A stretch of 64,000 nt of DNA from Kineococcus sp. NBC_00420 (GTDB lineage Bacteria; Actinomycetota; Actinomycetes; Actinomycetales; Kineococcaceae): positions 2,294,001 to 2,358,000 of the forward strand of contig NZ_CP107930.1 of assembly GCF_036021035.1 (NCBI RefSeq). Reading direction: 5' to 3'. Positions 1 to 64,000 of the stretch are shown piece after piece; position 1 is the first letter of the stretch, and every line of letters starts with the position of its first letter. A model generated the notes under the pieces. The model saw only the letters and a program-made list of their open reading frames with translations. It ran no database searches and was not told the origin of the DNA. The position numbers were made by a program, and so were the translations under genes.

Positions 1-361
1 GGCAGACGACCTCGACGGGGTCCTGCGCGGGGAACAGCCACCCGTCGCGCGGGAGTTCCGCGGCGAAGACCGCCGTCGCCCGGTGGTAGTCGCGCAGGAG
101 TTCCGCAGCGCTCAGGAGGGCCGTCCGGGAGGCCGCCTCGTCACCGACCGGGTAGTTCGGGACGGTCCCGGGCAGGAAGTCGAGGAACTCGAAACCGTCG
201 ACGAGCCCGCGGACCCGGGGAACGGGGGCGAAGTCCTCGAGACGGCGCAACAACTCGTGGACCCTCGGGGTGTGGGGGCCGGTGGGACGACGTACGGCGT
301 CCCCCGTGCGGACCACCTCGTTGACCCCACCACCGGTGAGCACTTCCTCGTCCGACGCCAC
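1..361 (-). CDS. Phosphotransferase (APH/choline-kinase family), N-terminal part
   Basis: The first 120 residues are present; the gene runs off the left edge. I start it at GTG 361 because an AAAGGGGG ribosome-binding site lies a few bases upstream. The visible part resembles the N-lobe of aminoglycoside-phosphotransferase-fold enzymes: a GGVNEVVRTGDAV nucleotide-loop-like segment, a GFEFLDFLPG strand, and a LLSAAELLRDYHRAT helix of the kind that precedes the lobe boundary. The catalytic HGD and DxD motifs would lie outside the window. The family phosphorylates hydroxyls on small molecules (aminoglycosides, choline, fructosamine and others), so no substrate or resistance phenotype can be assigned. 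Confidence 0.7.
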   Translation of the reverse strand, partial: MASDEEVLTGGGVNEVVRTGDAVRRPTGPHTPRVHELLRRLEDFAPVPRVRGLVDGFEFLDFLPGTVPNYPVGDEAASRTALLSAAELLRDYHRATAVFAAELPRDGWLFPAQDPVEVVC

Positions 362-420
362 CGGAACCCCCTTTCGTTGCGCACCAGCCTGCCGCGGCGG
401 ACGGGCGCGGTCCAGTGGGC

Positions 421-1449
421 TCAGAGGGGCAGCACGTACGTCGGCGAGCCGACCTCCACGACCGAACGGTCGACGACGGTCAGGTCGTCGTCCAGCGTGA
501 GGTGCACGACGGCGTCGGAGTCCTGGGCGGCGACGTAGAGGTGGTGGCCGATCACCAGGACGTGGCGGGGGTTCGCGACCCCGATCGTCACGTCGCGCAC
601 GGCACGGGGGACGCCGTCGACGACCTCGAACAAGGTGATGACGTCGGCGCTGCGGTTGGCGACGACGAGACCCCACGGCGCGAGCGCGATCTCCGAGGGG
701 TACACGGGTTCGTCGCCGGAGCCGACCAGCGCGGAGGTGCGGACGGGGTCGGACAACCGGCCCTCCCGCAGCGTGAACGAGGTGACGCTCGCGTCGAGTT
801 CACCCGCGACGTGGACCCGGCCGGCGTCGACGACGGCGTGCCGCGGCCCGGTCCCCGGCGCCAGGTCGACGACCTGCACCGGGTCGGGCGAGGCGCCGTC
901 CGCGCCGAGGGTGTGGACCCGGACCTCGTCGGTCCCGAGGTCGAGGACGGCGAACGCGTCCGGCGCCAGCAGCCGCGTGGAGTGCGGGTGCGACGCCTCC
1001 TGGCGTTCGCGGTCCGGACCGGAACCGTTGCCGTGCAATGTCTGTCGCAGTCCGGTGACGACTCCCCCGGTCAGACCGAGGACCCCGACGCCCCCGCCGT
1101 AGTTCGCGGCGAGCACGACGTCGGGCGTCACGGTGAGGTGGCAGGGCGACGAACCCCCGCTGGACTGTTCACCGAGCAGTTCCCAGCGGCCGCCGTCGTA
1201 GCGGCGGGTGGAGACGAAACCCTCGTCGACCTCGTGGGCCGCGTGCACGAGACCGGGAGCTCCGGTCGCGAGGAAGGAGGGTGAAGCGCAGTCGGCGACG
1301 TGACCGGGACGGCCGAGCCGGCCGGAGGACGGGTCGCGCGGCACCAGCGTGATGCCCTGACCGCGGCCCCCGGTGGCGGAGGTGTAGGACCCGATGGCGA
1401 GGACCGTGGAACCGGTCGGCGATGACGTCACGGCCAGATCATGCCCCAC
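421..1449 (-). CDS. Lactonase-family (6-phosphogluconolactonase-like) beta-propeller protein
   Basis: A 342-residue protein with the features of the YbhE-type lactonase family, a seven-bladed propeller. It begins with a VLAIGSYT strand, carries a CHLTVTPDVVLAANYGGG segment (compare the NYxGGS motif of the family), and has SHPHSTRLL and GPRHAVV blade motifs that contribute active-site histidines and arginines in known members. The family hydrolyses 6-phosphogluconolactone in the pentose phosphate pathway, but many members have other or unknown substrates. It has no signal peptide, so it is predicted cytoplasmic. The start may be GTG 1449 or GTG 1431. It lies downstream of hspR on the same strand, only 19 bp away, so read-through from the heat-shock operon is possible. 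Confidence 0.75.
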   Translation of the reverse strand: MGHDLAVTSSPTGSTVLAIGSYTSATGGRGQGITLVPRDPSSGRLGRPGHVADCASPSFLATGAPGLVHAAHEVDEGFVSTRRYDGGRWELLGEQSSGGSSPCHLTVTPDVVLAANYGGGVGVLGLTGGVVTGLRQTLHGNGSGPDRERQEASHPHSTRLLAPDAFAVLDLGTDEVRVHTLGADGASPDPVQVVDLAPGTGPRHAVVDAGRVHVAGELDASVTSFTLREGRLSDPVRTSALVGSGDEPVYPSEIALAPWGLVVANRSADVITLFEVVDGVPRAVRDVTIGVANPRHVLVIGHHLYVAAQDSDAVVHLTLDDDLTVVDRSVVEVGSPTYVLPL

Positions 1450-1468
1450 ACCGGGGGCGGGGGCCGGG

Positions 1469-1891
1469 TCAACGGCGGGGTTCAGGCCGCCACACCACCA
1501 GGGCGTTGGAACGCTGTGACTCAGGGCGACGACCCATCGGGGTCGCGACGATGTCCCCGGCCATCCCGGCCGCGAAGATCCGCCGCGCCTGGGACCGCAC
1601 GAGCGCCACCTCGGCCTCGAGTTCCTCGACCCGCTGACCGAGGGCCAGCACGTGGTTCTCCAGGTCCATGATGCGTTTGATGCCCGCGAGGTTCACGCCG
1701 TCCTCCTGGGACAGCCGTTGCACCTCGCGCAGCTGCGCGACGTCGCGGGCGGAGTAGCGCCGCCCGCGGCCCCGCGCCCGGCTGGGCGAGACGAGGCCGA
1801 GGCGGTCGTACTGACGCAGCGTCTGCGGGTGCATGCCCGCGAGTTCGGCCGCGACCGAGATCACGAACAACGCGGTGTCGTCGTCGTACAC
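1469..1891 (-). CDS. hspR: MerR-family heat-shock repressor HspR
   Basis: A 140-residue MerR-type regulator. An N-terminal winged helix reads ALFVISVAAELAGMHPQTLR then QYDRLGLVSPSR, the hallmark of HspR, followed by RRYSARDVAQLREVQRL and a coiled-coil dimerisation helix. GTG 1891 is chosen because an AGGAGAGGGA ribosome-binding site precedes it; upstream in-frame sequence crosses a palindrome and is unlikely to be coding. HspR binds HAIR sites with DnaK as co-repressor and represses the dnaK operon. Two HAIR sites are visible upstream of dnaK (5519-5539 and 5582-5602), so the autoregulatory loop is complete here. The gene is last in the operon, separated from dnaJ by a 43-bp near-perfect hairpin that may reduce its expression. 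Confidence 0.93.
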   Translation of the reverse strand: MYDDDTALFVISVAAELAGMHPQTLRQYDRLGLVSPSRARGRGRRYSARDVAQLREVQRLSQEDGVNLAGIKRIMDLENHVLALGQRVEELEAEVALVRSQARRIFAAGMAGDIVATPMGRRPESQRSNALVVWRPEPRR

Positions 1892-1919
1892 ACTCCCTCT
1901 CCTCTCGTCTCGGCCCTCT

Positions 1920-1962
1920 CCACCCGTGGTCCCGCTGGGTTTCCCAGCGGGATCACGGGTGG
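1920..1962. repeat. Dispersed palindrome, copy 1 (dnaJ-hspR intercistronic hairpin)
   Basis: Two 20-bp arms (1920-1939 and 1943-1962) match at 19 of 20 positions around a TTT loop. The inner core, CCCGCTGGG-TTT-CCCAGCGGG, recurs at 37789-37817 and, with TTGCTGGG/CCCAGCAA, at 12392-12420. It lies inside the heat-shock operon between dnaJ and hspR, so it would act as an attenuator or mRNA-processing site here rather than as an end-of-operon terminator. No U-tract follows. Confidence 0.8.
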
Positions 1963-1973
1963 AACGGGGTGGG

Positions 1974-3011
1974 TCAGCTGCGGGCGCGGTCGGCGAGACC
2001 GGCCCGCGGGTCCTCGCCGGCGGTGGCCGCGGCGAACGCCTCGACGGCCTCGCGCACCGCCCCGTCGACACGTTGCGGCACGACGACGTCGAGGGTGACG
2101 AACAGGTCGCCCCGGTCGTCGTCCGTGCGTGACCGCTTGACACCGCGGCCCTTGAGCCGCAACGACCGTCCCGACGGGGTTCCCGCCGGAACCTTCACCT
2201 TGACGGCCACGCCGTCCAGGGTCGGGACCTCGACGGTCGCGCCCAGCACGGCCTCGTCGAAGGAGACCGGCAGAGTCATCCGCAGGTCGTCACCGTCCCG
2301 CTTGAACACCGGGTGCGGTTCGACGTTCACGGCGACCAGCAGGTCGCCCGCCGTGCCGCCGGGGCCGGGCATCCCCTTGCCGCGCAGGCGGACCTTCTGC
2401 CCGTCCCGGACACCCTGGGGCAGCCGGACGTTGACGTTGCGGGCCGGGCCGCCGCGCGGGTCGGGGACCCGCAGCGACACGGTCTTGCCGTCGAGGGCGT
2501 CACGGAAGGACACCCGGGCCGAGGCCTCGAGGTCCTGACCGCGCTGCGGCGGAGCCTGACCGCCCGGGAACCCCGCGCCACCGCCCTGACCGAACAACCC
2601 CCCGAGCAGGTCCTCGAAACCACCCGCGGAACCCCCACCGGGGGTGCCGAAGCGCACCCCGCCGGGGGCACGCCCGCCGCCCTGGTTGAACAGGCCGCCG
2701 AGGAGGTCCTCGAACCCCGCGCCGCCACCGGCCGCGCCGGGCCCGGAACCCCCGGAGGAGAACCTGGCCCCGCCGCCGACCATCGCGCGGACACCGTCGT
2801 ACTGCCGGCGCTGCTCGGGGTCGGAGAGGATCGCGTACGCCTCCCCGACCTCCTTGAACCTCGCCTCGGCGGCCGCGTCACCCGGGTTGGCGTCCGGGTG
2901 CAGCGTCCGGGCCTTCTTGCGGTAGGCCTTCTTGATCTCCGCCGTGTCCGCGTCGTGGGCGACGCCGAGAACGGCGTAGAAGTCCTTCTCCGCCCAGTCC
3001 TGCATGCTCAC
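1974..3011 (-). CDS. dnaJ: DnaJ co-chaperone lacking the zinc-finger domain
   Basis: A 345-residue Hsp40 that stimulates DnaK ATPase and delivers substrates. The J domain covers residues about 10-75, with the HPD motif at 38-40. A long Gly/Phe-rich linker (about 78-160) contains two near-identical GFEDLLGGLF modules and goes directly into the C-terminal beta-sandwich substrate-binding domains (about 165-320). The CxxCxGxG zinc-finger repeats of class A DnaJ are absent, so this is a class B (CbpA-like) protein. The start is GTG 3011 or ATG 3005, downstream of an AGGAGGGGGG ribosome-binding site. It sits 31 bp downstream of grpE in the heat-shock operon. Confidence 0.93.
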   Translation of the reverse strand: MSMQDWAEKDFYAVLGVAHDADTAEIKKAYRKKARTLHPDANPGDAAAEARFKEVGEAYAILSDPEQRRQYDGVRAMVGGGARFSSGGSGPGAAGGGAGFEDLLGGLFNQGGGRAPGGVRFGTPGGGSAGGFEDLLGGLFGQGGGAGFPGGQAPPQRGQDLEASARVSFRDALDGKTVSLRVPDPRGGPARNVNVRLPQGVRDGQKVRLRGKGMPGPGGTAGDLLVAVNVEPHPVFKRDGDDLRMTLPVSFDEAVLGATVEVPTLDGVAVKVKVPAGTPSGRSLRLKGRGVKRSRTDDDRGDLFVTLDVVVPQRVDGAVREAVEAFAAATAGEDPRAGLADRARS

Positions 3012-3042
3012 GAACGTCCCCCCTCCTCAGACCTGGTCGAGT

Positions 3043-3626
3043 TCATCCCTGCGGGTCGGCCACCGCGACGCGGGCCGGACGCAGCACCCGTTCCGCGAAC
3101 CGGTACCCCGGCTGGAGGATCTGGACGCACGTCGCGACCTCGTACTCGTCGGAGTGGCTGTGCATGAGCGCCTCGTGGACGGCCGGGTCGAACGGTTCCC
3201 CGGCCTCCCCGTAGCGCTCGAGGCCGAACCGCGTGAGCGTCGCCTCGAGCTTGTCGGCGATGGCGACGAACGGACCGGTGAGGTCGCCGTGCTGCCGCGC
3301 GAGGTGGACGTCGTCGAGGACCGGCAGCAGCGACTCGGCCACGCCCGCGAGCGCCGTGTTCTTGGCGACGTCGCGGTCGCGTTCGACGCGCTTGCGGTAG
3401 TTCGCGTACTCCGCGTTCAGCCGCTGGAGCTCGTCGAGGCGCTGGGCCGCGAGGCTCTGCGCCGCGTCGAGGTCGGCCTCGGCCGCGCCGTCGTTCGGGC
3501 CGCCCACGGTGGGCGCGGCCGGAGCGGGTTCGGCCGCGGGAGCGCCCCGGACCTCACCCGTCTCCGGGTCGAGCCTGCGGTTGTCGCGGACCACGACGGA
3601 TTCGTCCTGCTGGTGGTCCTCCGCCA

Positions 3627-3630
<4 letters not shown>
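3043..3630 (-). CDS. grpE: Nucleotide exchange factor GrpE
   Basis: A 195-residue protein that releases ADP from DnaK. The N-terminus (1-55) is acidic and disordered. It is followed by a coiled-coil helix containing [21 protein letters not shown] and the conserved C-terminal beta domain with the [14 protein letters not shown] signature of the family. GTG 3630 overlaps the dnaK stop by four bases and ATG 3627 by one; either gives translational coupling to dnaK. No independent promoter is apparent. Confidence 0.96.
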
Positions 3631-5486
<1,856 letters not shown>

Positions 5487-5518
5487 GGCTTGAAGCCCTC
5501 TTCCTGCGCTGGGTGAGT

Positions 5519-5539
5519 GTTGAGCGTTCTCCACTCAAG
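5519..5539 (-). promoter_or_regulatory. HAIR operator 1 (HspR-binding site)
   Basis: On the minus strand the sequence reads CTTGAGT-N7-GCTCAAC, against the HAIR consensus CTTGAGT-N7-ACTCAAG. One half is perfect, the other matches 5 of 7, and the spacing is exact. It overlaps the predicted -10/start region of the dnaK promoter, consistent with direct repression. Confidence 0.85.
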
Positions 5540-5565
5540 TCTGCCCAACGCCCCGGATCTGTCAA
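5537..5565 (-). promoter_or_regulatory. Predicted dnaK promoter
   Basis: On the minus strand a perfect TTGACA -35 box (5565-5560) is followed after 17 bp by a weak AGACTT -10 (5542-5537). This vegetative promoter is bracketed by the two HAIR sites. Confidence 0.55.
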
Positions 5566-5581
5566 GCCGGAACGTCGGCAA

Positions 5582-5602
5582 CTTGAGTCTGATGGGCTCA
5601 AC
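5582..5602. promoter_or_regulatory. HAIR operator 2 (HspR-binding site)
   Basis: On the plus strand it reads CTTGAGT-N7-GCTCAAC, the same half-site combination and spacing as HAIR 1, in the opposite orientation. It lies upstream of the dnaK -35 box and 16 bp before the likely TTG start of the divergent DUF3616 gene, so it may control both directions. Confidence 0.85.
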
Positions 5603-5618
5603 TCACGAGGAGGGGGTC

Positions 5619-6749
5619 TTGTTCCCGACGGGGGAACTCGGGGGGAGAACCGTTCGCTCTCAGGACGTGGAACCCCTGCGCCGGCTGCCCCTGCACTTCG
5701 ACGAGGCGTCGAAGGCCGGGATGACCCACGTGAACCTCTCCGCCGTCCGCGCCGACGGCCCCCACCTCTGGGTGGCGGGCGACGAGACCGCCACGGTCGA
5801 ACGGCTGACGGCCGTCGTCGAGGACGGCCGGGTCCAGGGCTACGACCGTCAGGTCAGCGTTCCCCTGGCCGAACTCGTCGACCTGCCCGGACCGCACGAC
5901 GAGGAGGCCGACGTCGAGGGCCTGGCCCGCAGCGGCCCCTGGCTGTGGGCCGTCGGTTCGCACAGCCTGAAGCGCAAGCGGATCCGCGACCACGACGACA
6001 AGGCCCGCCGGCGCCTCGGCCGGGTCGTGCGCGAACCCAACCGGTTCGTCCTCGTCCGACTGCCGATCGACCCGGCGACCGGCCTCCCCGCCCGCGAGGT
6101 CGACGTCGACGGCGAGACCCGCACCGCGGCCGTCCTCGGGGCCCACGACGACGACCTGAGCACCCACCTCGCCGACGACGACCTCATCGCACCGTTCCTC
6201 GCGATCCCCTCGAAGGACAACGGCCTCGACATCGAGGGCATCGCCGTCCACCACTCCCCCGACGGCGACCGGCTCTGGGTCGGTCTGCGCGGGCCGGTGC
6301 TGCGCGGCTGGGCGGTCCTGCTGGAACTGCGCCCCCGCACCCACCGCAGGAACCCGGGCCGCCTCGTCCTGGAGGAGTTCGCGGACGGCACGACCTACCG
6401 GCTGCACCTGCTCGACCTGCGAGGCCTCGGCATCCGCGACCTCTGCCCCGACGGGGACGACCTGCTCGTGCTCAGCGGCCCCTCGATGGGTCTCTCGGGA
6501 CCGGTGCGCGTGCACCGCTGGATCGGCGGGTGCGTGACCGAGGCCGCCGACGTCGTCCGGGCCGCGGAGCTCCCGGTGGTCCTGGACCTCCCGCACGGCC
6601 AGGGCGAGGACCACCCCGAGGGGATCACCCTCCTCCCCGCCGACGTCACCGGGACCGTGGCTCAACTGCTGGTCGTCCTCGACTCCCCCGCGCCGCAGCG
6701 ACACACTCCCGACGGCGGGATGCTCGCCGACCTGTGGGACCTCACCTGA
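5619..6749 (+). CDS. DUF3616 domain protein
   Basis: A protein of about 376 residues of the DUF3616 family, function unknown, with a predicted beta-propeller-like repeat of short strands such as GPHLWVAGDET, GPWLWAVGSHS and GDRLWVGLRGP. The DIEGIAV and DLRGLGIRDLCPDGDDLLVLSGP segments are family hallmarks. I place the start at TTG 5619 because AGGAGG (5608-5613) lies five bases upstream; ATG 5592 is inside HAIR site 2 and GTG 5667 is a weaker alternative. No signal peptide is visible. It is divergent from dnaK and may share heat-shock control through HAIR 2. Confidence 0.75.
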   Translation: MFPTGELGGRTVRSQDVEPLRRLPLHFDEASKAGMTHVNLSAVRADGPHLWVAGDETATVERLTAVVEDGRVQGYDRQVSVPLAELVDLPGPHDEEADVEGLARSGPWLWAVGSHSLKRKRIRDHDDKARRRLGRVVREPNRFVLVRLPIDPATGLPAREVDVDGETRTAAVLGAHDDDLSTHLADDDLIAPFLAIPSKDNGLDIEGIAVHHSPDGDRLWVGLRGPVLRGWAVLLELRPRTHRRNPGRLVLEEFADGTTYRLHLLDLRGLGIRDLCPDGDDLLVLSGPSMGLSGPVRVHRWIGGCVTEAADVVRAAELPVVLDLPHGQGEDHPEGITLLPADVTGTVAQLLVVLDSPAPQRHTPDGGMLADLWDLT

Positions 6750-6764
6750 GGCTCAGCCCGACAC

Positions 6765-7634
6765 TCAGCCCACCGACGTGACGAACGCTCCCCCCACCAG
6801 CCGGAGCACCAGCGGCAGGGCGGCGACGACCACCCCGACGATCACCAGGACGGTGTCCGCGCGTCGCCAGGGAGCGGGCAGCGCCCAGCTGCGGCGCAGC
6901 GCCGTGTCGCCGGCGAACCCCCGGGCGTCCATCGCGACGGACGTCCGTCCCGCCCGCCGCACCGCGTCGACGAGCAACCCGAACGCCGTCGAGGCCGACC
7001 ACCGCGAGCGCGACAGCGGGCCCCGTCCGGGGCCGAACCCGCGGACCCGGCGGGCGGCGGCGATCTGCGCCCAGGACGCGGCGAGGGTGTCGAGCTGACC
7101 GAGGGCGGTCACGACGGCCACGACGACGCGTCCGGGCAGCCGGAGCCGCTGGGCGAGGTGGTCGCCGGCCTCGGCCGGGTCGATCCAGCCGAGCAGGAGC
7201 GCACCGGGGAGGACGAGCACGAGCAGGCGCAGGGACGCCGTCAACGCCGTCCACAGGGGTTCGGCACTGCTGCCGGCGACGACCGTGGACCACCCGACGG
7301 AGACCGCGGCGACCAGCAGCGGCAACGACCGCACCAGGAACGCGCGCCGGTCACCGACGACGAGCGGGAGGCAGAGCAGTTGCACGGCAAGGGCTCCGGC
7401 CGCCTGCCACCACTCCTGGACGGCGAAGGCGCCGACGGCGCAGAGCACCCCGACGGCCAGCAGCGGCAGGGGTCCGCAGTGCCGGACGAGAGGCCCGGGA
7501 CCGGCGCTGCGCCGTTGCGCGGCCGTCGGTGGAACCCCGTCGTCCACAGGTGTGGGGTGCAGTCCCACAACCTTGTCCACAGGTGTGTGCACAGTCCTGT
7601 GGACATCGCTGTGGAGGACTTCACCGTCCTTCAC
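6765..7634 (-). CDS. ykoC: ECF transporter transmembrane (EcfT/CbiQ-type) subunit YkoC
   Basis: A protein of up to 289 residues with four to five membrane segments and a conserved cytoplasmic coupling region: ARRVRGFGPGRG and AMDARGFAGD are the two A-R-G motifs by which EcfT subunits dock on the ATPases. GTG 7634 overlaps the ykoD stop (GTGA). That start adds about 60 polar residues before the first membrane helix, encoded by the DnaA-box-like cluster at 7540-7618, which is unusual for the family. A start at an internal GTG near 7565 or 7528 would leave the cluster non-coding or only partly coding. It is the last gene of the TPP-riboswitch operon, so the cargo is predicted to be thiamine or its HMP precursor. 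Confidence 0.85.
   Translation of the reverse strand: MKDGEVLHSDVHRTVHTPVDKVVGLHPTPVDDGVPPTAAQRRSAGPGPLVRHCGPLPLLAVGVLCAVGAFAVQEWWQAAGALAVQLLCLPLVVGDRRAFLVRSLPLLVAAVSVGWSTVVAGSSAEPLWTALTASLRLLVLVLPGALLLGWIDPAEAGDHLAQRLRLPGRVVVAVVTALGQLDTLAASWAQIAAARRVRGFGPGRGPLSRSRWSASTAFGLLVDAVRRAGRTSVAMDARGFAGDTALRRSWALPAPWRRADTVLVIVGVVVAALPLVLRLVGGAFVTSVG
7540..7618. promoter_or_regulatory. Cluster of four DnaA-box-like 9-mers
   Basis: Sites are TCGTCCACA (7540-7548, +), TTGTCCACA (7573-7581, +, the actinobacterial consensus), ATGTCCACA (7606-7598, -) and TCCTCCACA (7618-7610, -). The first two lie in 13-bp direct repeats of GTCCACAGGTGTG spaced 33 bp, about three helical turns. The cluster covers the extreme 5' end of ykoC. 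It could be a DnaA titration or regulatory site, or a coincidence of His/Val/Thr codons. Confidence 0.45.
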
Positions 7635-9145
7635 GCCGCCGCCGCCCCGCGCGAGCTGCGACCGGCGACGAGGTGGACCCCGGCGCCCGTGGCGACGGCG
7701 TGGACCAGACCGGCGTCGTGCGTGCTGACGGCGACGGCGGCCCCGTCCCGGGCCGCACCCGCGAGCAGTCCCGCGACGACGGCCCAGGTACCCCGGTCCT
7801 GCCCGACGCTCGGTTCGTCGGCGAGCAGCAGCGCCGGGCCGGCGGCCAGGGCGGCCGCGAGCGCCAGTCGTCGTTGTTCGCCGCCGGAGAGCCGGAAGGG
7901 GTTGACGTCGGCGCGCTCCCGCAGGCCGAGGACGTCGAGCAGGGCGTCGGCCCGGGCGGTGTCCCGACCGAGGACCCGGGGGGTCGCCCGGACCTCGCCC
8001 CGGACGTCGGTGGCGAGGAAGGAGTGCTCCGGGGACTGCGGGACCCACCCGGTCCGGGCGGCCAGGTCGCGCGAGCGCCAGGTGTGCGGTGCGGGACGTC
8101 CCGGGGGGGCGAACCCGGTCGCGGCGACGAGGTCGCCGGTGGGGCGCTCGAGCCCGCCGAGGACGGCCAGCAGGCTGGACTTCCCCGACCCGCTGTCGCC
8201 GGTCAGGGGGGTCGTGACGCCGGCGCGGAGGGTGACGTCCACGTCGTGCAGCACGGTGACGGGTGGGGTCGGGCGCAGTCCACGGCGGCGGCGGACCAGT
8301 CCCAGCCCGTTGCCGCGCAGCACGTCTCCCACGACGTGCAGGTCCGGGCGGAGCAGCCCCGCCGGGAGGTCGAGCGGCTGCGGGGCGGGAGCCCCGGGCA
8401 GCCAGAGCCCGTCGGCCAGCAGGGCCGGGTCGGCGAGGACCCGGTCCGGGGGGCCGTCGGCACGGACCCGGCCGTCGCGGCCGAGGACGACGACGCGGTC
8501 GACGTGCGGGGCCCACCCGGCGAGGTCGTGGTCGACGACGACGAGCCCGCGGTCGCGGGCGGCCTCGAGCACCGCGGCGCGCACGGCCCGGGCGGTGGGG
8601 GCGTCGAGCATCGAGGTGGGTTCGTCCAGCAGCAGCACGCCGGGGTCGGCGGCCAGCGTCCCGGCGAGGGCGAGCCGCTGGCGTTCCCCCCCGGACAGCG
8701 TGACGACCTCGCGGTCGCGACCGGCGGTGTAGCGGGCGGCCGCGTGGGCGCGGGCCACCCGCTGCCAGATCAGCGACCGGTCCAGGCCGGCGTTCTCGGG
8801 CCCGAACGCGGTGTCCCGGCCGGCGAGCTCGGCGACGACGGCGTCGAGGGGGTCCTGGACCAGGAGCCCGACCTCCCCGGCGCGCGGAGCCCGACCGTCG
8901 AGCAGGACCTCGCCGTTCGCGTCGACGTCGTCCTCGAGGAGTCCCGCGAGCGCCCGCAGGACGGTCGACTTGCCCGCCCCGCTGGGCCCCACGAGCAGGA
9001 CCCGTTCCCCGTGCCGGAGGTCGAGGTCCACGTCGGCCACCACGGGTCGACGGGACCCCGCGGGGGTGACCGTCAGGCCGCGCAGGGTCAGGTCAGCCAC
9101 GGTCGCGGGCGCGGCCGTGGTGCTCGCGGCCGGCGGCGAAGGCAC
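7631..9145 (-). CDS. ykoD: ECF transporter double ATP-binding subunit YkoD
   Basis: A protein of about 504 residues with two complete ABC cassettes. The first has Walker A GPSGAGKST (about residue 54), signature LSGGERQR and Walker B LLLDEP. The second has Walker A GDSGSGKSS, signature LSGGEQRR and Walker B LLADEP. Fused EcfA dimers of this sort energise ECF vitamin transporters. The start is uncertain: GTG 9145 overlaps ykoE by 53 bp, while GTG 9100 overlaps by 8 bp and begins directly before the first conserved strand. It sits between ykoE and ykoC in the thiamine/HMP operon. Confidence 0.9.
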   Translation of the reverse strand: MPSPPAASTTAAPATVADLTLRGLTVTPAGSRRPVVADVDLDLRHGERVLLVGPSGAGKSTVLRALAGLLEDDVDANGEVLLDGRAPRAGEVGLLVQDPLDAVVAELAGRDTAFGPENAGLDRSLIWQRVARAHAAARYTAGRDREVVTLSGGERQRLALAGTLAADPGVLLLDEPTSMLDAPTARAVRAAVLEAARDRGLVVVDHDLAGWAPHVDRVVVLGRDGRVRADGPPDRVLADPALLADGLWLPGAPAPQPLDLPAGLLRPDLHVVGDVLRGNGLGLVRRRRGLRPTPPVTVLHDVDVTLRAGVTTPLTGDSGSGKSSLLAVLGGLERPTGDLVAATGFAPPGRPAPHTWRSRDLAARTGWVPQSPEHSFLATDVRGEVRATPRVLGRDTARADALLDVLGLRERADVNPFRLSGGEQRRLALAAALAAGPALLLADEPSVGQDRGTWAVVAGLLAGAARDGAAVAVSTHDAGLVHAVATGAGVHLVAGRSSRGAAAA

Positions 9146-9713
9146 CGAGCGCGCCGGAACGGGCCAGTCCCCGCACCAGCAGCCAGCCGCCCAGGCCGGC
9201 GACGACGGCGCCGGAGACGGCGAAGGTGCCCACGTAGAAGAGGCGCCAGCCGAGGTCCCAGGTCCCGTCGTAGCGGTAGAACTGCTCGAAGAGCCCTTCC
9301 AGGACCCCGGCGAGGATCCCGCCGAGGACGGCGACGGGCGGTCCGAAGCGGCGCCAGGCGAACAGCGCGACGGCGATCTCGACCCCGACGCCCTGGATCG
9401 TGCCCGAGACCAGGGTCGTGATGCCCCAGTAGTTGCCGAGCAGCGCCTCGACGGTCGCGGCGACCATCTCGGCGAGCAGCGCGGCGCCCGGGCGGCGGAT
9501 CACGAGGGCGGCGACGACGGCCGGCAGCAGCCAGACCCCGGCGACGAGGCCCTTGAGCGGCGGCAGCGCCGCGAACAGCGGTTCGACGGCGAGGTACAGC
9601 ACGTCCCAGCCCCAGAAGACGACGCCGAACGCGACGCCGAGGACGGCGGCGGTGACGAGGTCGACGGTGCGCCAGTGCGCGGTCCCGCGCGAGCGGGTGA
9701 GGGTGGTGCTCAT
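9093..9713 (-). CDS. ykoE: ECF transporter substrate-binding S component (thiamine/HMP), YkoE-like
   Basis: A 206-residue membrane protein with about six hydrophobic segments. The initial WRTVDLVTAAVLGVAFGVVF, the GLVAGVWLLPAVVAALVIRRPGAA stretch and the NYWGITTLVSGTIQGVGVE loop are typical of YkoE proteins, which capture hydroxymethylpyrimidine or thiamine. ATG 9713 is supported by an AGGAGGACCACC ribosome-binding site. A TPP riboswitch lies about 60 bp upstream, which makes the substrate prediction strong. It is first in the ykoE-ykoD-ykoC operon. Confidence 0.92.
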   Translation of the reverse strand: MSTTLTRSRGTAHWRTVDLVTAAVLGVAFGVVFWGWDVLYLAVEPLFAALPPLKGLVAGVWLLPAVVAALVIRRPGAALLAEMVAATVEALLGNYWGITTLVSGTIQGVGVEIAVALFAWRRFGPPVAVLGGILAGVLEGLFEQFYRYDGTWDLGWRLFYVGTFAVSGAVVAGLGGWLLVRGLARSGALGAFAAGREHHGRARDRG

Positions 9714-9774
9714 GGTGGTCCTCCTGTGGTCCAGGAGGGGGACCCGCCGCCACCGTGGCCGCGGGTCGAGGACG

Positions 9775-9872
9775 TCCCGACTCCCTACGCCGGTGTGACC
9801 CGGATCAGGTTCGAGGGTCTGCGGGAACCCGCACTCTCAGCGCCACCCGGCGCTCCCCTGTCGTTGTCCCGC
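9775..9872 (-). promoter_or_regulatory. TPP (thiamine pyrophosphate) riboswitch
   Basis: On the minus strand the RNA reads ACAGGGGAGC at its 5' side, then GCUGAGAGUGCGGG, then GACCCUCGAACCUGAUC and CGGGUCACACCGGCGUAGGGAG. The CUGAGA bulge, the ACCUGAUC(C)GGGU core and the CGUAGGGA 3' strand are the conserved THI-box elements. It sits in the leader of ykoE and should switch off thiamine/HMP uptake when TPP is abundant. Confidence 0.95.
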
Positions 9873-9962
9873 GACCCTACTACCCCCGTCCTCCCTCCCG
9901 ACTCGTGATCGGGGCGGGGATCGCCCGCCGGACCACCGGTGGGGAACTGCGACCATGGCCGG

Positions 9963-10103
9963 GTGCTCCGGATGATGCGTGGACCCGACGGCGGCCCCTC
10001 CCGGGCGGTCCGGCTGATGACCCTGATCGTCGTGATCGCGGTCCTCGGGGCGAGCGCCGCCGCCCTCACGCCGGTCCTGGGGTGGCTCCTGGACCTGCTG
10101 TAG
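9963..10103 (+). CDS. Small single-pass membrane protein (hypothetical)
   Basis: A 46-residue reading frame starting at GTG 9963. It has a short basic N-terminus (VLRMMRGPDGGPSRAVRLM) followed by one long hydrophobic segment ending in LGWLLDLL. No Shine-Dalgarno is visible. It ends 15 bp before the DUF4235 gene and could be co-transcribed with it. The family is not recognised; the evidence is only composition and context. Confidence 0.4.
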   Translation: MLRMMRGPDGGPSRAVRLMTLIVVIAVLGASAAALTPVLGWLLDLL

Positions 10104-10118
10104 GGCAGGGTTCGGGCC

Positions 10119-10421
10119 ATGAGTTCGATCGTCTGGAAGCTGGTCGGCCCCGGTGCCGGCATCATCGCGACGGCTGTCGCGAGCCGCGTCACCAAGAAGG
10201 TGTGGGTCTCGGTGACCAAGTCCCCGCCGCCGGACAACCCGGAGGACCCGGACGTCGCGTGGAAGGAAGCCGTCGTCTGGGCGCTCGCCTCCGGCGCGAT
10301 CATCGGCCTGACCCGGCTGATCGTCGAACGCCAGGCCGCCGCCTGGTACCGCAAGAGCTTCGGTGAGCTGCCTCCGGGTCTCGGCCCGGGCGACGACGGA
10401 GCGGTGAAGGCCAACTCCTGA
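10119..10421 (+). CDS. DUF4235 family membrane protein
   Basis: A 100-residue protein with two predicted membrane-spanning segments (KLVGPGAGIIATAVASRV and EAVVWALASGAIIGLTRLIV) around a WVSVTKSPPPDNPEDPDVAWKEA loop. This arrangement and length match the actinobacterial DUF4235 family, whose function is unknown. Such genes often neighbour small stress proteins, and a CsbD-type gene follows here. Confidence 0.75.
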   Translation: MSSIVWKLVGPGAGIIATAVASRVTKKVWVSVTKSPPPDNPEDPDVAWKEAVVWALASGAIIGLTRLIVERQAAAWYRKSFGELPPGLGPGDDGAVKANS

Positions 10422-10424
10422 TCT

Positions 10425-10471
10425 CCGGGTGCGGTCACGTCCGCTGCGTGCTGCGATGTGACCGCACCGGG
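10425..10471. terminator. Hairpin between the DUF4235 and CsbD genes
   Basis: Arms 10425-10438 and 10458-10471 pair at 13 of 14 positions (core GGTGCGGTCAC/GTGACCGCACC) around a 19-nt loop. It begins 4 bp after the DUF4235 stop. It may be a terminator or a regulator-binding inverted repeat; there is no U-tract. Confidence 0.5.
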
Positions 10472-10527
10472 AACGGGCTCGCGCGGACGTCCGTCCGCCA
10501 CCTCCCCGGTGTTCTGGAGGAGGAACC

Positions 10528-10701
10528 GTGAGCGCTGCGGACAAGATCAAGAACGCCGCCCAGGACGTCGCCGGCAAGGCGAAGGAAGCGGTCGGCGGGG
10601 CGAAGGACGACGACGCCCTGCGCCACGAGGGTCAGAAGGACCAGGCCGCCGCCGACCTGAAGCAGCGCGGCGAGCACGTCAAGGACGCCTTCAAGGACTG
10701 A
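10528..10701 (+). CDS. CsbD-family small stress protein
   Basis: A 57-residue hydrophilic, Lys/Ala-rich protein with the CsbD signature: SAADKIKNAAQDVAGKAKE, then EGQKDQAAADLKQRGEHVKDAFKD. GTG 10528 follows a strong GGAGGAGGAACC ribosome-binding site. CsbD proteins are abundant general-stress proteins in many bacteria, but their molecular role is unknown. It is an isolated small gene, and the convergent epimerase gene ends 3 bp away. Confidence 0.88.
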   Translation: MSAADKIKNAAQDVAGKAKEAVGGAKDDDALRHEGQKDQAAADLKQRGEHVKDAFKD

Positions 10702-10704
10702 TCC

Positions 10705-11688
10705 TCAGCCGAACAGTTCCACCAGCCGGTCCTGCCGGGTCTCGACGGTGTCGTCGACGACCCGCAGGGCCGGGTTCGCGTCGTGGTGGGCGATGATCTC
10801 GCGGGCTCCCTCCGCGAACGACGTCGTCGCCGCGAAACCCGGGACGAGCCGCTTGAGCTTGGTGTTGTCGAAGACCACCGAGTGCGCCTTGTCCCCCAGC
10901 AGTCCCGCGGCACCTCCCGGCGTCTCCCGCGCGATGACTTCGCTGGGGACGTGCACGAGACGGGGTTCGGCCACACCCGCCGCGGTCGCCAGCCGGCGCG
11001 CGATCCCGTCCCAGGTGAGGACCTCGTCACCGGTGATGTGCACCGCGTCGCCGACGACGGCGGGTTCCCCGAGGAGCGGGACGAGACCTTTCGCGAGGTC
11101 GGTGTGGTGGGTCAGCACCCACGTCGACGTGCCGTCCCCGTGCACGACGACGGGCTTCCCGCGACGCATCCGGTCGATGGCCGTCCAGCCGTCGTCGAGC
11201 GGGATCGACGCCCGGTCGTAGGTGTGGCTGGGGCGCACGACGAACGCGGGGAAACCTTCCTCGCGGTAGGCCCGGGTCAGCAGTTCCTCGCAGGCGATCT
11301 TGTCGCGGGAGTACTGCCAGAACGGGTTGTGCAGCGGCGTCGACTCGGTGATCGGGAGGTGCGCGACGGGTTTCTGGTAGGCGCTCGCGCTGGAGATGAA
11401 GACGTACTGCCCGGTCTTGCCGCGGAACTGCTCGACGTCGGCGCGGACGTGGTCGGGGGTGAAGGCGACGAAGTCGACGACGACGTCGAACTCGCTGTCC
11501 CCCAGCACCTCTCGCACCGCCGCCGGATCACGGACGTCGGCCGTGAGGACCTTCGCGTCGGCAGGAACCTCCCGCCGGCCGCTGCCCCGGTTGAGGATCG
11601 TGAGGTCGATCCCGCGTTCGACGGCGAGCGTCGAGCACGCCGAACTGATGATCCCGGTACCGCCGATGAACAGCACGCGCAACGCCAT
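10705..11688 (-). CDS. NAD-dependent epimerase/dehydratase (extended SDR)
   Basis: A 327-residue Rossmann protein. The N-terminus is RVLFIGGTGIISSACSTLAVERG, a GGTGxIS dinucleotide-binding loop, followed by ILNRGSGRRE and later the VFISSASAYQKP strand with the catalytic Ser. The usual YxxxK is replaced by a YSRDKIACEE motif (Y-S-R-D-K), which fits YxxxK. The RPSHTYD segment is typical of nucleotide-sugar epimerases and of the related mRNA-binding chloroplast-like proteins. The substrate is unknown. It is predicted cytoplasmic, with no obvious operon partner. Confidence 0.85.
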   Translation of the reverse strand: MALRVLFIGGTGIISSACSTLAVERGIDLTILNRGSGRREVPADAKVLTADVRDPAAVREVLGDSEFDVVVDFVAFTPDHVRADVEQFRGKTGQYVFISSASAYQKPVAHLPITESTPLHNPFWQYSRDKIACEELLTRAYREEGFPAFVVRPSHTYDRASIPLDDGWTAIDRMRRGKPVVVHGDGTSTWVLTHHTDLAKGLVPLLGEPAVVGDAVHITGDEVLTWDGIARRLATAAGVAEPRLVHVPSEVIARETPGGAAGLLGDKAHSVVFDNTKLKRLVPGFAATTSFAEGAREIIAHHDANPALRVVDDTVETRQDRLVELFG

Positions 11689-11911
11689 GGGGGGTTCTCT
11701 CTCCGCGTCTCGACTTCCTCGTCCGTCGGGGAGGTTACGCCTCCCGTCCGGCGCCGGCGTGTTCGAGTGGTCCCTCCACCTCGCTGCGCGTCCTCGTTGA
11801 TGAGCCGAGGGGACGGGTCCCTCGCGTCACCCTCTCGGCCTCTTCGCCGCCGCGTTCCACCCATCCACGCCCCCGCCCGCTCCGAAGCGCTGCGTGGGCG
11901 AGGACGAAGAG

Positions 11912-12394
11912 GTGCGAGGCGTGGAGTTCCTGACACTCGAACAGCACCCCCGGGCGGTGACGACGGCCCGTCACTGGGTCGTGGACGTCTGCGGTCGACG
12001 TGGTCTCGACATCCCCACGCAGGACGCGGTCGAACTCGTGACGGCTGAGATGGTCGGCAACGCCGTCCGGCACGGAGGCGGCGGGATCGTCCTCACGGTC
12101 GACGCCTCGACCCCGTTCCTGTCGTTGCTGACGGGTGACACCCGACCCGCGTCCGCGCCGGTGCTCGCGGTGTCCGTGACCGACGCGGGCTCCTCCCGAC
12201 CCCACCCCCGCGCCGCGGCCGACGACGCGACCTCCGGACGCGGGTTGGCCCTGGTCGACGCGTTGTCCCTGCGGTGGGGCGTGACCGCGGTGACGTCCCG
12301 GGGCACGAACGGCGCGGACGGGTCGGGGAAGACGACGTGGGCCGTGCTCGCCACGACGGCGTCGGGCACCGAAGAGGTCCACCCCCGATCATGA
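11912..12394 (+). CDS. Histidine-kinase-like ATPase (anti-sigma-factor type)
   Basis: A protein of about 160 residues with the HATPase_c fold of RsbW/SpoIIAB-type serine kinases. The N box reads DAVELVTAEMVGNAVRHG, and the G box includes SGRGLALVDALSLRWGV. The family phosphorylates anti-anti-sigma factors or binds sigma factors in Actinobacteria. The start is uncertain: GTG 11912 (GAGGA 7 bases upstream), GTG 11921 or GTG 11894. It stands alone, so its partner is unknown. A second protein of this type is encoded at 51464-51874. Its stop codon lies within the left arm of palindrome copy 2. Confidence 0.8.
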   Translation: MRGVEFLTLEQHPRAVTTARHWVVDVCGRRGLDIPTQDAVELVTAEMVGNAVRHGGGGIVLTVDASTPFLSLLTGDTRPASAPVLAVSVTDAGSSRPHPRAAADDATSGRGLALVDALSLRWGVTAVTSRGTNGADGSGKTTWAVLATTASGTEEVHPRS

Positions 12395-12420
12395 TCTTGC
12401 TGGGTTTCCCAGCAAGATCA
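12392..12420. repeat. Dispersed palindrome, copy 2
   Basis: Perfect 13-bp arms, TGATCTTGCTGGG (12392-12404) and its complement (12408-12420), surround a TTT loop. The first three bases are the stop codon of the upstream ATPase gene, so the element can serve as its terminator. It differs from copies 1 and 3 by matched changes in both arms (TTG/CAA instead of CCG/CGG), so pairing is preserved. Confidence 0.8.
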
Positions 12421-12519
12421 CGGCCGGAAGGGCGGGGGGAGCTGGGGCGCACACGGTCCCCCGGAACGACGAAGGCCCAGGACCAGCGATCGTGCCGCTG
12501 ACCTGAGCCTTCGCACTGG

Positions 12520-12590
12520 AGCGGGTGACGAGAATCGAACTCGCACTATCAGCTTGGGAAGCTGAAGTTCTACCATTGAACTACACCCGC
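12520..12590 (-). tRNA. tRNA-Gly (anticodon CCC)
   Basis: The minus strand folds into a complete cloverleaf. Acceptor stem GCGGGTG pairs with CACCCGC, the D stem is GTTC/GAAC, and the anticodon stem TCAGC/GCTGA holds the loop TTCCCAA with anticodon CCC. The T stem GCGAG/CTCGT has one G-U pair and the loop TTCGATT. The discriminator base is U. The CCA end is not encoded. It reads the GGG glycine codon. Confidence 0.97.
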
Positions 12591-12667
12591 GAACACGGTC
12601 ACGAGGACCGGGCACAGCCATCGTAACGGACACCGGGAGGTGGTCCAACCGACGGTACCGTGACGCC

Positions 12668-13243
12668 GTGCTGCTCTCCGACCGCGACATCCGCGCCCAG
12701 CTCGCCTCCGGCCGCGTGGTCCTCGAACCGTCCGAGCCCTCGATGGTCCAGCCGAGCAGCGTCGACGTGCGCCTGGACCGCTACTTCCGGCTCTTCGACA
12801 ACCACAAGTACTCCGTCATCGACCCGGCGCAGGAGCAGCCCGACCTCACCCGCCTGGTCGAGGTGCCCGCGGAGGACCCGTTCATCCTGCACCCGGGTGA
12901 GTTCGTGCTCGGCTCGACGTACGAGGTCGTGTCGCTGCCCGACGACATCTCGGCCCGGCTGGAGGGCAAGAGCAGCCTCGGGCGGCTCGGGCTGCTGACG
13001 CACTCCACGGCGGGGTTCATCGACGCGGGGTTCTCCGGGCACGTGACGCTGGAGCTCTCCAACGTCGCGACGCTGCCCATCACGTTGTGGCCGGGCATGA
13101 AGATCGGGCAGCTCTGCTTCTTCCAGCTGTCCTCCCCCGCCGAGACCCCGTACGGCAGCAGCAGCTCGGGCTCGCACTACCAGGGTCAGCGCGGTCCGAC
13201 GCCGAGCCGGTCGGCGCAGAACTTCCACCGCACCACGATCTGA
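12668..13243 (+). CDS. dcd: dCTP deaminase
   Basis: A 191-residue trimeric dUTPase-fold enzyme of pyrimidine deoxynucleotide synthesis. It starts [16 protein letters not shown] (GTG 12668), contains the [16 protein letters not shown] strand, [27 protein letters not shown] with the conserved Ser-Ser-Arg/Glu active-site cluster, and the C-terminal [11 protein letters not shown] lid. It converts dCTP to dUTP; many actinobacterial members are bifunctional and go on to dUMP, which I cannot decide from sequence alone. It is adjacent to the tRNA-Gly gene, which is transcribed away from it. Confidence 0.97.
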
Positions 13244-13316
13244 GCGAGTCACAGCTGCCACACTGGTCACACCCGACGACGCCGCGGTCGGGTCTGCGAC
13301 CCCCCTGGAGAGCCCT

Positions 13317-14396
13317 GTGACCCGCACGCCGATCCACCGCTCCCGGACCGCACGGGCCCTGCCGGTCGCCCTGCTCGCGGCGCTCACCCTCGTCGTCGGG
13401 TCCGCTCCGGCCACCGCGGCGCCCCAGGCCGGTTCCGAGACGCTCACCCCGCTGTGCTCCCCCGCTCCGCCGGTGCAGCACCCGGGCTGCGGCACGGCCC
13501 ACCGGGGTGCCCCACTGCCCAGCGGGACGCCCAACGAGGTCGTCCGCCTCGCCGGCGCGGACCGGTTCGCGACGGCCGTCGCGGTGGCCGAGCACGGGTT
13601 CCCCGAGGCCGACGTCGCCGTCCTCGTGAGCGGGGCGGACCGCCACCTCGTCGACGCGTTGTCCGCCGGGCCGCTGGCGCGCAGCCTCGCGGCGCCGGTC
13701 CTGCTCGCCACCCGCGACGAGGTCCCCGCCGCCACCGCCGCCTACCTGCGCGAGCACGCGGTGCGTTCCGTCCTGCTCGTCGGGGGCGAGGACGCCCTGT
13801 CCACCTCGACCCCGGACCGGTTGCGGGCGCTCGGGATCGGCGACGTGCAGCGGATCGCCGGCGCCGACCGGTACGCGACCTCGCGCGCCGTCGCCGCGTT
13901 CATGCCCACGGCGACGCACGCCTGGGCCGCCTCGGGCGAGGACGCGCACCTCGTCGACGCCCTCGCGGCGGCCGGCCCGGCGGCCCGACTGGGTGAGGCC
14001 CTGGTCCTCGTCGACGACGCCGACCCGGTCCCCGCCGGTGCGGCCCTGCGGGCGCGTGGCGCCACGTCGACGACCGTGGTCGGCGGCCCCGAAGGCGTCC
14101 TCCCGGAGGCTCTCGCCACCCTGCCGACGCCGCACCGCGCCGAGGGTGCCGACCGCTTCGGGACGGCCGCCGCCGTGGCCGTCGAGTCGCTCCAACGCGG
14201 TCTGCCCGCGCAGGACCTCCTGCTGGCGCCGGGTCTGAGCGGTCACCTCGTGGACGCCCTCGCCGCCGGCCCTCTGGGACGCACGACCCTCCTGGTCGGC
14301 GACGACCAGTCCGCGCGCGACGTCGTCGAGGCCTGGTTCGAGACCTACGGCGCCGGGCGCACGACGGCCGTGGGAGCGGTCGAGATCGCGAGCTGA
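13317..14396 (+). CDS. Secreted cell-wall-binding-repeat (CWB2) protein
   Basis: A 359-residue exported protein. Residues 1-34 form a signal peptide (basic RTPIHRSRTARA, hydrophobic ALPVALLAALTLVVG, cleavage near ATAAPQ). Three CWB2 repeats follow. Each starts with an R(L/I)AGADR(F/Y)AT or AEGADRFGT motif (about residues 77, 180 and 275) and contains a (D/G)HLVDAL(S/A)AGP block and a VLLVGG-type strand. CWB2 modules anchor proteins to secondary cell-wall polymers. No catalytic domain is attached, so the protein may be a wall-binding or structural protein. Confidence 0.88.
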   Translation: MTRTPIHRSRTARALPVALLAALTLVVGSAPATAAPQAGSETLTPLCSPAPPVQHPGCGTAHRGAPLPSGTPNEVVRLAGADRFATAVAVAEHGFPEADVAVLVSGADRHLVDALSAGPLARSLAAPVLLATRDEVPAATAAYLREHAVRSVLLVGGEDALSTSTPDRLRALGIGDVQRIAGADRYATSRAVAAFMPTATHAWAASGEDAHLVDALAAAGPAARLGEALVLVDDADPVPAGAALRARGATSTTVVGGPEGVLPEALATLPTPHRAEGADRFGTAAAVAVESLQRGLPAQDLLLAPGLSGHLVDALAAGPLGRTTLLVGDDQSARDVVEAWFETYGAGRTTAVGAVEIAS

Positions 14397-14497
14397 CCCC
14401 GTCACCGGGTCGAGGAGCTGAAGATCACGCGCTCGTTCGGCCCAAGGTTCGCGCTCGAAGGCTTCAGGAGCGGGCCGCACGAGCCGTTGACACTCAG

Positions 14498-15796
14498 GTG
14501 AAGCCCGTGGTGACGACGCACGGGGAAGCCGCCAGCAGCCACTGGCCCTCCCCGCCTGCAGACGCAGACGACCTGCCGGGGTCCGTCGCGCCCGTACGCG
14601 TCGGCCGCCAGGGGATCTACGACCGGGACCGTCAGCTCGTGGCCTACGAACTGCTCTTCCGCAACCACGGTCGGGCGAGCGCCGAACTGGCCGAGGGGTC
14701 CGAGCAGGACCACGCCACGTCGCAGGTCATCAGCGCCACGTTCGGCGACTTCGGCGTCGAGCAGATCGCCGGGGACAAGCTGCTCTTCATCAACCTCACC
14801 CGCGGCTTCTTCACGGGCGAACTCCCGATCCCCTGCTCACCGCACCAGGTCGTCCTCGAACTCCTCGAGAACGTCGAGGTCGACGACGAGGTCATGGCCG
14901 GGTTGCGGCGGGTCAAGGACCAGGGCTACCGGATCGCCATCGACGACTTCATCGGCGAGGTCGGCCGACTGCCCGCCCTGGGCCTCGCCGACTACGTGAA
15001 GATCGACATCGAGGCCGCCGGCGACACCTTCGACGACGTCCTGGCCCTCGCCCGCGAGCACGCCCCGACCGCCCTCATCGTCGTCGAGCGCATCGAGGAC
15101 GACGCGCTGTTCACCCGTTGCCGCGAGGCGGGTGTCGACCTGTTCCAGGGCTACGGCCTGCAGCGGCCGGTGACGCTGGAGGCCGTGAGCCTCACGCCGT
15201 CGCAGCTGGTCTGCCTCCGCCTGGTACGGGCCCTCACCGGTGCGGAGGTCCCGATCCGCGAGATCGAGGATCTCGTCGCCTCCGACCCGGCCCTGAGCCT
15301 GCGCGTCCTCAAGACCGTCATGTCGGCCGCCGTCGGCTCCAAGAGCGAGATCACCTCGCTGCGCCAGGCGATCGTCCTGCTCGGGCGCCAGCAGCTCTGC
15401 TCCTGGGTCGTGCTGATGCTCCTCGGCGGGGTCACCAGCGTCGACACCGAGGCCCTGACCATGGTGCTCGCCCGGGCCTCGGCCTGCGCACGGCTCTCCC
15501 CGGCCCACGAGGACCTCGCCTACACCGTGGGGCTGCTCTCCGGGGTCGCCGGCGTGCTGGGCATGCGCGACGACGAGCTCGTCGACACGACCGGCGTCTC
15601 CCGGACGGTGCGCAACGCCCTCGTGGAGCGCCGTGGGCCGGCCGGTTCGGCCCTGCGGGCCGTGCTCGCCTACGAGGACGACGAACCGTTCGTGATCGCC
15701 GACGCCGGACACGCCGTCTACGAGGTGTCCCGCGCCTACCTGGCAGCACTGAGTGGCGCCATGGTCACTGTCGGTTCAGTTCTCGAACGATCCTGA
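14498..15796 (+). CDS. EAL-HDOD signalling protein with degenerate EAL domain
   Basis: A 432-residue YuxH/CdgJ-like protein. The N-terminal EAL fold (about 35-235) begins VGRQGIYDRDRQLVAYELLFRNH, where the catalytic EAL motif is replaced by YELLF. Later strands FINLTRGF, VVLELLENV and IAIDDFIGE keep the fold. Most metal ligands of c-di-GMP phosphodiesterases are missing, so it is probably not catalytic. A C-terminal HDOD domain (about 240-420) contains LVASDPALSLRVLKTVMSAA and ITSLRQAIVLLGRQQL. Characterised relatives affect motility and chemotaxis. It is a single-gene unit; GTG 14498 has only a weak ribosome-binding site. Confidence 0.88.
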   Translation: MKPVVTTHGEAASSHWPSPPADADDLPGSVAPVRVGRQGIYDRDRQLVAYELLFRNHGRASAELAEGSEQDHATSQVISATFGDFGVEQIAGDKLLFINLTRGFFTGELPIPCSPHQVVLELLENVEVDDEVMAGLRRVKDQGYRIAIDDFIGEVGRLPALGLADYVKIDIEAAGDTFDDVLALAREHAPTALIVVERIEDDALFTRCREAGVDLFQGYGLQRPVTLEAVSLTPSQLVCLRLVRALTGAEVPIREIEDLVASDPALSLRVLKTVMSAAVGSKSEITSLRQAIVLLGRQQLCSWVVLMLLGGVTSVDTEALTMVLARASACARLSPAHEDLAYTVGLLSGVAGVLGMRDDELVDTTGVSRTVRNALVERRGPAGSALRAVLAYEDDEPFVIADAGHAVYEVSRAYLAALSGAMVTVGSVLERS

Positions 15797-15851
15797 CGCG
15801 GGACACGCGACCGGGATGCACTCCGACCTGCCCCCGTCCTACCCTCGTGGC

Positions 15852-16310
15852 GTGACGGAGCGCCGTGAGGAGACCCCCGCCGGGCCACCCCGGACCGACC
15901 CGGTCGGACCGGCCGACGAGGGCGAGGAACGAGCCCTCGAACTCGCACACCGCGTCTTCGAGCACGCCCGCAACGGCCGGGCCCGGGAGCTGTGCGGGTA
16001 CCTCGACCTCGGCATCCCCGTGAACTCGACCGACAGCGAGGGCAACTCCCTGGTCATGCTCGCCGCCTACCACGGGCACCCGCGCACCGTGATCGCGCTG
16101 CTCGAACGCGGCGCCGACCCCGACCGGGTGAACGCCCGCGACCAGACCCCGCTGGCCGGCGCCGTCTTCAAGGGCGAACGCGACGTCGTCGCCGCCCTCG
16201 TGGCCGCCGACGCCGACCCCTACCTCGGAACGCCCAACGCCCTCGAATCGGCGCGGTTCTTCGGCCGAGCCGACATCCTGGAACTGCTCGAGGTGCCCGG
16301 CGAGGACTAG
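15852..16310 (+). CDS. Ankyrin-repeat protein
   Basis: A protein of about 152 residues with an acidic N-terminal leader and at least three ankyrin repeats: NSTDSEGNSLVMLAAYHGHPRTVIALLERGADPDRVNARDQTPLAGAVFKGERDVVAALVAADADPY (described by position, residues about 60-125), followed by a diverged ALESARFFGRADILELL. Ankyrin repeats mediate protein-protein binding; the partner is unknown. The start is GTG 15852; upstream in-frame codons extend into the end of the EAL-HDOD gene region and are unlikely to be used. It is 67 bp upstream of ktrB, but a link is not shown. Confidence 0.85.
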   Translation: MTERREETPAGPPRTDPVGPADEGEERALELAHRVFEHARNGRARELCGYLDLGIPVNSTDSEGNSLVMLAAYHGHPRTVIALLERGADPDRVNARDQTPLAGAVFKGERDVVAALVAADADPYLGTPNALESARFFGRADILELLEVPGED

Positions 16311-16377
16311 GACCTGGGTAGCCTGACCCGGTCGACGCGCCCGCGTCGTGCGATCGACGCAAGCGGAGGCCCTGCCG

Positions 16378-17730
16378 GTGGACGCCAGTTCCCCGCGTCG
16401 ACCGCGCATCATGCGCCACCCGGCCCAGGTCGTGGCACTGGCCTTCGCGGCCGTCGCCTCGGTCGGCACGGTCCTGCTGCTGATCCCCGTCTCCCGGCGC
16501 GGTGAGGGCGGCGCGACGCTCGTCGAAGCGCTGTTCACCGCCATCAGCGCGCTCTGCGTGACCGGCCACGTCGTCGTCGACACCCGGGAGCACTGGTCGA
16601 ACGTCGGGCTCGTCGTCATCCTCGCCCTCGCCCAGATCGGCGGGTTCGGCATCATGACGTCCGCCTCGCTGCTGGGCGTCTTCGCCTCGCGCCGCCTCGG
16701 GCTGCGCTCGCGCCTGCTGACGGCGACGGAGTCGCGCGGGCTGGACCTCGGCGACGTGCGGACGGTCCTGCTCGGCGTCGTGCGGGTCTCGGTGGCACTG
16801 GAACTCCTGACCGCCGTCGTCCTGTCCGCGCGGTTGTTCCTCGGCTACGGGCGGCCCTTCTCCTCGGCGTTGTGGGAGGGGACGTTCCTGGCGATCTCGT
16901 CCTTCAACAACGCGGGGTTCGTGCTGCGCGGGAACAGCATGACCGACTTCGTGAGCGACCCGTGGATGTGCCTGCCGGTGGTCGTCGCCTCGTTCCTGGG
17001 CGGGCTCGGCTTCCCCGTCCTGCTCGAGCTCAGACGGCAGTTCCGGTTGCCGCGGCGCTGGTCGCTGCACACGAAGCTGACCCTCGCGACGACCGTCCCG
17101 CTGCTGGTGCTCGGCACGTTGTTCCTCACCGTCAACGAGTGGCACAACCCCGCGACGCTGGGCCCGCTGGACTGGTGGGCCCGCCCGCTGGCCGGGCTGT
17201 TCCAGGCCTCGGCGACCCGCAGCTCGGGGTTCAACTCCGTCGACATCACCCAGCTGAACGGGGGTTCGTGGCTCGTCATGGACGTCCTGATGTTCATCGG
17301 CGGTGGGTCCGCGAGCACGGCCGGTGGCATCAAGGTGACGACGTTCGCGCTGCTCGCGGTGGCCGTGTACGCGGAGGCCCGCGGCGAGCCCACGGTCAGC
17401 ATCTTCGCCCGTCGCGTCCCCGACCGGGTGGTGCGCCAGGCCCTCACCGTCGCCCTGGTGTCCGTCGCGGTGGTCGTCGTCGCGACCACCCTCCTGGTCG
17501 AGATGACCCGTGCGCCGCTGGACATGGTCGTCTTCGAGGTCGTGTCCTCGTTCGCCACCGTCGGGCTCTCCTCGGGGTTGCTGGTCCAGCTCCCCGACTC
17601 CGGACAGGTCATCCTGGCGTTGTTGATGTTCATCGGCCGGCTCGGGCCGATCACCCTCGGCGCAGCCCTCGCGCTGCGCGAACGGACCCGCATGTACGAG
17701 TACCCCGAAGGGAGACCGATCATTGGCTAA
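16378..17730 (+). CDS. ktrB: Potassium uptake channel subunit KtrB/TrkH
   Basis: A protein of about 450 residues with four M1-P-M2 repeats. The pore loops include TAISALCVTGHVVVDT, ISSFNNAGF, SATRSSGFNSVDIT and SSFATVGLSSGL, which hold the selectivity-filter glycines. The inner-helix GGGSASTAGGIKVTTFA segment is typical of KtrB/TrkH. GTG 16378 has GGAGG 8 bases upstream. The stop overlaps the ktrA start by 8 bp, so the two are translationally coupled and form a K+ (possibly Na+-dependent) uptake complex. Confidence 0.95.
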   Translation: MDASSPRRPRIMRHPAQVVALAFAAVASVGTVLLLIPVSRRGEGGATLVEALFTAISALCVTGHVVVDTREHWSNVGLVVILALAQIGGFGIMTSASLLGVFASRRLGLRSRLLTATESRGLDLGDVRTVLLGVVRVSVALELLTAVVLSARLFLGYGRPFSSALWEGTFLAISSFNNAGFVLRGNSMTDFVSDPWMCLPVVVASFLGGLGFPVLLELRRQFRLPRRWSLHTKLTLATTVPLLVLGTLFLTVNEWHNPATLGPLDWWARPLAGLFQASATRSSGFNSVDITQLNGGSWLVMDVLMFIGGGSASTAGGIKVTTFALLAVAVYAEARGEPTVSIFARRVPDRVVRQALTVALVSVAVVVVATTLLVEMTRAPLDMVVFEVVSSFATVGLSSGLLVQLPDSGQVILALLMFIGRLGPITLGAALALRERTRMYEYPEGRPIIG

Positions 17731-18403
17731 GCGCTCGGCTCTGGCGAGTCCCCGTTCCGTCGTCGTCATCGGCCTCGGCCGGTTCGGACGGTCCCTCGCA
17801 CTGGAGCTCATGGAGGACGGTCGGGTTGACGTGCTCGGCATCGACAACGACCCGGCCCTCGTCGACGAGCTCGCGAGTTCGCTGACCCACGCCGTCGTCG
17901 CGGACTCCACCAAGGAGGAGGCGCTGCGGCAGTTGTCGGTGCAGGAGTTCGACCGGGCCGTCGTGGGCATCGGGACGAACCTCGAGGCGAGCATCCTCAC
18001 CGTGTCGCTGCTGCTGCAGTTCGGGATCCGGAACGTGTGGGCGAAGGCGATCAGCGAGTCCCACGCCCGGATCCTCACGCAGCTCGGGGCCCACAAGGTG
18101 ATCCGCCCCGAGCACGAGATGGGGTTGCGGGTCGCCCACCTGGTGCGCGGCCGGATGCTCGACTACATCGAGTTCGACGACGGCTTCGCCATGGTCAAGA
18201 CGACCCCGCCGGCGCCGATCGTGGGCAAGAGCCTCGGTCAGGTGAGGTTGCGCAGCACCTACCGCGTGACGGTCGTCGCGCACCACTCCCCCGGCACGGG
18301 GTTCACCTACGCCACCCCGGAGACCGTCCTCGCCGCCGAGGACGTGATCATCGTCTCCGGGCAGATCCGCGACGTGGAGGCGTTCTCAGCGCTCTCCGGC
18401 TGA
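17723..18403 (+). CDS. ktrA: Potassium uptake regulatory subunit KtrA/TrkA (RCK)
   Basis: A 226-residue cytoplasmic gating ring subunit. The RCK_N domain begins SVVVIGLGRFGRSLALELME (GxGxxG) with acidic IDND at the end of strand 2 for adenine-nucleotide binding. The RCK_C domain (about 140-220) contains IVGKSLGQVRLRSTYRVTVVA. The start is TTG 17723 inside the end of ktrB. One RCK module plus a separate KtrB gene fits the Ktr rather than the larger TrkA arrangement. Confidence 0.95.
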   Translation: MAKRSALASPRSVVVIGLGRFGRSLALELMEDGRVDVLGIDNDPALVDELASSLTHAVVADSTKEEALRQLSVQEFDRAVVGIGTNLEASILTVSLLLQFGIRNVWAKAISESHARILTQLGAHKVIRPEHEMGLRVAHLVRGRMLDYIEFDDGFAMVKTTPPAPIVGKSLGQVRLRSTYRVTVVAHHSPGTGFTYATPETVLAAEDVIIVSGQIRDVEAFSALSG

Positions 18404-18571
18404 GTCGTCGGGGGTCTCCTCGTCGGGCCCCCGGCGCTCGACGCCGGGCAGCCGGCGCCGTTCGGGCTCGCCCCGCTCGACGCGGGTCAGGTCGATGAGA
18501 CTGCGCCGGTCGTCCCGACGGCGTCGTTGGGCGTCCTCGTCGGTCTGCTCGACCGGCTGATCGTCACTCAC
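18386..18571 (-). CDS. Small charged hypothetical protein
   Basis: A 61-residue highly charged protein (MSDDQPVEQTDEDAQRRRRD and an acidic end EETPDDSAGER), overlapping the end of ktrA tail-to-tail by 18 bp. The composition, with an acidic-basic-acidic pattern, suits small actinobacterial hypotheticals. The GTG start has no clear ribosome-binding site, and I cannot name a family. Confidence 0.45.
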   Translation of the reverse strand: MSDDQPVEQTDEDAQRRRRDDRRSLIDLTRVERGEPERRRLPGVERRGPDEETPDDSAGER

Positions 18572-18650
18572 CGGACAAGCTCACCACGCTGTGTGCTCGC
18601 GTGTCACCTCACCCGCCCCGTTCCCGGGTCGACGACCCACCGAGAACGAC

Positions 18651-18668
18651 ATATAGTGTCCCTATGCA
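18651..18668 (+). promoter_or_regulatory. Leaderless promoter and possible MarR operator
   Basis: CATATAG-TGT-CCCTATG forms an imperfect dyad that includes a TATAGT -10-like hexamer. ATG 18664 lies about six bases after it, where transcription should begin, so the mRNA is probably leaderless. The dyad over the start suggests autorepression by the MarR protein it precedes. Confidence 0.45.
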
Positions 18669-19113
18669 ACTACGTGAGGACCTGGCCCAGCGCCTGCTCC
18701 TCGCCTGCGCGGACCTGACCCGCGCGGTGACCGCGGCCGCCGACGACACCCGCCTCTCCCTCACCCAGGCCCGGGTCCTCGGCAACCTCGACCGGCACGG
18801 CCCGCTGCGCGTCAGCCGCCTCGCCGAGCTCGAGCACTGCGCCCAGCCGAGCATGACCGGCCTCGTCGGTCGCCTCGCCACCGCGGGCTTCGCGAGCCGC
18901 AGCACCGACCCCGACGACGCCCGGGCGGTGCTCGTCGCCGTGACCCCCGCCGGCCGCGACGAACTCGCGCGGCACCGGGTCCTGCTCCGCGAACCCCTCG
19001 TCCGCGCCGTCGGGGACCGCGGCCCCGACGACCTCACCGAACTCGCCCGCGTCACCGAACTCCTCGAGGGGCTCTCGGGGTCGGTCCGCGCAGGCGTCCC
19101 CGCACCCCGCTGA
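18664..19113 (+). CDS. MarR-family transcriptional regulator
   Basis: A 149-residue winged-helix regulator. Residues 40-100 carry TQARVLGNLDRHGPLRVSRLAELEHCAQPSMTGLVGRLATAGF with the wing STDPDDARAVLVAVTPAG, the classic MarR DD-R-hairpin. A single Cys in the recognition-helix region (LEHCAQPS) could be redox-sensitive. It is followed 20 bp later by an MFS gene, so it probably represses that exporter and itself. The start at ATG 18664 is placed by its -10-like element (leaderless). Confidence 0.9.
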   Translation: MQLREDLAQRLLLACADLTRAVTAAADDTRLSLTQARVLGNLDRHGPLRVSRLAELEHCAQPSMTGLVGRLATAGFASRSTDPDDARAVLVAVTPAGRDELARHRVLLREPLVRAVGDRGPDDLTELARVTELLEGLSGSVRAGVPAPR

Positions 19114-19133
19114 CACCACCTGGAAGGATTCCC

Positions 19134-20372
19134 GTGTCGTCCTCCGACACCGATGTGAAACCCGGACTGCTGAAGCAGCCCATCGCGGTCTGGGCCGTCG
19201 CCTTCGCCGCCGTCGTCTCCTTCATGGGCATCGGTCTCGTCGACCCGATCCTGCCGGCCATCGCCGGTCAACTCGGCGCCACCAAGGCCCAGACGCTGCT
19301 GCTGTTCACGTCCTACCTGGGCATCACCGGTCTCGCGATGCTGCTCACCGGGTGGGTCTCCAGCCGGTTCGGGGCCAAGAAGACCCTCATGACCGGCCTC
19401 GTCCTCATCGTCGTCTTCGCAGCTCTCGCAGGGTCTTCCGGTTCCATCGGCGAGATCGTCGGGTTCCGTGCGGGCTGGGGGCTGGGGAACTCGCTGTTCA
19501 TCGCGACCGCCCTGGCCACCATCGTCGGCGCGGCCAGCGGCGGGATGGCGAACGCGATCATCCTCTACGAGGCGGCGCTCGGGCTCGGCATCGCGACCGG
19601 TCCGCTGGTCGGTGGCCTGCTCGGTGAGGTGTCCTGGCGCGGACCGTTCTTCGGCACCGCCGTCCTGATGGCCATCGCCTTCGTCGCCATCGTCACCCTG
19701 CTCCCCGCCACCCCGAAACCCGCCGTCAAGGTGTCGATCACCGACCCGATCCGGGCGCTGGGCCACAAGGGCCTGCGGACGGTCGCGTCGATGGCGTTCC
19801 TCTACAACTTCGGGTTCTTCACCCTGCTCGCCTACACCCCGTTCGCCCTCGAGATCTCCTCACCCATCCGGCTGGGGCTGGTGTTCTTCGGGTGGGGCCT
19901 CTGCCTGGCGATCGCCTCGGTGGCCATCGCCCCACGCTTGCAGCGCCGGTTCGGGACGGTCCCCGTGGTGACGGCGATGCTCGCGCTGTTCGCGGTCGTC
20001 CTGCTGCTCGAGGCCGTGTTCGTCCACGACAAGGCCGTCCTGGTGGTCGGGACGATCGTCGCCGGGCTCTTCCTCGGCGTGAACAACACCATCGTCACCG
20101 AGCTGGTCATGGAGGTCTCGCCGGTCCCGCGCTCGACGGCGTCGGCCGCCTACTCCTTCGTCCGGTTCATCGGCGGCGCCATCGCCGCCTGGGCCGCGGG
20201 TGAGCTCGGCGAGGTCTTCACCGACTGGTCCCCCTTCGTCCTCGGCGGCGTCGGCGTCCTCGTCGGGCTGGTCGTGCTGCAGAGCGGGCGTCACCACCTC
20301 GTCGTCGTGCACGACGACCCCGCCCCGCACACCCCCGCCGAGGCCCAGGCCGTCACCGCCGGCGACGCCTGA
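19134..20372 (+). CDS. MFS transporter (drug-efflux type)
   Basis: A 412-residue protein with 12 predicted membrane helices. Motif A appears as GWVSSRFGAKKTLMTG after helix 2, and the FMGIGLVDPILPAIA segment in helix 1 is typical of DHA1-type multidrug exporters. GTG 19134 is preceded by GGAAGGATTCCC. It is co-transcribed with the upstream MarR gene, pointing to inducible export of a small toxic compound. The substrate is unknown. Confidence 0.9.
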   Translation: MSSSDTDVKPGLLKQPIAVWAVAFAAVVSFMGIGLVDPILPAIAGQLGATKAQTLLLFTSYLGITGLAMLLTGWVSSRFGAKKTLMTGLVLIVVFAALAGSSGSIGEIVGFRAGWGLGNSLFIATALATIVGAASGGMANAIILYEAALGLGIATGPLVGGLLGEVSWRGPFFGTAVLMAIAFVAIVTLLPATPKPAVKVSITDPIRALGHKGLRTVASMAFLYNFGFFTLLAYTPFALEISSPIRLGLVFFGWGLCLAIASVAIAPRLQRRFGTVPVVTAMLALFAVVLLLEAVFVHDKAVLVVGTIVAGLFLGVNNTIVTELVMEVSPVPRSTASAAYSFVRFIGGAIAAWAAGELGEVFTDWSPFVLGGVGVLVGLVVLQSGRHHLVVVHDDPAPHTPAEAQAVTAGDA

Positions 20373-20385
20373 CGCCCCACCTCAC

Positions 20386-20420
20386 GCGCCCCACCCGTCC
20401 CAGCGGAACGGGTGGGGCGC
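20386..20420. terminator. Rho-independent-type hairpin after the MFS gene
   Basis: Perfect 13-bp arms GCGCCCCACCCGT (20386-20398) and its complement (20408-20420) flank a 9-nt loop, CCCAGCGGA. The inner arm sequence CCACCCGT/ACGGGTGG and the loop CCCAGCGG both recur in dispersed palindrome copy 1, so this may be a deletion derivative of that family. Confidence 0.75.
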
Positions 20421-20444
20421 GGTGGTGCGGCAAGATGGCCCCTC

Positions 20445-21122
20445 GTGGCTGAACTGGTGTTCTTCTCGGGAACGATGGACTGCGGGAAGTCGACGCTGGC
20501 GCTGCAGACGGATCACAACCACCGCGTCCAGGGGCGTCGAGGACTGCTCTTCACGCGCTTCGACCGGGCGGGGACCGCGACGATCTCCAGCCGGATCGGT
20601 CTCGCGCGGCCGGCTCTCGAGGTCGGGGAGACCACCGACCTGTGGGCCGAGGTGAGCCGCCGGCACGCCGAGGAACCCCTCGACTACGTGGTCTGCGACG
20701 AGGCCCAGTTCTACGACCCGGAGCAGGTCGAGCAGCTCGCGCGCCTCGTCGACGACCTCGACATCGAGGTCTTCGCGTTCGGGATCACCGCCGACTTCCG
20801 CACCAGGCTCTTCCCCGGCTCGGCCCGCTTCATCGAGCTCGCCGACCGGGTGCAGGTCCCGCAGGTCGAGGCCTTGTGCTGGTGCGGGCGACGGGCCACC
20901 CACAACGCACGGACGGTCGACGGGGTCATGGTCGTGGCCGGCGAGCAGGTCGTCGTCGGCGACGTCGTCAACGGGGGTCACCCCGAGGGGACCCTCGACG
21001 TGGGCGACGTGGGAACCGTCGAGTACGAGGTCCTCTGCCGCCGCCACCACGGCCGACGTCAGACGAAGGCGCACCGGCCGGTGACGGTGGACGTGCGGGA
21101 GACGCAGCCTCAGCCCTCGTAA
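20445..21122 (+). CDS. tdk: Thymidine kinase
   Basis: A 225-residue type II thymidine kinase, the dTMP salvage enzyme. The P-loop FFSGTMDCGKSTLALQ is at the N-terminus, the Walker-B-like CDEAQFYDPEQVEQLA holds the catalytic Glu, and FGITADFRTRLFPGSA is the thymidine-binding lasso region. Zinc-ligand candidates are CWC and CRRHH. GTG 20445 gives the canonical N-terminus; a CAAGAT hexamer 9 bp upstream and no Shine-Dalgarno suggest a leaderless start. It overlaps the convergent MarR gene by 13 bp. Confidence 0.95.
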   Translation: MAELVFFSGTMDCGKSTLALQTDHNHRVQGRRGLLFTRFDRAGTATISSRIGLARPALEVGETTDLWAEVSRRHAEEPLDYVVCDEAQFYDPEQVEQLARLVDDLDIEVFAFGITADFRTRLFPGSARFIELADRVQVPQVEALCWCGRRATHNARTVDGVMVVAGEQVVVGDVVNGGHPEGTLDVGDVGTVEYEVLCRRHHGRRQTKAHRPVTVDVRETQPQPS

Positions 21123-21589
21123 CCGAGCGCCGTGGCGTCGGGGACGTCGACGTCGCCGGCGGCCGCCGCGAACCGGGCGAACCCGTCGCGCACGACGGCC
21201 CGGTCCTCCGCGCCGAGACGCCCGAGGACCTCCTCGAACTCCGTGCGCCGCCGGTCCAGCACCTGCCCCACGAGCACGCGCGCCTTGTCCGTCGGCGCGA
21301 CCAGGACCTCGCGGCGGGTGTCCGGGTTGTCCTCGCGGGTCACCCAGCCGGCCGTGACCAGCCGGTCGACGGCGCGGGTGAACGTCGAGGGGTGGACGCC
21401 GATCGCCGCCGCGATCGCACCGCTGCGCAACGGCCCGCGGCTGCAGATGAGCACCAGCACGCGGTACTGCTGCAGCGTCAGGGACTCGAGGGCGTCGGCC
21501 AGCGAACGCACGCTGATGCTCACGACCGCCCGGGACCCCGCGAGCACGGCGTCGACGTCCTCGTCGACCAGCTGATCAGGTGACTGCAC
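21110..21589 (-). CDS. MarR-family transcriptional regulator
   Basis: A 159-residue winged-helix protein. SLTLQQYRVLVLICSRGPLRSGAIAAAIGVHPSTFTRAVDRLVTAGWVTRED is the DNA-binding domain, with wing DTRREVLVAPTD, and long N- and C-terminal dimerisation helices. GTG 21589 may be leaderless: TAGCAT lies a few bases upstream. The target is unknown, because neither neighbour is an obvious regulated transporter. Confidence 0.9.
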   Translation of the reverse strand: MQSPDQLVDEDVDAVLAGSRAVVSISVRSLADALESLTLQQYRVLVLICSRGPLRSGAIAAAIGVHPSTFTRAVDRLVTAGWVTREDNPDTRREVLVAPTDKARVLVGQVLDRRRTEFEEVLGRLGAEDRAVVRDGFARFAAAAGDVDVPDATALGYEG

Positions 21590-21751
21590 GCGTGGATGCT
21601 AGTAGTTCCGCACGTCCGCGCGAGGGGAGTTGGCCCAGCTGGTCCGTGGTCCACCGCGTCGACCAGGGCTGACCCCGTGCCCGTCCGCGTGCGGGGCTCG
21701 CGATCGCGACGCCGAGGCGGGATGATCTCCTCCGACCGAGAGGAGACCCCT

Positions 21752-21997
21752 GTGAACGAGCACGACATCCACGTCAAGATCAACGACCTCGTCGCCGAGG
21801 AGCACCGGTTGCGGCAGGCGCTGCAGTCCGGGGAACTGACCGCCGCCGAGGAGCACGCGCAGCTGAAGGCCGCCGAGGAGGCCCTCGACCAGTGCTGGGA
21901 CCTGCTGCGCCAGCGTGACGCCCGTCGCCACGCCGGGGAGAGCCCCGACGCGGCCGAGGCCCGGCCGGTCAGCGAGGTCGAGCACTACCAGCAGTGA
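21752..21997 (+). CDS. DUF2630 family protein
   Basis: An 81-residue helical, charged protein: NEHDIHVKINDLVAEEHRLRQ, then EEHAQLKAAEEALDQCWDLLRQRDARR. The sequence fits DUF2630, a small actinobacterial family of unknown function that probably forms a coiled-coil hairpin. GTG 21752 follows GAGAGGAGACCCCT. It is a monocistronic unit between two regulated loci. Confidence 0.85.
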   Translation: MNEHDIHVKINDLVAEEHRLRQALQSGELTAAEEHAQLKAAEEALDQCWDLLRQRDARRHAGESPDAAEARPVSEVEHYQQ

Positions 21998-22050
21998 CTC
22001 GCGCGGAAACCCCTTGCCCGCGGGTGGGGGGTTTCCGCCACAGTGACCGG

Positions 22051-22809
22051 GTGGCCCAGCGACCGGTGGTTCTCGTGACGGGTGTCGGACGACGGGTGGG
22101 CATCGGGGCGGGGATCGCCGGGCGCCTCGCCGCAGACGGGTGGGACGTGGCGACCAGCCACTGGACCGCCTACGACGATCGGATGCCCTGGGGCCGCCGG
22201 GAGGACGATCCCGACGAGGTCCACACGGAGCTGCGCGCGCACGGCGCCACGACGGTGGCCGTCGAGGCCGACCTGAGCCGGCCCGAGGCACCCGCGGAAC
22301 TCTTCGACGCGGCCGAGTCCGCGCTGGGGCCGGTGACGGCTCTGGTCATGGCGCACTGCGAGTCGGTGGACTCCTCGATCCTCGACACCACCGTGGAGAG
22401 CTTCGACCGGCACGTCGCCGTCAACGCCCGCGCGGTGTGGTTGCTCGTCGCGGAGTTCGCCCGTCGCTACCGGGGAGAGCCCGGCGCGGGCCGGATCGTG
22501 GCCCTCACCAGCGACCACACCGTGCACAACCTGCCCTACGGCGCGAGCAAGGGTGCGCTGGACCGGATCGTGCTCGCCGCCGCCCGGGAACTGCAGGACC
22601 TGCGGATCACGGCGAACGTCGTGAACCCCGGACCGGTCGACACCGGCTGGATGGACGAGGGGTTGCGGGCCAGTGTCCTCGAGCGGAACCCGCTGGGCCG
22701 CAACGGTACCCCGCGAGACACCGCCAACCTCGTGTCGTTCCTGCTCTCCGAGCAGGGCGGGTGGATGAACGCGCAGCTGCTGTTCTCCGACGGCGGCTGG
22801 AAGGCCTGA
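22051..22809 (+). CDS. SDR-family oxidoreductase
   Basis: A 252-residue short-chain dehydrogenase. The cofactor loop TGVGRRVGIGAGIA is an extended variant of TGxxxGxG. The catalytic Tyr-Lys motif is YGASK, followed by NVVNPGPVDTGW. The catalytic Ser (ALTSDH) lies nine residues before the Tyr instead of the usual about thirteen, implying a shortened loop. The substrate is unknown. GTG 22051 has no clear ribosome-binding site. It is convergent with the TetR gene downstream. Confidence 0.88.
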   Translation: MAQRPVVLVTGVGRRVGIGAGIAGRLAADGWDVATSHWTAYDDRMPWGRREDDPDEVHTELRAHGATTVAVEADLSRPEAPAELFDAAESALGPVTALVMAHCESVDSSILDTTVESFDRHVAVNARAVWLLVAEFARRYRGEPGAGRIVALTSDHTVHNLPYGASKGALDRIVLAAARELQDLRITANVVNPGPVDTGWMDEGLRASVLERNPLGRNGTPRDTANLVSFLLSEQGGWMNAQLLFSDGGWKA

Positions 22810-22818
22810 GCGCACGGT

Positions 22819-23478
22819 CTAGCGTCGCGGCCGCAGGGTCATCGCCTCGTGGAACTCCTCCTCCGACAGCGGCGCTCCGGGCAGCTGGTGGGGGCGGTCG
22901 CGGGCGGGGGCGAGTCCGTCGAGCAGGACGCCCAGGGTCCGTCGCCAGTGCTCGGGGCTCACGGTGCCGCCGATCTGGGCCGCCGCCTGGACGGCGTGCA
23001 GCAGGGTGGCGACGTCGGTCCCCGCGACGTCTGGTCGCAGGACCCCGGCCTCGCGGCAGCGCGCGGTCAGCCGGTCGACCAGCGGCCCGAGCTCGGCGCG
23101 GGCGAGGGCGACCCCGACCCGACCGTGCGCGGGAGAGAGGACCGCGTCGCGCAGGCCCCGGTCGGCGGCCATCCGGGAACTCGCCGCCTCCAGGTAGGTG
23201 ACCAGACCGTCCCACGGGTCCTCTGCGGCACAGGCGGTCTCGGCGAGACCGACGAGCGCGCGGATGCGGTCCTCGAACAGCGCCTCGACCAGGGCGTCCT
23301 TGTCGGCGAAGCGCCGGTACACGGTGGCCACCCCGAGACCCGCGTGGTGGGCGACGTCGTCGAGGGTGGCGGCGAGTCCGCGCTCGGCGAAGACCTCGAC
23401 GGCCGCTTCGAGCGTGCGCCGGAGGTTGCGTTCCGCGTCGCGGCGCAGCGGTCGCTGGAGCGTGTCGTCGGTGTCCAC
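22819..23478 (-). CDS. TetR-family transcriptional repressor
   Basis: A 219-residue regulator. The N-terminal HTH reads RRTLEAAVEVFAERGLAATLDDVAHHAGLGVATVYRRFADKDALVEALFEDR (residues about 20-70), followed by the SBD-like helical ligand domain with LLHAVQAAAQIGG. It is divergent from an MFS drug exporter. Two matching 21-bp operators occupy the 101-bp intergenic region, so it is very likely the repressor of that exporter and of itself. Confidence 0.93.
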   Translation of the reverse strand: MDTDDTLQRPLRRDAERNLRRTLEAAVEVFAERGLAATLDDVAHHAGLGVATVYRRFADKDALVEALFEDRIRALVGLAETACAAEDPWDGLVTYLEAASSRMAADRGLRDAVLSPAHGRVGVALARAELGPLVDRLTARCREAGVLRPDVAGTDVATLLHAVQAAAQIGGTVSPEHWRRTLGVLLDGLAPARDRPHQLPGAPLSEEEFHEAMTLRPRR

Positions 23479-23496
23479 GGCCGCATCCTACGCCGA

Positions 23497-23517
23497 AGCG
23501 GAGGTGTGTTCTCCCTT
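23497..23517. promoter_or_regulatory. TetR operator O1 (imperfect)
   Basis: AGCGGAGG-N5-TCTCCCTT, the same 8-5-8 architecture as O2, with imperfect symmetry. It lies nearest the TetR gene start. Confidence 0.6.
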
Positions 23518-23539
23518 TTCGCTGGTACCCTCGACGCGA

Positions 23540-23560
23540 AGCGGAGAAGTCGTCTCCGCT
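23540..23560. promoter_or_regulatory. TetR operator O2 (perfect palindrome)
   Basis: AGCGGAGA-N5-TCTCCGCT, perfect 8-bp arms, 19 bp upstream of the MFS start codon. It lies just downstream of a TACCCT -10-like hexamer (23526-23531), so bound repressor would block transcription of the exporter. Confidence 0.7.
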
Positions 23561-23579
23561 GAGTTGGAGGAACCCCAGG

Positions 23580-25148
23580 ATGAGCAGTACCGAGCAGGGT
23601 CGCCACCTCGCGCGACCGGACGCGACGACCGCGGACGGAGCGCGGACCCCCCGTCCCCGCACGCCCGGCGACGGCGCGCACGTGGCCGTGACCGCGGCCC
23701 CCGGCAAGGCGCAGTGGATCGTGCTGGCGGTCCTGTCGCTCGCCCAGCTGATGGTCGTCCTCGACGCGACCATCGTGAACATCGCGCTCCCGACCGCGCA
23801 GCAGGCCCTCGGGTTCTCCGACGAGAACCGCCAGTGGGTGGTGACCTCCTACGCGCTGGCGTTCGGCAGCCTCCTCCTGCTGGGCGGTCGGCTGTCCGAC
23901 CTCGTCGGGCGCAAACCCATGTTCCTCGTCGGGCTCGTCGGGTTCGGGCTCGCCTCGGCCCTCGGCGGTGCCGCCCAGGGCTTCGGCCTGCTCATCGTGG
24001 CCCGCGCCCTCCAGGGCGCGTTCGGGGCGATGCTCGCCCCCGCCGCCCTGTCGCTGCTGACCACCACCTTCACCGACCCCGCCGCCCGCACCAAGGCGTT
24101 CGGCATCTTCGGCGGTGTCTCCGGCGCCGGCGGTGGCATCGGCCTGCTCCTCGGCGGGGTCCTCACCGAGCACCTGTCCTGGCGCTGGTGCCTCTACATC
24201 AACGTCGTCCTCGCCGTCGTCGCGGTGATCGCGGGCGCGCTGCTGCTCAAGCACGAGAAGTCCCCCGACCGTCCTGTCCTGGACTGGGCCGGAACGGTCC
24301 TCGCGATCCTGGGCCTCGTCGGGGTCGTCTACGGCCTGGCCGGTGCGGAGTCGAACGGCTGGGCCGCGCCGTCCACCTGGGGTTTCCTCACCGCCGGGGT
24401 CGTGCTGCTCGCCGTGTTCTGCTGGTGGCAGTCCCGCGCGGAACACCCGCTGCTGCCGTTGCGCGTCGTCCTCGACCGCGACCGCGGCGGGGCGCTCATC
24501 GGGATCGCCGTCGTCGGCGCGGGGATGTTCGGCATCTTCCTGTTCCTGACCTACTACATGACCTCGACGCTGGGGTACTCCCCCGTGCAGACCGGCCTGG
24601 GGTTCCTGCCGATGATCGCGGCGATCTCCGTCGCCGCGGGCGTCGTGGGTTCGGTGCTCATGCCGCGCTTCGGGCCGAAACCCCTGACCCCGACGGGCCT
24701 GCTGCTCGCCGCGCTCGGGATGGTCTGGCTGACCGGGATCGACGTGGACTCCGCCTACGCCTCGGCGATCCTGCCGGGGTTGCTCGTGACCGGGCTCGGT
24801 CTGGGTTTCGTGTTCGCCTCGGCCATGGCGACGGCGACCCTGGGCATCCAGGCCTCCGACGCGGGCGTCGGCTCGGCGATGGCCAACACGTCCCAGCAGA
24901 TCGGTGGTTCGATCGGGACCGCCCTGCTGTCCGCCTTCGCCGGCAGCGCCGCGTCGAACTGGTTGAGCGAGAACGTCACCGGTGCCCCGACGGCGGCGGA
25001 CGCGGCGCACGCCGCCGTCGCGAGCTACCACACGGCGTTCTGGTGGTCGGCGGGCTTCTTCGCCGTCGGCGCCGTCGTGACCGTGCTGCTACTGCGCCGC
25101 GGCGCTCCCTCGATCGACCCCGACGCAGCACCGGTCATCGCCCACTGA
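23580..25148 (+). CDS. MFS transporter, EmrB/QacA (DHA2) family
   Basis: A 522-residue exporter with about 14 membrane helices. Helix 1 is LAQLMVVLDATIVNIALPTAQ with motif D1 (LDxTIVNVALP), motif A is GGRLSDLVGRKPMFLVG, and motif C-like glycines follow in GAGGGIGLLLGG. The N-terminal 45 residues are a disordered cytoplasmic tail. ATG 23580 follows TTGGAGGAACCCCAGG. It is controlled by the divergent TetR via O1/O2, and is a probable multidrug or antibiotic exporter. Confidence 0.93.
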   Translation: MSSTEQGRHLARPDATTADGARTPRPRTPGDGAHVAVTAAPGKAQWIVLAVLSLAQLMVVLDATIVNIALPTAQQALGFSDENRQWVVTSYALAFGSLLLLGGRLSDLVGRKPMFLVGLVGFGLASALGGAAQGFGLLIVARALQGAFGAMLAPAALSLLTTTFTDPAARTKAFGIFGGVSGAGGGIGLLLGGVLTEHLSWRWCLYINVVLAVVAVIAGALLLKHEKSPDRPVLDWAGTVLAILGLVGVVYGLAGAESNGWAAPSTWGFLTAGVVLLAVFCWWQSRAEHPLLPLRVVLDRDRGGALIGIAVVGAGMFGIFLFLTYYMTSTLGYSPVQTGLGFLPMIAAISVAAGVVGSVLMPRFGPKPLTPTGLLLAALGMVWLTGIDVDSAYASAILPGLLVTGLGLGFVFASAMATATLGIQASDAGVGSAMANTSQQIGGSIGTALLSAFAGSAASNWLSENVTGAPTAADAAHAAVASYHTAFWWSAGFFAVGAVVTVLLLRRGAPSIDPDAAPVIAH

Positions 25149-25157
25149 CCCCGTCGC

Positions 25158-25652
25158 TCAGAGCTCGACGGTCTCGTTCTCCCCGCCGGAGTACGGCTGA
25201 CCGGTCACCTTGGCCTTGGCGAAGCTGACGAGCGAGGCGATGCGACCACCGGGCGTGTCCCAGTACTCGGCCGACTCCCCCGTGACGTGGAGGAGGACGA
25301 CGTCCGCGTCCTCCTTCCCGTCGGGGAACCACGCCTCGACGACCGCGTTCCACAGGTCGGCCTTGCGGGCGGGGTCGACCACCAGCATCCCCTTCCCGGT
25401 CAGCGACACCCAGCTGCTGTCGGTGGCGACGGTGACGTTCACCAGGGGGTTGCGGGCCAGCTGCTCGAACTTCCGGGACGTGCGCTCGGCGAAGAACCAC
25501 AGGTCCCCGTCGAAGTCGACCTGCTGGACGGCCATGGGACGGCTGATCGGCCTCCCGTCCAGGTCGCTCGTGGTGAGGAAGGCGGTGCGGCTGCCCTTGA
25601 GCAACTTCGCGACGGTGCTGACGTCCTGCGGGACGGACGGCTGATCGGACAC
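25158..25652 (-). CDS. Pyridoxamine 5'-phosphate oxidase-family protein (general stress protein 26 type)
   Basis: A 164-residue split-barrel flavin-binding-type protein. TVAKLLKGSRTAFLTTSDLDGRPISRPMAVQQVDFDGDLWFFAERTSRK (residues about 13-60) is the typical GSP26/PNPOx N-terminal barrel, and ending strands include DVVLLHVTGESAEYWDTPGG. GTG 25652 has a CTGGAGGTCCACC ribosome-binding site. The true pyridoxamine oxidase signature is absent, so it is likely an F420/FMN- or haem-binding stress protein. It is divergent from clpP1. Confidence 0.88.
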   Translation of the reverse strand: MSDQPSVPQDVSTVAKLLKGSRTAFLTTSDLDGRPISRPMAVQQVDFDGDLWFFAERTSRKFEQLARNPLVNVTVATDSSWVSLTGKGMLVVDPARKADLWNAVVEAWFPDGKEDADVVLLHVTGESAEYWDTPGGRIASLVSFAKAKVTGQPYSGGENETVEL

Positions 25653-25833
25653 GGTGGACCTCCAGGTCGAAGGGCCCCACCGTCCTCCCCCGGCGCTCAC
25701 CCCGCACGCCGAACGGCACCCGCACCACCCCCACCGCGTTCGCCGGTGGTGGATCTCCTCCCGGCAGAAAACCCTTCCCGCACGACCGGGGCGGGCCGAC
25801 GGTGGAGTCATCCACTCACCGAGGGAGGCACCG

Positions 25834-26436
25834 ATGAGCACGACCACCCTGGCCGGCCCGTTCGACGACCAGTTGTCCCAACGCCTGCTGTTCCAACGCA
25901 TCGTGGTCCTGGGGCAGGAGGTCGACGACGCGATCGCGAACCGCGTCGCCGCGCAGCTCCTGCTGCTGTCGGCCGACGACCCGAAGAGCGACATCGCGCT
26001 GTACGTCAACTCCCCCGGGGGCTCGATCAGCGCCGGGCTCGCGATCTACGACACCATGCGGTTGATCCCCAACGACGTCTCGACGCTGGTGATGGGGATG
26101 GCCGCCAGCATGGGGCAGTTCCTGCTCTGCGCGGGGACCGCCGGCAAGCGCTACGCCCTGCCGCACGCGCGGGTCATGATGCACCAGCCCTCGGGCGGGA
26201 TCGGCGGCACCGCGGCCGACATCGCGATCCAGGCCGAGAACCTCGCCCACACCAAGGCCACGATGCAGCGCCTCATCGCCGAGCACACCGGTCAGGACGT
26301 CGAGACGATCGAGCTCGACTCCCAGCGCGACCGGTGGTTCACCGCCGAGGAGGCCCGGCGGTACGGGATGGTCGACCACGTCGTCACGGGGGTCACCGAC
26401 GTCCGGCTGGGCAGCGCCCGGAAGGTGGGGCTGTGA
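25834..26436 (+). CDS. clpP: ATP-dependent Clp protease proteolytic subunit (ClpP1)
   Basis: A 200-residue serine peptidase. The catalytic Ser lies in [11 protein letters not shown], the His in [12 protein letters not shown] and the Asp in [16 protein letters not shown]. Ten-residue N-terminal loops precede [23 protein letters not shown] 25834 has GAGGGAGGCACCG. It is followed after one base by a second clpP, so the two probably form a hetero-tetradecamer as in mycobacteria. The pair may be an accessory copy, since clpX/tig are not next to it. A ClgR-like regulator lies just downstream. Confidence 0.94.
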
Positions 26437-26437
26437 C

Positions 26438-27049
26438 ATGGCTGCGCAGATGAGCTACCCGATCCCCTACGTCGTCGAGACCACCGCCCGCGGGGAACGC
26501 ACCTCCGACGTGTTCAGCCGGTTGCTGTCGGACCGGATCGTGTTCCTGCACGGCGAGATCGACGACGGGGTCGCGAACGTCGTCATCGCCCAGCTGGTGC
26601 ACCTCGCCTCGGAGTCGCCGACGGCGGAGATCAACCTCTACATCAACTCCCCCGGCGGTTCCGCGACGGCGTTGATGGCGATCTACGACACCGTGCAGTT
26701 CGTCCAGCCGGACGTGGCGACGTTCTGCGTCGGGCAGGCGGCGTCGGCCGCCGCGGTGCTGCTGGCCGCCGGCGCTCCTGGGAAGCGCTCGGTGCTGGAG
26801 CACTCGCGGGTCCTGCTGCACCAACCGTCGGGCGGTGCGCAGGGAACGGCCGCGGACCTGCAGATCCAGGCGAAGGAGGTGCTGCGGATCCGCTCGGAGA
26901 TCGAGGAGGTCCTCGCGCGGCACACCGGTCACCCGGTCGAGCGGCTGCGCGCCGACCTCGACCGCGACCTCGTCCTGCCGGGCGCCGCGGCCGTCGCCTA
27001 CGGCGTCGCCGACCGGGTGATCACCCCGCCCCCGGCGCTGCCCGCGTGA
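26438..27049 (+). CDS. clpP: ATP-dependent Clp protease proteolytic subunit (ClpP2)
   Basis: A 203-residue ClpP. Catalytic Ser in [14 protein letters not shown], His in [12 protein letters not shown] and Asp in [12 protein letters not shown]. The N-terminus is shorter and different from ClpP1: [24 protein letters not shown] is close to typical ClpP2. It begins one base after the clpP1 stop, so expression is coupled. Confidence 0.94.
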
Positions 27050-27059
27050 GAGCGGTTCG

Positions 27060-27416
27060 TCAGGCGACGAGGGAGAGGGAGACCGTGGGCGCGGTGGACG
27101 CGGGGGCGAAGGCCGTCGCGCTCGTCACGTCGGTGACGTAGGAACCGGTGCGCTGCAGCAGTTCCGCGAGCGGGAGTTCCAGGGCCGAGCAGATCGCGGC
27201 CAGCACCTCCGAGGAGGGTTCCTTGCGCCCGCGCTCGACCTCGGAGAGGTGCGGCAGCGACACCCTGGCCCTGACCGCGACGTCGGAGAGCGTGCGGTGC
27301 TGCTCCAGCCGTTCGGTGCGCAGGACCACGCCGATCGCGTGACGCAGCAGCGGATCCGGGCGACGACGGACCCGGTCACGGGACGCACGGGTCGGGACCA
27401 GGGTCAGCTTCGGCAC
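27060..27416 (-). CDS. clgR: XRE-family regulator, ClgR-like
   Basis: A 118-residue regulator. The HTH (residues about 25-85) reads [64 protein letters not shown], closely matching the ClgR pattern V(S)LxxLSEVERGxKExSSExL. ClgR activates clp genes in Actinobacteria and is itself degraded by ClpP. It is convergent with clpP1-clpP2, 10 bp away. A 14-bp palindrome (27430-27443) sits upstream of its start. Confidence 0.8.
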
Positions 27417-27429
27417 GGGAACCTCCAGG

Positions 27430-27443
27430 CGAGGGAACCCTCG
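27430..27443. promoter_or_regulatory. Palindrome upstream of the ClgR-like gene
   Basis: CGAGGG-AA-CCCTCG, a 14-bp perfect palindrome 14 bp upstream of the clgR start codon. It could be an autoregulatory operator. It does not resemble the published ClgR box (GTTCGC-type), so its binding protein is uncertain. Confidence 0.35.
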
Positions 27444-27466
27444 TGAAGCTACGCCCGGAGTTGGGG

Positions 27467-27509
27467 CCGCCGCGCTGCTGTCCGCTCAGGGCGGACAGCA
27501 GCGCGGCGG
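27467..27509. terminator. Strong hairpin terminator of the GAF-chemoreceptor gene
   Basis: Perfect 19-bp arms (27467-27485 and 27491-27509) around a 5-nt loop, 15 bp downstream of the chemoreceptor stop on the minus strand. It also separates that gene from clgR. Confidence 0.85.
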
Positions 27510-27523
27510 GTTCTGGGGGTGCG

Positions 27524-29077
27524 TCAGCGACGCTCGTAGACCGTCGCCATCTCGACCTGCTCGTCGATGACGTCGGAGATGCGGGCCTGGACGGTGTCGA
27601 GCTCGCGGATGATCGCCGCGGTCTCGTTGATGCCGCTGGACACCGCGTTGCTCGAGGCCTGGATCCCGGCGATCTGCTGCGCGACCCGCTGGGTGGCGTC
27701 CGCCGTCTCCCGCGCCAGGTCCTTGACCTCGCTGGCGACGACGGCGAAACCGCGGCCGAGCTCACCGGCACGGGCGGCCTCGATGGTCGCGTTGAGCGCG
27801 AGGAGGTTCGTCTGGTCGGCGATGGCGGAGATGATCTTGATGACCTCCCCCACGGCGGCCGAGGCCTGGGTGAGGGCGTCGACCTCACCGGTCATGTTCG
27901 AGGCCTGCCCGACGGCGGCGTCGGCGACCCGGCCGGCGTCCGTGACGGCGTCGCGCAACCGGGAGACGGTGTCCAGCAGCGCCGCCGAGGACGCCGCGTC
28001 GTTCTCCGAACGGCGCAGGACGTCGAGGCGTTGGGACACCAGCTGCTGCACGTTGCGCAGCGCCGAGGAGCGGGACTCGGAGAGGTCGATGACGTCGGTG
28101 GTGAAGAAGTCCATCGTCCCCACGACCTGCCCCTCGGACACGATCGGGAAGCAGACCCCGGACTTCACCCCGGCACGCTGCGCCGCGGGGGCCCGCACGC
28201 AGTCGGTCATCTCGGCGAGGTCGCGGACGAAGACGAGGTCACGGGCCCGCCAGGCACGACCGGAGAGGCCGACCCCCTCGGCGAAGCTCGCGGACAGGGT
28301 GACCCGGCGGAACTCCTCGCCGGCCGAACCCGACTCCACCTGGAACTTGAGGGTGTTGCTGGCGGGGTCGAGCGCCCAGTAGGACCCGTAGGCCCAGCCG
28401 AAGGCCTCGCGCACCGTCTCCAGCGCCCGGCGCAGCGCGCCGTCCTGGTTGCGGGCGTCACCGACGCTGGACACGACGGACGTGACGGCGGCCCGGTCGT
28501 TGAGGGTCTCCTGCAGGCCTGCGGTGTCGAGCGCGCGCCGACGGGCGTGCGCAGCGACGCGGGCGATGGCCCGCCACTTCTCGGCGCGGCCGCCGAAGAA
28601 CGGCAGCTCGTTGTAGGAGTAGTACTCCTGCAGGCCGATGACCCGGCCGTCCTCGACGATGGGGACCTTGGCGCCGCTGCCCGCCCCGGCCGCGTGGGCC
28701 AGGTGCCAGCGCGGGGAGTTCAGGGCGTCCGGGGTGGCGTCGCACTGCACCGGTTCGCGCGTCGAGATGGCCCGACCGCCGCAGCCCTCCCCCGGCGTGA
28801 TCAACGTCGAGCGGGACCCGGCGAGGGCGGGGGCCAGCGAACCCACCTCACCGGCGAGGCGGAACCGGCCGTCGGGACCCGGCACCCAGATCGCTCCGTA
28901 GCAGAGGTCCAGCGCCTCGACGAGCGCCCGGACGCAGGCCAGCTGCGCCTCGAGCTCGGTGGTGATGCCGGAGTCGAGGGCCGCGAGGACCGCCTCCAGC
29001 GCCTCGACGTCGCGGGGCATCGGACCGGTGAAGACCGCGCCGCCGGCCGAGACCGAGCCCTTCTTGCGTCCGAACAC
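27524..29077 (-). CDS. Soluble methyl-accepting chemotaxis protein with two GAF domains
   Basis: A 517-residue cytoplasmic receptor with no membrane helix. Two GAF domains cover about 30-185 and 215-345; [19 protein letters not shown] and [19 protein letters not shown] are matching blocks of each. A signalling coiled coil follows, with the MCP hairpin tip [41 protein letters not shown] (residues about 435-475). The usual CheR/CheB methylation helices and HAMP are missing. It probably senses an intracellular ligand, redox state or c-nucleotide. A sigma-28-like promoter and a strong terminator make it a single-gene unit. Confidence 0.93.
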
Positions 29078-29124
29078 GTCGGTCCCCCCCGAATCACGAA
29101 GCTTCTAGAAGCACTGCTCCCATC

Positions 29125-29153
29125 TCATCGGCCGAACGGGTGGCGGGCTTGAG
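29125..29153 (-). promoter_or_regulatory. Predicted sigma-28 (FliA/WhiG-type) promoter of the GAF-chemoreceptor
   Basis: On the minus strand CTCAAG (29153-29148) -N15- GCCGATGA (29132-29125), close to the sigma-28 consensus TAAA-N15-GCCGATAA. It is 48 bp upstream of the receptor start. Confidence 0.65.
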
Positions 29154-29159
29154 GTGCGG

Positions 29160-29663
29160 TCAGGACAGGTGTTCGCGCATCGCGGCGAGCCCGCGGTGGG
29201 CGTTGCTGCGCACGGTGCCCGTGGTGACGTCGAGCAGGTCGGCGATCTGCTCGTCGGAGTAGTCCTCGAAGTGGCGCAGCACGAGGACCGTCCGCTGCTT
29301 GGTCGGCAGCTTGCGCAGCGCCTCGAGCAGCGCGTCCCGGTCGGCGATCTGGTTCGTGGAGTCCGCGAGACCGGCGTCGGGGAGGACCTCCGTCGCGTGC
29401 TCCCGGCGGGCCGCCCGGCGCCAGAACGACGTCGAGGCGTTGACCACCATGCGGTTGACGTAGGCGACCGGGTCGTCGGCCGTGCTGACCCGGCCCCACT
29501 TGAGCAGGGCCTTCGCCAGCACGTCCTGCACGACGTCCTCGGCCGTGTGCGGGTCGCGCAGCAACCCGCGCGCCAGGCGGACCAGCGCAGGACCACGGGC
29601 CTCGACGAACTCCTCGAAGGTCAACCTGGCGACCTCCTGGTCACTGCGGGTGCTCACGGTCAT
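29160..29663 (-). CDS. SigE-family ECF RNA polymerase sigma factor
   Basis: A 167-residue sigma-70 family protein. Region 2 holds FEEFVEARGPALVRLARGLLRDPHTAEDVVQDVLAKALLKWGRV, and region 4 holds LRKLPTKQRTVLVLRHFEDYSDEQIADLLDVTTGTVRSNAHRGLAAMREHL. The spacing and RLARGLL/DLLD motifs match the actinobacterial SigE-family ECFs. ATG 29663 overlaps the stop of the upstream membrane-protein gene (ATGA), so the pair is translationally coupled with the membrane protein first. A symmetric ECF-type promoter lies upstream of the operon. Confidence 0.93.
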   Translation of the reverse strand: MTVSTRSDQEVARLTFEEFVEARGPALVRLARGLLRDPHTAEDVVQDVLAKALLKWGRVSTADDPVAYVNRMVVNASTSFWRRAARREHATEVLPDAGLADSTNQIADRDALLEALRKLPTKQRTVLVLRHFEDYSDEQIADLLDVTTGTVRSNAHRGLAAMREHLS

Positions 29664-30487
29664 CGTGGCGCACCGCCCGCGTCCTGCAGCGCCGCGGCCT
29701 TGGCGAGGGCGGTCGTCGCGAGGTCGGCGGCCTGGGTGAGGGCGTCGCTGCTGGTCGGCTGGTAGCTCTCCAGGTCGACCCGCACGACGAGCTGTCCCTG
29801 GCGCGCGACGACCGCGGAACGCCACATGGGGTTGGTGCCGGACTGCTGGTACAGCGCCGTTCCGGCGACGACCTGGTCGGCCCGGACACCGACCTGGTCC
29901 GCGAGCTGCCACGGCGCGGTCTCGTCGCCCTGCTGCCTGCACGCCTGTGCGTCGGTCTCCACGCCGGCCATCCAGTCCTCGGCGGCCGCACCCCGGAACA
30001 GCATCACCCGCACCGAGGCGTTCTCGGGATAGGGCTGGGCCACCGACGGCGTCCCGCCCCAGCTGAGACCGCGTGAGTCGACGACGCTCGCCGCTCCGTC
30101 GTAGGCCACGTCCGTGCAGAAACCGGTGTCGGTCGTCGGGGCGGGGTCGTCCAGGGGCTCCACCCCCGGTAGGACGGCCGTCGCCTCCGGCGTCGTCGGC
30201 AGCAGCGCGTCCGGGATGGCCGCCACGGTGCTCGGCGACGGGGTCGCCGTCGCGATCGGGACGACGGTCGGCGGCGTGCCGGGCCACTGGGAGATCCCGA
30301 TCGGCACCCCGAGGGCGAGGACCGCGACGACGCCGGCCATCCCCTGCCGACGCCGTCGGATCGTGCGGGCGCGCCCCCGCGCACCCGCCGCGAGAGCGTT
30401 CACGTCGACCCCGGCGTCCGCCGATCCTGCGCGCTGCAACGCGCGGACGACCTCCGCCTCGTCGACTCCCCTCCTGTGCTCGCTCAT
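29660..30487 (-). CDS. Membrane-anchored protein, putative anti-sigma partner
   Basis: A 275-residue protein. The N-terminal 45 residues are cytoplasmic and helical (VDEAEVVRALQRAGSADAGVDVNALAAGARGRARTIRRRR), followed by one membrane helix GMAGVVAVLALGVPIGIS and a Pro/Thr-rich linker, then an extracytoplasmic domain with two Cys (GFCTDV, QACRQQ) that may form a disulfide. This topology, and coupling to an ECF sigma gene, suggests a sensor or anti-sigma protein, though no ZAS motif is present. It precedes the sigma gene. RBS AGAGGGGG supports ATG 30487. Confidence 0.7.
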   Translation of the reverse strand: MSEHRRGVDEAEVVRALQRAGSADAGVDVNALAAGARGRARTIRRRRQGMAGVVAVLALGVPIGISQWPGTPPTVVPIATATPSPSTVAAIPDALLPTTPEATAVLPGVEPLDDPAPTTDTGFCTDVAYDGAASVVDSRGLSWGGTPSVAQPYPENASVRVMLFRGAAAEDWMAGVETDAQACRQQGDETAPWQLADQVGVRADQVVAGTALYQQSGTNPMWRSAVVARQGQLVVRVDLESYQPTSSDALTQAADLATTALAKAAALQDAGGAPR

Positions 30488-30527
30488 GCCGGTCCCCCTC
30501 TGCGAGAGCCGGACTGTCCGGCGTCTC

Positions 30528-30565
30528 CGTGCAACAGACGCGCTGCTCCGTGCGTCTGTTGCACG
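30528..30565. promoter_or_regulatory. Symmetric bidirectional ECF-type promoter
   Basis: A perfect 14-bp inverted repeat, CGTGCAACAGACGC (30528-30541) and its complement (30552-30565), with a 10-bp centre. Each strand contains GCAAC, then exactly 17 bp, then CGTCTGTT, resembling ECF -35 (GGAAC-like) and -10 (CGTC) elements. The two promoters interlock within the palindrome. One reads toward the sigma operon, the other toward the lipoprotein. Confidence 0.55.
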
Positions 30566-31287
30566 TGAGCTCCAGGAAATTCACCCAGCTCCTGACCGTC
30601 GCGACGATGACCGTGGCCCTCGGGGCGTGCAGCGCCGGGTCGGGCGACTCGCCCGCTGTCCAGCCCTCCAGCACCAGCCCCCGTCCCAGCAGCGCGAGCA
30701 GCCCCACGACGACGGCACCGGTCGCCGATCCGGCAGCGCAGGAGGCCCTGCCGCAGCTGGCCCGGCAGCAGGGTGCGCAGACGTCGGCGCTCGCGCCCGC
30801 CGTGGGTCAGGACTCCCCCGACCTCGCGGTGCTGGCGAGCACGACCGACGACATCAGCACCTCGATCTCGTTCTGGGCCTGGGACGGGTCGGCCTTCCAG
30901 CCGGCGGGGAGCGTCACCGCCGACGAACCCCTGCTGCCCCGACGCTCGCCGGAGTGGCACTACCTGACCGGCGGTCTCTACCCCGACGCCGTCGTCTACC
31001 TGCAGGGCGGCTCGATGAGCGGCGGCGTCGACGCCGTCATCGCCCGCCACGAGACCGACGGCTCGTGGCGGTTCGTCCCGCTGGAGGGACAGAGCGGGGA
31101 CGGGATCGCCGTCGAGGACGACGTGTACGCGCACAACCCCGTCTTCGACGAGGGGTTCACCTTCGTGACCCGTGTGCAGGGGGGCGGTCCGGTGGCGGTG
31201 ACCTACTGGCGCTACGAGGAGGGCGCCGGGAGGAGCTGGTTCACCCGCTCCCCCGCCCCGGACCCCGAGGCTACGAGAACCCCGTGA
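30565..31287 (+). CDS. Secreted lipoprotein, unknown function
   Basis: A 240-residue lipoprotein. The signal peptide ends VALGAC|S (lipobox L-G-A-C, Cys about residue 20), followed by a Ser/Pro/Thr-rich linker and a globular domain from about residue 60. That domain has beta-strand motifs SISFWAWDGSAF and AVTYWRYEEGAG. GTG 30565 is chosen; no Shine-Dalgarno exists and the start coincides with the last base of the symmetric promoter, so the mRNA is likely leaderless. It is predicted to belong to the regulon of the adjacent ECF sigma factor. No family is recognised. Confidence 0.75.
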   Translation: MSSRKFTQLLTVATMTVALGACSAGSGDSPAVQPSSTSPRPSSASSPTTTAPVADPAAQEALPQLARQQGAQTSALAPAVGQDSPDLAVLASTTDDISTSISFWAWDGSAFQPAGSVTADEPLLPRRSPEWHYLTGGLYPDAVVYLQGGSMSGGVDAVIARHETDGSWRFVPLEGQSGDGIAVEDDVYAHNPVFDEGFTFVTRVQGGGPVAVTYWRYEEGAGRSWFTRSPAPDPEATRTP

Positions 31288-31392
31288 CGGCGACACCGCG
31301 GTGGCCGTGAGCACTCATCCGGCGGCGCGCACGGCCAGACGCCCATCCGCTGGTTCGTCCGGGTGACAGGACCTCGTCACACCAGTTGAACT

Positions 31393-31421
31393 CTCAAGCA
31401 ACTAGTGCGGTACGTCGAACT
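31393..31421 (+). promoter_or_regulatory. Possible sigma-28-type promoter of the second chemoreceptor
   Basis: CTCAAG (31393-31398) -N15- GTCGAACT (31414-31421). The -35 and spacing equal those at 29125-29153; the -10 keeps G-CGA but is otherwise weak. The expected start of transcription is near 31428, next to ATG 31423/31429. Confidence 0.4.
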
Positions 31422-31422
31422 G

Positions 31423-33015
31423 ATGCACATGCGCAAACGACTGGGTGACCTGAAGATCGCCGGCAAGCTCGCTCTCGGCTTCGGGGCCGTCTGCCTCCTC
31501 CTGATCGCGGCGGTCGGCCTGGGCGTGCAGACCCTGCACACCTCGCAGGCCACCATCGCGGCGATGTCGGACGTCGTCGTCCCCGGCGTGCAGTACAGCG
31601 GGACCGTGAAGTACGCCTTCGCCCAGACGCGGTTGGACCTGACCTCCACCGCGCTGGCCTCCGACCCGGCCGCGCTGGGCACGGCGCAGTCGGCGCTGGC
31701 CTCCGACGACGCCACGCTCGACACGGCGTGGAAGGGCTACCTCGACACCTCGCCCGTCTCCACCCAGGCCGACCGCGACTCCTTCGCCGCGGACCTGGCG
31801 GCGTTCCGCGAGGCCCGCAAGGACCTCGTGGCCGCCGCGACCGCCGGAAACCTCGACGCCTTCAAGGCGGCGCGCGACAGCGAGATCCTGCCCCTGGCCA
31901 CCCGGATCAACACCACGCTGGACCGCATCCAGAAGGCCGAGGTCGACAACGCCAAGGCCACCTCGGCCCTGGGGGCCGCGCGCTACCACCAGTCGTTCCT
32001 GCTCCTCGTCGGGCTCGGTGTGGTGGCGCTGCTGGTGGCCGCGGTCATCGCCGTCGTCGTGGCCCGCTCCATCACCCGCCCGCTGGCGCGGACGGCGGCC
32101 GTCGTCCGGGGGCTGGCCGAAGGTCGCCTGGACCAGCGCGTGGCTCACCCCGCCGCCGACGAGATCGGCCAGCTCGCCCACGCCGTCGACACGACCATGG
32201 ACAAGCTGACCGCGACCCTCACCGAGATCACCGCCACCGCCGACGTCCTGGCCGGCTCCAGCGAGGAACTCTCCGCCGTGGCCACCCAGCTCTCCTCCGG
32301 CGCCGAGGAGTCCGCCGCCCAGACCCAGGTCGTCTCCGCGGCCGCCGAGGAGATCAGCGCCAACATCGGGACCGTGGCCGCTGCCGGTGAGCAGATGACC
32401 GCGGCCATCGGTGAGATCGCCACCTCCACCGCCGACGCCTCGACCACGGCAGCCTCCGCCGTCGGCGCCGTCGACGGTGCCGTCCAGACCCTGCAGCGCC
32501 TCTCGACGTCCAGCCAGGAGATCGGCGACGTCGTCAAGCTCATCACCTCGATCGCCCAGCAGACCAACCTCCTCGCCCTCAACGCCACCATCGAAGCGGC
32601 CCGCGCCGGGGAGATGGGCAAGGGCTTCGCCGTCGTCGCCGGTGAGGTCAAGGAGCTGGCCCAGCAGACCGCGCGCGCCACCGAGTCCATCACCGCCCGC
32701 GTCGCCACCACCCAGAACGACGTCGACCAGGTGGCCGGTGCCATCGGCCAGATCACCGAGGTCATCGCCCGCATCGACGCCCTGCAGTCCACCATCGCCG
32801 CCGCCGTCGAGGAACAGTCCGCCACCACGAACGAGATGGTCCGCAACGTCAGCGAGGTGTCCACCGGCAGTCAAGAGATCGCGCTGAACATCTCCGGTGT
32901 CGCAGCCGCTGCCGAGCAGACCACCAGTGGTGCCCGGCAGACCGCCACCACGGCCTCGGAGGTCTCCCGGGCCGCGACCCGCCTGAAGCAGCTCACCGGC
33001 GCCTTCACCCTCTGA
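31423..33015 (+). CDS. Transmembrane methyl-accepting chemotaxis protein
   Basis: A protein of about 530 residues. The N-terminal helix [20 protein letters not shown] enters the membrane, a four-helix-bundle sensor (about 40-195) follows, then a second membrane helix [26 protein letters not shown] domain ([20 protein letters not shown]) leads to the signalling hairpin with tip [36 protein letters not shown]. It senses an external ligand and controls CheA. Start candidates are GTG 31405, ATG 31423 and ATG 31429; the last two fit the promoter position, and [19 protein letters not shown] is a usual MCP beginning. Confidence 0.93.
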
Positions 33016-33039
33016 CCTCCCGGTCCTCGGACACCCGGG

Positions 33040-33795
33040 TCAGGCCCCCTGACCACCCGTCACCGGCAGGACCGCCCCGGAGACGAACGACGCCCGGTCG
33101 CTGAGCAGCCAGCAGGCCGCCTCGGCCATCTCCTCCGGTCGGGCGATGCGCCCCAACGGGATCGCCGCGGTCCCGGCCTCGATGATCCCGGGGCTCGCGA
33201 CCTCCCAGTCCCGCACCATGTCCGTCAACGTCAGGCCCGGCGCGATGGCGTTCACCCGGATCCCGTCCGGCCCGTAGGTCACCGCGGCGCTCGCGGTGAG
33301 GGAGTTCACGGCCCGCTTCGCCGTTCCGTACGCGGGCAACATCGGGTTCGCGTGCAGCGCCCCGATGCTGGAGGTGTTGACGATGGCGCCGCCACCGCCG
33401 GCGCGCATGGCCCGGACCTGGGCGGCGACGGCGAAGAACACCCCCTTGTGGTTCAGCCGCTGGACCCGGTCGAAGTCCTCCTCGGAGAACTCCGCGATGC
33501 CCTGCGGGGGGACGTTCATCCCCGCGTTGTTGAAGGCCGCGTCGAGGCGGCCGTGCCGTTCGAGGACGACGTCGACGACCCGCCGCACGTCCGCGACGTC
33601 GCCGAGGTCGGCGGTCACGCTCGAGACGGTGGCGCCGTGCTCGCGCAGCTCCTCGACGAGGGCGGTCATGTCGCTGCGGGCGGCGAGGACGAGCGTCGCG
33701 CCCTCCCGGGCGAACAGCCGGGCCGCGGCGGCACCGATCCCCCGGCTCGCTCCGTTGATGAGGGTCACTTTGTCCTGCAACATCTTCTCGGTCAT
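33040..33795 (-). CDS. SDR-family oxidoreductase
   Basis: A 251-residue classical SDR. The cofactor loop is INGASRGIGAAAARLFAREGA, with NNAGMN, the catalytic Ser in IVNTSSIGAL, and YGTAK plus NAIAPGLTLTDM. The C-terminus, SFVSGAVLPVTGGQGA, is the usual SDR ending. It may bind NADPH given the ARSD after strand 2. It is divergent from a MmyB-type regulator, with a palindromic operator between them, a common actinobacterial arrangement. Confidence 0.93.
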   Translation of the reverse strand: MTEKMLQDKVTLINGASRGIGAAAARLFAREGATLVLAARSDMTALVEELREHGATVSSVTADLGDVADVRRVVDVVLERHGRLDAAFNNAGMNVPPQGIAEFSEEDFDRVQRLNHKGVFFAVAAQVRAMRAGGGGAIVNTSSIGALHANPMLPAYGTAKRAVNSLTASAAVTYGPDGIRVNAIAPGLTLTDMVRDWEVASPGIIEAGTAAIPLGRIARPEEMAEAACWLLSDRASFVSGAVLPVTGGQGA

Positions 33796-33824
33796 GTCCC
33801 CACCGTGCGCGGGCCGGACGGGGA

Positions 33825-33851
33825 CAGCCAGGTACACCGCGTACCTGGCTG
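33825..33851. promoter_or_regulatory. Palindromic operator between SDR and MmyB-type regulator genes
   Basis: Perfect 11-bp arms CAGCCAGGTAC (33825-33835) and GTACCTGGCTG (33841-33851) with a 5-bp centre. It is 30 bp from each divergent start codon, the expected position for repression or activation of both genes by the adjacent HTH protein. Confidence 0.7.
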
Positions 33852-33880
33852 GGTCGGCGTCCGGGGCGCACCCTGGGGAC

Positions 33881-34735
33881 GTGGACCGCAGAGCACTCGC
33901 CGACTTCCTGCGCAGCCGGCGGGAACGGATCGCCCCGCACGACGCCGGTTTCCCGGTGGGCCGTCGCCGGACCCCGGGCCTGCGTCGGGAGGAGGTCGCC
34001 GCCCTCGCGCACGTCTCTCCGGAGCACTACACCCGCCTGGAGCAGGCGCGGGGCTCGCGGCCCTCGCGGCAGGTGCTGACGGAACTGGCCCGGGCGCTGC
34101 GGTTGTCCGACGCCGAACGCGGACACCTCTTCGACCTCGCCGGGGAACCGCTGGACCGTCCGGACGAGATCTCCACCGACGTCCCCCCGCACGTGCGGGA
34201 GCTCCTCGACCGGCTGCCCGGGACCGCCGTGCTGGTGTTCGACGCGCGGTTCGACGTCATCGCCTGGAACCCGCTGGCCGCGGCGCTGCTGGAGGACTTC
34301 TCGGCGGTCGCGCCGAAGGAGCGGAACCTGCTGCGCCGCTACTTCCTGGGCCTGGACCCCGCGACCCGGCACTACGGCCTGTCGCACGGTGAGGACTTCG
34401 CCCGCTACGCCGTGGCCCGGTTGCGCTCGGCCCTGGCCCGCTACCCCGGCGACCGCCGTCTGCGCATCCTGTTGCGGGAGTTGCGGTCCGGTAGCCCGGA
34501 GTTCGTCGAACGGTGGGAACGCGACGACGAGGTCGTCGTCACCCGGCACCTCGCCAAGGCGGTGGACCACCCCGTCGTGGGGCGCCTCGACCTCGACTGC
34601 AGCGTCCTCCTGGTCCCCGACCGGGACCAGGAGGTCGTGCTCTTCACCGCGCCGCAGGGCTCCGCGGCCGCGGAGGCCCTGGAGCTGCTCGGGGTGGTGG
34701 GGAACCAGTTCAGCGGGGCTCGTGCCGGGCGATGA
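33881..34735 (+). CDS. Helix-turn-helix regulator with MmyB-like ligand-binding domain
   Basis: A 284-residue XRE-type regulator. The HTH region LADFLRSRRERIAPHDAGFPVGRRRTPGLRREEVAALAHVSPEHYTRLEQARGSRPS (residues about 5-62) is diagnostic of MmyB-type proteins (GRRRxPGLRREEVAxLAGVS). A C-terminal domain (about 105-270) matches the MmyB fatty-acid/ligand-binding PAS-like fold, with the AWNPLAAALLEDF motif. It is divergent from an SDR, its likely target. The end overlaps the next, convergent gene by 26 bp. Confidence 0.92.
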   Translation: MDRRALADFLRSRRERIAPHDAGFPVGRRRTPGLRREEVAALAHVSPEHYTRLEQARGSRPSRQVLTELARALRLSDAERGHLFDLAGEPLDRPDEISTDVPPHVRELLDRLPGTAVLVFDARFDVIAWNPLAAALLEDFSAVAPKERNLLRRYFLGLDPATRHYGLSHGEDFARYAVARLRSALARYPGDRRLRILLRELRSGSPEFVERWERDDEVVVTRHLAKAVDHPVVGRLDLDCSVLLVPDRDQEVVLFTAPQGSAAAEALELLGVVGNQFSGARAGR

Positions 34736-35579
34736 CGGAGAAGTCGTCGTCACCGTGACCGGCGCGCTGGGCCTCGAGCAGGGCCTGGGCCGCCGCCGTC
34801 AGCGCGGGCAGCGGCAGCGTCGAGGTGTCCAGCATCAGCCCGGCGTCCTTGAGCAGCAGGTCCGCGGAGAACTGCGTGTTCCCGAACTCCCCGCTGCGCA
34901 GGTTGTCCCCCTTCATCCCCGCGATGAGGCCCAGCCCGGTGCCCTTGAGGGTCGTGAGGACCTGCTCCAGTTCCAGCCCACCGGACGTGCCGAGCCGGAC
35001 GGCCTCGACGAGGCCCTGGAAGGAGACCGCGAGCGCCAGGTTCGCCACGAGCTTGCCGGTCGCGGCGGCCGCCGCCTCGGGCAGCACCTGCAGACGTTCG
35101 GGGTCGGCCCACAGCGACACGAAGGGGAGCGCCGCGTCGGCGTCCGGGCCGCCGACGAGGACGCCGAGGGACCGGTTCGCGGCCGGCCCCAGCGATCCGA
35201 CGACCGGGGAGTGGACGTGCCGGACGCCACGGTCGTGCGCCCAGGCGGCGTGCTCGGCGGCGTCGGCGGGCGAGATCGTGGTGACGTCGATCCACAACGT
35301 CCCGGCGGCCGGGTCGAGCCCGTCGAGCACGACCTCGCGCACGGCGGCGGGCCCGAAGAGGGCGGTGACCACGACCTCGGCCCCGGTCACGGCCTCCTGG
35401 GCGTCGCGCGCGGCGCTCGCGCCGGCGGCGATGAGTTCCGCGTCCGCTCCGGGCGTGCGGTTCCAGACGTGGACGTCGTGTCCGGCGGTGACGAGGTGGC
35501 CGGCGAGGACGCGCCCCATGCGGCCGAGACCGAGGAAGGCGATCCGGCGGGGCTGATCGGTGGGCGGTTGCGTGGGCAC
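34710..35579 (-). CDS. NAD(P)-dependent beta-hydroxyacid dehydrogenase-like protein
   Basis: A 289-residue protein of the 6-phosphogluconate/3-hydroxyisobutyrate dehydrogenase superfamily. N-terminal IAFLGLGRMGRVLAGHLVTAGHDVHVWNRTP is the GxGxMG Rossmann motif with an NR(T) typical of NADP binding. The second signature is VHSPVVGSLGPAANRSLGVLVGG. The catalytic Lys lies in TGKLVANLALAVSFQGLVEAV. The substrate is not predictable; imine-reductase-like relatives also share this fold. It is convergent with the upstream regulator. Confidence 0.9.
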   Translation of the reverse strand: MPTQPPTDQPRRIAFLGLGRMGRVLAGHLVTAGHDVHVWNRTPGADAELIAAGASAARDAQEAVTGAEVVVTALFGPAAVREVVLDGLDPAAGTLWIDVTTISPADAAEHAAWAHDRGVRHVHSPVVGSLGPAANRSLGVLVGGPDADAALPFVSLWADPERLQVLPEAAAAATGKLVANLALAVSFQGLVEAVRLGTSGGLELEQVLTTLKGTGLGLIAGMKGDNLRSGEFGNTQFSADLLLKDAGLMLDTSTLPLPALTAAAQALLEAQRAGHGDDDFSVIARHEPR

Positions 35580-35715
35580 GGCCGGATGCTACGGGCGGGC
35601 CTCCCCCGCGGCACCCCACGGTTCGCCGCGGTGCGCGGCCGAGCGACGGAGGCGGGAGGCGATCAGGGACGATCGACGGACGTCGGACACCGGGCCACGT
35701 CCCTAGGCTGACCCG

Positions 35716-37053
35716 GTGAGCGCCCTCGTCACTCCCGTCGACCCGTGGGTCACCCGCTGGCGCTTCGCGCCGCGGGTGCGGGACGTGCTGGCCATCCTCG
35801 TCTCGTTGTTCTTCGGGTTCGCCTGGTTCCACGCCGTCGTCGTCGGCCCGGAGCGCAGCCAAGCGGGCGGCCCGCCGGCGTTCGTCTCGCACGGGATCCC
35901 GTGGGGCTCGGTCACCCCGGTCCAGGTGGGCATGGCCGTCGTCGTCGTGGCGACGTGCCTGGCTCTGTGGTGGCGGCGCAGCCACCCGGTCCTGCTGTGC
36001 ATCGTGACCTTCGCCGTGGCGTTCCTGTTCGCCTTCGACGGTGCGCTCTTCCTCGCGCTCCTGACCCTGGCGGTCCGGCGCCGGGACCGGTTGCTCGTGC
36101 TGGCGGCGGTCGTGGCCGGGGTGGCGGTGACGTCCTCGAGCCTGCGGACCTCCGCCGACGGCTGGACGCTCGCGATCACCTGGTCGCTCATCGGGGTGTC
36201 CCTGGGCACGTTCGTCGGGGCGTTCGTGGGCGCCCGTCGTGATCTCGTCCGGTCGCTGCGCGAACGCGCCGAACGGGCCGAGCACGAACAGGTGCTGCGG
36301 GCCGAGCAGGCCCGGCTGGCCGAACGCACCCGGATCGCGCGGGAGATGCACGACGTCCTGGCGCACCGGATCTCGCTGGTGGCGCTGCACGCGGGCGGGT
36401 TGGAGGTGCGTCCCGACGTCGGGCCGGACCAGGTCGAGTCGACGGCCGCGACGATCCGCGAGACGGCGCGCTCGGCCCTGGAGGACCTGCGCCGCGTCCT
36501 CGGGGTCCTGCGGGCTCCCGGGACGTCGTCGGCCGCGACGTCCGCCGCCGAACTCGCCCCGCAACCGACGCTGGTCGACGTCCGCCGGCTCGTCGAGTCG
36601 ACCCGCGAGGCGGGGGTGGCGGCGGAGTTCCGCACCGACGTCCCCGTGCACGCCGACGTCCCGGCCGAACTCGGGCGCACCGTGTACCGGGTCGTGCAGG
36701 AGGGGCTGACGAACGTCCACAAGCACGCGCCGTCGGCGCAGACCGTGGTGACGATCTCCGGTGAGGTCGGCCGCGAGATGCTGGTGTCGGTGGTCAACGC
36801 GCGGCCCAGCGGTCAGGCGACGGGCCTGCCCGGGGCCGGTTCCGGTCTCGTCGGGCTCTCGGAGCGGGTGGGGCTGGCGGACGGGACGATCACCTCCGGT
36901 CCGGAGCCCGGGGGCGGTTTCGCGGTGCGGGCCCGGTTGCCGTGGGCCGCCGCGGACGGCCGTCCCCGGCGGCAGGGATCCGCGGCCTGGACGCCGCCGG
37001 ATGCGAGGATCGTCCGGACCCCGGCCGGGACCGGTCGGGCCGAGGAACCGTGA
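35716..37053 (+). CDS. Sensor histidine kinase (NarL/DesK-type)
   Basis: A 445-residue HisKA_3 kinase. An N-terminal membrane region (about 22-175) holds four to five helices. The dimerisation/phosphoacceptor helix reads ERTRIAREMHDVLAHRISLVALHAGGLEV, with the phospho-His in MHDVLAHRIS. A HATPase_c domain follows: VVQEGLTNVHKHA is the N box and GLVGLSERVGLADG the G box. The stop overlaps a possible GTG start of the response-regulator gene (GTGA). The signal is unknown. Confidence 0.95.
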   Translation: MSALVTPVDPWVTRWRFAPRVRDVLAILVSLFFGFAWFHAVVVGPERSQAGGPPAFVSHGIPWGSVTPVQVGMAVVVVATCLALWWRRSHPVLLCIVTFAVAFLFAFDGALFLALLTLAVRRRDRLLVLAAVVAGVAVTSSSLRTSADGWTLAITWSLIGVSLGTFVGAFVGARRDLVRSLRERAERAEHEQVLRAEQARLAERTRIAREMHDVLAHRISLVALHAGGLEVRPDVGPDQVESTAATIRETARSALEDLRRVLGVLRAPGTSSAATSAAELAPQPTLVDVRRLVESTREAGVAAEFRTDVPVHADVPAELGRTVYRVVQEGLTNVHKHAPSAQTVVTISGEVGREMLVSVVNARPSGQATGLPGAGSGLVGLSERVGLADGTITSGPEPGGGFAVRARLPWAAADGRPRRQGSAAWTPPDARIVRTPAGTGRAEEP

Positions 37054-37088
37054 AGGCCGAGAGTGCCGACAGTGACGAGGAGAACCCG

Positions 37089-37781
37089 GTGAGCGGACCC
37101 GACGGGTCGCAGCAGGACGGCAGGCCCACCCGGGTGCTGCTGGTCGACGACGACGCCCTGGTGCGGGCGGGGCTGCGGATGATCCTGTCCAGCGCCACCG
37201 ACATCGAGGTCGTGGGCGAGGCCGAGAACGGGGCCCAGGCCGTCGAGGGGGTCGCGGCGCACCGCCCGGACGTCGTGCTGATGGACGTGCGGATGCCCGT
37301 GATGGACGGGCTGACCGCGGCGAAGGCCATCACCGAACGCCCGCAGGCCCCGAGCGTCGTGATGCTCACGACGTTCGACCTCGACGAGTACGTGTTCCAG
37401 GCCCTGCAGGCCGGGGCGACGGGTTTCCTGCTGAAGGACACCCCGCCGCGCGAACTCGTCGCCGCGGTGCGGATCGTCGCCGCCGGCGAGGCGATGCTCT
37501 CCCCCACCGTGACCCGCCGCCTCGTCGGGCACTACGCCGCGGACGCCGTGAACCCCCGTCGTCGCGAGGCGACCGAACGGCTGACCCTGCTGACCGAACG
37601 CGAACGCGAGGTCCTCGCCTGCGTCGGTCAGGGGATGTCGAACGCCGAGGTCGGCAAGGAACTGTTCATGAGCGAGGCGACCGTGAAGACGCACGTGTCG
37701 CGTCTGCTGACGAAGCTCGAGGCCCACAACCGGGTGCAGGTCGCGATCGTCGCCCACGACGCCGGCCTCCTCGACGTCTGA
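37089..37781 (+). CDS. LuxR-type response regulator (NarL family)
   Basis: A response regulator of about 230 residues. The receiver RVLLVDDDALVRAGLRMILSSATDIEVVGEAENGAQAVEGVAAHRPDVVLMDVRMPVMDG has phosphoacceptor Asp in LMDVRMP, with Thr and Lys in MLTTFD and LLKDTPP. The C-terminal LuxR HTH LTEREREVLACVGQGMSNAEVGKELFMSEATVKTHVSRLLTKL binds DNA. GTG 37089 has GAGGAG six bases upstream; GTG 37050 gives a 13-residue longer form overlapping the kinase stop. It is the partner of the preceding kinase. Confidence 0.94.
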   Translation: MSGPDGSQQDGRPTRVLLVDDDALVRAGLRMILSSATDIEVVGEAENGAQAVEGVAAHRPDVVLMDVRMPVMDGLTAAKAITERPQAPSVVMLTTFDLDEYVFQALQAGATGFLLKDTPPRELVAAVRIVAAGEAMLSPTVTRRLVGHYAADAVNPRRREATERLTLLTEREREVLACVGQGMSNAEVGKELFMSEATVKTHVSRLLTKLEAHNRVQVAIVAHDAGLLDV

Positions 37782-37788
37782 CCACCCG

Positions 37789-37817
37789 TGATCCCGCTGG
37801 GGAACCCAGCGGGATCA
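37789..37817. repeat. Dispersed palindrome, copy 3
   Basis: Perfect 13-bp arms TGATCCCGCTGGG (37789-37801) and its complement (37805-37817) around a GAA loop. It lies between the ends of two convergent genes, so a terminator role is natural here. The arms equal the core of copy 1 except for one position. Confidence 0.85.
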
Positions 37818-37827
37818 GGGTCGGGGG

Positions 37828-38691
37828 TCAGCGGCCGGCGGTGGCGAGGGTCTCGAACTCCTCGTCGGTGAGTTCGACGTCGGCCGCGGCGAGGTTCTCC
37901 TCGAGGTGGGCGACGGTCGAGGTCCCGGGGATCGGGACGATGACGGGCGAGCGCCGCAGCAACCAGGCGAGGGCGAGCTGCGAGGTGGACGCCTCGCGGT
38001 GCTGCTTCGCGATCTCGTCGAGCGGTCCGCCCGGTCGGGCGAGGGTTCCGGCGTCGACCGGGGCCCACGGGATGAAGGCGATCCCCTGCTCCTCGCAGAA
38101 CTCGAGCAGGTCCTCGGCACGACGGTCGCCCAGGTTGTATCGGTTCTGGACCGAGGCGATCGACAACCCGGCGGCCTGCGCGGCCTTCACCTCGTCCACG
38201 CCGACCTCGGACAACCCGACCTGCAGCGCGAGGCCCTCGTCGACGAAGGACTTGATCTCGCCGAACTGCTCCTCCGCCGGCACCTTCGCGTCGATGCGGT
38301 GCAACTGCCACAGGTCGATCCGCTCGACACCGAGGCGGCGCAGCGACATGAGGAGGCACTGGCGCAGGTACTCGGGGCGACCCAGCGGCGGCCAGACGTC
38401 GGGGCCGGAACGGGTCAGACCGCCCTTGGTGGCGATGACGACGTCGCCGTACCCCGAACCGTCGTGGAGGGCCTCCTTGATGAGGTCCTCTGAGTAGTAG
38501 GGGCCGTAGGAGTCGGCGGTGTCGATGAAGGTGACGCCGAGTTCGACGGCCCGGCGCAGGACACGGACGGCTTCGTCGTGGTCCTTCGGCGGACCCCAGA
38601 CACCGGGGCCGGTGATGCGCATGGCGCCGTAGCCGAGTCGGTGGACGGTCTTGCCGCCGAGGTCGATGGTTCCACTGGCGGAGACGGGCAC
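37828..38691 (-). CDS. Aldo/keto reductase
   Basis: A 287-residue TIM-barrel NADPH oxidoreductase. The signatures are [18 protein letters not shown], the catalytic Asp and Tyr in [15 protein letters not shown], Lys in [10 protein letters not shown], and His in [29 protein letters not shown] is the cofactor-binding end. It acts on aldehydes or ketones; the substrate is unknown. GTG 38691 follows GGAGGACCA. Its terminator is the dispersed palindrome copy 3. Confidence 0.94.
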
Positions 38692-38815
38692 TGGTCCTCC
38701 TGCGGGGAGTTCACGAGAGCTGGCCCCGGAACGGTAGGTCGCGCGCCCCGGCCCCGCATCCGGGACACCCGGCACGATCGCGGGTGGTGGAGGACGGGGC
38801 CAGGACGGCGTCGAG

Positions 38816-40897
38816 TCACCGCAGCAGCTCCGGCGTCCGGAACGGCACCCCGTGCACGTGGGTCGCGAGGAACGCGAACACCGTCTCGTACCAGAGCGCC
38901 GTGTGGCCCGGGGTGAGCACCCAGTGGTTCTCGTCGGGGAAGTAGAGGAACCGGTGCGGCAGCTCGGCCGGGTCACCGCTCCACTGCTGGTTCAGGGTCC
39001 ACCACAACCGCAGACCCTCGCCGATGGGGACGCGGTAGTCCTTGTCCCCGTGGATGACGAGCATCGGCGTCACGATCTTCGCGGCGTGCGCGGCGGGGTC
39101 GTTGGCCGCCTGCATCTGCTGGGTCATCTCCCGCGACCAGTACCAGGCCGCGTCCGTGGTCGGGCCGAACTGGTCGAGCGCGAACAGGCTGGCGTGGGTG
39201 ACGATCGCGCGGAACCGGTCGGTGTGACCGGCGATCCAGTTCGCCATGTAACCGCCGAAGGACCCGCCCATCGCGGCCGTCCGGGCGGCGTCGAGGTCGG
39301 GACGCTCGAGCGCCGCGTCCGTCACCGCCATCAGGTCGGTGTAGGGCTGATCGCCCCAGCCGCCCCACCCGCGGGCCAGGAACTCCGCGCCGTAGCCCGT
39401 CGACAACCCGGGGTCGGGCAGCAGGACCGCGTAGCCGCGGGCGACGGCCAACCACGGGTTCCACCGCCACGACCACGCGTTCCACGACCCGAGCGGACCG
39501 CCGTGGATCCACAGCAACAGCGGTGCCGGTGCGGCGTCGCCCGCCCCGGCCGGGAGCGCGAGCCACGCCCGCAGCGGGCTGCCGTCGAGCGCGGTCGCGG
39601 TGACCTCGGTGAGCGATCCGGGCAGGTCGGGCACCGTGGTCGGCCCGCGGAGGACGACCGGTTCCTGACCGGCCACCCGCGCGTCGAGGCGCACGACCGC
39701 GGGCGGGGCGTCGACGGCGGAGCGCACCGCGAAGACGTGCGCGCCGTCGGGGGAGACCTGCAACGACCCGTAGGCGCCCGCGTCACCGCTCAGCCGGGTC
39801 CGGGACCCGTCGGCGAGCGCCACCCGGAACACCGGTGCGGCGCCGTGGTCGTCGACGGCGAGGAAGAGTTCGTCGGAACCCGGCCCCCACTGCGGCGCGG
39901 CACCCCACACGTCCCAGTCGACGACGACGTCGCGGGCCGGGGCCGAACCGTCGAAGGGCACGACGACCAGCCGCAGGCGGGGCGGCAGCGTCGGCGTGGA
40001 GACCGACTCCGCGACCGCGGCTACCCAGCGACCGTCCGGGGACACCGACAGCGCTCCGAACTCCAGTTCGGGGTCCTCGGCGACGACGCGGACGGAACCG
40101 TCGTCGGTGGCGATCGCCACGACGCGGACGTACTGCGTCCCGTGCCCGCTGAACACCGTCTCGGTGGTGAGGAGTTCCCGGCCGTCGGGGGTCAGCGCGG
40201 CCGAGGCCTCGTCGTAGCGGCGTCCCGGCGTCGGTGTGAGGTCCCGCCAACGACACGCATCCCGTTCTCCCGCAGCAGACTCAGACGGGACGTCGGCCGT
40301 CAGGTAGCGCGGTTCGTCCGGTCCGAGGTCGCTGTCCCAGTACCGCACGGGGTAGCCCGCGTGCAGGATGGCGTTGACGCCGGCGTCCTTGCGGGCCGTG
40401 CGCCGGGCGGCGTCCGACGTCGGACCCTCGGTCGCGTCGTCGGACCCCGGCAGCGTCGACGACGTGACCACCACGCGGTCCCCCCGGCGCGCGGTGAGCG
40501 GGGTCGCGACGCCTCCCGGGCGCGACCCGACGGCTCGTGCCTCCCCGCTGACCGGCAGGGCCCACAACGCCGCCGGGGCGTCGTCCTTCGACTCGGCGTC
40601 CGGGTCCGGACGTGCGGAGGTGAACAGCAACGTGCCGTCGGCGACGAACGCCGGTGCCCCCTCCGCGGCGGAACCCCGGGTCAGCCGGTGGGCCGGTCGT
40701 CCTCCCGTGGGATCGACCTCCCAGAGCGCCCCGCGCCACCGGGTGCGTTCGCGGTCGAGCGTGGCGACCGTCGTCACCAGCCGCGAGCCGTCCGGCGACA
40801 GGGCCAGCCCGCTGAGGCGGGGCAGGGCGAGGAAGGAGTCGAGGTCGGCGAAGGGTCCGGTGGCAGGACCGGTGACGGGATCGGTGGCACGGGGCAC
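38816..40897 (-). CDS. S9-family prolyl oligopeptidase-like peptidase (acylaminoacyl-peptidase type)
   Basis: A protein of about 693 residues. An N-terminal seven-bladed beta-propeller (about 15-430) has repeats like [20 protein letters not shown], and a C-terminal alpha/beta-hydrolase domain (about 440-690) follows. The nucleophile Ser lies in [17 protein letters not shown], the Asp in [15 protein letters not shown], and the His in [14 protein letters not shown]. No signal peptide is seen, so it probably degrades cytosolic short peptides. GTG 40897 is a choice; in-frame sequence upstream continues to 41221 but overlaps the divergent VOC gene and is unlikely. Confidence 0.93.
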
Positions 40898-40963
40898 GAC
40901 GACAGTCCTACTCCCCCGCCGGTCCGGACTGCCGGGCGGCTCCGACGGTGCGACAGTGCGTGC

Positions 40964-41386
40964 GTGACCATCACCACCACCGGCATCAGCCACCTCCGCC
41001 TCACCGTCCGCGACCTCGCCGCGTCGCGGCACTTCTACGACACCCTCTTCGGCTGGGACGTCGCGGTGGAGATGCCCGCGGACGCCGACGAGGCGACCCG
41101 CGAACAGCTCTGGTTCCTCTTCGGCGGGATCATCTACGACTCCCCGAGCGGGCTCTTCGGGTTGCGTCCCGTCGCACCCGGGAGCGACGGGTTCTCCCCG
41201 GACCGGGTCGGACTGGACCACCTGTCACTGTCGGTGGCCTCCCGCGCCGACCTCGACGCGGCGGTCGAGGTGCTCGACTCCCTCGGCGCGCCGCACGGTG
41301 CGGTGAAGGACATCGGGTCGATGTTCCTCCTGGAGTTCCGCGACCCCGACGGGATCGCGCTGGAGCTGGCGGCACCCAAGGCCTGA
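40964..41386 (+). CDS. VOC-family (glyoxalase/dioxygenase fold) protein
   Basis: A 140-residue protein with a single VOC domain. ITTTGISHLRLTVRDLAASRHFYDTLFGWDV is the first beta-alpha-beta unit with a potential metal His, VGLDHLSLSVASRADLDAAVEVL carries a second, and FLLEFRDPDGIALELAAP holds the final Glu ligand. The family includes glyoxalase I, dioxygenases and resistance proteins, so activity is not assigned. GTG 40964 is likely leaderless. It is divergent from the S9 peptidase. Confidence 0.9.
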   Translation: MTITTTGISHLRLTVRDLAASRHFYDTLFGWDVAVEMPADADEATREQLWFLFGGIIYDSPSGLFGLRPVAPGSDGFSPDRVGLDHLSLSVASRADLDAAVEVLDSLGAPHGAVKDIGSMFLLEFRDPDGIALELAAPKA

Positions 41387-41399
41387 TCCCGGACCGTCG

Positions 41400-42329
41400 T
41401 CACGACGACCTGGTGCGCCGGCCCGGCCCGCGCGTGGCCTCGACGGCCTCGCGCACCAGGCCGGCGAACTCCTCGAGGACCGGGGAGCGGACGCCTGCGC
41501 GCCGGACGAGGGCGAGCGGCGTGACCGCCCAGTCCTCCACCAGGGGCCGGTAGACGACACCGGCCATCGAGACGACCGTGCTGCACCGGGGCATCAGCGT
41601 CACCGCCAGTCCGCACGCGATGATCGACAACTCGGACAGGTCGTGGACCCCGCGCAACGAGGTCCGGGGTGAGAAGCCCGCCAGGTGGCAGGCGGCGACG
41701 ATGGCGTCGTAGGCGCGGGGCGCGTCCTCGCGCCGGAAGATGACGAACTCCTCGCCCGCGAGCTCCGCGAGCGGCACCGCGTCGAGCGCGGCCAGCCGGT
41801 GGTCGGCGGGTACCGCGCAGACCAGGGGTTCCAGCAGCAGGAGCTCGACGTCGAGCCCCTGCTCCTCCTCGCGCAACCGGCACAGCCCGACGTCGACGAC
41901 CCCGGCGCGGACGTCGTCGAGGAGCTGGCGCTCCTCGATCTCGTAGAGGTAGATGCCGCCGCGTGGCCGCTCCAGCTGGAACTGCGGGACGACCTGCGGC
42001 ATGACCCCCGACATCACCGAGGGGATGCAACCGACCCGCAACGGTTCGACCTCGTGCTCCAGGGAGCGCACCAGGTGCTCGGCCTCGTCGAGGGCCTCCA
42101 GGATGCGTCGTCCTTCCCGCAGCAGGACCCGACCCGCGGGGGTCAACGTCGGCGCACGCCGGGCACCGCGGACGAACAACTGCGTCCCGAGCCGTCGCTC
42201 GAACCGCGCCACCGACTGGCTCAACGGGGGCTGCGCCATGCCCAGCCGGGCGGCCGCGCGGGTGAAGCTGAGCTCTTCCGCCACCGCCACGAAGTGGCGC
42301 AGTTCCCGGGACTCCACGGTCGCCAACAT
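41400..42329 (-). CDS. LysR-family transcriptional regulator
   Basis: A protein of about 309 residues. The N-terminal HTH RELRHFVAVAEELSFTRAAARLGMAQPPLSQSVARFERRLGTQLFVRGARR (residues about 7-57) is classic LysR, followed by a co-inducer-binding domain from LRVGCIPSVMSGVMPQVVPQF. ATG 42329 is taken as start. It is divergent from a sarcosine-oxidase-like flavoenzyme and ABC transporter operon and probably controls it; the intergenic region contains three evenly spaced GTTTCG elements. Confidence 0.94.
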   Translation of the reverse strand: MLATVESRELRHFVAVAEELSFTRAAARLGMAQPPLSQSVARFERRLGTQLFVRGARRAPTLTPAGRVLLREGRRILEALDEAEHLVRSLEHEVEPLRVGCIPSVMSGVMPQVVPQFQLERPRGGIYLYEIEERQLLDDVRAGVVDVGLCRLREEEQGLDVELLLLEPLVCAVPADHRLAALDAVPLAELAGEEFVIFRREDAPRAYDAIVAACHLAGFSPRTSLRGVHDLSELSIIACGLAVTLMPRCSTVVSMAGVVYRPLVEDWAVTPLALVRRAGVRSPVLEEFAGLVREAVEATRGPGRRTRSS

Positions 42330-42429
42330 ATCCCGGTGGTATGAGCGCAGGGCCCAACCGGTGTTGGAGCGAACACCCCCCGATGGGTTACCAATGACCC
42401 AGCACAACGAAAAACCTTGTGCCGCAATT

Positions 42430-42457
42430 GTTTCGCGGATGTTTCGAGGGTGTTTCG
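42430..42457 (+). promoter_or_regulatory. Three GTTTCG elements at exact 11-bp periodicity
   Basis: GTTTCG begins at 42430, 42441 and 42452, each followed by a 5-bp variable spacer (CGGAT, AGGGT, ATACT). All lie on one DNA face. The last overlaps a GATACT -10-like hexamer (42457-42462), 28 bp upstream of the oxidase start. This is a likely multi-site regulator binding region. Confidence 0.6.
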
Positions 42458-42484
42458 ATACTCTCGGACGGTCAGGAGTCGCAC

Positions 42485-43669
42485 GTGAGCACCACCCCGT
42501 CCTTCGACGCGGACGTCGCCGTCGTCGGCCTCGGCGCCTGGGGATCCTCCACCCTGTGGCGCCTGGCGGCTCGAGGTGTGGATGTGATCGGGATCGAGCG
42601 CTTCGGGATCGGCCACGAGCTCGGTTCCACGCACGGCGCCACCCGCCTCTTCCGCGTCGCCTGCCTGGAACACCCGGCGCTCGTCCCCCTCGCCCAGCGT
42701 TCCCGTGATCTCTGGCGCGAGCTGGAGGCCTCGAGCGGGCGGACGCTGCTGGACCAGGTCGGGGCGGTCATGCTGGGCCCGAAGGACGGTTCGGTCGTCG
42801 CCGGGACCCTGGAGGCCGCCGCGACCCACGGTCTCGCCGCGCACGAGATGTCGTTGGCCGAGGTCGCGGAACGCTTCCCGCAGTTCGCCGACGTCGACCC
42901 TACCCACGTCGGAGTCTGGGACCCCGACGCCGGCGTCGCCCGTCCCGAGGAGGGGGTGCGGGCCGCCGTCGCCGCAGCCCGAACGCTCGGTGCGCGGGTC
43001 CACGCCGACACCCGCGTGCTCGAGGTGGAACTGGTCCCGGGCGGAGTCGTGCTGCACTCCAGCGCACGGAGCTGGCGAGTCCGGCAGGTCGTCGTCACCG
43101 CCGGCGCGTGGTTGTCGAAGCTCGTCCCGAACCTCCCGCTGCAACCCCGGCGCACCCCGATGCTCTGGTTCCGGCCGCCGACCCCGGACCCCTCCTTCGA
43201 CATCGCGAACCTGCCCGCTTTCATCCGCGAGCTCGACGGCGACATGGCCGTCTGGGGGCACGGCGCGATGCTCGGCCACGGCGTCAAGATCGGCATGCAG
43301 GACGTCGGGCGGAACTTCACCGACTGCGACCCCGACACCGTGGACCGCGCGATCTCCTGGGAACGCGACGTCGCCGAGATCTCCGCGCTCGTCGCCCGCA
43401 CCTTCCCCGGGGTGGACCCGCAGCCCGAGTCCGTCATCGCCTGCCTGACCACCAACAGCCCGGACCACCAGTTCCTCGTCGGCCGTCCCGGTGGCGACTC
43501 CCGACTGCTCGTCGGCGGTGGGTGCAGCGGCCACGGCTTCAAGCACGCCACCGGCGTGGGCGACGCACTGGCCCGGATGGCGGTCGGGGAGGAACCGCAC
43601 AGCGACATGTCCTTCGCCGACCCGGACCGCGTCCACGTCGACCGTCCCTCGTTGCTCGTCCTCCGCTGA
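42485..43669 (+). CDS. FAD-dependent amine oxidase (monomeric sarcosine / N-methyltryptophan oxidase family)
   Basis: A 394-residue DAO-fold flavoenzyme. The FAD-binding motif VAVVGLGAWGSSTLWRLAARGVDVIGIE is at the N-terminus, followed by GSTHGATRLFR, matching the SSHGxTRxxR of sarcosine oxidases. The Cys in ACLTTNSPDHQFLVG aligns with the covalent FAD-linked Cys of monomeric sarcosine oxidase. It presumably oxidises a secondary or N-methyl amino acid, releasing H2O2. GTG 42485 follows TCAGGAGTCGCAC. It is first in an operon with an amino-acid ABC importer, so substrate uptake and oxidation are linked. Confidence 0.9.
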   Translation: MSTTPSFDADVAVVGLGAWGSSTLWRLAARGVDVIGIERFGIGHELGSTHGATRLFRVACLEHPALVPLAQRSRDLWRELEASSGRTLLDQVGAVMLGPKDGSVVAGTLEAAATHGLAAHEMSLAEVAERFPQFADVDPTHVGVWDPDAGVARPEEGVRAAVAAARTLGARVHADTRVLEVELVPGGVVLHSSARSWRVRQVVVTAGAWLSKLVPNLPLQPRRTPMLWFRPPTPDPSFDIANLPAFIRELDGDMAVWGHGAMLGHGVKIGMQDVGRNFTDCDPDTVDRAISWERDVAEISALVARTFPGVDPQPESVIACLTTNSPDHQFLVGRPGGDSRLLVGGGCSGHGFKHATGVGDALARMAVGEEPHSDMSFADPDRVHVDRPSLLVLR

Positions 43670-43688
43670 CCCTCTCGAAAGGCTCACC

Positions 43689-44498
43689 GTGAACGTTCTG
43701 CGCCGCAGGAACCTCCTCCTCCTCGCCTCTGCCGCCGTCGTGGTCCTCACCGGGTGCGGCAGCGCCGAGTCCACCGCCGCGGGAACGCTGCGCGAGGGGA
43801 CCATCAGGGTAGGGACGACCAGCGACACCAAGCCCTACGCCTACGCCGAGGACGGGAAGTACACAGGGTTCGACGTCGAGGTCCTCGAGGAGGCGGCCTC
43901 CCGGATGGACCTGACACCGGAGTTCGTCGCCCAGGACTTCTCCGCCATCCTGCCCGCCGTCGCCAACGGCCAGGTGGACGTGGGCGTGGCCTCGATCAGC
44001 GCCACCGCCGAACGCAAGAAGTCGGTCGACTTCACGGACGTGTACTTCATCGGCTACCTCGGCATCGTGACCGCCGCCGACAGCGGCATCACCGACGCCG
44101 CGGAGAGCCTCTCGGGCAAACGCCTGGGGCTGGTGCAGGGCACCATCCAGGACGCCTACGCCCAGGAGAACTTCCCCGGTGCGGAGATCGTCCGCTTCCC
44201 GGACAACAACTCCGCGATCTCCGCCCTCACCGCGGGTACGGTCGACGCGCACTTCCTCGACCTGCCACCCGCCAACGACTACGTCGCCTCCTCCGACGGT
44301 GCGCTGCACGTGGCGATGGAGATCCCGGTGCCGGACTTCCCGGTCGGCATGGCGGTCAAGAAGGGCAACAGCGCACTGCTGGACGGCTTGAACCAGCAGA
44401 TCACCGACATGATCGCCGATGGCAGCTGGCTGGAGATCGAGAAGCGGTACTTCCCCGACCAGCCCGTGCCCGAGCAGTTCCAGCCGGCCGCGAGCTGA
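43689..44498 (+). CDS. Amino-acid ABC transporter substrate-binding lipoprotein
   Basis: A 269-residue family-3 solute-binding protein. The lipobox VLTGC sets the mature Cys near residue 23. REGTIRVGTTSDTKPYAYAEDGKYTGFDVEVLEEAA is the first lobe, and GLVQGTIQDAYAQENFPGAEIVRFPDN plus TAGTVDAHFLDLPPA are the second. SVDFTDVYF is a typical ligand-binding motif. GTG 43689 follows GAAAGGCTCACC. It is 19 bp after the oxidase gene, in the same operon. Confidence 0.94.
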   Translation: MNVLRRRNLLLLASAAVVVLTGCGSAESTAAGTLREGTIRVGTTSDTKPYAYAEDGKYTGFDVEVLEEAASRMDLTPEFVAQDFSAILPAVANGQVDVGVASISATAERKKSVDFTDVYFIGYLGIVTAADSGITDAAESLSGKRLGLVQGTIQDAYAQENFPGAEIVRFPDNNSAISALTAGTVDAHFLDLPPANDYVASSDGALHVAMEIPVPDFPVGMAVKKGNSALLDGLNQQITDMIADGSWLEIEKRYFPDQPVPEQFQPAAS

Positions 44499-44507
44499 GG
44501 GGACGAC

Positions 44508-45290
44508 GTGCTGGACAACGTCCTGCGGAGCTTCTTCGACCCCGAGGCGATGGTCGCGGTCATCCCCGACGTGCTGGCCTACGGTCTCCGCAACACCCTC
44601 GTGCTCGCGGCCTCCGCCACCGTCGTCGGGATCGTCCTGGGCATGGTCGTCGCGGTCATGGGCGTCTCACGACGCCGGTGGCTGCGCGTTCCCGCCCGCG
44701 TCTACACCGACGTGTTCCGCGGCCTGCCGGCGATCCTCACCATCCTGCTCATCGGTCAGGGTCTGGCCCCGCTGACGTCGCAGTGGTTCCGGGGAAACCC
44801 CTACCCGCTGGGCATCCTCGCCCTGAGCCTCATCGCCTCGGCCTACATCGGGGAGATCTTCCGCTCCGGCATCCAGAGCGTCGACGCCGGCCAGCTCAAG
44901 GCCTGTCGCGCCCTGGGGATGTCCTACGCCTCGGCGATGCGTCTCGTCGTCGTCCCGCAAGGGGTCCGACGCGTCCTGCCGGCCTTGGTCAACCAGTTCA
45001 TCGCCATCATCAAGGACTCCTCGCTGGTCTACTTCCTCGGCCTGCTGACCAGCCAGCGCGAACTGTTCCGGGTCGGGCAGGACGCGGCCGTCACCTCGGG
45101 CAACCTGTCCCCGCTGGTCACCGTCGGGTTGTGCTACCTCGTCATCACCGTCCCGCTGACCTACCTCGTGAACTGGACCGACGACCGCCTGCGGACGGGC
45201 GCTCGGGTGAAGCACGTCACCGAGATCGACCCCCGCGCCATCGAGATCGAACGCAGCGACCGTGAGGTCGCGGAAAGGGCAGGCCGGTGA
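44508..45290 (+). CDS. Amino-acid ABC transporter permease
   Basis: A 260-residue HisM/GlnP-type permease with five to six membrane helices. The first is GLRNTLVLAASATVVGIVLGMVVAV. The EAA loop is RALGMSYASAMRLVVVPQGVRRVLPALVNQFIAIIKDSSL, which binds the ATPase. GTG 44508 follows GAGGGGACGAC. It overlaps the ATP-binding gene by 4 bp. The transport substrate is likely that of the upstream oxidase. Confidence 0.94.
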   Translation: MLDNVLRSFFDPEAMVAVIPDVLAYGLRNTLVLAASATVVGIVLGMVVAVMGVSRRRWLRVPARVYTDVFRGLPAILTILLIGQGLAPLTSQWFRGNPYPLGILALSLIASAYIGEIFRSGIQSVDAGQLKACRALGMSYASAMRLVVVPQGVRRVLPALVNQFIAIIKDSSLVYFLGLLTSQRELFRVGQDAAVTSGNLSPLVTVGLCYLVITVPLTYLVNWTDDRLRTGARVKHVTEIDPRAIEIERSDREVAERAGR

Positions 45291-46060
45291 ACGCCACCAC
45301 ACCCCTGACCGGGTCGGACACGGTTCCCGAGGTCCACGCCTCCAGCCTGGAGGTGCGCGGACTCACGAAGTCCTTCGGCGACCACGAGGTCCTGCGCGGA
45401 GTCTCGCTGACGGTCGGCGCAGGTCGCACGGCCTGCGTCATCGGCCCCTCCGGCTCCGGGAAGTCGACGCTGCTGCACTGCGTGAACCGCCTCGAGGAAC
45501 CGTCCGGGGGTGACGTGCTGCTCGGCGGCCGCAGCATGCTGGGCGAGAGCCCCGACGTCCTGCGGCGTCGGGTCGGGACGGTGTTCCAGCACTTCAACCT
45601 GTTCCCGCACAAGACCGTCCTCGCGAACATCGTCCTGCCGTTGCGAACGGTCCGGAAGCTCTCGGCCGCCGAAGCCGAGCGGATCGCGGTGGAGCGGCTG
45701 ACCGAGGTCGGGTTGGCGGCGAAGGCCGGGCACCGACCGGCGAACCTCTCCGGCGGTCAGCAGCAGCGGGTCGCCATCGCGCGCGCCTTGGCCATGGAAC
45801 CGGAGGTGATGCTGTTCGACGAGGCGACGTCGGCCCTCGACCCCGAACTCGTGAAGGGCGTCCTGGCCCTCATGCAGGGACTCGCCGAACACGGCATGAC
45901 CATGCTCGTGGTGACCCACGAGATGGGGTTCGCCCGCCAGGTCGCCGACGAGGTCGTGTTCATGGACCGCGGTCTCGTCGTCGAGCACGCCCCGCCGCAG
46001 GAGTTGTTCGGTGACCCCCGCACGCAGCGGCTGCGCAGCTTCTTGTCCCAGGTGCTGTGA
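45287..46060 (+). CDS. Amino-acid ABC transporter ATP-binding protein
   Basis: A 257-residue ATPase of the GlnQ/HisP class. Walker A GPSGSGKSTLLHCVNRLE, Q-loop VFQHFNLFPHKTV, signature LSGGQQQRVAIARALAM, Walker B MLFDEATSALDPE and switch His in VVTHEMGFARQVADEVVFMD. The start GTG 45287 overlaps the permease stop (GTGA). It is the last gene of the oxidase-transporter operon. Confidence 0.96.
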   Translation: MNATTPLTGSDTVPEVHASSLEVRGLTKSFGDHEVLRGVSLTVGAGRTACVIGPSGSGKSTLLHCVNRLEEPSGGDVLLGGRSMLGESPDVLRRRVGTVFQHFNLFPHKTVLANIVLPLRTVRKLSAAEAERIAVERLTEVGLAAKAGHRPANLSGGQQQRVAIARALAMEPEVMLFDEATSALDPELVKGVLALMQGLAEHGMTMLVVTHEMGFARQVADEVVFMDRGLVVEHAPPQELFGDPRTQRLRSFLSQVL

Positions 46061-46114
46061 TCTCCCTCCCAGACCCCGTCCACCGGTGTCGGAGGCGAGA
46101 GACAGACTGTCCGG

Positions 46115-47854
46115 GTGGACGTGACGACTGACCTGCGCGCTCTGGGCCGGGTGCCGGAGCTGGGACTCGTCGTCGTGCCCGGCGGTCTCGGGCTGGCCGC
46201 GGGTGGCCACCGCTGGGCCGTGGCCACCACCGAACCCGCCGACCTGCTACGCGCGCTGGAGGCGGAGTTCGCGCCCCGCTGGACGTGGTGGTCGGCGTCC
46301 ACCGCGCTCGGCCGCGTCGCTCCGGTGCACCTGGCCCGGTGTCACGACCTCGCCGCGGTGCACCGGCTGGCGTTCGGCGGCGCGCGCGAGGACGCCGGCG
46401 CCGTCTGGGCGGGCGCGCACGACCGTCCCGCTCCCCCACCACCCTCGCGGCGGCCTCTCGCCGCCCACGGCACCGGCCTCCTCGACCTCGACGGGGCGGG
46501 GGCCGACGACGAGCCCGTCCGCGAGGACGGCCAGGTGTCACCCACCTGGGCCGAGGGGTCGGCCTTCGACGTCGACCTGCCGCTGCGGCTGGAGCGGGCC
46601 GCGCGCTGGGCCGAACTGGCGCTGGCCGTCGCGGTAGCGCAGTCCCGGGTCCTCGCCACCCTGCCCGACGGGCGGGTCACCCCCGGCGGGCCACCCCTGG
46701 CGGTCCAGACCGCGTTCGCGGAGTCGGCGGCGGCCGTGCTCGCCGTGGAACTGTCACGGACCGGATTGCCGGTGGACCGGAGCACCGCCGAGGCGATCGT
46801 CAGCGACGCCGTGGGCCCGCGCCCCTCCTCCCCCGGCGACGAGCAGCGGCTGCGCGCCCTGCGCGACGCACCGGTCCGCGAACACCTCGGGGAGATCGAC
46901 CTGCGCAACCCCGCCCAGGTGCTGTCGGGGCTGCGCGGTCTGGGGTTCGACGTCACCGACACCCGGGCCTGGCGCCTGGAACGCCTGCGTGACGCGCACC
47001 CGGGGATCGCGGCCCTCCTGTCGTGGCGCAAGGGCGAACGACTGGCGACCACGTACGGCTACCGGTGGCTGGACGAGCACGTCGGTCCCGACGGCCGGTT
47101 GCGGGGCGAGTGGTCCTCGGCCGACGCGGCGGCCGGGCGGATGACGGCACAGGCCGGTCTGCACAACCTGCCGGCGGAACTCCGCCCCGCCGTCGCGGCC
47201 GAGCGGGGACACGTCCTCGTCCGGGCGGACCTCGGGCAGGTGGAACCCCGGGTCCTCGCGGCCGTCTCGCACGACCCGGGCTTCGTCGCCGCGACGCAGG
47301 CCGACGACCTCTACGCCCCCGTCGCCGCCGCGCTCGCCGTCGACCGCCCCACGGCCAAGGTCGCCGTGCTGGCCGCGATGTACGGGCAGACCTCCGGCGC
47401 GGCGGGCGAGGCCCTGAAGCGGATGGACCGCGCGTACCCGAGCGCGCTGGGCTACCTGCGCGCGGCGGAGGAGGCCGGTCGTCAGGGGCAGGACGTCCGG
47501 ACCTACGGCGGGCGGCGGGTGCGGATGTACGAGATCGCCGACGGCGGCGACGCGGGGGCCGCGATCGCCGCCCGGGGGCGGTTCGCCCGCAACGCCGTCG
47601 TCCAGGGTGCCGCCGCGGAACTGTTCAAGGCGTGGGCGGCGACGGTCCGGGCCGGGTTGTCCGGCACCGGGGGACGGATCGTGCTGTGCCTGCACGACGA
47701 ACTGCTGCTGCACGTCCCGGAGGCCGAGGCGCGGCAGGCCGCAGAACTCCTGACCGCCGCCCTGGACCAGACCGCCGCCCGCTGGTCGGCGGGCAGCGGG
47801 GTGCGCTTCGTCGCCGACGTCTCGATCGTCGGGCGGTGGTCGGAGGCGAAGTAG
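46115..47854 (+). CDS. PolA-like DNA polymerase with atypical exonuclease domain
   Basis: A 579-residue family-A polymerase. Palm motif A is ADLGQVEPRVLA (DYSQIELR in Pol I), motif B TAKVAVLAAMYGQTSG and motif C CLHDELLLHV with the catalytic His-Asp-Glu. The N-terminal region (about 1-230) occupies the 3'-5' exonuclease position but lacks DxE and the second Asp motif, and has RCHDLAAVHRL at the motif II place. There is no 5'-3' exonuclease domain. The protein matches the actinobacterial 'bifunctional 3'-5' exonuclease/DNA polymerase' family, whose role is unclear. GTG 46115 is the start. Confidence 0.9.
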   Translation: MDVTTDLRALGRVPELGLVVVPGGLGLAAGGHRWAVATTEPADLLRALEAEFAPRWTWWSASTALGRVAPVHLARCHDLAAVHRLAFGGAREDAGAVWAGAHDRPAPPPPSRRPLAAHGTGLLDLDGAGADDEPVREDGQVSPTWAEGSAFDVDLPLRLERAARWAELALAVAVAQSRVLATLPDGRVTPGGPPLAVQTAFAESAAAVLAVELSRTGLPVDRSTAEAIVSDAVGPRPSSPGDEQRLRALRDAPVREHLGEIDLRNPAQVLSGLRGLGFDVTDTRAWRLERLRDAHPGIAALLSWRKGERLATTYGYRWLDEHVGPDGRLRGEWSSADAAAGRMTAQAGLHNLPAELRPAVAAERGHVLVRADLGQVEPRVLAAVSHDPGFVAATQADDLYAPVAAALAVDRPTAKVAVLAAMYGQTSGAAGEALKRMDRAYPSALGYLRAAEEAGRQGQDVRTYGGRRVRMYEIADGGDAGAAIAARGRFARNAVVQGAAAELFKAWAATVRAGLSGTGGRIVLCLHDELLLHVPEAEARQAAELLTAALDQTAARWSAGSGVRFVADVSIVGRWSEAK

Positions 47855-47856
47855 GA

Positions 47857-47878
47857 CACCCCGACCCCACCCGGGGTG
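47857..47878. terminator. Bidirectional hairpin between polymerase and pfk genes
   Basis: CACCCCG and CGGGGTG arms (47857-47863 and 47872-47878) with an 8-nt loop, placed between convergent stop codons. Confidence 0.5.
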
Positions 47879-47881
47879 CGG

Positions 47882-49267
47882 TCACTGGCCGCCGAAGGCG
47901 CTGACGTGCTCGGCGGCGAACTCGCCGAAGGACCACGGCTGACCCGTCGCCTCCAGCACCGACCACCACAGGTCGCCGTGCGGGTCGACCTGGTTGCGGG
48001 CCGAGACGGCGAGGGCGATGGGGATGTGCACGAAGCGTCGGCGCCACCGCCCGACCACCATGTTCGTCCGGCCGGCCATCGCGGCGTGGACCGCGGCGTG
48101 CGCGAGCCGGATGCAGTAGACGCTGTCGTAGGGGTTCGCCGGCACGCTGCGGATGACGTAGCTCGGGTCGATGTAGCGCATGTTGAGCTCGAGGTCGTGC
48201 TTGGCGAAGTCGTCGGTGATGGCCTGGCGCAGCAGCCGGCCGACGTCCTGGAGCTTCTTGTTCCCGGACGCGTCCTTGAGTCCGTCGTCGTCGAAGAGCT
48301 CCTGCCCGGCACCTTCCGCAGCGACGACGAGGGCGTGGCCCTGGGTCGCGACCTTCTCGCGGAGCTTCTCGAGGAACCCGCCGGGGCCCTCGAGGCTGAA
48401 CGGCACCTCGGGGATCAGCACGAAGTCGGCGTCGTTCTGGGCGAGCGCGGCGTAGCAGGCGATGAAGCCCGAGTGGCGCCCCATGAGCTTGACGATGCTG
48501 ACGCCGTTGGGCGCCGTCCGCGCCTCGACCTTCGCCGAGCGGATCGACCGGGTGGCCTCGCTGAAGGCCGACTGGAAGCCGAAGCTCTGGTCGATGAAGG
48601 GGATGTCGTTGTCGATCGTCTTCGGGATGCCGACGATCGCGATCTTGAGGTCACGTTCCTTGATCTCGGCGGAGATCTTCTGCGCGCCGCGCATGGTGCC
48701 GTCGCCGCCGATGACGAAGAGGATCGAGATGCCCATGCGCTCGAGGCAGTCCACGACCTCGACGGCGTCCTGCTGGCCGCGGGAGGTCCCGAGGATCGTG
48801 CCGCCCTCACCGTCGATGTTGCCCACCGACTCGGGCGTCAGGTCGACGACGTCGTGGCCGTAGCGCGGGATGAAGCCCTGGTAGCCGTTCTTGAACCCGT
48901 GGATCCGGCGGACGCCGTAGTGGGTGGTGAGCTCGGAGACCAGGCCGCGGATGACGTTGTTGATGCCCGGGCAGAGCCCACCGCAGGTGACGATCCCGAC
49001 GCGGGTCTTGGAGGGGTCGAAGAAGATCTTCTTCCGCGGCCCGGTGGGTTCGAGGCTGGGCAGGTCCTCGAGGTCCCCGTCGCGACGGGACACCTTGGAG
49101 AGGGTGTCGTCGAAGAGGACGCGGTCGGTCTCCTCGATGTAGTGGTGCGTCGTGCGCCGGGCCTGGAGGCGGGGGGCGAGCGGGGAGTCGACGGTGCGCG
49201 GTCCGAGCGCCTCGACGGTGAAGTCGATCGGCTCACGACGCGCGGGACTGTCGATGGGCTCAGCCAT
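47882..49267 (-). CDS. pfkA: 6-phosphofructokinase
   Basis: A 461-residue PFKA-family enzyme with an N-terminal extension of about 90 residues. VGIVTCGGLCPGINNVIRGLV is the ATP/PPi phosphate loop, IGGDGTMRGAQ the donor motif and VGIPKTIDNDIPF the catalytic motif with Asp. Residues GGDG (rather than GGDD) together with the Lys of PKTIDND are the combination usually found in the ATP-dependent plant-like clade, so ATP use is more likely than PPi. ATG 49267 is chosen; a purine-rich GGAAAGGA lies about 12 bases upstream. It commits fructose 6-phosphate to glycolysis. Confidence 0.94.
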   Translation of the reverse strand: MAEPIDSPARREPIDFTVEALGPRTVDSPLAPRLQARRTTHHYIEETDRVLFDDTLSKVSRRDGDLEDLPSLEPTGPRKKIFFDPSKTRVGIVTCGGLCPGINNVIRGLVSELTTHYGVRRIHGFKNGYQGFIPRYGHDVVDLTPESVGNIDGEGGTILGTSRGQQDAVEVVDCLERMGISILFVIGGDGTMRGAQKISAEIKERDLKIAIVGIPKTIDNDIPFIDQSFGFQSAFSEATRSIRSAKVEARTAPNGVSIVKLMGRHSGFIACYAALAQNDADFVLIPEVPFSLEGPGGFLEKLREKVATQGHALVVAAEGAGQELFDDDGLKDASGNKKLQDVGRLLRQAITDDFAKHDLELNMRYIDPSYVIRSVPANPYDSVYCIRLAHAAVHAAMAGRTNMVVGRWRRRFVHIPIALAVSARNQVDPHGDLWWSVLEATGQPWSFGEFAAEHVSAFGGQ

Positions 49268-49318
49268 GGCTGCGCTGGTCCTTTCCTGGCGACGACGTCG
49301 AGGTTCCATCATCGGGCA

Positions 49319-49344
49319 CCCGTCGTGACTCCCGTCACGGCGGG
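49319..49344. terminator. Hairpin downstream of the CopD-CtaG gene
   Basis: CCCGTCGTGAC (49319-49329) and GTCACGGCGGG (49334-49344) form an 11-bp stem with one G-U pair and a 4-nt loop, starting 6 bp after the gene on its strand. Confidence 0.55.
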
Positions 49345-49349
49345 GTCCC

Positions 49350-51386
49350 TCAGGAGTGGGGTTCCTTGCGGTCGGCGAGGCGCTGCAGCATCGCGTTGTA
49401 GTCGTTGAGCTCGGCGTCGCCGTCGCGGGCGGCCTTGCGGTCGCTGCGGCGGTTCTCGCGGGTGTCCGAGCGGGACCAGCCGATGGCCACCCCGAGCACC
49501 AGCAGCAGGGTCGGGAACTCACCGATGCCCCAGGCGATGTCGCCGCCCTCCTGCTGCTTGGCGAGCAGGTTCGCGGTCGGGGTGATGTGGGCGAACCAGT
49601 CCGGTGCGAGCAGCGTCGTGCCCACCATCAGCGAGACGCCGAAGAAGGCGTGGAAGGCCATGGTCGCCAGCAGCAGGATGAGCCGCAGCGGGTAGGCGGG
49701 CCGCTGCGGGCCGGGGTCCACGCCGATGAGCACGGACGCGAAGAGGTACCCCGTGCTCAGGAAGTGCACCATCATCAGCTCGTGCCCGACGTGGGTGCGC
49801 AGCGCGAGCTCGAAGAGCGGCGAGAAGTAGAAGACGATGATCGATCCGGCGAAGAGCACGGCCGCCACCAGCGGGTGCCCCAGGATCGCGAAGTAGCGCG
49901 AGTGGACGACCACGAGCAGCCACTCGCGGGCGCCGCGGGAGTGGTCGCGGCGGGCGGGCAGGACCCGCATCGCGAGCGTGACGGGGGCTCCGAGGACGAG
50001 CATCGGCGGTATCGCCATCGTCAGCAGCATGTGCTGCATCATGTGCGTGCTGAAGCTGATCCGGCCGTAGGCGGCCGGACCCCCGCTGGTCACGAAGAGC
50101 AGCGCGAGGCAGCCGACGACCCACCAGATCGTCCGGCCCACGGGCCAGCCGTCGCCGCGCCGGCGCAGCCGCCGGACCCCGACGAGGTAGCCGACCAGCA
50201 GCAGACCGCCGATGGTCAGCCACAGCAGGTCCGGGCTGGTCCGGGTGAACCAGCGCACGATGGTGAAGGCCGGCGGGACGGGCTCACCCAGCAGCGTCGC
50301 GGCGGCCGAGGAGCTGGGGTCGCTGTCCGGGACGGGGGTGGGGCTGCGGCTCAGCGCGACGCCGAGGCCCGTCGCGGCGCCCATCAGGACGAGTTCGCCG
50401 GCGGCGATGCGGAGGAAGGCCCGGGGCCGCTCGGCGAGCAGCGGGATCGTGCGGCGGCGGTGCCAGACCCCGAACGCGCCGAGCCCGACGAGGGCGACGA
50501 CCTTGCCGACGACGAGCGCGCCGTAGGCCGAGTCCAGTCCGGACCAGCCGCCGAGGCGGACGGAGGCGTTGAGGACCCCGGACAGGGCGACGGCCGCGAA
50601 GCACCACAGGGCGAGGGTGGAGTACCGGGTCGCGAGGGTGGTCAGGTCGACGGCACGGCGCCCCTTCGCGGGCCCGGCGGAACGACCGGTCAGGGGGGCG
50701 ACGAGGAGCACGGCCCCCAGTCCCCCCACCCAGAGGGTCACGCCGATGAGGTGCATGGCCAGTGAGCTGACGGCGGTCTCGTGCGAGGACGACCCCGACG
50801 CGTGCCCGGACAGGGAGAGCGGGAGGAGCGCGATCACGCTCACCGCCGTCCCCCAGGCGGCGCCGGTGGGCCCGGTCGCGGCGGCTCCGATCGTCGCGGC
50901 GACGGCGGCGAGGACGGTCGTGACCAGCAGGGCGCGTCCGAGGTCGATCGACTGGGCGAACTGCGCGAACTGCGCGCCGAAGTCCGATCCTCCGGGGGCC
51001 GCGCCGATGATGTCCATGGCCGTGAGGACCAGGACGAGGAGCGCGGCCACGGCCCACACCCCGGCGGCGACCCCGCCGATCCGCACGGCGCGGGTGAAGG
51101 CGTCGCTGGGTTGCGGGAGCAGGAACGTCGCCACCGCGAACCCGCCGACGGCGAGCGCCGCGGACAGGTCGTGGACGGTGCGCGCGATCGGCAGCCCGTA
51201 GCGGACGAGGGCTCCCGGGTCACCGAGGGCGGGGACGGCGAGTCCGCCGCCGAGGGCGAGAGCGGTGAGCAGGACCGCGAGCGCGGCGAGGAGGACGGCT
51301 GCCGAGGTCAGCAGGGCGCCGGTGATCGGGGTTGCGCTGCGGGCCGGGCGGGTAGGTGCGGCCACGTGGCCAGGGTAGGTCGTCAC
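49350..51386 (-). CDS. CopD-CtaG fusion: copper-resistance/cytochrome c oxidase assembly membrane protein
   Basis: A 678-residue protein with about 16 membrane helices. The N-terminal CopD-like half has HDLSAALAVGGFAVATFL and MHLIGVTLWVGGLGAVLLV with the putative copper-binding His and Met. The C-terminal CtaG half (about 380-640) includes RISFSTHMMQHMLLTMAIPPMLVLGAP and HELMMVHFLSTGYLFASVLIGVDPGP, His/Met-rich motifs that deliver copper to oxidase subunit I. Fusions of this kind are known in Actinobacteria. The cytosolic tail is short and charged. The ATG or GTG at 51386 has no strong ribosome-binding site. Confidence 0.9.
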   Translation of the reverse strand: MTTYPGHVAAPTRPARSATPITGALLTSAAVLLAALAVLLTALALGGGLAVPALGDPGALVRYGLPIARTVHDLSAALAVGGFAVATFLLPQPSDAFTRAVRIGGVAAGVWAVAALLVLVLTAMDIIGAAPGGSDFGAQFAQFAQSIDLGRALLVTTVLAAVAATIGAAATGPTGAAWGTAVSVIALLPLSLSGHASGSSSHETAVSSLAMHLIGVTLWVGGLGAVLLVAPLTGRSAGPAKGRRAVDLTTLATRYSTLALWCFAAVALSGVLNASVRLGGWSGLDSAYGALVVGKVVALVGLGAFGVWHRRRTIPLLAERPRAFLRIAAGELVLMGAATGLGVALSRSPTPVPDSDPSSSAAATLLGEPVPPAFTIVRWFTRTSPDLLWLTIGGLLLVGYLVGVRRLRRRGDGWPVGRTIWWVVGCLALLFVTSGGPAAYGRISFSTHMMQHMLLTMAIPPMLVLGAPVTLAMRVLPARRDHSRGAREWLLVVVHSRYFAILGHPLVAAVLFAGSIIVFYFSPLFELALRTHVGHELMMVHFLSTGYLFASVLIGVDPGPQRPAYPLRLILLLATMAFHAFFGVSLMVGTTLLAPDWFAHITPTANLLAKQQEGGDIAWGIGEFPTLLLVLGVAIGWSRSDTRENRRSDRKAARDGDAELNDYNAMLQRLADRKEPHS

Positions 51387-51463
51387 CCTGAGGATCGCCC
51401 GCCCCGTCCGGGGCGTCCTCGGTCACACCGGCCGACGGGTGGACCGCCAGGGGACCCGGAGGG

Positions 51464-51874
51464 TCAGGCGCTGGCGCGGACGGGGGCGACGGCGGTCGCG
51501 ACGTCGAACCAGACGGTCTTGCCGTAGCTCTCGACGTCGACGCCGTGGGCGTCGGCGAGCGCTTCGACCAGGGCCATGCCGCGGCCGTTGAGGGCTTCGG
51601 GGTCGACGTCGCGGCGCTGCGGGAGGCGGGTGTTCTCGTCGCCGACGCCGACGCGGACGTGCGATCCGGCGTGCCCGACGCGCAGGACGACCTCGCTGCG
51701 GCCGTGCAGGACGGCGTTGGTGACGAGTTCCGCGGTCAGCAGCAGCAGCGTGTCGACGACGTCCCCGAAGATCCCCTCGGCGATGCACCAGTCGGCGACG
51801 AAGTGCCGGGCCGCGCGCGAGGACATCGGGACGGGTGCCAGCGTCGTCTCGTGCGACCAGTCCGTAAACGACAC
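51464..51874 (-). CDS. Histidine-kinase-like ATPase (anti-sigma-factor type)
   Basis: A protein of about 136 residues, RsbW/SpoIIAB-like. The start GTG 51874 follows GGGAGAGTCACGGA. Motifs: SRAARHFVADWC, N box LLLTAELVTNAVLHG, G1 box VGVGDENTRLP and G2 box NGRGMALVEALADAHGV. It likely regulates anti-sigma or anti-anti-sigma partners, or acts as a stand-alone regulator. It resembles the protein at 11912-12394. In-frame codons extend upstream to 52153, but the composition there (AT-richer, repeats) looks non-coding. Confidence 0.85.
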   Translation of the reverse strand: MSFTDWSHETTLAPVPMSSRAARHFVADWCIAEGIFGDVVDTLLLLTAELVTNAVLHGRSEVVLRVGHAGSHVRVGVGDENTRLPQRRDVDPEALNGRGMALVEALADAHGVDVESYGKTVWFDVATAVAPVRASA

Positions 51875-52245
51875 TCCGTGACTCTCCCGGTACGTAGGGT
51901 TACCAAGCACCGTAGCGCAGCGTCGCTCGAACGGCGTAGTCCGTCGCGTCGGCGCATGCAGAAGCCCGTGCGAGGACCCGGACCGGGCCTGTTGATCCAT
52001 CACCACGCTGTACCCCCCGATACGTGCTTGCGGCTGGTAACTTGTTTGTAGTTGCATGTAGCAGTCAAGGATCCGACCACCGCGTCCGATGACCTCACAG
52101 ACACCGTCTGGGCGGTCATCTCCCGGGTGGTACTTCGTCCCGCCCGCACTCACCGTTACACCCAGTGAGCGGCGGAACGCACCGGCAACGTCAGCCCACC
52201 TCCCTGGAGCCCACGCATGACCTCTCCCACCCGGAGCGCACGGCG
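51875..52245. other. 371-bp divergent intergenic region
   Basis: The longest gene-free stretch in the window, between the anti-sigma-type ATPase (minus) and the MarR gene (plus). It is AT-richer than its surroundings, particularly around 52030-52070. It holds a sigma-28-like motif on the plus strand (52064-52092). I see no RNA-gene signature and no terminator. Confidence 0.6.
52064..52092 (+). promoter_or_regulatory. Sigma-28-like promoter motif upstream of the MarR-MFS operon
   Basis: GTCAAG (52064-52069) -N15- TCCGATGA (52085-52092), nearly the same as the element at 29125-29153 and identical in spacing. Transcription would start near 52100, giving a leader of about 145 nt. Confidence 0.35.
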
Positions 52246-52794
52246 GTGACCACGACCACCGAGCCTCCCCGCACCGCGGCGCAGCCGACCCCTGCGACGC
52301 CGGTGCCCACGCACGAGCAGCAGCTCGCCGCGCTCTCCGGCGAGGTCAGCCGCCAGGTGCGTGCCCTGCACTCCCTCAAGGCCCGGATGGCGCGCGGGCA
52401 GTCGGAGGTGGAACGTGCGATGCACGTCGTCCTCTTCGTGCTCGCCGACGCCGGACCCCTGCGGGTCAGCGCCCTCGCCGAACGCCTCGGCACGGACCCG
52501 TCCACGACGAGCCGCCAGACCGGCGAGCTGATCAAGCGCGACCTGCTCCGCAAGCTCCCCGACCCCGACGACCGTCGCGCCAGCCTGCTCGCGGTCACCG
52601 ACGCCGGCCACGACGTCGTCGCGACCATGAAGCAGCGCCGCCTCGAACAGCTCGCGGCGGCCGTCGACGGTTTCGACGCCCGCGAGCTCACGGTGTTCAC
52701 CAGCCTGCTCGCCCGGTTCGTGGACGGCCTCGAAGGGGCCCACCCCGAATGCCTCCGCCCCACCTCCACCCCCGCCGCCCAGGAGAACGCATGA
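52246..52794 (+). CDS. MarR-family transcriptional regulator
   Basis: A 182-residue winged-helix protein. The HTH is AMHVVLFVLADAGPLRVSALAERLGTDPSTTSRQTGELIKRDLLRKL, with wing DPDDRRASLLAVTDAGHDVV. The N-terminus (30 residues) is a Thr/Pro-rich tail. GTG 52246 is chosen, with a GGAG-like site about 10 bases upstream; a GTG at 52165 would extend the tail. The stop overlaps the start of the MFS exporter (ATGA), so it is the probable regulator of that gene. Confidence 0.9.
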   Translation: MTTTTEPPRTAAQPTPATPVPTHEQQLAALSGEVSRQVRALHSLKARMARGQSEVERAMHVVLFVLADAGPLRVSALAERLGTDPSTTSRQTGELIKRDLLRKLPDPDDRRASLLAVTDAGHDVVATMKQRRLEQLAAAVDGFDARELTVFTSLLARFVDGLEGAHPECLRPTSTPAAQENA

Positions 52795-54833
52795 GCAACA
52801 CGACCGCCGGTTCGTCACCGGCGCACTCCCCCTCGGCCCCGGAGATGCCCGTGCTGACGCACCGGCAGATCCTGGCGATCCTCTACGGGCTGCTGCTGGG
52901 CATGTTCCTCGGTGCGCTCGACCAGACGATCGTCTCGACCGCGATCCGCACCATCGCCGACGACCTCGACGGGTTCTCGCTGCAGGCCTGGGCCACGACG
53001 GCGTTCCTCATTACATCGACGATCTCCACGCCGCTCTACGGCAAGTTGTCGGACATGTACGGACGGCGGCCGTTCTTCATCGCCGCCATCGTCATCTTCG
53101 TCGTGGGTTCCGCGCTCTGCGGCATCTCGACCTCGATGTACGAGCTCGCCGGGTTCCGCGCCCTGCAGGGTCTCGGCGCCGGCGGTCTGATGTCGCTCGC
53201 GCTGACGATCATCGCCGACATCGTCCCGGCCCGTGAGCGTGCGCGCTACCAGGCCTACTTCATGATGGTCTTCGGCACCTCGAGCGTGCTGGGCCCCATC
53301 GCCGGCGGTTTCCTCTCCGGCCAGTCGTCGATCCTCGGCCTCACCGGATGGCGCTGGATCTTCTGGATCAACGTGCCCCTGGGCGCCCTGGCCCTGTTCG
53401 TGGTCCTCAAGAACCTCAAGCTGCCCAAGCGTTCCACCAAGCACCGCATCGACTGGCCGGGTGCGCTCACCCTCGTCATGTGCCTCGTGCCGCTGCTGCT
53501 CGTGGCCGAACAGGGCCGCACCTGGGGCTGGTTCAGCGCCGGGTCGATCATCTGCTACGCCGTCGGCCTCGTCGGCCTCATCGGGTTCATCCTCGCCGAA
53601 CGCGCCTACGGCGAGGAGGCACTGCTCCCGCTGCGCATGTTCCGCGGTCGCACGTTCTTCGTCGGCAGCCTCAGCAGCCTGATCCTCGGCATGGGCATGT
53701 TCGGTGGTTTCGCCGTCCTGCCGCAGTACCTGCAGGTCGTCAAGGGTTCCACCCCGACGGAGGGCGGTCTGCAGATGCTGCCGATCGTCCTGGGCATCAT
53801 GTCGGCCAGCATGATCTCCGGGAAGGTCATCGCCCGGACCGGGAAGTACAAGTTCCTGCCGGTGATCGGCACGGGCCTCATGGTCATCGCGCTGTTCGGG
53901 TTCTCCCGCGTCAACGCGGACACCCCGATCTGGCAGACCATGATCTGCATGCTCCTCATGGGCTGGGGCCTCGGCGGCAACATGCAGCCGATCATCCTGG
54001 CCGTGCAGAACGCCGCCGCCCGCACCGAGATCGGTGTCGCCACGAGTTCCGTGACGTTCTTCCGCCAGATGGGCGGGACCCTCGGCACCGCGGTGTTCCT
54101 GTCGATCCTGTTCTCCTCGCTCGGCGGCCACATCGCCGACGAGTACGCCAAGGCCGGCCCGACGCCGGCCTTCCAGGCCGGGCTCGCGCAGGCGAACCTC
54201 GACCAGCCCGGGCTGCAGGCGACGCTGGCCAAGGCGACGGACAACACGTCGATCCTCTCGACGCTGCCCGACGCGGTGACCCACCCGTTCAAGGTCGGTT
54301 TCACCGACTCGACGAGCCTCATCTACCTCGTCGCGGCGTGCGTCATGCTGCTCGGCTTCATCACCGTCCTGTTCCTGCCGGCGCTCCCGCTGCGGGGCGC
54401 ACCCGGTGCGGCTCCGGCCGGTCCCGGCCCGGAGGGTGCCGCCGCGGCCCCCGTCGAGGCCGCCGGCGCCCCCACCGAGGCCGTGGCCCTCACCGCGCAG
54501 GGGAAGGCGCCGTCCACTGGCGGCTCTCCCTCCTCCGCCGGTACGGTCGCTGCCGTGGACGGGATGGCACCGGGAGAACTGGCCGAACGCATCCGCAGCG
54601 GTGTGCAGCAGGCGAAGGCCGCGCAGCTCGCCATGGCGGAACTCGCCCTCGAGGCGGGACGCCGCGAGGCCGCGTTCGACACCGCCGTGGAGAACCTCCG
54701 CGAACTCGGACTCGACGAGTCCTCGATCGAGGCCGCCCTCGGCGAGGAGGCCTCGGCTCCGCGAGGTCGCCACGCGGGTGCTCCCGAGGAGGCCGCCGAA
54801 CCGGCGCGCGAACAGCTGGGCGCGCAGAACTGA
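52791..54833 (+). CDS. MFS transporter (DHA2, 14 TM) with C-terminal cytosolic extension
   Basis: A 680-residue protein. The transporter part (about 20-540) has helix 1 GLLLGMFLGALDQTIVSTAIRTIADDL, motif A GKLSDMYGRRPFFI and motif C-like FGTSSVLGPIAGGF, as in EmrB/MDR antibiotic exporters. It is followed by an unusual 140-residue extension: an Ala/Pro/Gly-rich linker (about 540-595), then a helical segment (about 600-680) with ELAERIRSGVQQAKAAQLAMAELALEAGRREAAFDTAVENLRELGLDESSIEAAL. ATG 52791 has AGGAGAACGC and is coupled to the MarR gene. The operon ends at a 23-bp hairpin. Confidence 0.92.
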   Translation: MSNTTAGSSPAHSPSAPEMPVLTHRQILAILYGLLLGMFLGALDQTIVSTAIRTIADDLDGFSLQAWATTAFLITSTISTPLYGKLSDMYGRRPFFIAAIVIFVVGSALCGISTSMYELAGFRALQGLGAGGLMSLALTIIADIVPARERARYQAYFMMVFGTSSVLGPIAGGFLSGQSSILGLTGWRWIFWINVPLGALALFVVLKNLKLPKRSTKHRIDWPGALTLVMCLVPLLLVAEQGRTWGWFSAGSIICYAVGLVGLIGFILAERAYGEEALLPLRMFRGRTFFVGSLSSLILGMGMFGGFAVLPQYLQVVKGSTPTEGGLQMLPIVLGIMSASMISGKVIARTGKYKFLPVIGTGLMVIALFGFSRVNADTPIWQTMICMLLMGWGLGGNMQPIILAVQNAAARTEIGVATSSVTFFRQMGGTLGTAVFLSILFSSLGGHIADEYAKAGPTPAFQAGLAQANLDQPGLQATLAKATDNTSILSTLPDAVTHPFKVGFTDSTSLIYLVAACVMLLGFITVLFLPALPLRGAPGAAPAGPGPEGAAAAPVEAAGAPTEAVALTAQGKAPSTGGSPSSAGTVAAVDGMAPGELAERIRSGVQQAKAAQLAMAELALEAGRREAAFDTAVENLRELGLDESSIEAALGEEASAPRGRHAGAPEEAAEPAREQLGAQN

Positions 54834-54844
54834 CGCGCTGACCT

Positions 54845-54894
54845 GACGCAGGACGGCCCCGGAACGCACCCGCGTTCCGGGGCCGTCCTGCGTC
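54845..54894. terminator. Perfect 23-bp hairpin terminator
   Basis: Arms 54845-54867 and 54872-54894 pair perfectly around the 4-nt loop ACCC. It starts 12 bp after the MFS stop codon. It is the strongest terminator in the window. Confidence 0.93.
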
Positions 54895-54925
54895 CCCGTC
54901 GTCACGGAAGACAGCCTTCCCTTGC

Positions 54926-54944
54926 CATGCGTAGGCTCACCTTA
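54926..54944. promoter_or_regulatory. Possible IdeR/DtxR-type iron box
   Basis: The right half GGCTCACCTTA matches the DtxR/IdeR consensus half-site (AGSCTWACCTWA) at all but one position; the left half is weak. A TTGACA hexamer follows at 54947-54952. It precedes the Fur-Dps genes. Confidence 0.35.
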
Positions 54945-54981
54945 TTTTGACAAAAGCAAAAGAAGAGGTAGGTTCGTCGTC

Positions 54982-55422
54982 ATGAGCCCGCTGGACGACA
55001 CCGCGACCGAGGAGCTGCTGCGCACCGCAGGACTGCGCAGCACCGCACCCCGCCGCACCGTCCTGCAGGTCCTGGAGGACCACCCGCACCAGACCGCCGC
55101 GGGTGTGGCGGAACTGCTCGGGGAGGCGGGAGCCGGCATGTCCCGCCAGAGCCTCCACAACGTGCTGGAGGACCTGACCCGCACGGGCGTCCTCCGCAGC
55201 ATCCAGCCCGTCGGGTCCGCCCCGCGCTACGAGACGGAGGTGGACGACAACCACCACCACATCGTCTGCCGCGAGTGCGGTGCCGTCTCCGACGTCGCCT
55301 GCGCGACCGGGCGGGCCGCCTGCCTGACCCCGGCGTCGACCCCGGACTTCGCGGTGGTCGAGCACGCCGACATCACCTGGTCGGGGTTGTGCGTGAACTG
55401 CGCCCCCACCGCGACCCGCTGA
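54982..55422 (+). CDS. Fur-family metalloregulator
   Basis: A 146-residue Fur/PerR-type protein. The winged helix is LLRTAGLRSTAPRRTVLQVLEDHPHQTAAGVAELLGEAGAGMSRQSLHNVLEDLTRTGVL (residues about 12-72). The metal region has DDNHHHIVCRECGAVSD and ends with LCVNCAP: two CxxC pairs form the structural zinc site, and the His cluster forms the regulatory site. The Asn-His-His-His order and the downstream dps gene suit a PerR/FurA-like peroxide or iron sensor. ATG 54982; the AT-rich upstream dyad (54941-54956) may be its operator. Confidence 0.92.
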   Translation: MSPLDDTATEELLRTAGLRSTAPRRTVLQVLEDHPHQTAAGVAELLGEAGAGMSRQSLHNVLEDLTRTGVLRSIQPVGSAPRYETEVDDNHHHIVCRECGAVSDVACATGRAACLTPASTPDFAVVEHADITWSGLCVNCAPTATR

Positions 55423-55464
55423 CCCGCCCAACCCGCTGACCCCACCGAAACCCAGGAGGACACC

Positions 55465-55980
55465 GTGACCACCGTCGACGACGTCAAGACCGCCGGCCTC
55501 ACCCAGGAGAAGGTCGCGGGCTTCAACGCCAGCTCGCGTCTGAACAGCGGTCTGCAGGAGGTCCTCGTCGACCTCACCGCACTGCACCTGCAGGGCAAGC
55601 AGGCCCACTGGAACATCGTCGGCGCGAACTTCCGCGACCTGCACCTGCAGCTCGACGAGCTGATCGACGCCGCCCGCACCTACGCGGACGACGCGGCCGA
55701 GCGCATGCGCGCCGTCGGCGGCATCCCCGACGCCCGCCCGGGCACCGTCGCGAGCACCACCAGCATCGGCGACTTCGGCGCCGACGAGATCTCCACCTCC
55801 GCCGCCGTCGAGGCGATCGTCGCGATGACGCGACGCACCATCGACACCATCCGCCGCGTCCACGACCCGATCGACGCCGAGGACCCCTCGACCGCCGACC
55901 TGCTGCACGGTTTCATCCTCGGCCTGGAGAAGCAGGCCTGGCTGATCGGTTCGGAGAACCGCGCGCCGCGTCGCCGCTGA
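55465..55980 (+). CDS. dps: Dps-family DNA-binding ferritin
   Basis: A 171-residue four-helix protein. The ferroxidase-site signature reads [49 protein letters not shown], with His and Asp/Glu ligands (WN-G-F-LH motif of Dps). The N-terminal tail is short and mildly charged and the C-terminus is basic (RAPRRR), which can bind DNA. It stores iron and removes peroxide. GTG 55465 follows CAGGAGGACACC. It is 42 bp downstream of the Fur-family gene, so the two form an iron/oxidative-stress unit. Confidence 0.95.
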
Positions 55981-56006
55981 CCTCCCTCCACGCCGCAGCC
56001 CTGACA

Positions 56007-56060
56007 GGGCTGAGACGACACGGCCCCGGTGGGGCTGAGACGACACGGCCCCGGTGGGGC
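56007..56060 (+). repeat. Two tandem copies of a 25-bp unit
   Basis: The unit GGGCTGAGACGACACGGCC... is repeated exactly at 56007-56031 and 56032-56056, followed by a partial GGGC. It lies directly upstream of the amidohydrolase start (56073), and may be part of its leader or promoter. Confidence 0.85.
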
Positions 56061-56072
56061 AGGATCGCCACC

Positions 56073-57428
56073 ATGCCGAGCCTGCTCATCACCGGGGCCG
56101 CCGTCGTGACGGTGGACGCCGCCGGGACCGAACACCCCCAGGGGTACGTCCTCGTCCGCGACGGGGTGATCGCCGAGATCGGCGCGGGTGAGCCGCCGGC
56201 CGGGACGACCGCCGACCGCGTCGTGGACGCCCGGGGCCACCTCGTGACCCCGGGCCTCGTCAACACCCACCACCACCTCTACCAGTGGGCGACGCGGGGT
56301 TTCGCCGTCGACAGCGGACTCTTCGACTGGCTCACGACGCTCTACCCGATCTGGGCGCGCCTGGACGCGACCGACGTCGAGGCCGCGGCGCGCGCCGGCC
56401 TCGCACGGTTGGCCCTCACCGGCTGCACCACGTCGATGGACCACCACTACCTGCACCCCCACGACGGCGGCGACCAGCTCGCCGCGAGCATCGAGGCCGC
56501 CCGGACGGTGGGGCTGCGCTTCTCCCCCACCCGCGGGTCGATGGACCTGGGGAACTCCGCCGGCGGTCTGCCACCCGACTCCGTCGTCGAGACGATCGAC
56601 ACCGTGCTGACCGCGACGGCCGACGCGGTGGCGCGCCACCACGACACCTCGGCGGGATCGATGGTCCGCATCGGGGCGGCTCCGTGCTCGCCGTTCTCGG
56701 TCACCCCGGACCTGTTGCGGCAGACGGCCACGCAGGCGGCGGAACTCGGCATCCGCCGGCACACGCACCTCGCCGAGACCGACGACGAGGAGGAGTTCTG
56801 CGCCCGCACCTTCGGCGCCCGCCCGGTCGAGGTCCTCGAGGACCTCGGGTGGCTCGGGCCGGACGTCTGGCTCGCGCACTGCGTCCACCTCTCCGACTCC
56901 GACATCGCGACGCTGGCCCGGACGGGGAGTTCGGTGGCGCACTGCCCGAGTTCCAACGCCCGCCTCGGCGCGGGGACGGCCCGCACCCGCGACCTCCTCG
57001 CCGCCGGGGTGACCGTCGGCCTGGGCGTCGACGGCGCCGCGTCCAGCGAGCAGGGCAGCCTCGCCGACGAGTTGCGCCAGATGGTCTACACCGCCCGCCT
57101 GCGCGGCGGGCCCGACACCATGAGCGCCCGGGACGCGTTGCGCGCCGCCACGATCGGGGGTGCCACCTGCCTCGGACGGCAGGAGGAGATCGGTTCCCTC
57201 GAGGTCGGCAAGCGCGCCGACCTCGCTCTCTGGGACCTGCGCGGCCTCGGTCACGCCGACCTCGACGACCCCGTCGTCGCGCTCGTCATCGGCCCGACCC
57301 CGCCGTTGGCGTTGTCGACCGTGGAGGGTCGGATCGTCGTCGAGGACGGCGAACTGCGCACCACCTCGCAGGAGCAGGCCGTCACCGACCTCGTCGCCGC
57401 CCGCCGCCGCGTCCTCAGCCGGCGTTGA
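56073..57428 (+). CDS. 8-oxoguanine deaminase-like amidohydrolase
   Basis: A 451-residue TIM-barrel metal-dependent hydrolase. VTPGLVNTHHHLYQWATRGFAVDSGLFDWL carries the HxH zinc motif. Further ligands are His in RRHTHLAETDDEEEFC and WLAHCVHLSDSD, and Asp in TVGLGVDGAASSEQGSL. This set, with the HCPSSNARLGAG loop, resembles the 8-oxoguanine/guanine deaminase and hydroxydechloroatrazine ethylaminohydrolase group. The likely reaction is purine deamination. It is convergent with the MFS gene, overlapping by 14 bp. Confidence 0.88.
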   Translation: MPSLLITGAAVVTVDAAGTEHPQGYVLVRDGVIAEIGAGEPPAGTTADRVVDARGHLVTPGLVNTHHHLYQWATRGFAVDSGLFDWLTTLYPIWARLDATDVEAAARAGLARLALTGCTTSMDHHYLHPHDGGDQLAASIEAARTVGLRFSPTRGSMDLGNSAGGLPPDSVVETIDTVLTATADAVARHHDTSAGSMVRIGAAPCSPFSVTPDLLRQTATQAAELGIRRHTHLAETDDEEEFCARTFGARPVEVLEDLGWLGPDVWLAHCVHLSDSDIATLARTGSSVAHCPSSNARLGAGTARTRDLLAAGVTVGLGVDGAASSEQGSLADELRQMVYTARLRGGPDTMSARDALRAATIGGATCLGRQEEIGSLEVGKRADLALWDLRGLGHADLDDPVVALVIGPTPPLALSTVEGRIVVEDGELRTTSQEQAVTDLVAARRRVLSRR

Positions 57429-58710
57429 CCACCGGCCGCCGGCTCCGCGCCACCAGGAGACCGGCGGCCACCGCCCCGAGGGCGAGCGCCGCCCCGCCGG
57501 CGAACACCGAGGTGTGCACGCCGACGACCGCGCCGAGCAGTCCGACGGTGAAACCGCCCCCGACCCGCAACCCACCCGACGCCATCGAGTAGACGCCGAT
57601 GGTCCGGCCCCGCACCGCCGGATCGGCCTTGAGCTGGACGATCGTCTGCGTCACCGAGACCGACACGATGTTGGCCAGGCCGCCGACGACCAGGACCCCC
57701 ACGGCGAGCGGGAGGCTCCCGCTGACCGCGAACGCCGCGACGGCGGCACCGAACAGGAACGTCGAGACGACGGCCGCCGCGAGGTTCGGGCGGACCCAGC
57801 CGGTGGCCTCCAGGACGATCCCGCCCACGACCCCACCGAGGCCGTTGGCGAACAGCAGCACCCCGTAGGCGGTGTCGGCGGTTCCCGTCCCGAACTGCTC
57901 GGCGAACTCGGGCATGACCGTCTGCAGCGCGGAGCCGATGAACAGCGAGGTGAGACCGGCGACGGCGATCGCGCCGGCGATCTCCGGGTCGCGCACCACC
58001 TGCCGGGCCGAGCGCAGGGCACCGAGCGCGCCGATGCGTTCGCGGGCGACGATCCCCGAACGGGTGTGACCGGTGAACCTCGTGCGCAGCAGGAAGACCG
58101 TGAGCGGCAGGTAGATCAGGGCGTTGACGAAGATCCCCGTCTCGGGTCCGAACCCGACGAGCAGCGCCGACCCGGCGACCGGGCCCAGCAGCACGCCGAG
58201 CCCCTGGAACGTCGAGTTCATCCGCACGGCGCTGGGGAGTTCGTCACGCCCGACGAAGTCCTGCAGCATCATCTGCTCCGCCGGTCGCCAGAGCGAGCCC
58301 GCCGTTCCGTGCAGCACCAGCAGGACGCAGGCGGCGGGGATGCTGAGGTGGTCGGTCACGAACAGGACGCCCCAGGAGATCGAGACGGCCATGAACAGCA
58401 GCTGGGCCACCTGGATCACCCGCCGGCAGTCGTAGCGGTCGGCCAGTCCACCGAACCACACCGAGAGCAGCAGGAACGGCGTCCAGTGGCTGATGACCTG
58501 GAAACCCGTCAGCGCCGGGGAGTGGAACTGCTGCCAGAGCACCCAGTAGGTGATGACGTGCTCGACGTTGTCGGCCATCATCGACAGCATCCCGCCGACG
58601 AGGTAGGGACCGCAGTCGCGGTGGCGCAGGGCGGCGAACCGCCGGACGGGCGCGGGCCCGGCGGCGACGGGTTCCGGGACGTGGGTGGGGGTTCCGCAGC
58701 CGGCGCACAC
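57415..58710 (-). CDS. MFS transporter (MFS_3, enterobactin-exporter-like)
   Basis: A 431-residue exporter with 12 membrane helices. The N-terminal cytoplasmic tail has MCAGCGTP (a CxxC) before the first helix. WFGGLADRYDCRRVIQVAQLL is motif A, and the RPAEQMMLQDFVGRDELPSAVRMNSTFQGLGVLLGPVAGSALL block is typical of the MFS_3 family. It is divergent from a TetR gene, its likely repressor. The substrate is unknown. Confidence 0.9.
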   Translation of the reverse strand: MCAGCGTPTHVPEPVAAGPAPVRRFAALRHRDCGPYLVGGMLSMMADNVEHVITYWVLWQQFHSPALTGFQVISHWTPFLLLSVWFGGLADRYDCRRVIQVAQLLFMAVSISWGVLFVTDHLSIPAACVLLVLHGTAGSLWRPAEQMMLQDFVGRDELPSAVRMNSTFQGLGVLLGPVAGSALLVGFGPETGIFVNALIYLPLTVFLLRTRFTGHTRSGIVARERIGALGALRSARQVVRDPEIAGAIAVAGLTSLFIGSALQTVMPEFAEQFGTGTADTAYGVLLFANGLGGVVGGIVLEATGWVRPNLAAAVVSTFLFGAAVAAFAVSGSLPLAVGVLVVGGLANIVSVSVTQTIVQLKADPAVRGRTIGVYSMASGGLRVGGGFTVGLLGAVVGVHTSVFAGGAALALGAVAAGLLVARSRRPVVNAG

Positions 58711-58794
58711 GGGCGGGCCCTCCTCTCGACGGTGGGTCAGTGCCTCGGCAAACTACCACCGTTCCGAGACACGGTGTACCGGTATGGTCGGGGG

Positions 58795-59355
58795 ATGACC
58801 ACCGGACCCGTCGGCCGCCCCCGCAGCGAGTCCGCCCGCCACGCCGTCCTGCGCGCCGTCGACGACCTCCTCGTCGAGGTCGGCTACGCCGGGGTGACGA
58901 TGAAGGGGATCGCGCAACGGGCGGGGGTCGGGCGCCAGACGGTGTACCGGTGGTGGTCGACGACGGCCGAGATCCTCCTCGAGGCCTGCGTGGACGACGC
59001 CCGCGAGGAACTGGCGACGGCCCCGCAACCCGACGCCCACCGCGAGGTGCACGGGTACCTGCGCCTGCTGGAGGCGTTCCTGCTGCACTCCCACGCCGGC
59101 GCCTGCTACCGCGTCCTGCTCGGGGAGACGCAGCACGACACGAGGGTCCACGACCTCGTCGCGCGCGCCGACATCCTGGCCCCGAGCGCCCGGGCCTGCC
59201 TGGAGCGGGTCGGCACGCACCTGGGACGGGACCGCCTCACCGACGACCTCCACGTCGCCGAACTGGTCGGTCCGCTCGTCTACTCCGTCCTCACCACCGG
59301 CCGCGGCCCCGACCTCGACGCCCTCACGAGCCACCTCCTCGCCGCCTGGGCGTGA
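58795..59355 (+). CDS. TetR-family transcriptional regulator
   Basis: A 186-residue regulator. The HTH is ARHAVLRAVDDLLVEVGYAGVTMKGIAQRAGVGRQTVYRWWSTTAEILLEAC (residues about 14-65), followed by a helical C-terminal (TetR_C) domain. ATG 58795 lies about 6 bases after a TATGGT -10-like hexamer and is preceded by a short palindrome GTACCGGTAT. It is divergent from the MFS exporter, with 84 bp between the starts, so probably controls both. Confidence 0.92.
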   Translation: MTTGPVGRPRSESARHAVLRAVDDLLVEVGYAGVTMKGIAQRAGVGRQTVYRWWSTTAEILLEACVDDAREELATAPQPDAHREVHGYLRLLEAFLLHSHAGACYRVLLGETQHDTRVHDLVARADILAPSARACLERVGTHLGRDRLTDDLHVAELVGPLVYSVLTTGRGPDLDALTSHLLAAWA

Positions 59356-59419
59356 GACTGGCCACTCGAACGGGCGTGGGGACGGACCCGGCGGCGCGTC
59401 GGCGCTACCGTCGGTGCCC

Positions 59420-60262
59420 ATGACCGCTGAACGCAAGGTGCACATCGTCGAGCCCCGCTACGCGCGCACGTGGTTGCTCGTCAACGCCACCCGGACCGAG
59501 CTGTTCGACGTGGCCGCCGCCTCCCGGGCCGACCAGGTCGTGCTCGACCTCGAGGACGCCGTCGACCCGAGCCACAAGGACTCCGCCCGGGACGACGCCG
59601 TCCGCTGGCTGACCGACGGCGGAGAGGCCTTCGTCCGGATCAACGACGTGACGACGCCGCACTGGCGCGACGACGTCGACGCCCTCAAGGGTGTCCCCAA
59701 CCTGCTGGGCGTGATGCTGGCCAAGACCGAGGCCGGTGAGCAGGTCGAGGCGACCTACCACGCCCTCGGCGGTCAGACCCCCGTCGTCGCGCTGTGCGAG
59801 TCCGCCCTCGGCATCGAGGAGGCCCGCGAGATCGCCTGCGCCCGGGGCACCTTCCGCCTCGCCTTCGGCTCCGGGGACTACCGCCGCGACACCGGCGCCA
59901 GCGCCGAGGACCTCGCGATGGCCTACCCCCGCAGCCGCCTCGTCATCGCCAGCGCGATCGGCAAGCTCCCCGGGCCGATCGACGGCCCGACCACGGGCGG
60001 CGGCCACCCCGAGCTGCGCGAGGCCTCCTCGGTCGGGGTCGCGATGGGGATGATGGGCAAGCTCTGCCTCGACGCCGAGCAGTCCAACGTCATCAACGAG
60101 GTCATGAGCCCCAACGTCTCCGACGCCACCTGGGCCCGCGACTTCATCGAGAACTTCGAGAAGAGCGGCGGGGTGGTCCGCGACGGGTCCGACCTCCCGC
60201 GCCTCGGCCGCGCCCGGCGCATCCAGGAACTGGCCGACGCCTTCGGGATCCAGCCGCTCTGA
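59420..60262 (+). CDS. HpcH/HpaI aldolase/citrate-lyase beta-subunit (CitE-like) protein
   Basis: A 280-residue TIM-barrel lyase. RYARTWLLVNATRTELFDVAAASRADQVVLDLEDAVDPSHKDSARDDA is typical of CitE proteins: the LDLEDAV motif gives metal ligands. FVRINDV holds the Arg that binds CoA-ester or oxoacid, and VVALCESALGIEEAREIA carries the second acidic ligand. The substrate may be malyl/citramalyl-CoA or another acyl-CoA; no partner gene is nearby. ATG 59420 is used. Confidence 0.92.
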   Translation: MTAERKVHIVEPRYARTWLLVNATRTELFDVAAASRADQVVLDLEDAVDPSHKDSARDDAVRWLTDGGEAFVRINDVTTPHWRDDVDALKGVPNLLGVMLAKTEAGEQVEATYHALGGQTPVVALCESALGIEEAREIACARGTFRLAFGSGDYRRDTGASAEDLAMAYPRSRLVIASAIGKLPGPIDGPTTGGGHPELREASSVGVAMGMMGKLCLDAEQSNVINEVMSPNVSDATWARDFIENFEKSGGVVRDGSDLPRLGRARRIQELADAFGIQPL

Positions 60263-60367
60263 CTCCGTCGGCAGGTGCACCGGGAATCTGAACGAACCAG
60301 CGCGATCTTCACCCGATCAGCGTAGTTTCTACCCTGGATACTACTGAGCGTCGTCCAGGGAGAACAG

Positions 60368-61453
60368 ATGGTCACAACGATGACGCACGGACAGAAGCGG
60401 CGCTCCGGGCGGGCGGTGCTCGCGGGGACGGCACGGACGCTCGGACGCGCGGGCGCCGCCCGAGGACGGGCCACCGCCACCGCCGCCGTGCTGCGACGCA
60501 CGGCCTACGGCCTCGCCACCCTCGCGCTCGTCGCGGGCTCGACGACCGCGCTCGCCGGCTCCGCGAACGCCCTGGACGCCGGCGCCCGGCCCACCCTGAA
60601 GACGGTGCGGTCCCTGCCCTTCACCGGTCACGGCGACGAGTACGGCAACGGGGACGGCGGTCGGGGGACGGTCCGGGGGAACGCCGCCGTGAGCGCGGCC
60701 TGCAACGGCGGGAACCCGATCTCCGCGCCGCAGTGGTACACCCTCGGCAAGCAGCCGACCGGTTCGCTGCGGGTCGTCGTCGACGGGGTCTGGTACCCGC
60801 GCGGGATCGACCAGTTCCCCACCGGTTCGGCCGTCGTCGACCACTGGAGCGGTGAGGTGCTGGCCTGCACGGGACAGACGCTGCCCCGGGCCAGCCGCCC
60901 CGTGGACGTGGTGGGCTTCACCACCGTGCCCTACGGCTACTCGCCCTACAGCCCGTTCGACCTCGTCACGACCATCGTCCCGGCGGCCTCCGCGCCACCG
61001 GCCAACGACGAGGTGATCGACGCCCAGCCCGTCCCGGCCCTGCCGTTCACGTCCCGCGTGGACACCTCCCTGGCCGACGCGGACGGTCCCGACCTCATCG
61101 ACTACGAGCACTGCCTGCTCTCGGCGATCAACCCCGTCAAGGCCGGCACGGTCTGGTACCGGTACCGCCCGGCGAAGACCGGTCCGGCGCCCGTCGTCTC
61201 CGTGTCCCCGTCGACGAACTGGACCGCGGGCAACACCGACGCCGGGGTGGGTCTGCGCGCGGGGATCCTCGAACTGCGCCCCGACGGCAGCACCCGGCTC
61301 GTCACGAACGGCGATCCCTGGGACTGCGACACCCCCGTGCGGCTCACCAAGGGCAAGACCTACCTGATCGGCGTCGCCTACACCTGGGACGAGTACAGCG
61401 ACTCGGTCCCCCTCACGGGCGGACCGATCGACGTCTCGGTGACCGCCCGCTGA
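60368..61453 (+). CDS. Secreted protein A, PPC-like, unknown function
   Basis: A 361-residue exported protein. The N-terminal 45 residues are a long basic region before the signal helix (YGLATLALVAGSTTALAGSANA). Two beta-rich domains follow. Domain 1 (about 75-215) has VSAACNGGNPISAPQWYTLG and AVVDHWSGEVLACTG. Domain 2 (about 215-361) has ANDEVIDAQPVPALPFTSRVDTS, EHCLLSAINPVKAGTVWYRYRP and GDPWDCDTPV. The second resembles bacterial pre-peptidase C-terminal (PPC) domains. Four conserved Cys probably form two disulfides. It is a tandem paralog of the next gene. RBS AGGGAGAACAG supports ATG 60368. Confidence 0.78.
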   Translation: MVTTMTHGQKRRSGRAVLAGTARTLGRAGAARGRATATAAVLRRTAYGLATLALVAGSTTALAGSANALDAGARPTLKTVRSLPFTGHGDEYGNGDGGRGTVRGNAAVSAACNGGNPISAPQWYTLGKQPTGSLRVVVDGVWYPRGIDQFPTGSAVVDHWSGEVLACTGQTLPRASRPVDVVGFTTVPYGYSPYSPFDLVTTIVPAASAPPANDEVIDAQPVPALPFTSRVDTSLADADGPDLIDYEHCLLSAINPVKAGTVWYRYRPAKTGPAPVVSVSPSTNWTAGNTDAGVGLRAGILELRPDGSTRLVTNGDPWDCDTPVRLTKGKTYLIGVAYTWDEYSDSVPLTGGPIDVSVTAR

Positions 61454-61575
61454 GCTGCGGCCGGGTCGCCTCGTCATGATCTTCGGCAGCAATGTCACGG
61501 AAAGTGCCCGGGCGATCACCCTAACGCCGTAACTTCCTCCTGGGGAGTGACAGAGAGTCAAATCAGGGGGATCTC

Positions 61576-62517
61576 ATGAACGCACGTCCGTCCGTCGCCG
61601 CCCGCCGCCGCACGCGGTGGTCGGGAATCGTCGTCGGGGCCGCCCTCGTCGGCGCCGTCGTGGCCGCGGCGCCGGCCCAGGCCGCCACCTCCAGCTCGAC
61701 GGCGGCCACCGTGCGCACCCTCCCGTTCAGCGGCAGCGGCAGCGCGGACGGCACCGGCACCGGCGGACACGGCACGGTCCGGGCGAACCGGGCGGTGGCC
61801 GCGGCCTGCAACGACGGCCGGGCCCTCAGCGCCCCGCAGTGGTTCGCCGTCGGCAAGAAGGCCACCGGGTCCCTCGTCGCCACGGTCACCGGTAGCGGCG
61901 CGGGCACCGCGGTCATCGACCACTGGAGCGGCGCGGTCCTCGCCTGCACCGGCGGGACGGTGGCGCGCGCCAGCCGCCCCGTCGACGTCGTCGCCTACTT
62001 CAGCGCCCCGACCGGTGGCGCCCGCTTCGACGTCACGATCGCCGGACCGTCCGCGACCGCGCCGTCGAACGACCGGCTGGAGAACGCGCACCCCATCTCC
62101 GCACTGCCGTTCACGACCACCGCCGACACCTCCGCGGCCGACGCCGACGGCCCGGCGCTGAAGGACTACGAGCACTGCGAACTCTCGAACTGGTCCCCGA
62201 CCCAGGGGAACACCGTCTGGTACAGCTACCGCGCGACCGCCACGGGCCCGGCTCCGGCGATCTCCGTCTCCCCCGCCACCGGCTGGGCCGACGCGGACAC
62301 CCACGGGAGCTGGGCGCAGCAGGCCGGGATCCTCGAGGTGCTGGCCGACGGTGGGACCCGGCTCGTCACCAACGACGACCCGTGGGACTGCGACACCCCG
62401 GTCACCCTGCAGCAGGGCACGACCTACCTCATCGGCCTCTACTACGGCTGGGACGCCGACCAGGACAGCGTCCCGGTCAGCGGCGGCCCGGTGAAGCTCT
62501 CCGTCACCGCACGCTGA
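61576..62517 (+). CDS. Secreted protein B, paralog of protein A
   Basis: A 313-residue exported protein with a signal peptide ending AAPAQAATS. The mature part has the same two-domain plan as protein A: VAAACNDGRALSAPQWFAVG and AVIDHWSGAVLACTG, then PSNDRLENAHPISALPFTTT, DYEHCELSNWSPTQGNTVWYSYR and NDDPWDCDTPVTLQQGTTYLIG. The four Cys are conserved in position. It lacks the long N-terminal basic extension and the Tyr/Pro-rich insert of A. ATG 61576 follows AGGGGGATCTC. A tandem duplication is likely. Confidence 0.78.
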   Translation: MNARPSVAARRRTRWSGIVVGAALVGAVVAAAPAQAATSSSTAATVRTLPFSGSGSADGTGTGGHGTVRANRAVAAACNDGRALSAPQWFAVGKKATGSLVATVTGSGAGTAVIDHWSGAVLACTGGTVARASRPVDVVAYFSAPTGGARFDVTIAGPSATAPSNDRLENAHPISALPFTTTADTSAADADGPALKDYEHCELSNWSPTQGNTVWYSYRATATGPAPAISVSPATGWADADTHGSWAQQAGILEVLADGGTRLVTNDDPWDCDTPVTLQQGTTYLIGLYYGWDADQDSVPVSGGPVKLSVTAR

Positions 62518-62527
62518 CCGGGAACCC

Positions 62528-63601
62528 TCAACTCCGGACGAACGCCGAGCCGTCCACCCGGACGACCTGGCCGAGGTGCGCGCCGAACCCGAAGATCCCG
62601 GCCGTGCTCCACGCCGTGGAATACAGCTGACCGTCCACGACCTTCAGCGACAGCGGCATCGTCACCTGCGCCGCGGTGCGCACCCCCGCCCGGTCGACGC
62701 GGACGATCCGGCCGACGGTGCTCGGGTCGAAACCGGCCGGCGGCGGCCCGTCGCCCGCAGGCAGTCCCTCCAGGAGTTCGGAGACGTAGACCGCCCCGGA
62801 GTCCCCGACCGCCACCCCCGTCGGGGAGCTGAACCCGGAGATGGTCCCGAGGACCTTCCCGCCGAAGGGGTCGAGCACGTAGACCCGGCCCTGTCCGGGC
62901 GCCTCCCCCGAGAGGGTCGAGACGTAGAGGTTGCCGTCCGGGCCCCACGCCAGACCGGTGGGGACCGGGTCGCAGCCCGTGTGCTGCGGATCGTTGTTGG
63001 GGCGTCCCTTGCAGGCACCCGTCGTGACGACCGGCGGCACGAAGAACGTGCTCACCTTCCCGTCCGGGGCGGCCACGAGCACCGCGTTCGCCCCGGCGTC
63101 GGCGACGAAGACGCGGTTGTCGAAACCGCGGCCGGCGAGGACGGCGAACGGGTTGCTCAGCGCGTCCAGCGGAGCCCCGTCGGGTCCGAACTGCTGCTGC
63201 CCGTCGGGGTTGTTGGCGAGTTCGTAGGCCGCGAGGTCGGCGATCCTGTGCCGGGGTTTCCCGGTGACCGTCGAGTACAGCGTCGACGCGCCGGGGGTGC
63301 CCGCCTCGCCGGTGACGAAGTAGAACGTGTCGAACTTCCGGTCGACCCCCGACGGTCCGGGGATCTTGTTCAGCCGGGTGTAGGGACGTGTCCCGGGGGC
63401 GAACCCGCTGATCTCACCGGTCGAGCTCTCGGAGACGTAGAACTTCCCCGCCCAGTTCGACAGGCCCGTCGGGTCGTCGAAACCGGTCGCGACGACCGTC
63501 ACCGGCGCGGGGGCCGGCGCGGCGTGGACGGGGGCGGCCAGGACCACCGAGGCGGTGGCGGCCACGAGGAACACTGCTGCAGAACGGAGGCGTTGCACCA
63601 T
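62528..63601 (-). CDS. Secreted ScyD/ScyE-family beta-propeller protein
   Basis: A 357-residue exported protein. The signal peptide is RSAAVFLVAATASVVLAAPVHA. The repeated blades include TVVATGFDDPTGLSNWAGKFYVSES and VPTGLAWGPDGNLYVSTLSG, as in NHL/ScyD-like proteins. Two Cys (GACKGR, TGCDPV) may pair. The name comes from scytonemin-biosynthesis proteins but no such pathway is here, so the function is unknown. ATG 63601 has GAGGAGAAG upstream. It is convergent with secreted protein B, 10 bp apart. Confidence 0.85.
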   Translation of the reverse strand: MVQRLRSAAVFLVAATASVVLAAPVHAAPAPAPVTVVATGFDDPTGLSNWAGKFYVSESSTGEISGFAPGTRPYTRLNKIPGPSGVDRKFDTFYFVTGEAGTPGASTLYSTVTGKPRHRIADLAAYELANNPDGQQQFGPDGAPLDALSNPFAVLAGRGFDNRVFVADAGANAVLVAAPDGKVSTFFVPPVVTTGACKGRPNNDPQHTGCDPVPTGLAWGPDGNLYVSTLSGEAPGQGRVYVLDPFGGKVLGTISGFSSPTGVAVGDSGAVYVSELLEGLPAGDGPPPAGFDPSTVGRIVRVDRAGVRTAAQVTMPLSLKVVDGQLYSTAWSTAGIFGFGAHLGQVVRVDGSAFVRS

Positions 63602-63714
63602 TGCACTTCTCCTCGGTCACGGGAACCTCACAGGCTCCCTGACCGAAGAAGGTAGACCTCCGAACACCCCGGTGAGAAGACCTCACTCGGAGTGATCACC
63701 GAGTCGGTGCCGGA

Positions 63715-64000
63715 TCAACTCCAGGTGAGCGCCCGCGCCGGGTCCTCGAGGATGGCGGCGATGTCCGCGAGCGCTCGCGAACCGCTCTCGCCGTCGAGCA
63801 TCCGGTGGTCGATGGAGAGGCTGAGCGTCGCGAGGTAACGGGGTTTGATCTTCCCCTTGTGCACCCACGGCCGCTGCTGGATCTTGCCGACCGCGAGGAT
63901 CGCGGCCTCGCCCGGGTTGAGGATCGGCGTTCCGGTGTCGATGCCGAACGTCCCGACGTTGGTGATCGTGATGGTCCCCTCGGCGAGGTCCTTCGGCGAC
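63715..64000 (-). CDS. 2-oxoacid dehydrogenase E2 acyltransferase, C-terminal part
   Basis: The last 95 residues are present; the gene runs off the right edge. [83 protein letters not shown] contains the catalytic DHRMLDG motif (positions 63790-63813 approximately). This is the trimerising acyltransferase domain of pyruvate or branched-chain 2-oxoacid dehydrogenase complexes; which complex cannot be told without the lipoyl domain and neighbours. Confidence 0.95.

Follow-up and report, generated by a model that had tools for sequence, protein, structure and literature searches.

Two Putative Divergent ECF Promoters Interlocked in a 38-bp Palindromic Element of Kineococcus

Introduction

The 38-bp palindrome that separates an ECF sigma operon from a divergent lipoprotein gene in Kineococcus sp. 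NBC_00420 raises the question of whether such an element is an operator, a hairpin or a promoter region read in two directions. The element (Table 1) lies in a window of 64,000 nucleotides (the whole stretch of DNA that was analysed) of a 5.43-Mb chromosome, with the sigma operon on the minus strand and the lipoprotein gene on the plus strand. An initial annotation had proposed that it consists of two interlocked, divergent ECF promoters, one of which would produce a leaderless mRNA.

According to a passage of PMC8103513, ECF sigma factors read AAC at -35 and CGT at -10, a rule taken from an early ECF subset. Most ECF operons are called autoregulated in that passage, while elsewhere in the same source the predicted share of autoregulated ECFs is only about 55%. 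The spacing of ECF promoters is described as strict in an excerpt of PMC6411747, with SigH of M. tuberculosis being most active with a 17-bp spacer.

Table 1. Coordinates of the features of the locus within the 64-kb window.
Feature	Position	Strand	Remarks
SigE-family (TIGR02983) ECF sigma gene	29160..29663	-	ATG overlaps the preceding stop (ATGA)
First sigma-operon gene, membrane protein	29660..30487	-	ATG at 30487; candidate anti-sigma factor
Whole palindromic element	30528..30565	no strand	Perfect 14-bp inverted repeat, 10-bp centre
Predicted sigma-operon transcription start	30528..30530	-	Placed by promoter geometry
Lipoprotein-promoter -35, GTGCAAC	30529..30535	+	From the sequence; 11/11 core match at 4/4 lipoprotein loci
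Sigma-operon-promoter -10, CGTC	30537..30540	-	17 bp from its -35; 10/11 loci
Lipoprotein-promoter -10, CGTC	30553..30556	+	17 bp from its -35
Sigma-operon-promoter -35, GTGCAAC	30558..30564	-	GTGCAAC at 9, GTGTAAC at 1 of 11 loci
Predicted lipoprotein transcription start (A30563 or G30565)	30563..30565	+	At or 2 nt before the GTG; placed by promoter geometry
Lipoprotein gene	30565..31287	+	Lipobox ...VALGAC; GTG start at the last base of the palindrome

Sequence and Geometry of the Element

The two arms of the repeat (30528-30541, CGTGCAACAGACGC, and 30552-30565, GCGTCTGTTGCACG) were complementary at 14 of 14 bases, in agreement with the perfect 14-bp inverted repeat with a 10-bp centre that had been described, and the arrangement GCAAC, 17 bp, CGTCTGTT was found on both strands, again as annotated. 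The core of this arrangement could be written as GTGCAAC-N17-CGTC on each strand of the 38 bp. Both strands thus carry AAC within the -35 and CGT within the -10 element, and the spacer falls in the range of approximately 16-18 bp of ECF promoters; in a scan that permitted spacers of 15-19, it was 17 bp at each of the ten loci with the motif and, at four of four, on both strands. Of the -10 element first proposed, the "TGTT" part was found to lie outside the conserved -10, only CGTC being kept at loci that lack the divergent gene.

Each arm is laid out as the -35 of one promoter (GTGCAAC), one base, and then the -10 of the opposite promoter (GACG on that strand). The idea that an arm doubles as a -35 and, in reverse, as a -10 holds in that both elements are present in each arm, but not at the level of bases, the core elements of the two promoters having zero bases in common; they are interlocked rather than overlapping. 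The two CGTC elements are separate, with 12 bp between them, and the predicted starts are 33-37 bp apart.

The level expected by chance was evaluated with 40 first-order Markov copies of the 64-kb window, in which perfect 14-bp inverted repeats (loop up to 40) had a mean of 0.075 per 64 kb, compared with four in the real window. The other three long perfect inverted repeats (20385-20421, 27467-27509 and 54845-54894) have short loops and are GC-rich hairpins. When the core of the opposite copy was matched across the window, the background mean was 3.08 of 11 bases and the element was the only site with 11 of 11. More uncommon than the inverted repeat is the specific pattern GTGCAAC-N22-GTTGCAC, which occurred at a single place in the source genome, with 0 matches for the reversed control.

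Genes on Both Sides of the Element

The sigma factor scored 177.4 bits on TIGR02983 (cut-off 141.55), which places it in the SigE family, and it also matched NCBIfam SigE-fam_strep. Counted from the predicted start, the leader of the sigma operon would be about 40 nt long, and the ATG of the first gene is preceded by a purine-rich ribosome site, GAGGGGG. The product of this gene has a short cytoplasmic part rich in arginine, a single membrane helix assigned by reading, and an extracellular domain. Membrane anchoring and co-encoding with the sigma factor, as expected of an anti-sigma factor, were both found, the former from the helix assigned by reading and the latter from the ATGA overlap; no anti-sigma family of Pfam or NCBIfam was matched. 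The predicted model (mean pLDDT of 73.5) presented an extracellular domain resembling the PknH sensor 4esq, with an E value of 1.1e-5 and TM scores of 0.47 by query and 0.64 by target length. A fold similar to that of a mycobacterial kinase sensor is thus predicted in a protein of a sigma operon and not in a kinase. A match to PF14032 was displayed by one of seven orthologs (E = 4.4e-4), and none by the protein of the window itself. The membrane protein diverges faster than the sigma factor, with identities of 29-57% where aligned against 64-86%. The protein is regarded here as a candidate sensory anti-sigma factor.

On the plus strand, the last base of the repeat, G30565, was confirmed to be the first base of the lipoprotein GTG. 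Predicted transcription starts were placed by ECF promoter geometry. In all four lipoprotein orthologs the start codon lies 8-11 bases from CGTC; the distance to the first GTG is 8 nt in three (G000, G006a and G009) and 9 nt in the fourth (G010), and in G009 an in-frame ATG directly follows the GTG. All four proteins present basic residues and a lipobox (GAC, AAC, AAC and AAC at the cysteine) within 22-25 residues. No purine-rich ribosome site was seen by reading ahead of any of the four starts, nor was an alternative start codon with such a site seen in the window sequence. Because of the short distance between CGTC and the start codon in the four orthologs, the lipoprotein mRNA is predicted to be leaderless or nearly so, and the leaderless start that had been suggested for this gene gained support from the near-constancy of that distance in orthologs that are otherwise diverged. 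The lipoprotein itself had no significant family match, and its model was poor (mean pLDDT of 60), with no fold match at E values up to 0.001. Searching with a lipoprotein profile revealed weak, partial matches at other places in G003 (E = 3.8e-6, positions 8-94 of 237) and in G001 (E = 6.9e-4, positions 2-54), which were not counted as orthologs.

Further out, the locus is flanked by two chemotaxis-type proteins, one on the minus strand at 27524-29077 (GAF and MCP signal domains) and one on the plus strand at 31405-33015 (4HB, HAMP and MCP signal domains). A ClpP protease gene (plus) and a Cro/C1-type HTH gene (minus) are convergent at 26438-27416.

Comparison within Kineococcus

The comparison of both arms in relatives, which had been put forward as a check, was carried out on a sample of 11 Kineococcus genomes, and both arms were found to behave as expected of promoters. 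A single-sequence search located the membrane gene in ten of the 11 genomes, at 11 loci, a twelfth and partial match in G002 (E = 6.7e-4) being left out of the set; the sigma gene was downstream at all 11. GTGCAAC (nine loci) or GTGTAAC (one locus) followed by N17-CGTC was found upstream of the sigma operon at ten of these loci, beginning 52-145 bp ahead of the membrane-gene match, while at the G007 locus the motif was present on neither strand. The lipoprotein ortholog occurred in four of the 11 genomes (G000, G006a, G009 and G010), always divergent to the sigma operon. At all four of these loci the opposite-strand copy was identical to the core at 11 of 11 bases. At the six loci that bear the motif but lack the lipoprotein gene, the corresponding counts were 5, 7, 4, 3, 1 and 4 of 11. 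The proposal of two divergent ECF promoters is supported by this distribution, in which the sigma-operon copy is nearly constant and the opposite copy is complete only beside the lipoprotein gene. For ten independent loci, the split of four of four against none of six would have a probability of 1/210 by our own arithmetic, a value that is only indicative because the loci are related; the palindrome-bearing genomes, four in number, are likewise few and related. Consistently, GTGCAAC-N22-GTTGCAC was found once each in exactly the four genomes with the lipoprotein gene, and the reversed control was found in none of the 11.

Alignment of the four elements revealed 22 invariant core bases and a centre of fixed length in which 10 of 12 bases are variable. 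The arms pair at 16, 16, 13 and 19 of 19 positions, and this imperfect symmetry in relatives suggests that the constraint acts on the two copies of the motif and not on the dyad itself. The highest of these values belongs to Kineococcus sp. TRM81007 (G009, C56; L008, bases 1402-1439), in which the whole 38 bp form a perfect palindrome with 19-bp arms and no loop; the reading as two motifs needs only 22 of these bases.

The history of the opposite copy was also considered. On the sigma tree, its presence was not clustered (228 of 500 shuffles were as low) and five of eight inner branches were open, so the tree gave no answer on gain versus loss of the opposite promoter. At the corresponding position G002 and G004 have GAGCAGC, which could be a decayed -35 or a -35 not yet formed. 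A profile of the membrane protein matched all 12 genomes of the family in the data set, some of them weakly. Scanning of six additional or repeated loci gave GTGTAAC-N17-CGTC at L197 (a second copy in G005) and L201 (the G005 locus already counted), and no motif from -600 to +30, with two mismatches allowed, at L195 (the G007 locus), L196 (in G071, which belongs to another genus of the family), L199 (G008) and L202 (G001).

Distribution outside the Genus

The double motif, GCAAC-N-GACG-N8-16-CGTC-N-GTTGC, was present in five of 396 genomes of the order, namely at the four Kineococcus loci (12 central bases) and in G124 (16 central bases). In genome_contigs, 94 stretches matched the double motif, and the following figures refer to the 80 distinct stretches among the matches listed. 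The numbers listed for central lengths from N8 to N16 were 10, 16, 7, 4, 5, 9, 11, 14 and 5, respectively (with one N16 duplicate, L053 being the same as L114). No peak was observed at 12 central bases among the 80, and this absence of a peak at the promoter spacing suggests that the stretches listed are background, apart from two Kineococcus records. These records, from Kineococcus vitellinus T13 and Kineococcus sp. TRM81007, were the only ones among the matches listed with both the sigma operon and the lipoprotein gene; in L133, also among the matches listed, a remote match to the sigma factor lay some 5 kb away from the element. Thus, within the 396 genomes of the order and the genome_contigs matches listed, the element was not found beside the sigma operon outside Kineococcus. 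The duplicated record (L053 = L114) is from Kineosporia babensis and contains a perfect 36-bp palindrome with identical outer bases and four more central bases, in which the spacing of the promoter pair is absent.

The Motif as a Promoter Class

In the source genome, the SigE-family sigma model had 44 matches, nine of them over the cut-off. Among the other 43, 29 loci were scanned, and the exact motif was found within 150 nt upstream of three: L164 and L165, over the cut-off and with a spacer of 18, and L172, below the cut-off and with a spacer of 16. Given 22 matches in 5.43 Mb, the number of exact matches expected in the space upstream of these 29 loci is about 0.01 by our own arithmetic. 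With one mismatch, the motif lay within 220 nt upstream of three more sigma loci (L169, L171 and L177).

The motif with a spacer of 17 was also found before genes for Big_10/YkuD L,D-transpeptidases (L149 in G000 and L157 in G005), a peptidoglycan-binding/YkuD protein (L152) and STAS-domain proteins (L155 in G009 and L154 in G002); ORFs like these were seen by reading in L148, L158 and L159. A small secreted protein follows the motif at L150 and L156, without a family match for the former, and nothing interpretable was found at L151 and L153. The cell-wall genes behind the motif point to a candidate envelope-stress regulon. Against this, the motif was not enriched over the genus (123 matches, against 117 for the reversed control), which means that many single matches are due to chance. 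The spacer of 17 was enriched, accounting for 74 of the 123 matches (33 with 16 and 16 with 18), against 25 of the 117 reversed ones (80 with 16 and 12 with 18), the 74 including some mutual orthologs.

Proposed Mechanism

The palindrome very probably represents two full ECF promoters that share one specificity, point in opposite directions and interlock within 38 bp. The promoter on the minus strand would drive the candidate anti-sigma/sigma operon, in a positive autoregulation, and the promoter on the plus strand would drive the leaderless lipoprotein mRNA. The likeliest polymerase would be the holoenzyme with the operon's own SigE-family ECF sigma. Release of the sigma factor by the membrane protein would allow this holoenzyme to bind the element in either orientation, one of which would amplify the operon while the other would yield the lipoprotein mRNA, and both transcripts would be expected to rise together with free sigma, from one site between them. 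Since a bound polymerase would cover all four elements, the site could serve only one of the two directions at any moment. From the geometry, simultaneous binding of two polymerases appears implausible and mutual exclusion sound, with a regulatory weight that would depend on occupancy. A further proposal is that selection has kept the interlocking as such, with one ECF holoenzyme picking its orientation and with the lipoprotein and the anti-sigma/sigma operon being co-induced yet competing, as in a repressor-free divider or perhaps a brake on autoamplification; this we regard as tentative and on balance doubtful.

Alternative Explanations

The interlocked promoters may be correct as such and be fired, wholly or partly, by another SigE-family paralog. 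Nine SigE-family sigma factors are over the cut-off in the source genome, and the same motif, with spacers of 18, 18 and 16, precedes three sigma genes besides this one, of which two are over the cut-off and one is below it. For Streptomyces SigE, target promoters that depend only partly on the one sigma factor are reported in a part of PMC6767563. Nevertheless, the motif tracks the sigma operon through two diverged sigma clades with a spacer of exactly 17, as autoregulation predicts, and we consider a paralog an improbable alternative, albeit the one with the most in its favor.

Much less probable is that a dimeric DNA-binding protein regulates both genes with the palindrome as its operator, the resemblance to -35 and -10 elements being incidental. 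The strong dyad symmetry, which is perfect over 38 bp in G009, and the location between divergent genes would be typical of such a site, and the HTH (Cro/C1-type) gene at 27060-27416 is 3.1 kb away. However, the immediate neighbours are chemotaxis proteins, and the HTH gene lies past one of them, beside the ClpP gene. The symmetry is imperfect in other species, and the motif in its asymmetric form, with spacers of 16-18, also precedes other ECF sigma genes and envelope genes. Moreover, the loci without the divergent gene keep exactly the -35/-10 half of the element and lack its counterpart. Such a reduction to an exact -35/-10 pair in the absence of the neighbour would be expected of a pair of promoters but not of a dimeric operator.

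The same loci bear on whether only the sigma-operon promoter is functional and the opposite copy a chance or neutral by-product. The sigma-operon direction is indeed the only one present at all ten motif-bearing loci, but the opposite core is complete at every lipoprotein locus and at none of the six others, the lipoprotein start codons are at the matching distance in all four orthologs, and no alternative start codon preceded by a ribosome site was seen in the window sequence, which makes a single functional promoter highly improbable. A hairpin or cruciform acting as terminator, attenuator or nucleoid site is hardly credible, since, although inverted repeats can form hairpins and the 19-bp arms in G009 have no loop, the element lies between divergent genes without a T run, transcripts from the predicted starts would exclude it, and the loop sequence and stem length vary while the motif bases and their spacing are constant. 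The two interlocked promoters are therefore retained as the best explanation of the element.

Comparison with Known Systems

The founding paper on bidirectional sigma-70 promoters, by Warman, Grainger and colleagues, reportedly dates from 2021. A near-symmetric shared -10 and starts usually 18 bp apart are described for these promoters in an excerpt of PMC10268837. A passage of PMC12825309 reports that five bidirectional promoters of E. coli showed no competition at basal activity, that strengthening one -35 raised transcription in that direction and lowered it in the other for all but one of the promoters, and that polymerases competed only when one direction was strengthened or activated. 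As far as these excerpts go (PMC10268837, PMC12825309), the Kineococcus element is similar in its near-symmetric sequence, its two proposed polymerase orientations and its predicted divergent RNAs, and differs in that two full -35/-10 pairs are interlocked without shared core bases and would be read by an ECF sigma. It has neither a shared symmetric -10 nor predicted starts at the usual distance.

To our knowledge, EcfG and the SigE-family sigma factors are unrelated beyond being ECF. In the alphaproteobacterial EcfG locus, as outlined in PMC8103513, nepR-ecfG and the divergent phyR form two units with GSR-dependent promoters, which is comparable in that one ECF sigma serves its own operon and a divergent gene; the passage on this locus is silent on interlocking. 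The autoregulated sigma/anti-sigma operons treated in the same source (PMC8103513) likewise have a matching promoter upstream and, as here, an anti-sigma-like membrane gene co-encoded, whereas in Kineococcus the autoregulatory promoter would be merged with that of a divergent gene and the membrane protein falls outside the anti-sigma families. The SigE regulon of Streptomyces coelicolor, as presented in part of PMC6767563, resembles the candidate regulon in its ECF promoters with 16-17 bp spacers and in its envelope genes, which include L,D-transpeptidases; divergent or bidirectional use is unmentioned in that part, and the Kineococcus sigma factor is likened to SigE through NCBIfam SigE-fam_strep and not through orthology.

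Bidirectional sigma-70 promoters and an ECF sigma driving its own operon together with a divergent gene (EcfG/PhyR) were thus already known. No interlocked ECF promoter pair was found among the titles and abstract openings listed from the open-licence literature, and a palindrome that interlocks two full ECF promoters, of which one is autoregulatory and one gives a leaderless mRNA, would to that extent be new. The analysis also provides a predicted motif and a first list of targets for an uncharacterised SigE-family sigma factor. If transcription confirms the proposal, the element would be a minimal device that needs no repressor: at one site, one sigma factor would switch between its own operon and a gene facing the other way. 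It would also be a clean system for measuring polymerase competition and the effect of this competition on autoregulation and noise, because the arms can be altered singly and sister species offer natural examples both with the opposite promoter and lacking it. Bidirectional promoters would then extend from the shared -10 symmetry of sigma-70 to the full interlocking of -35 and -10 elements by an ECF sigma.
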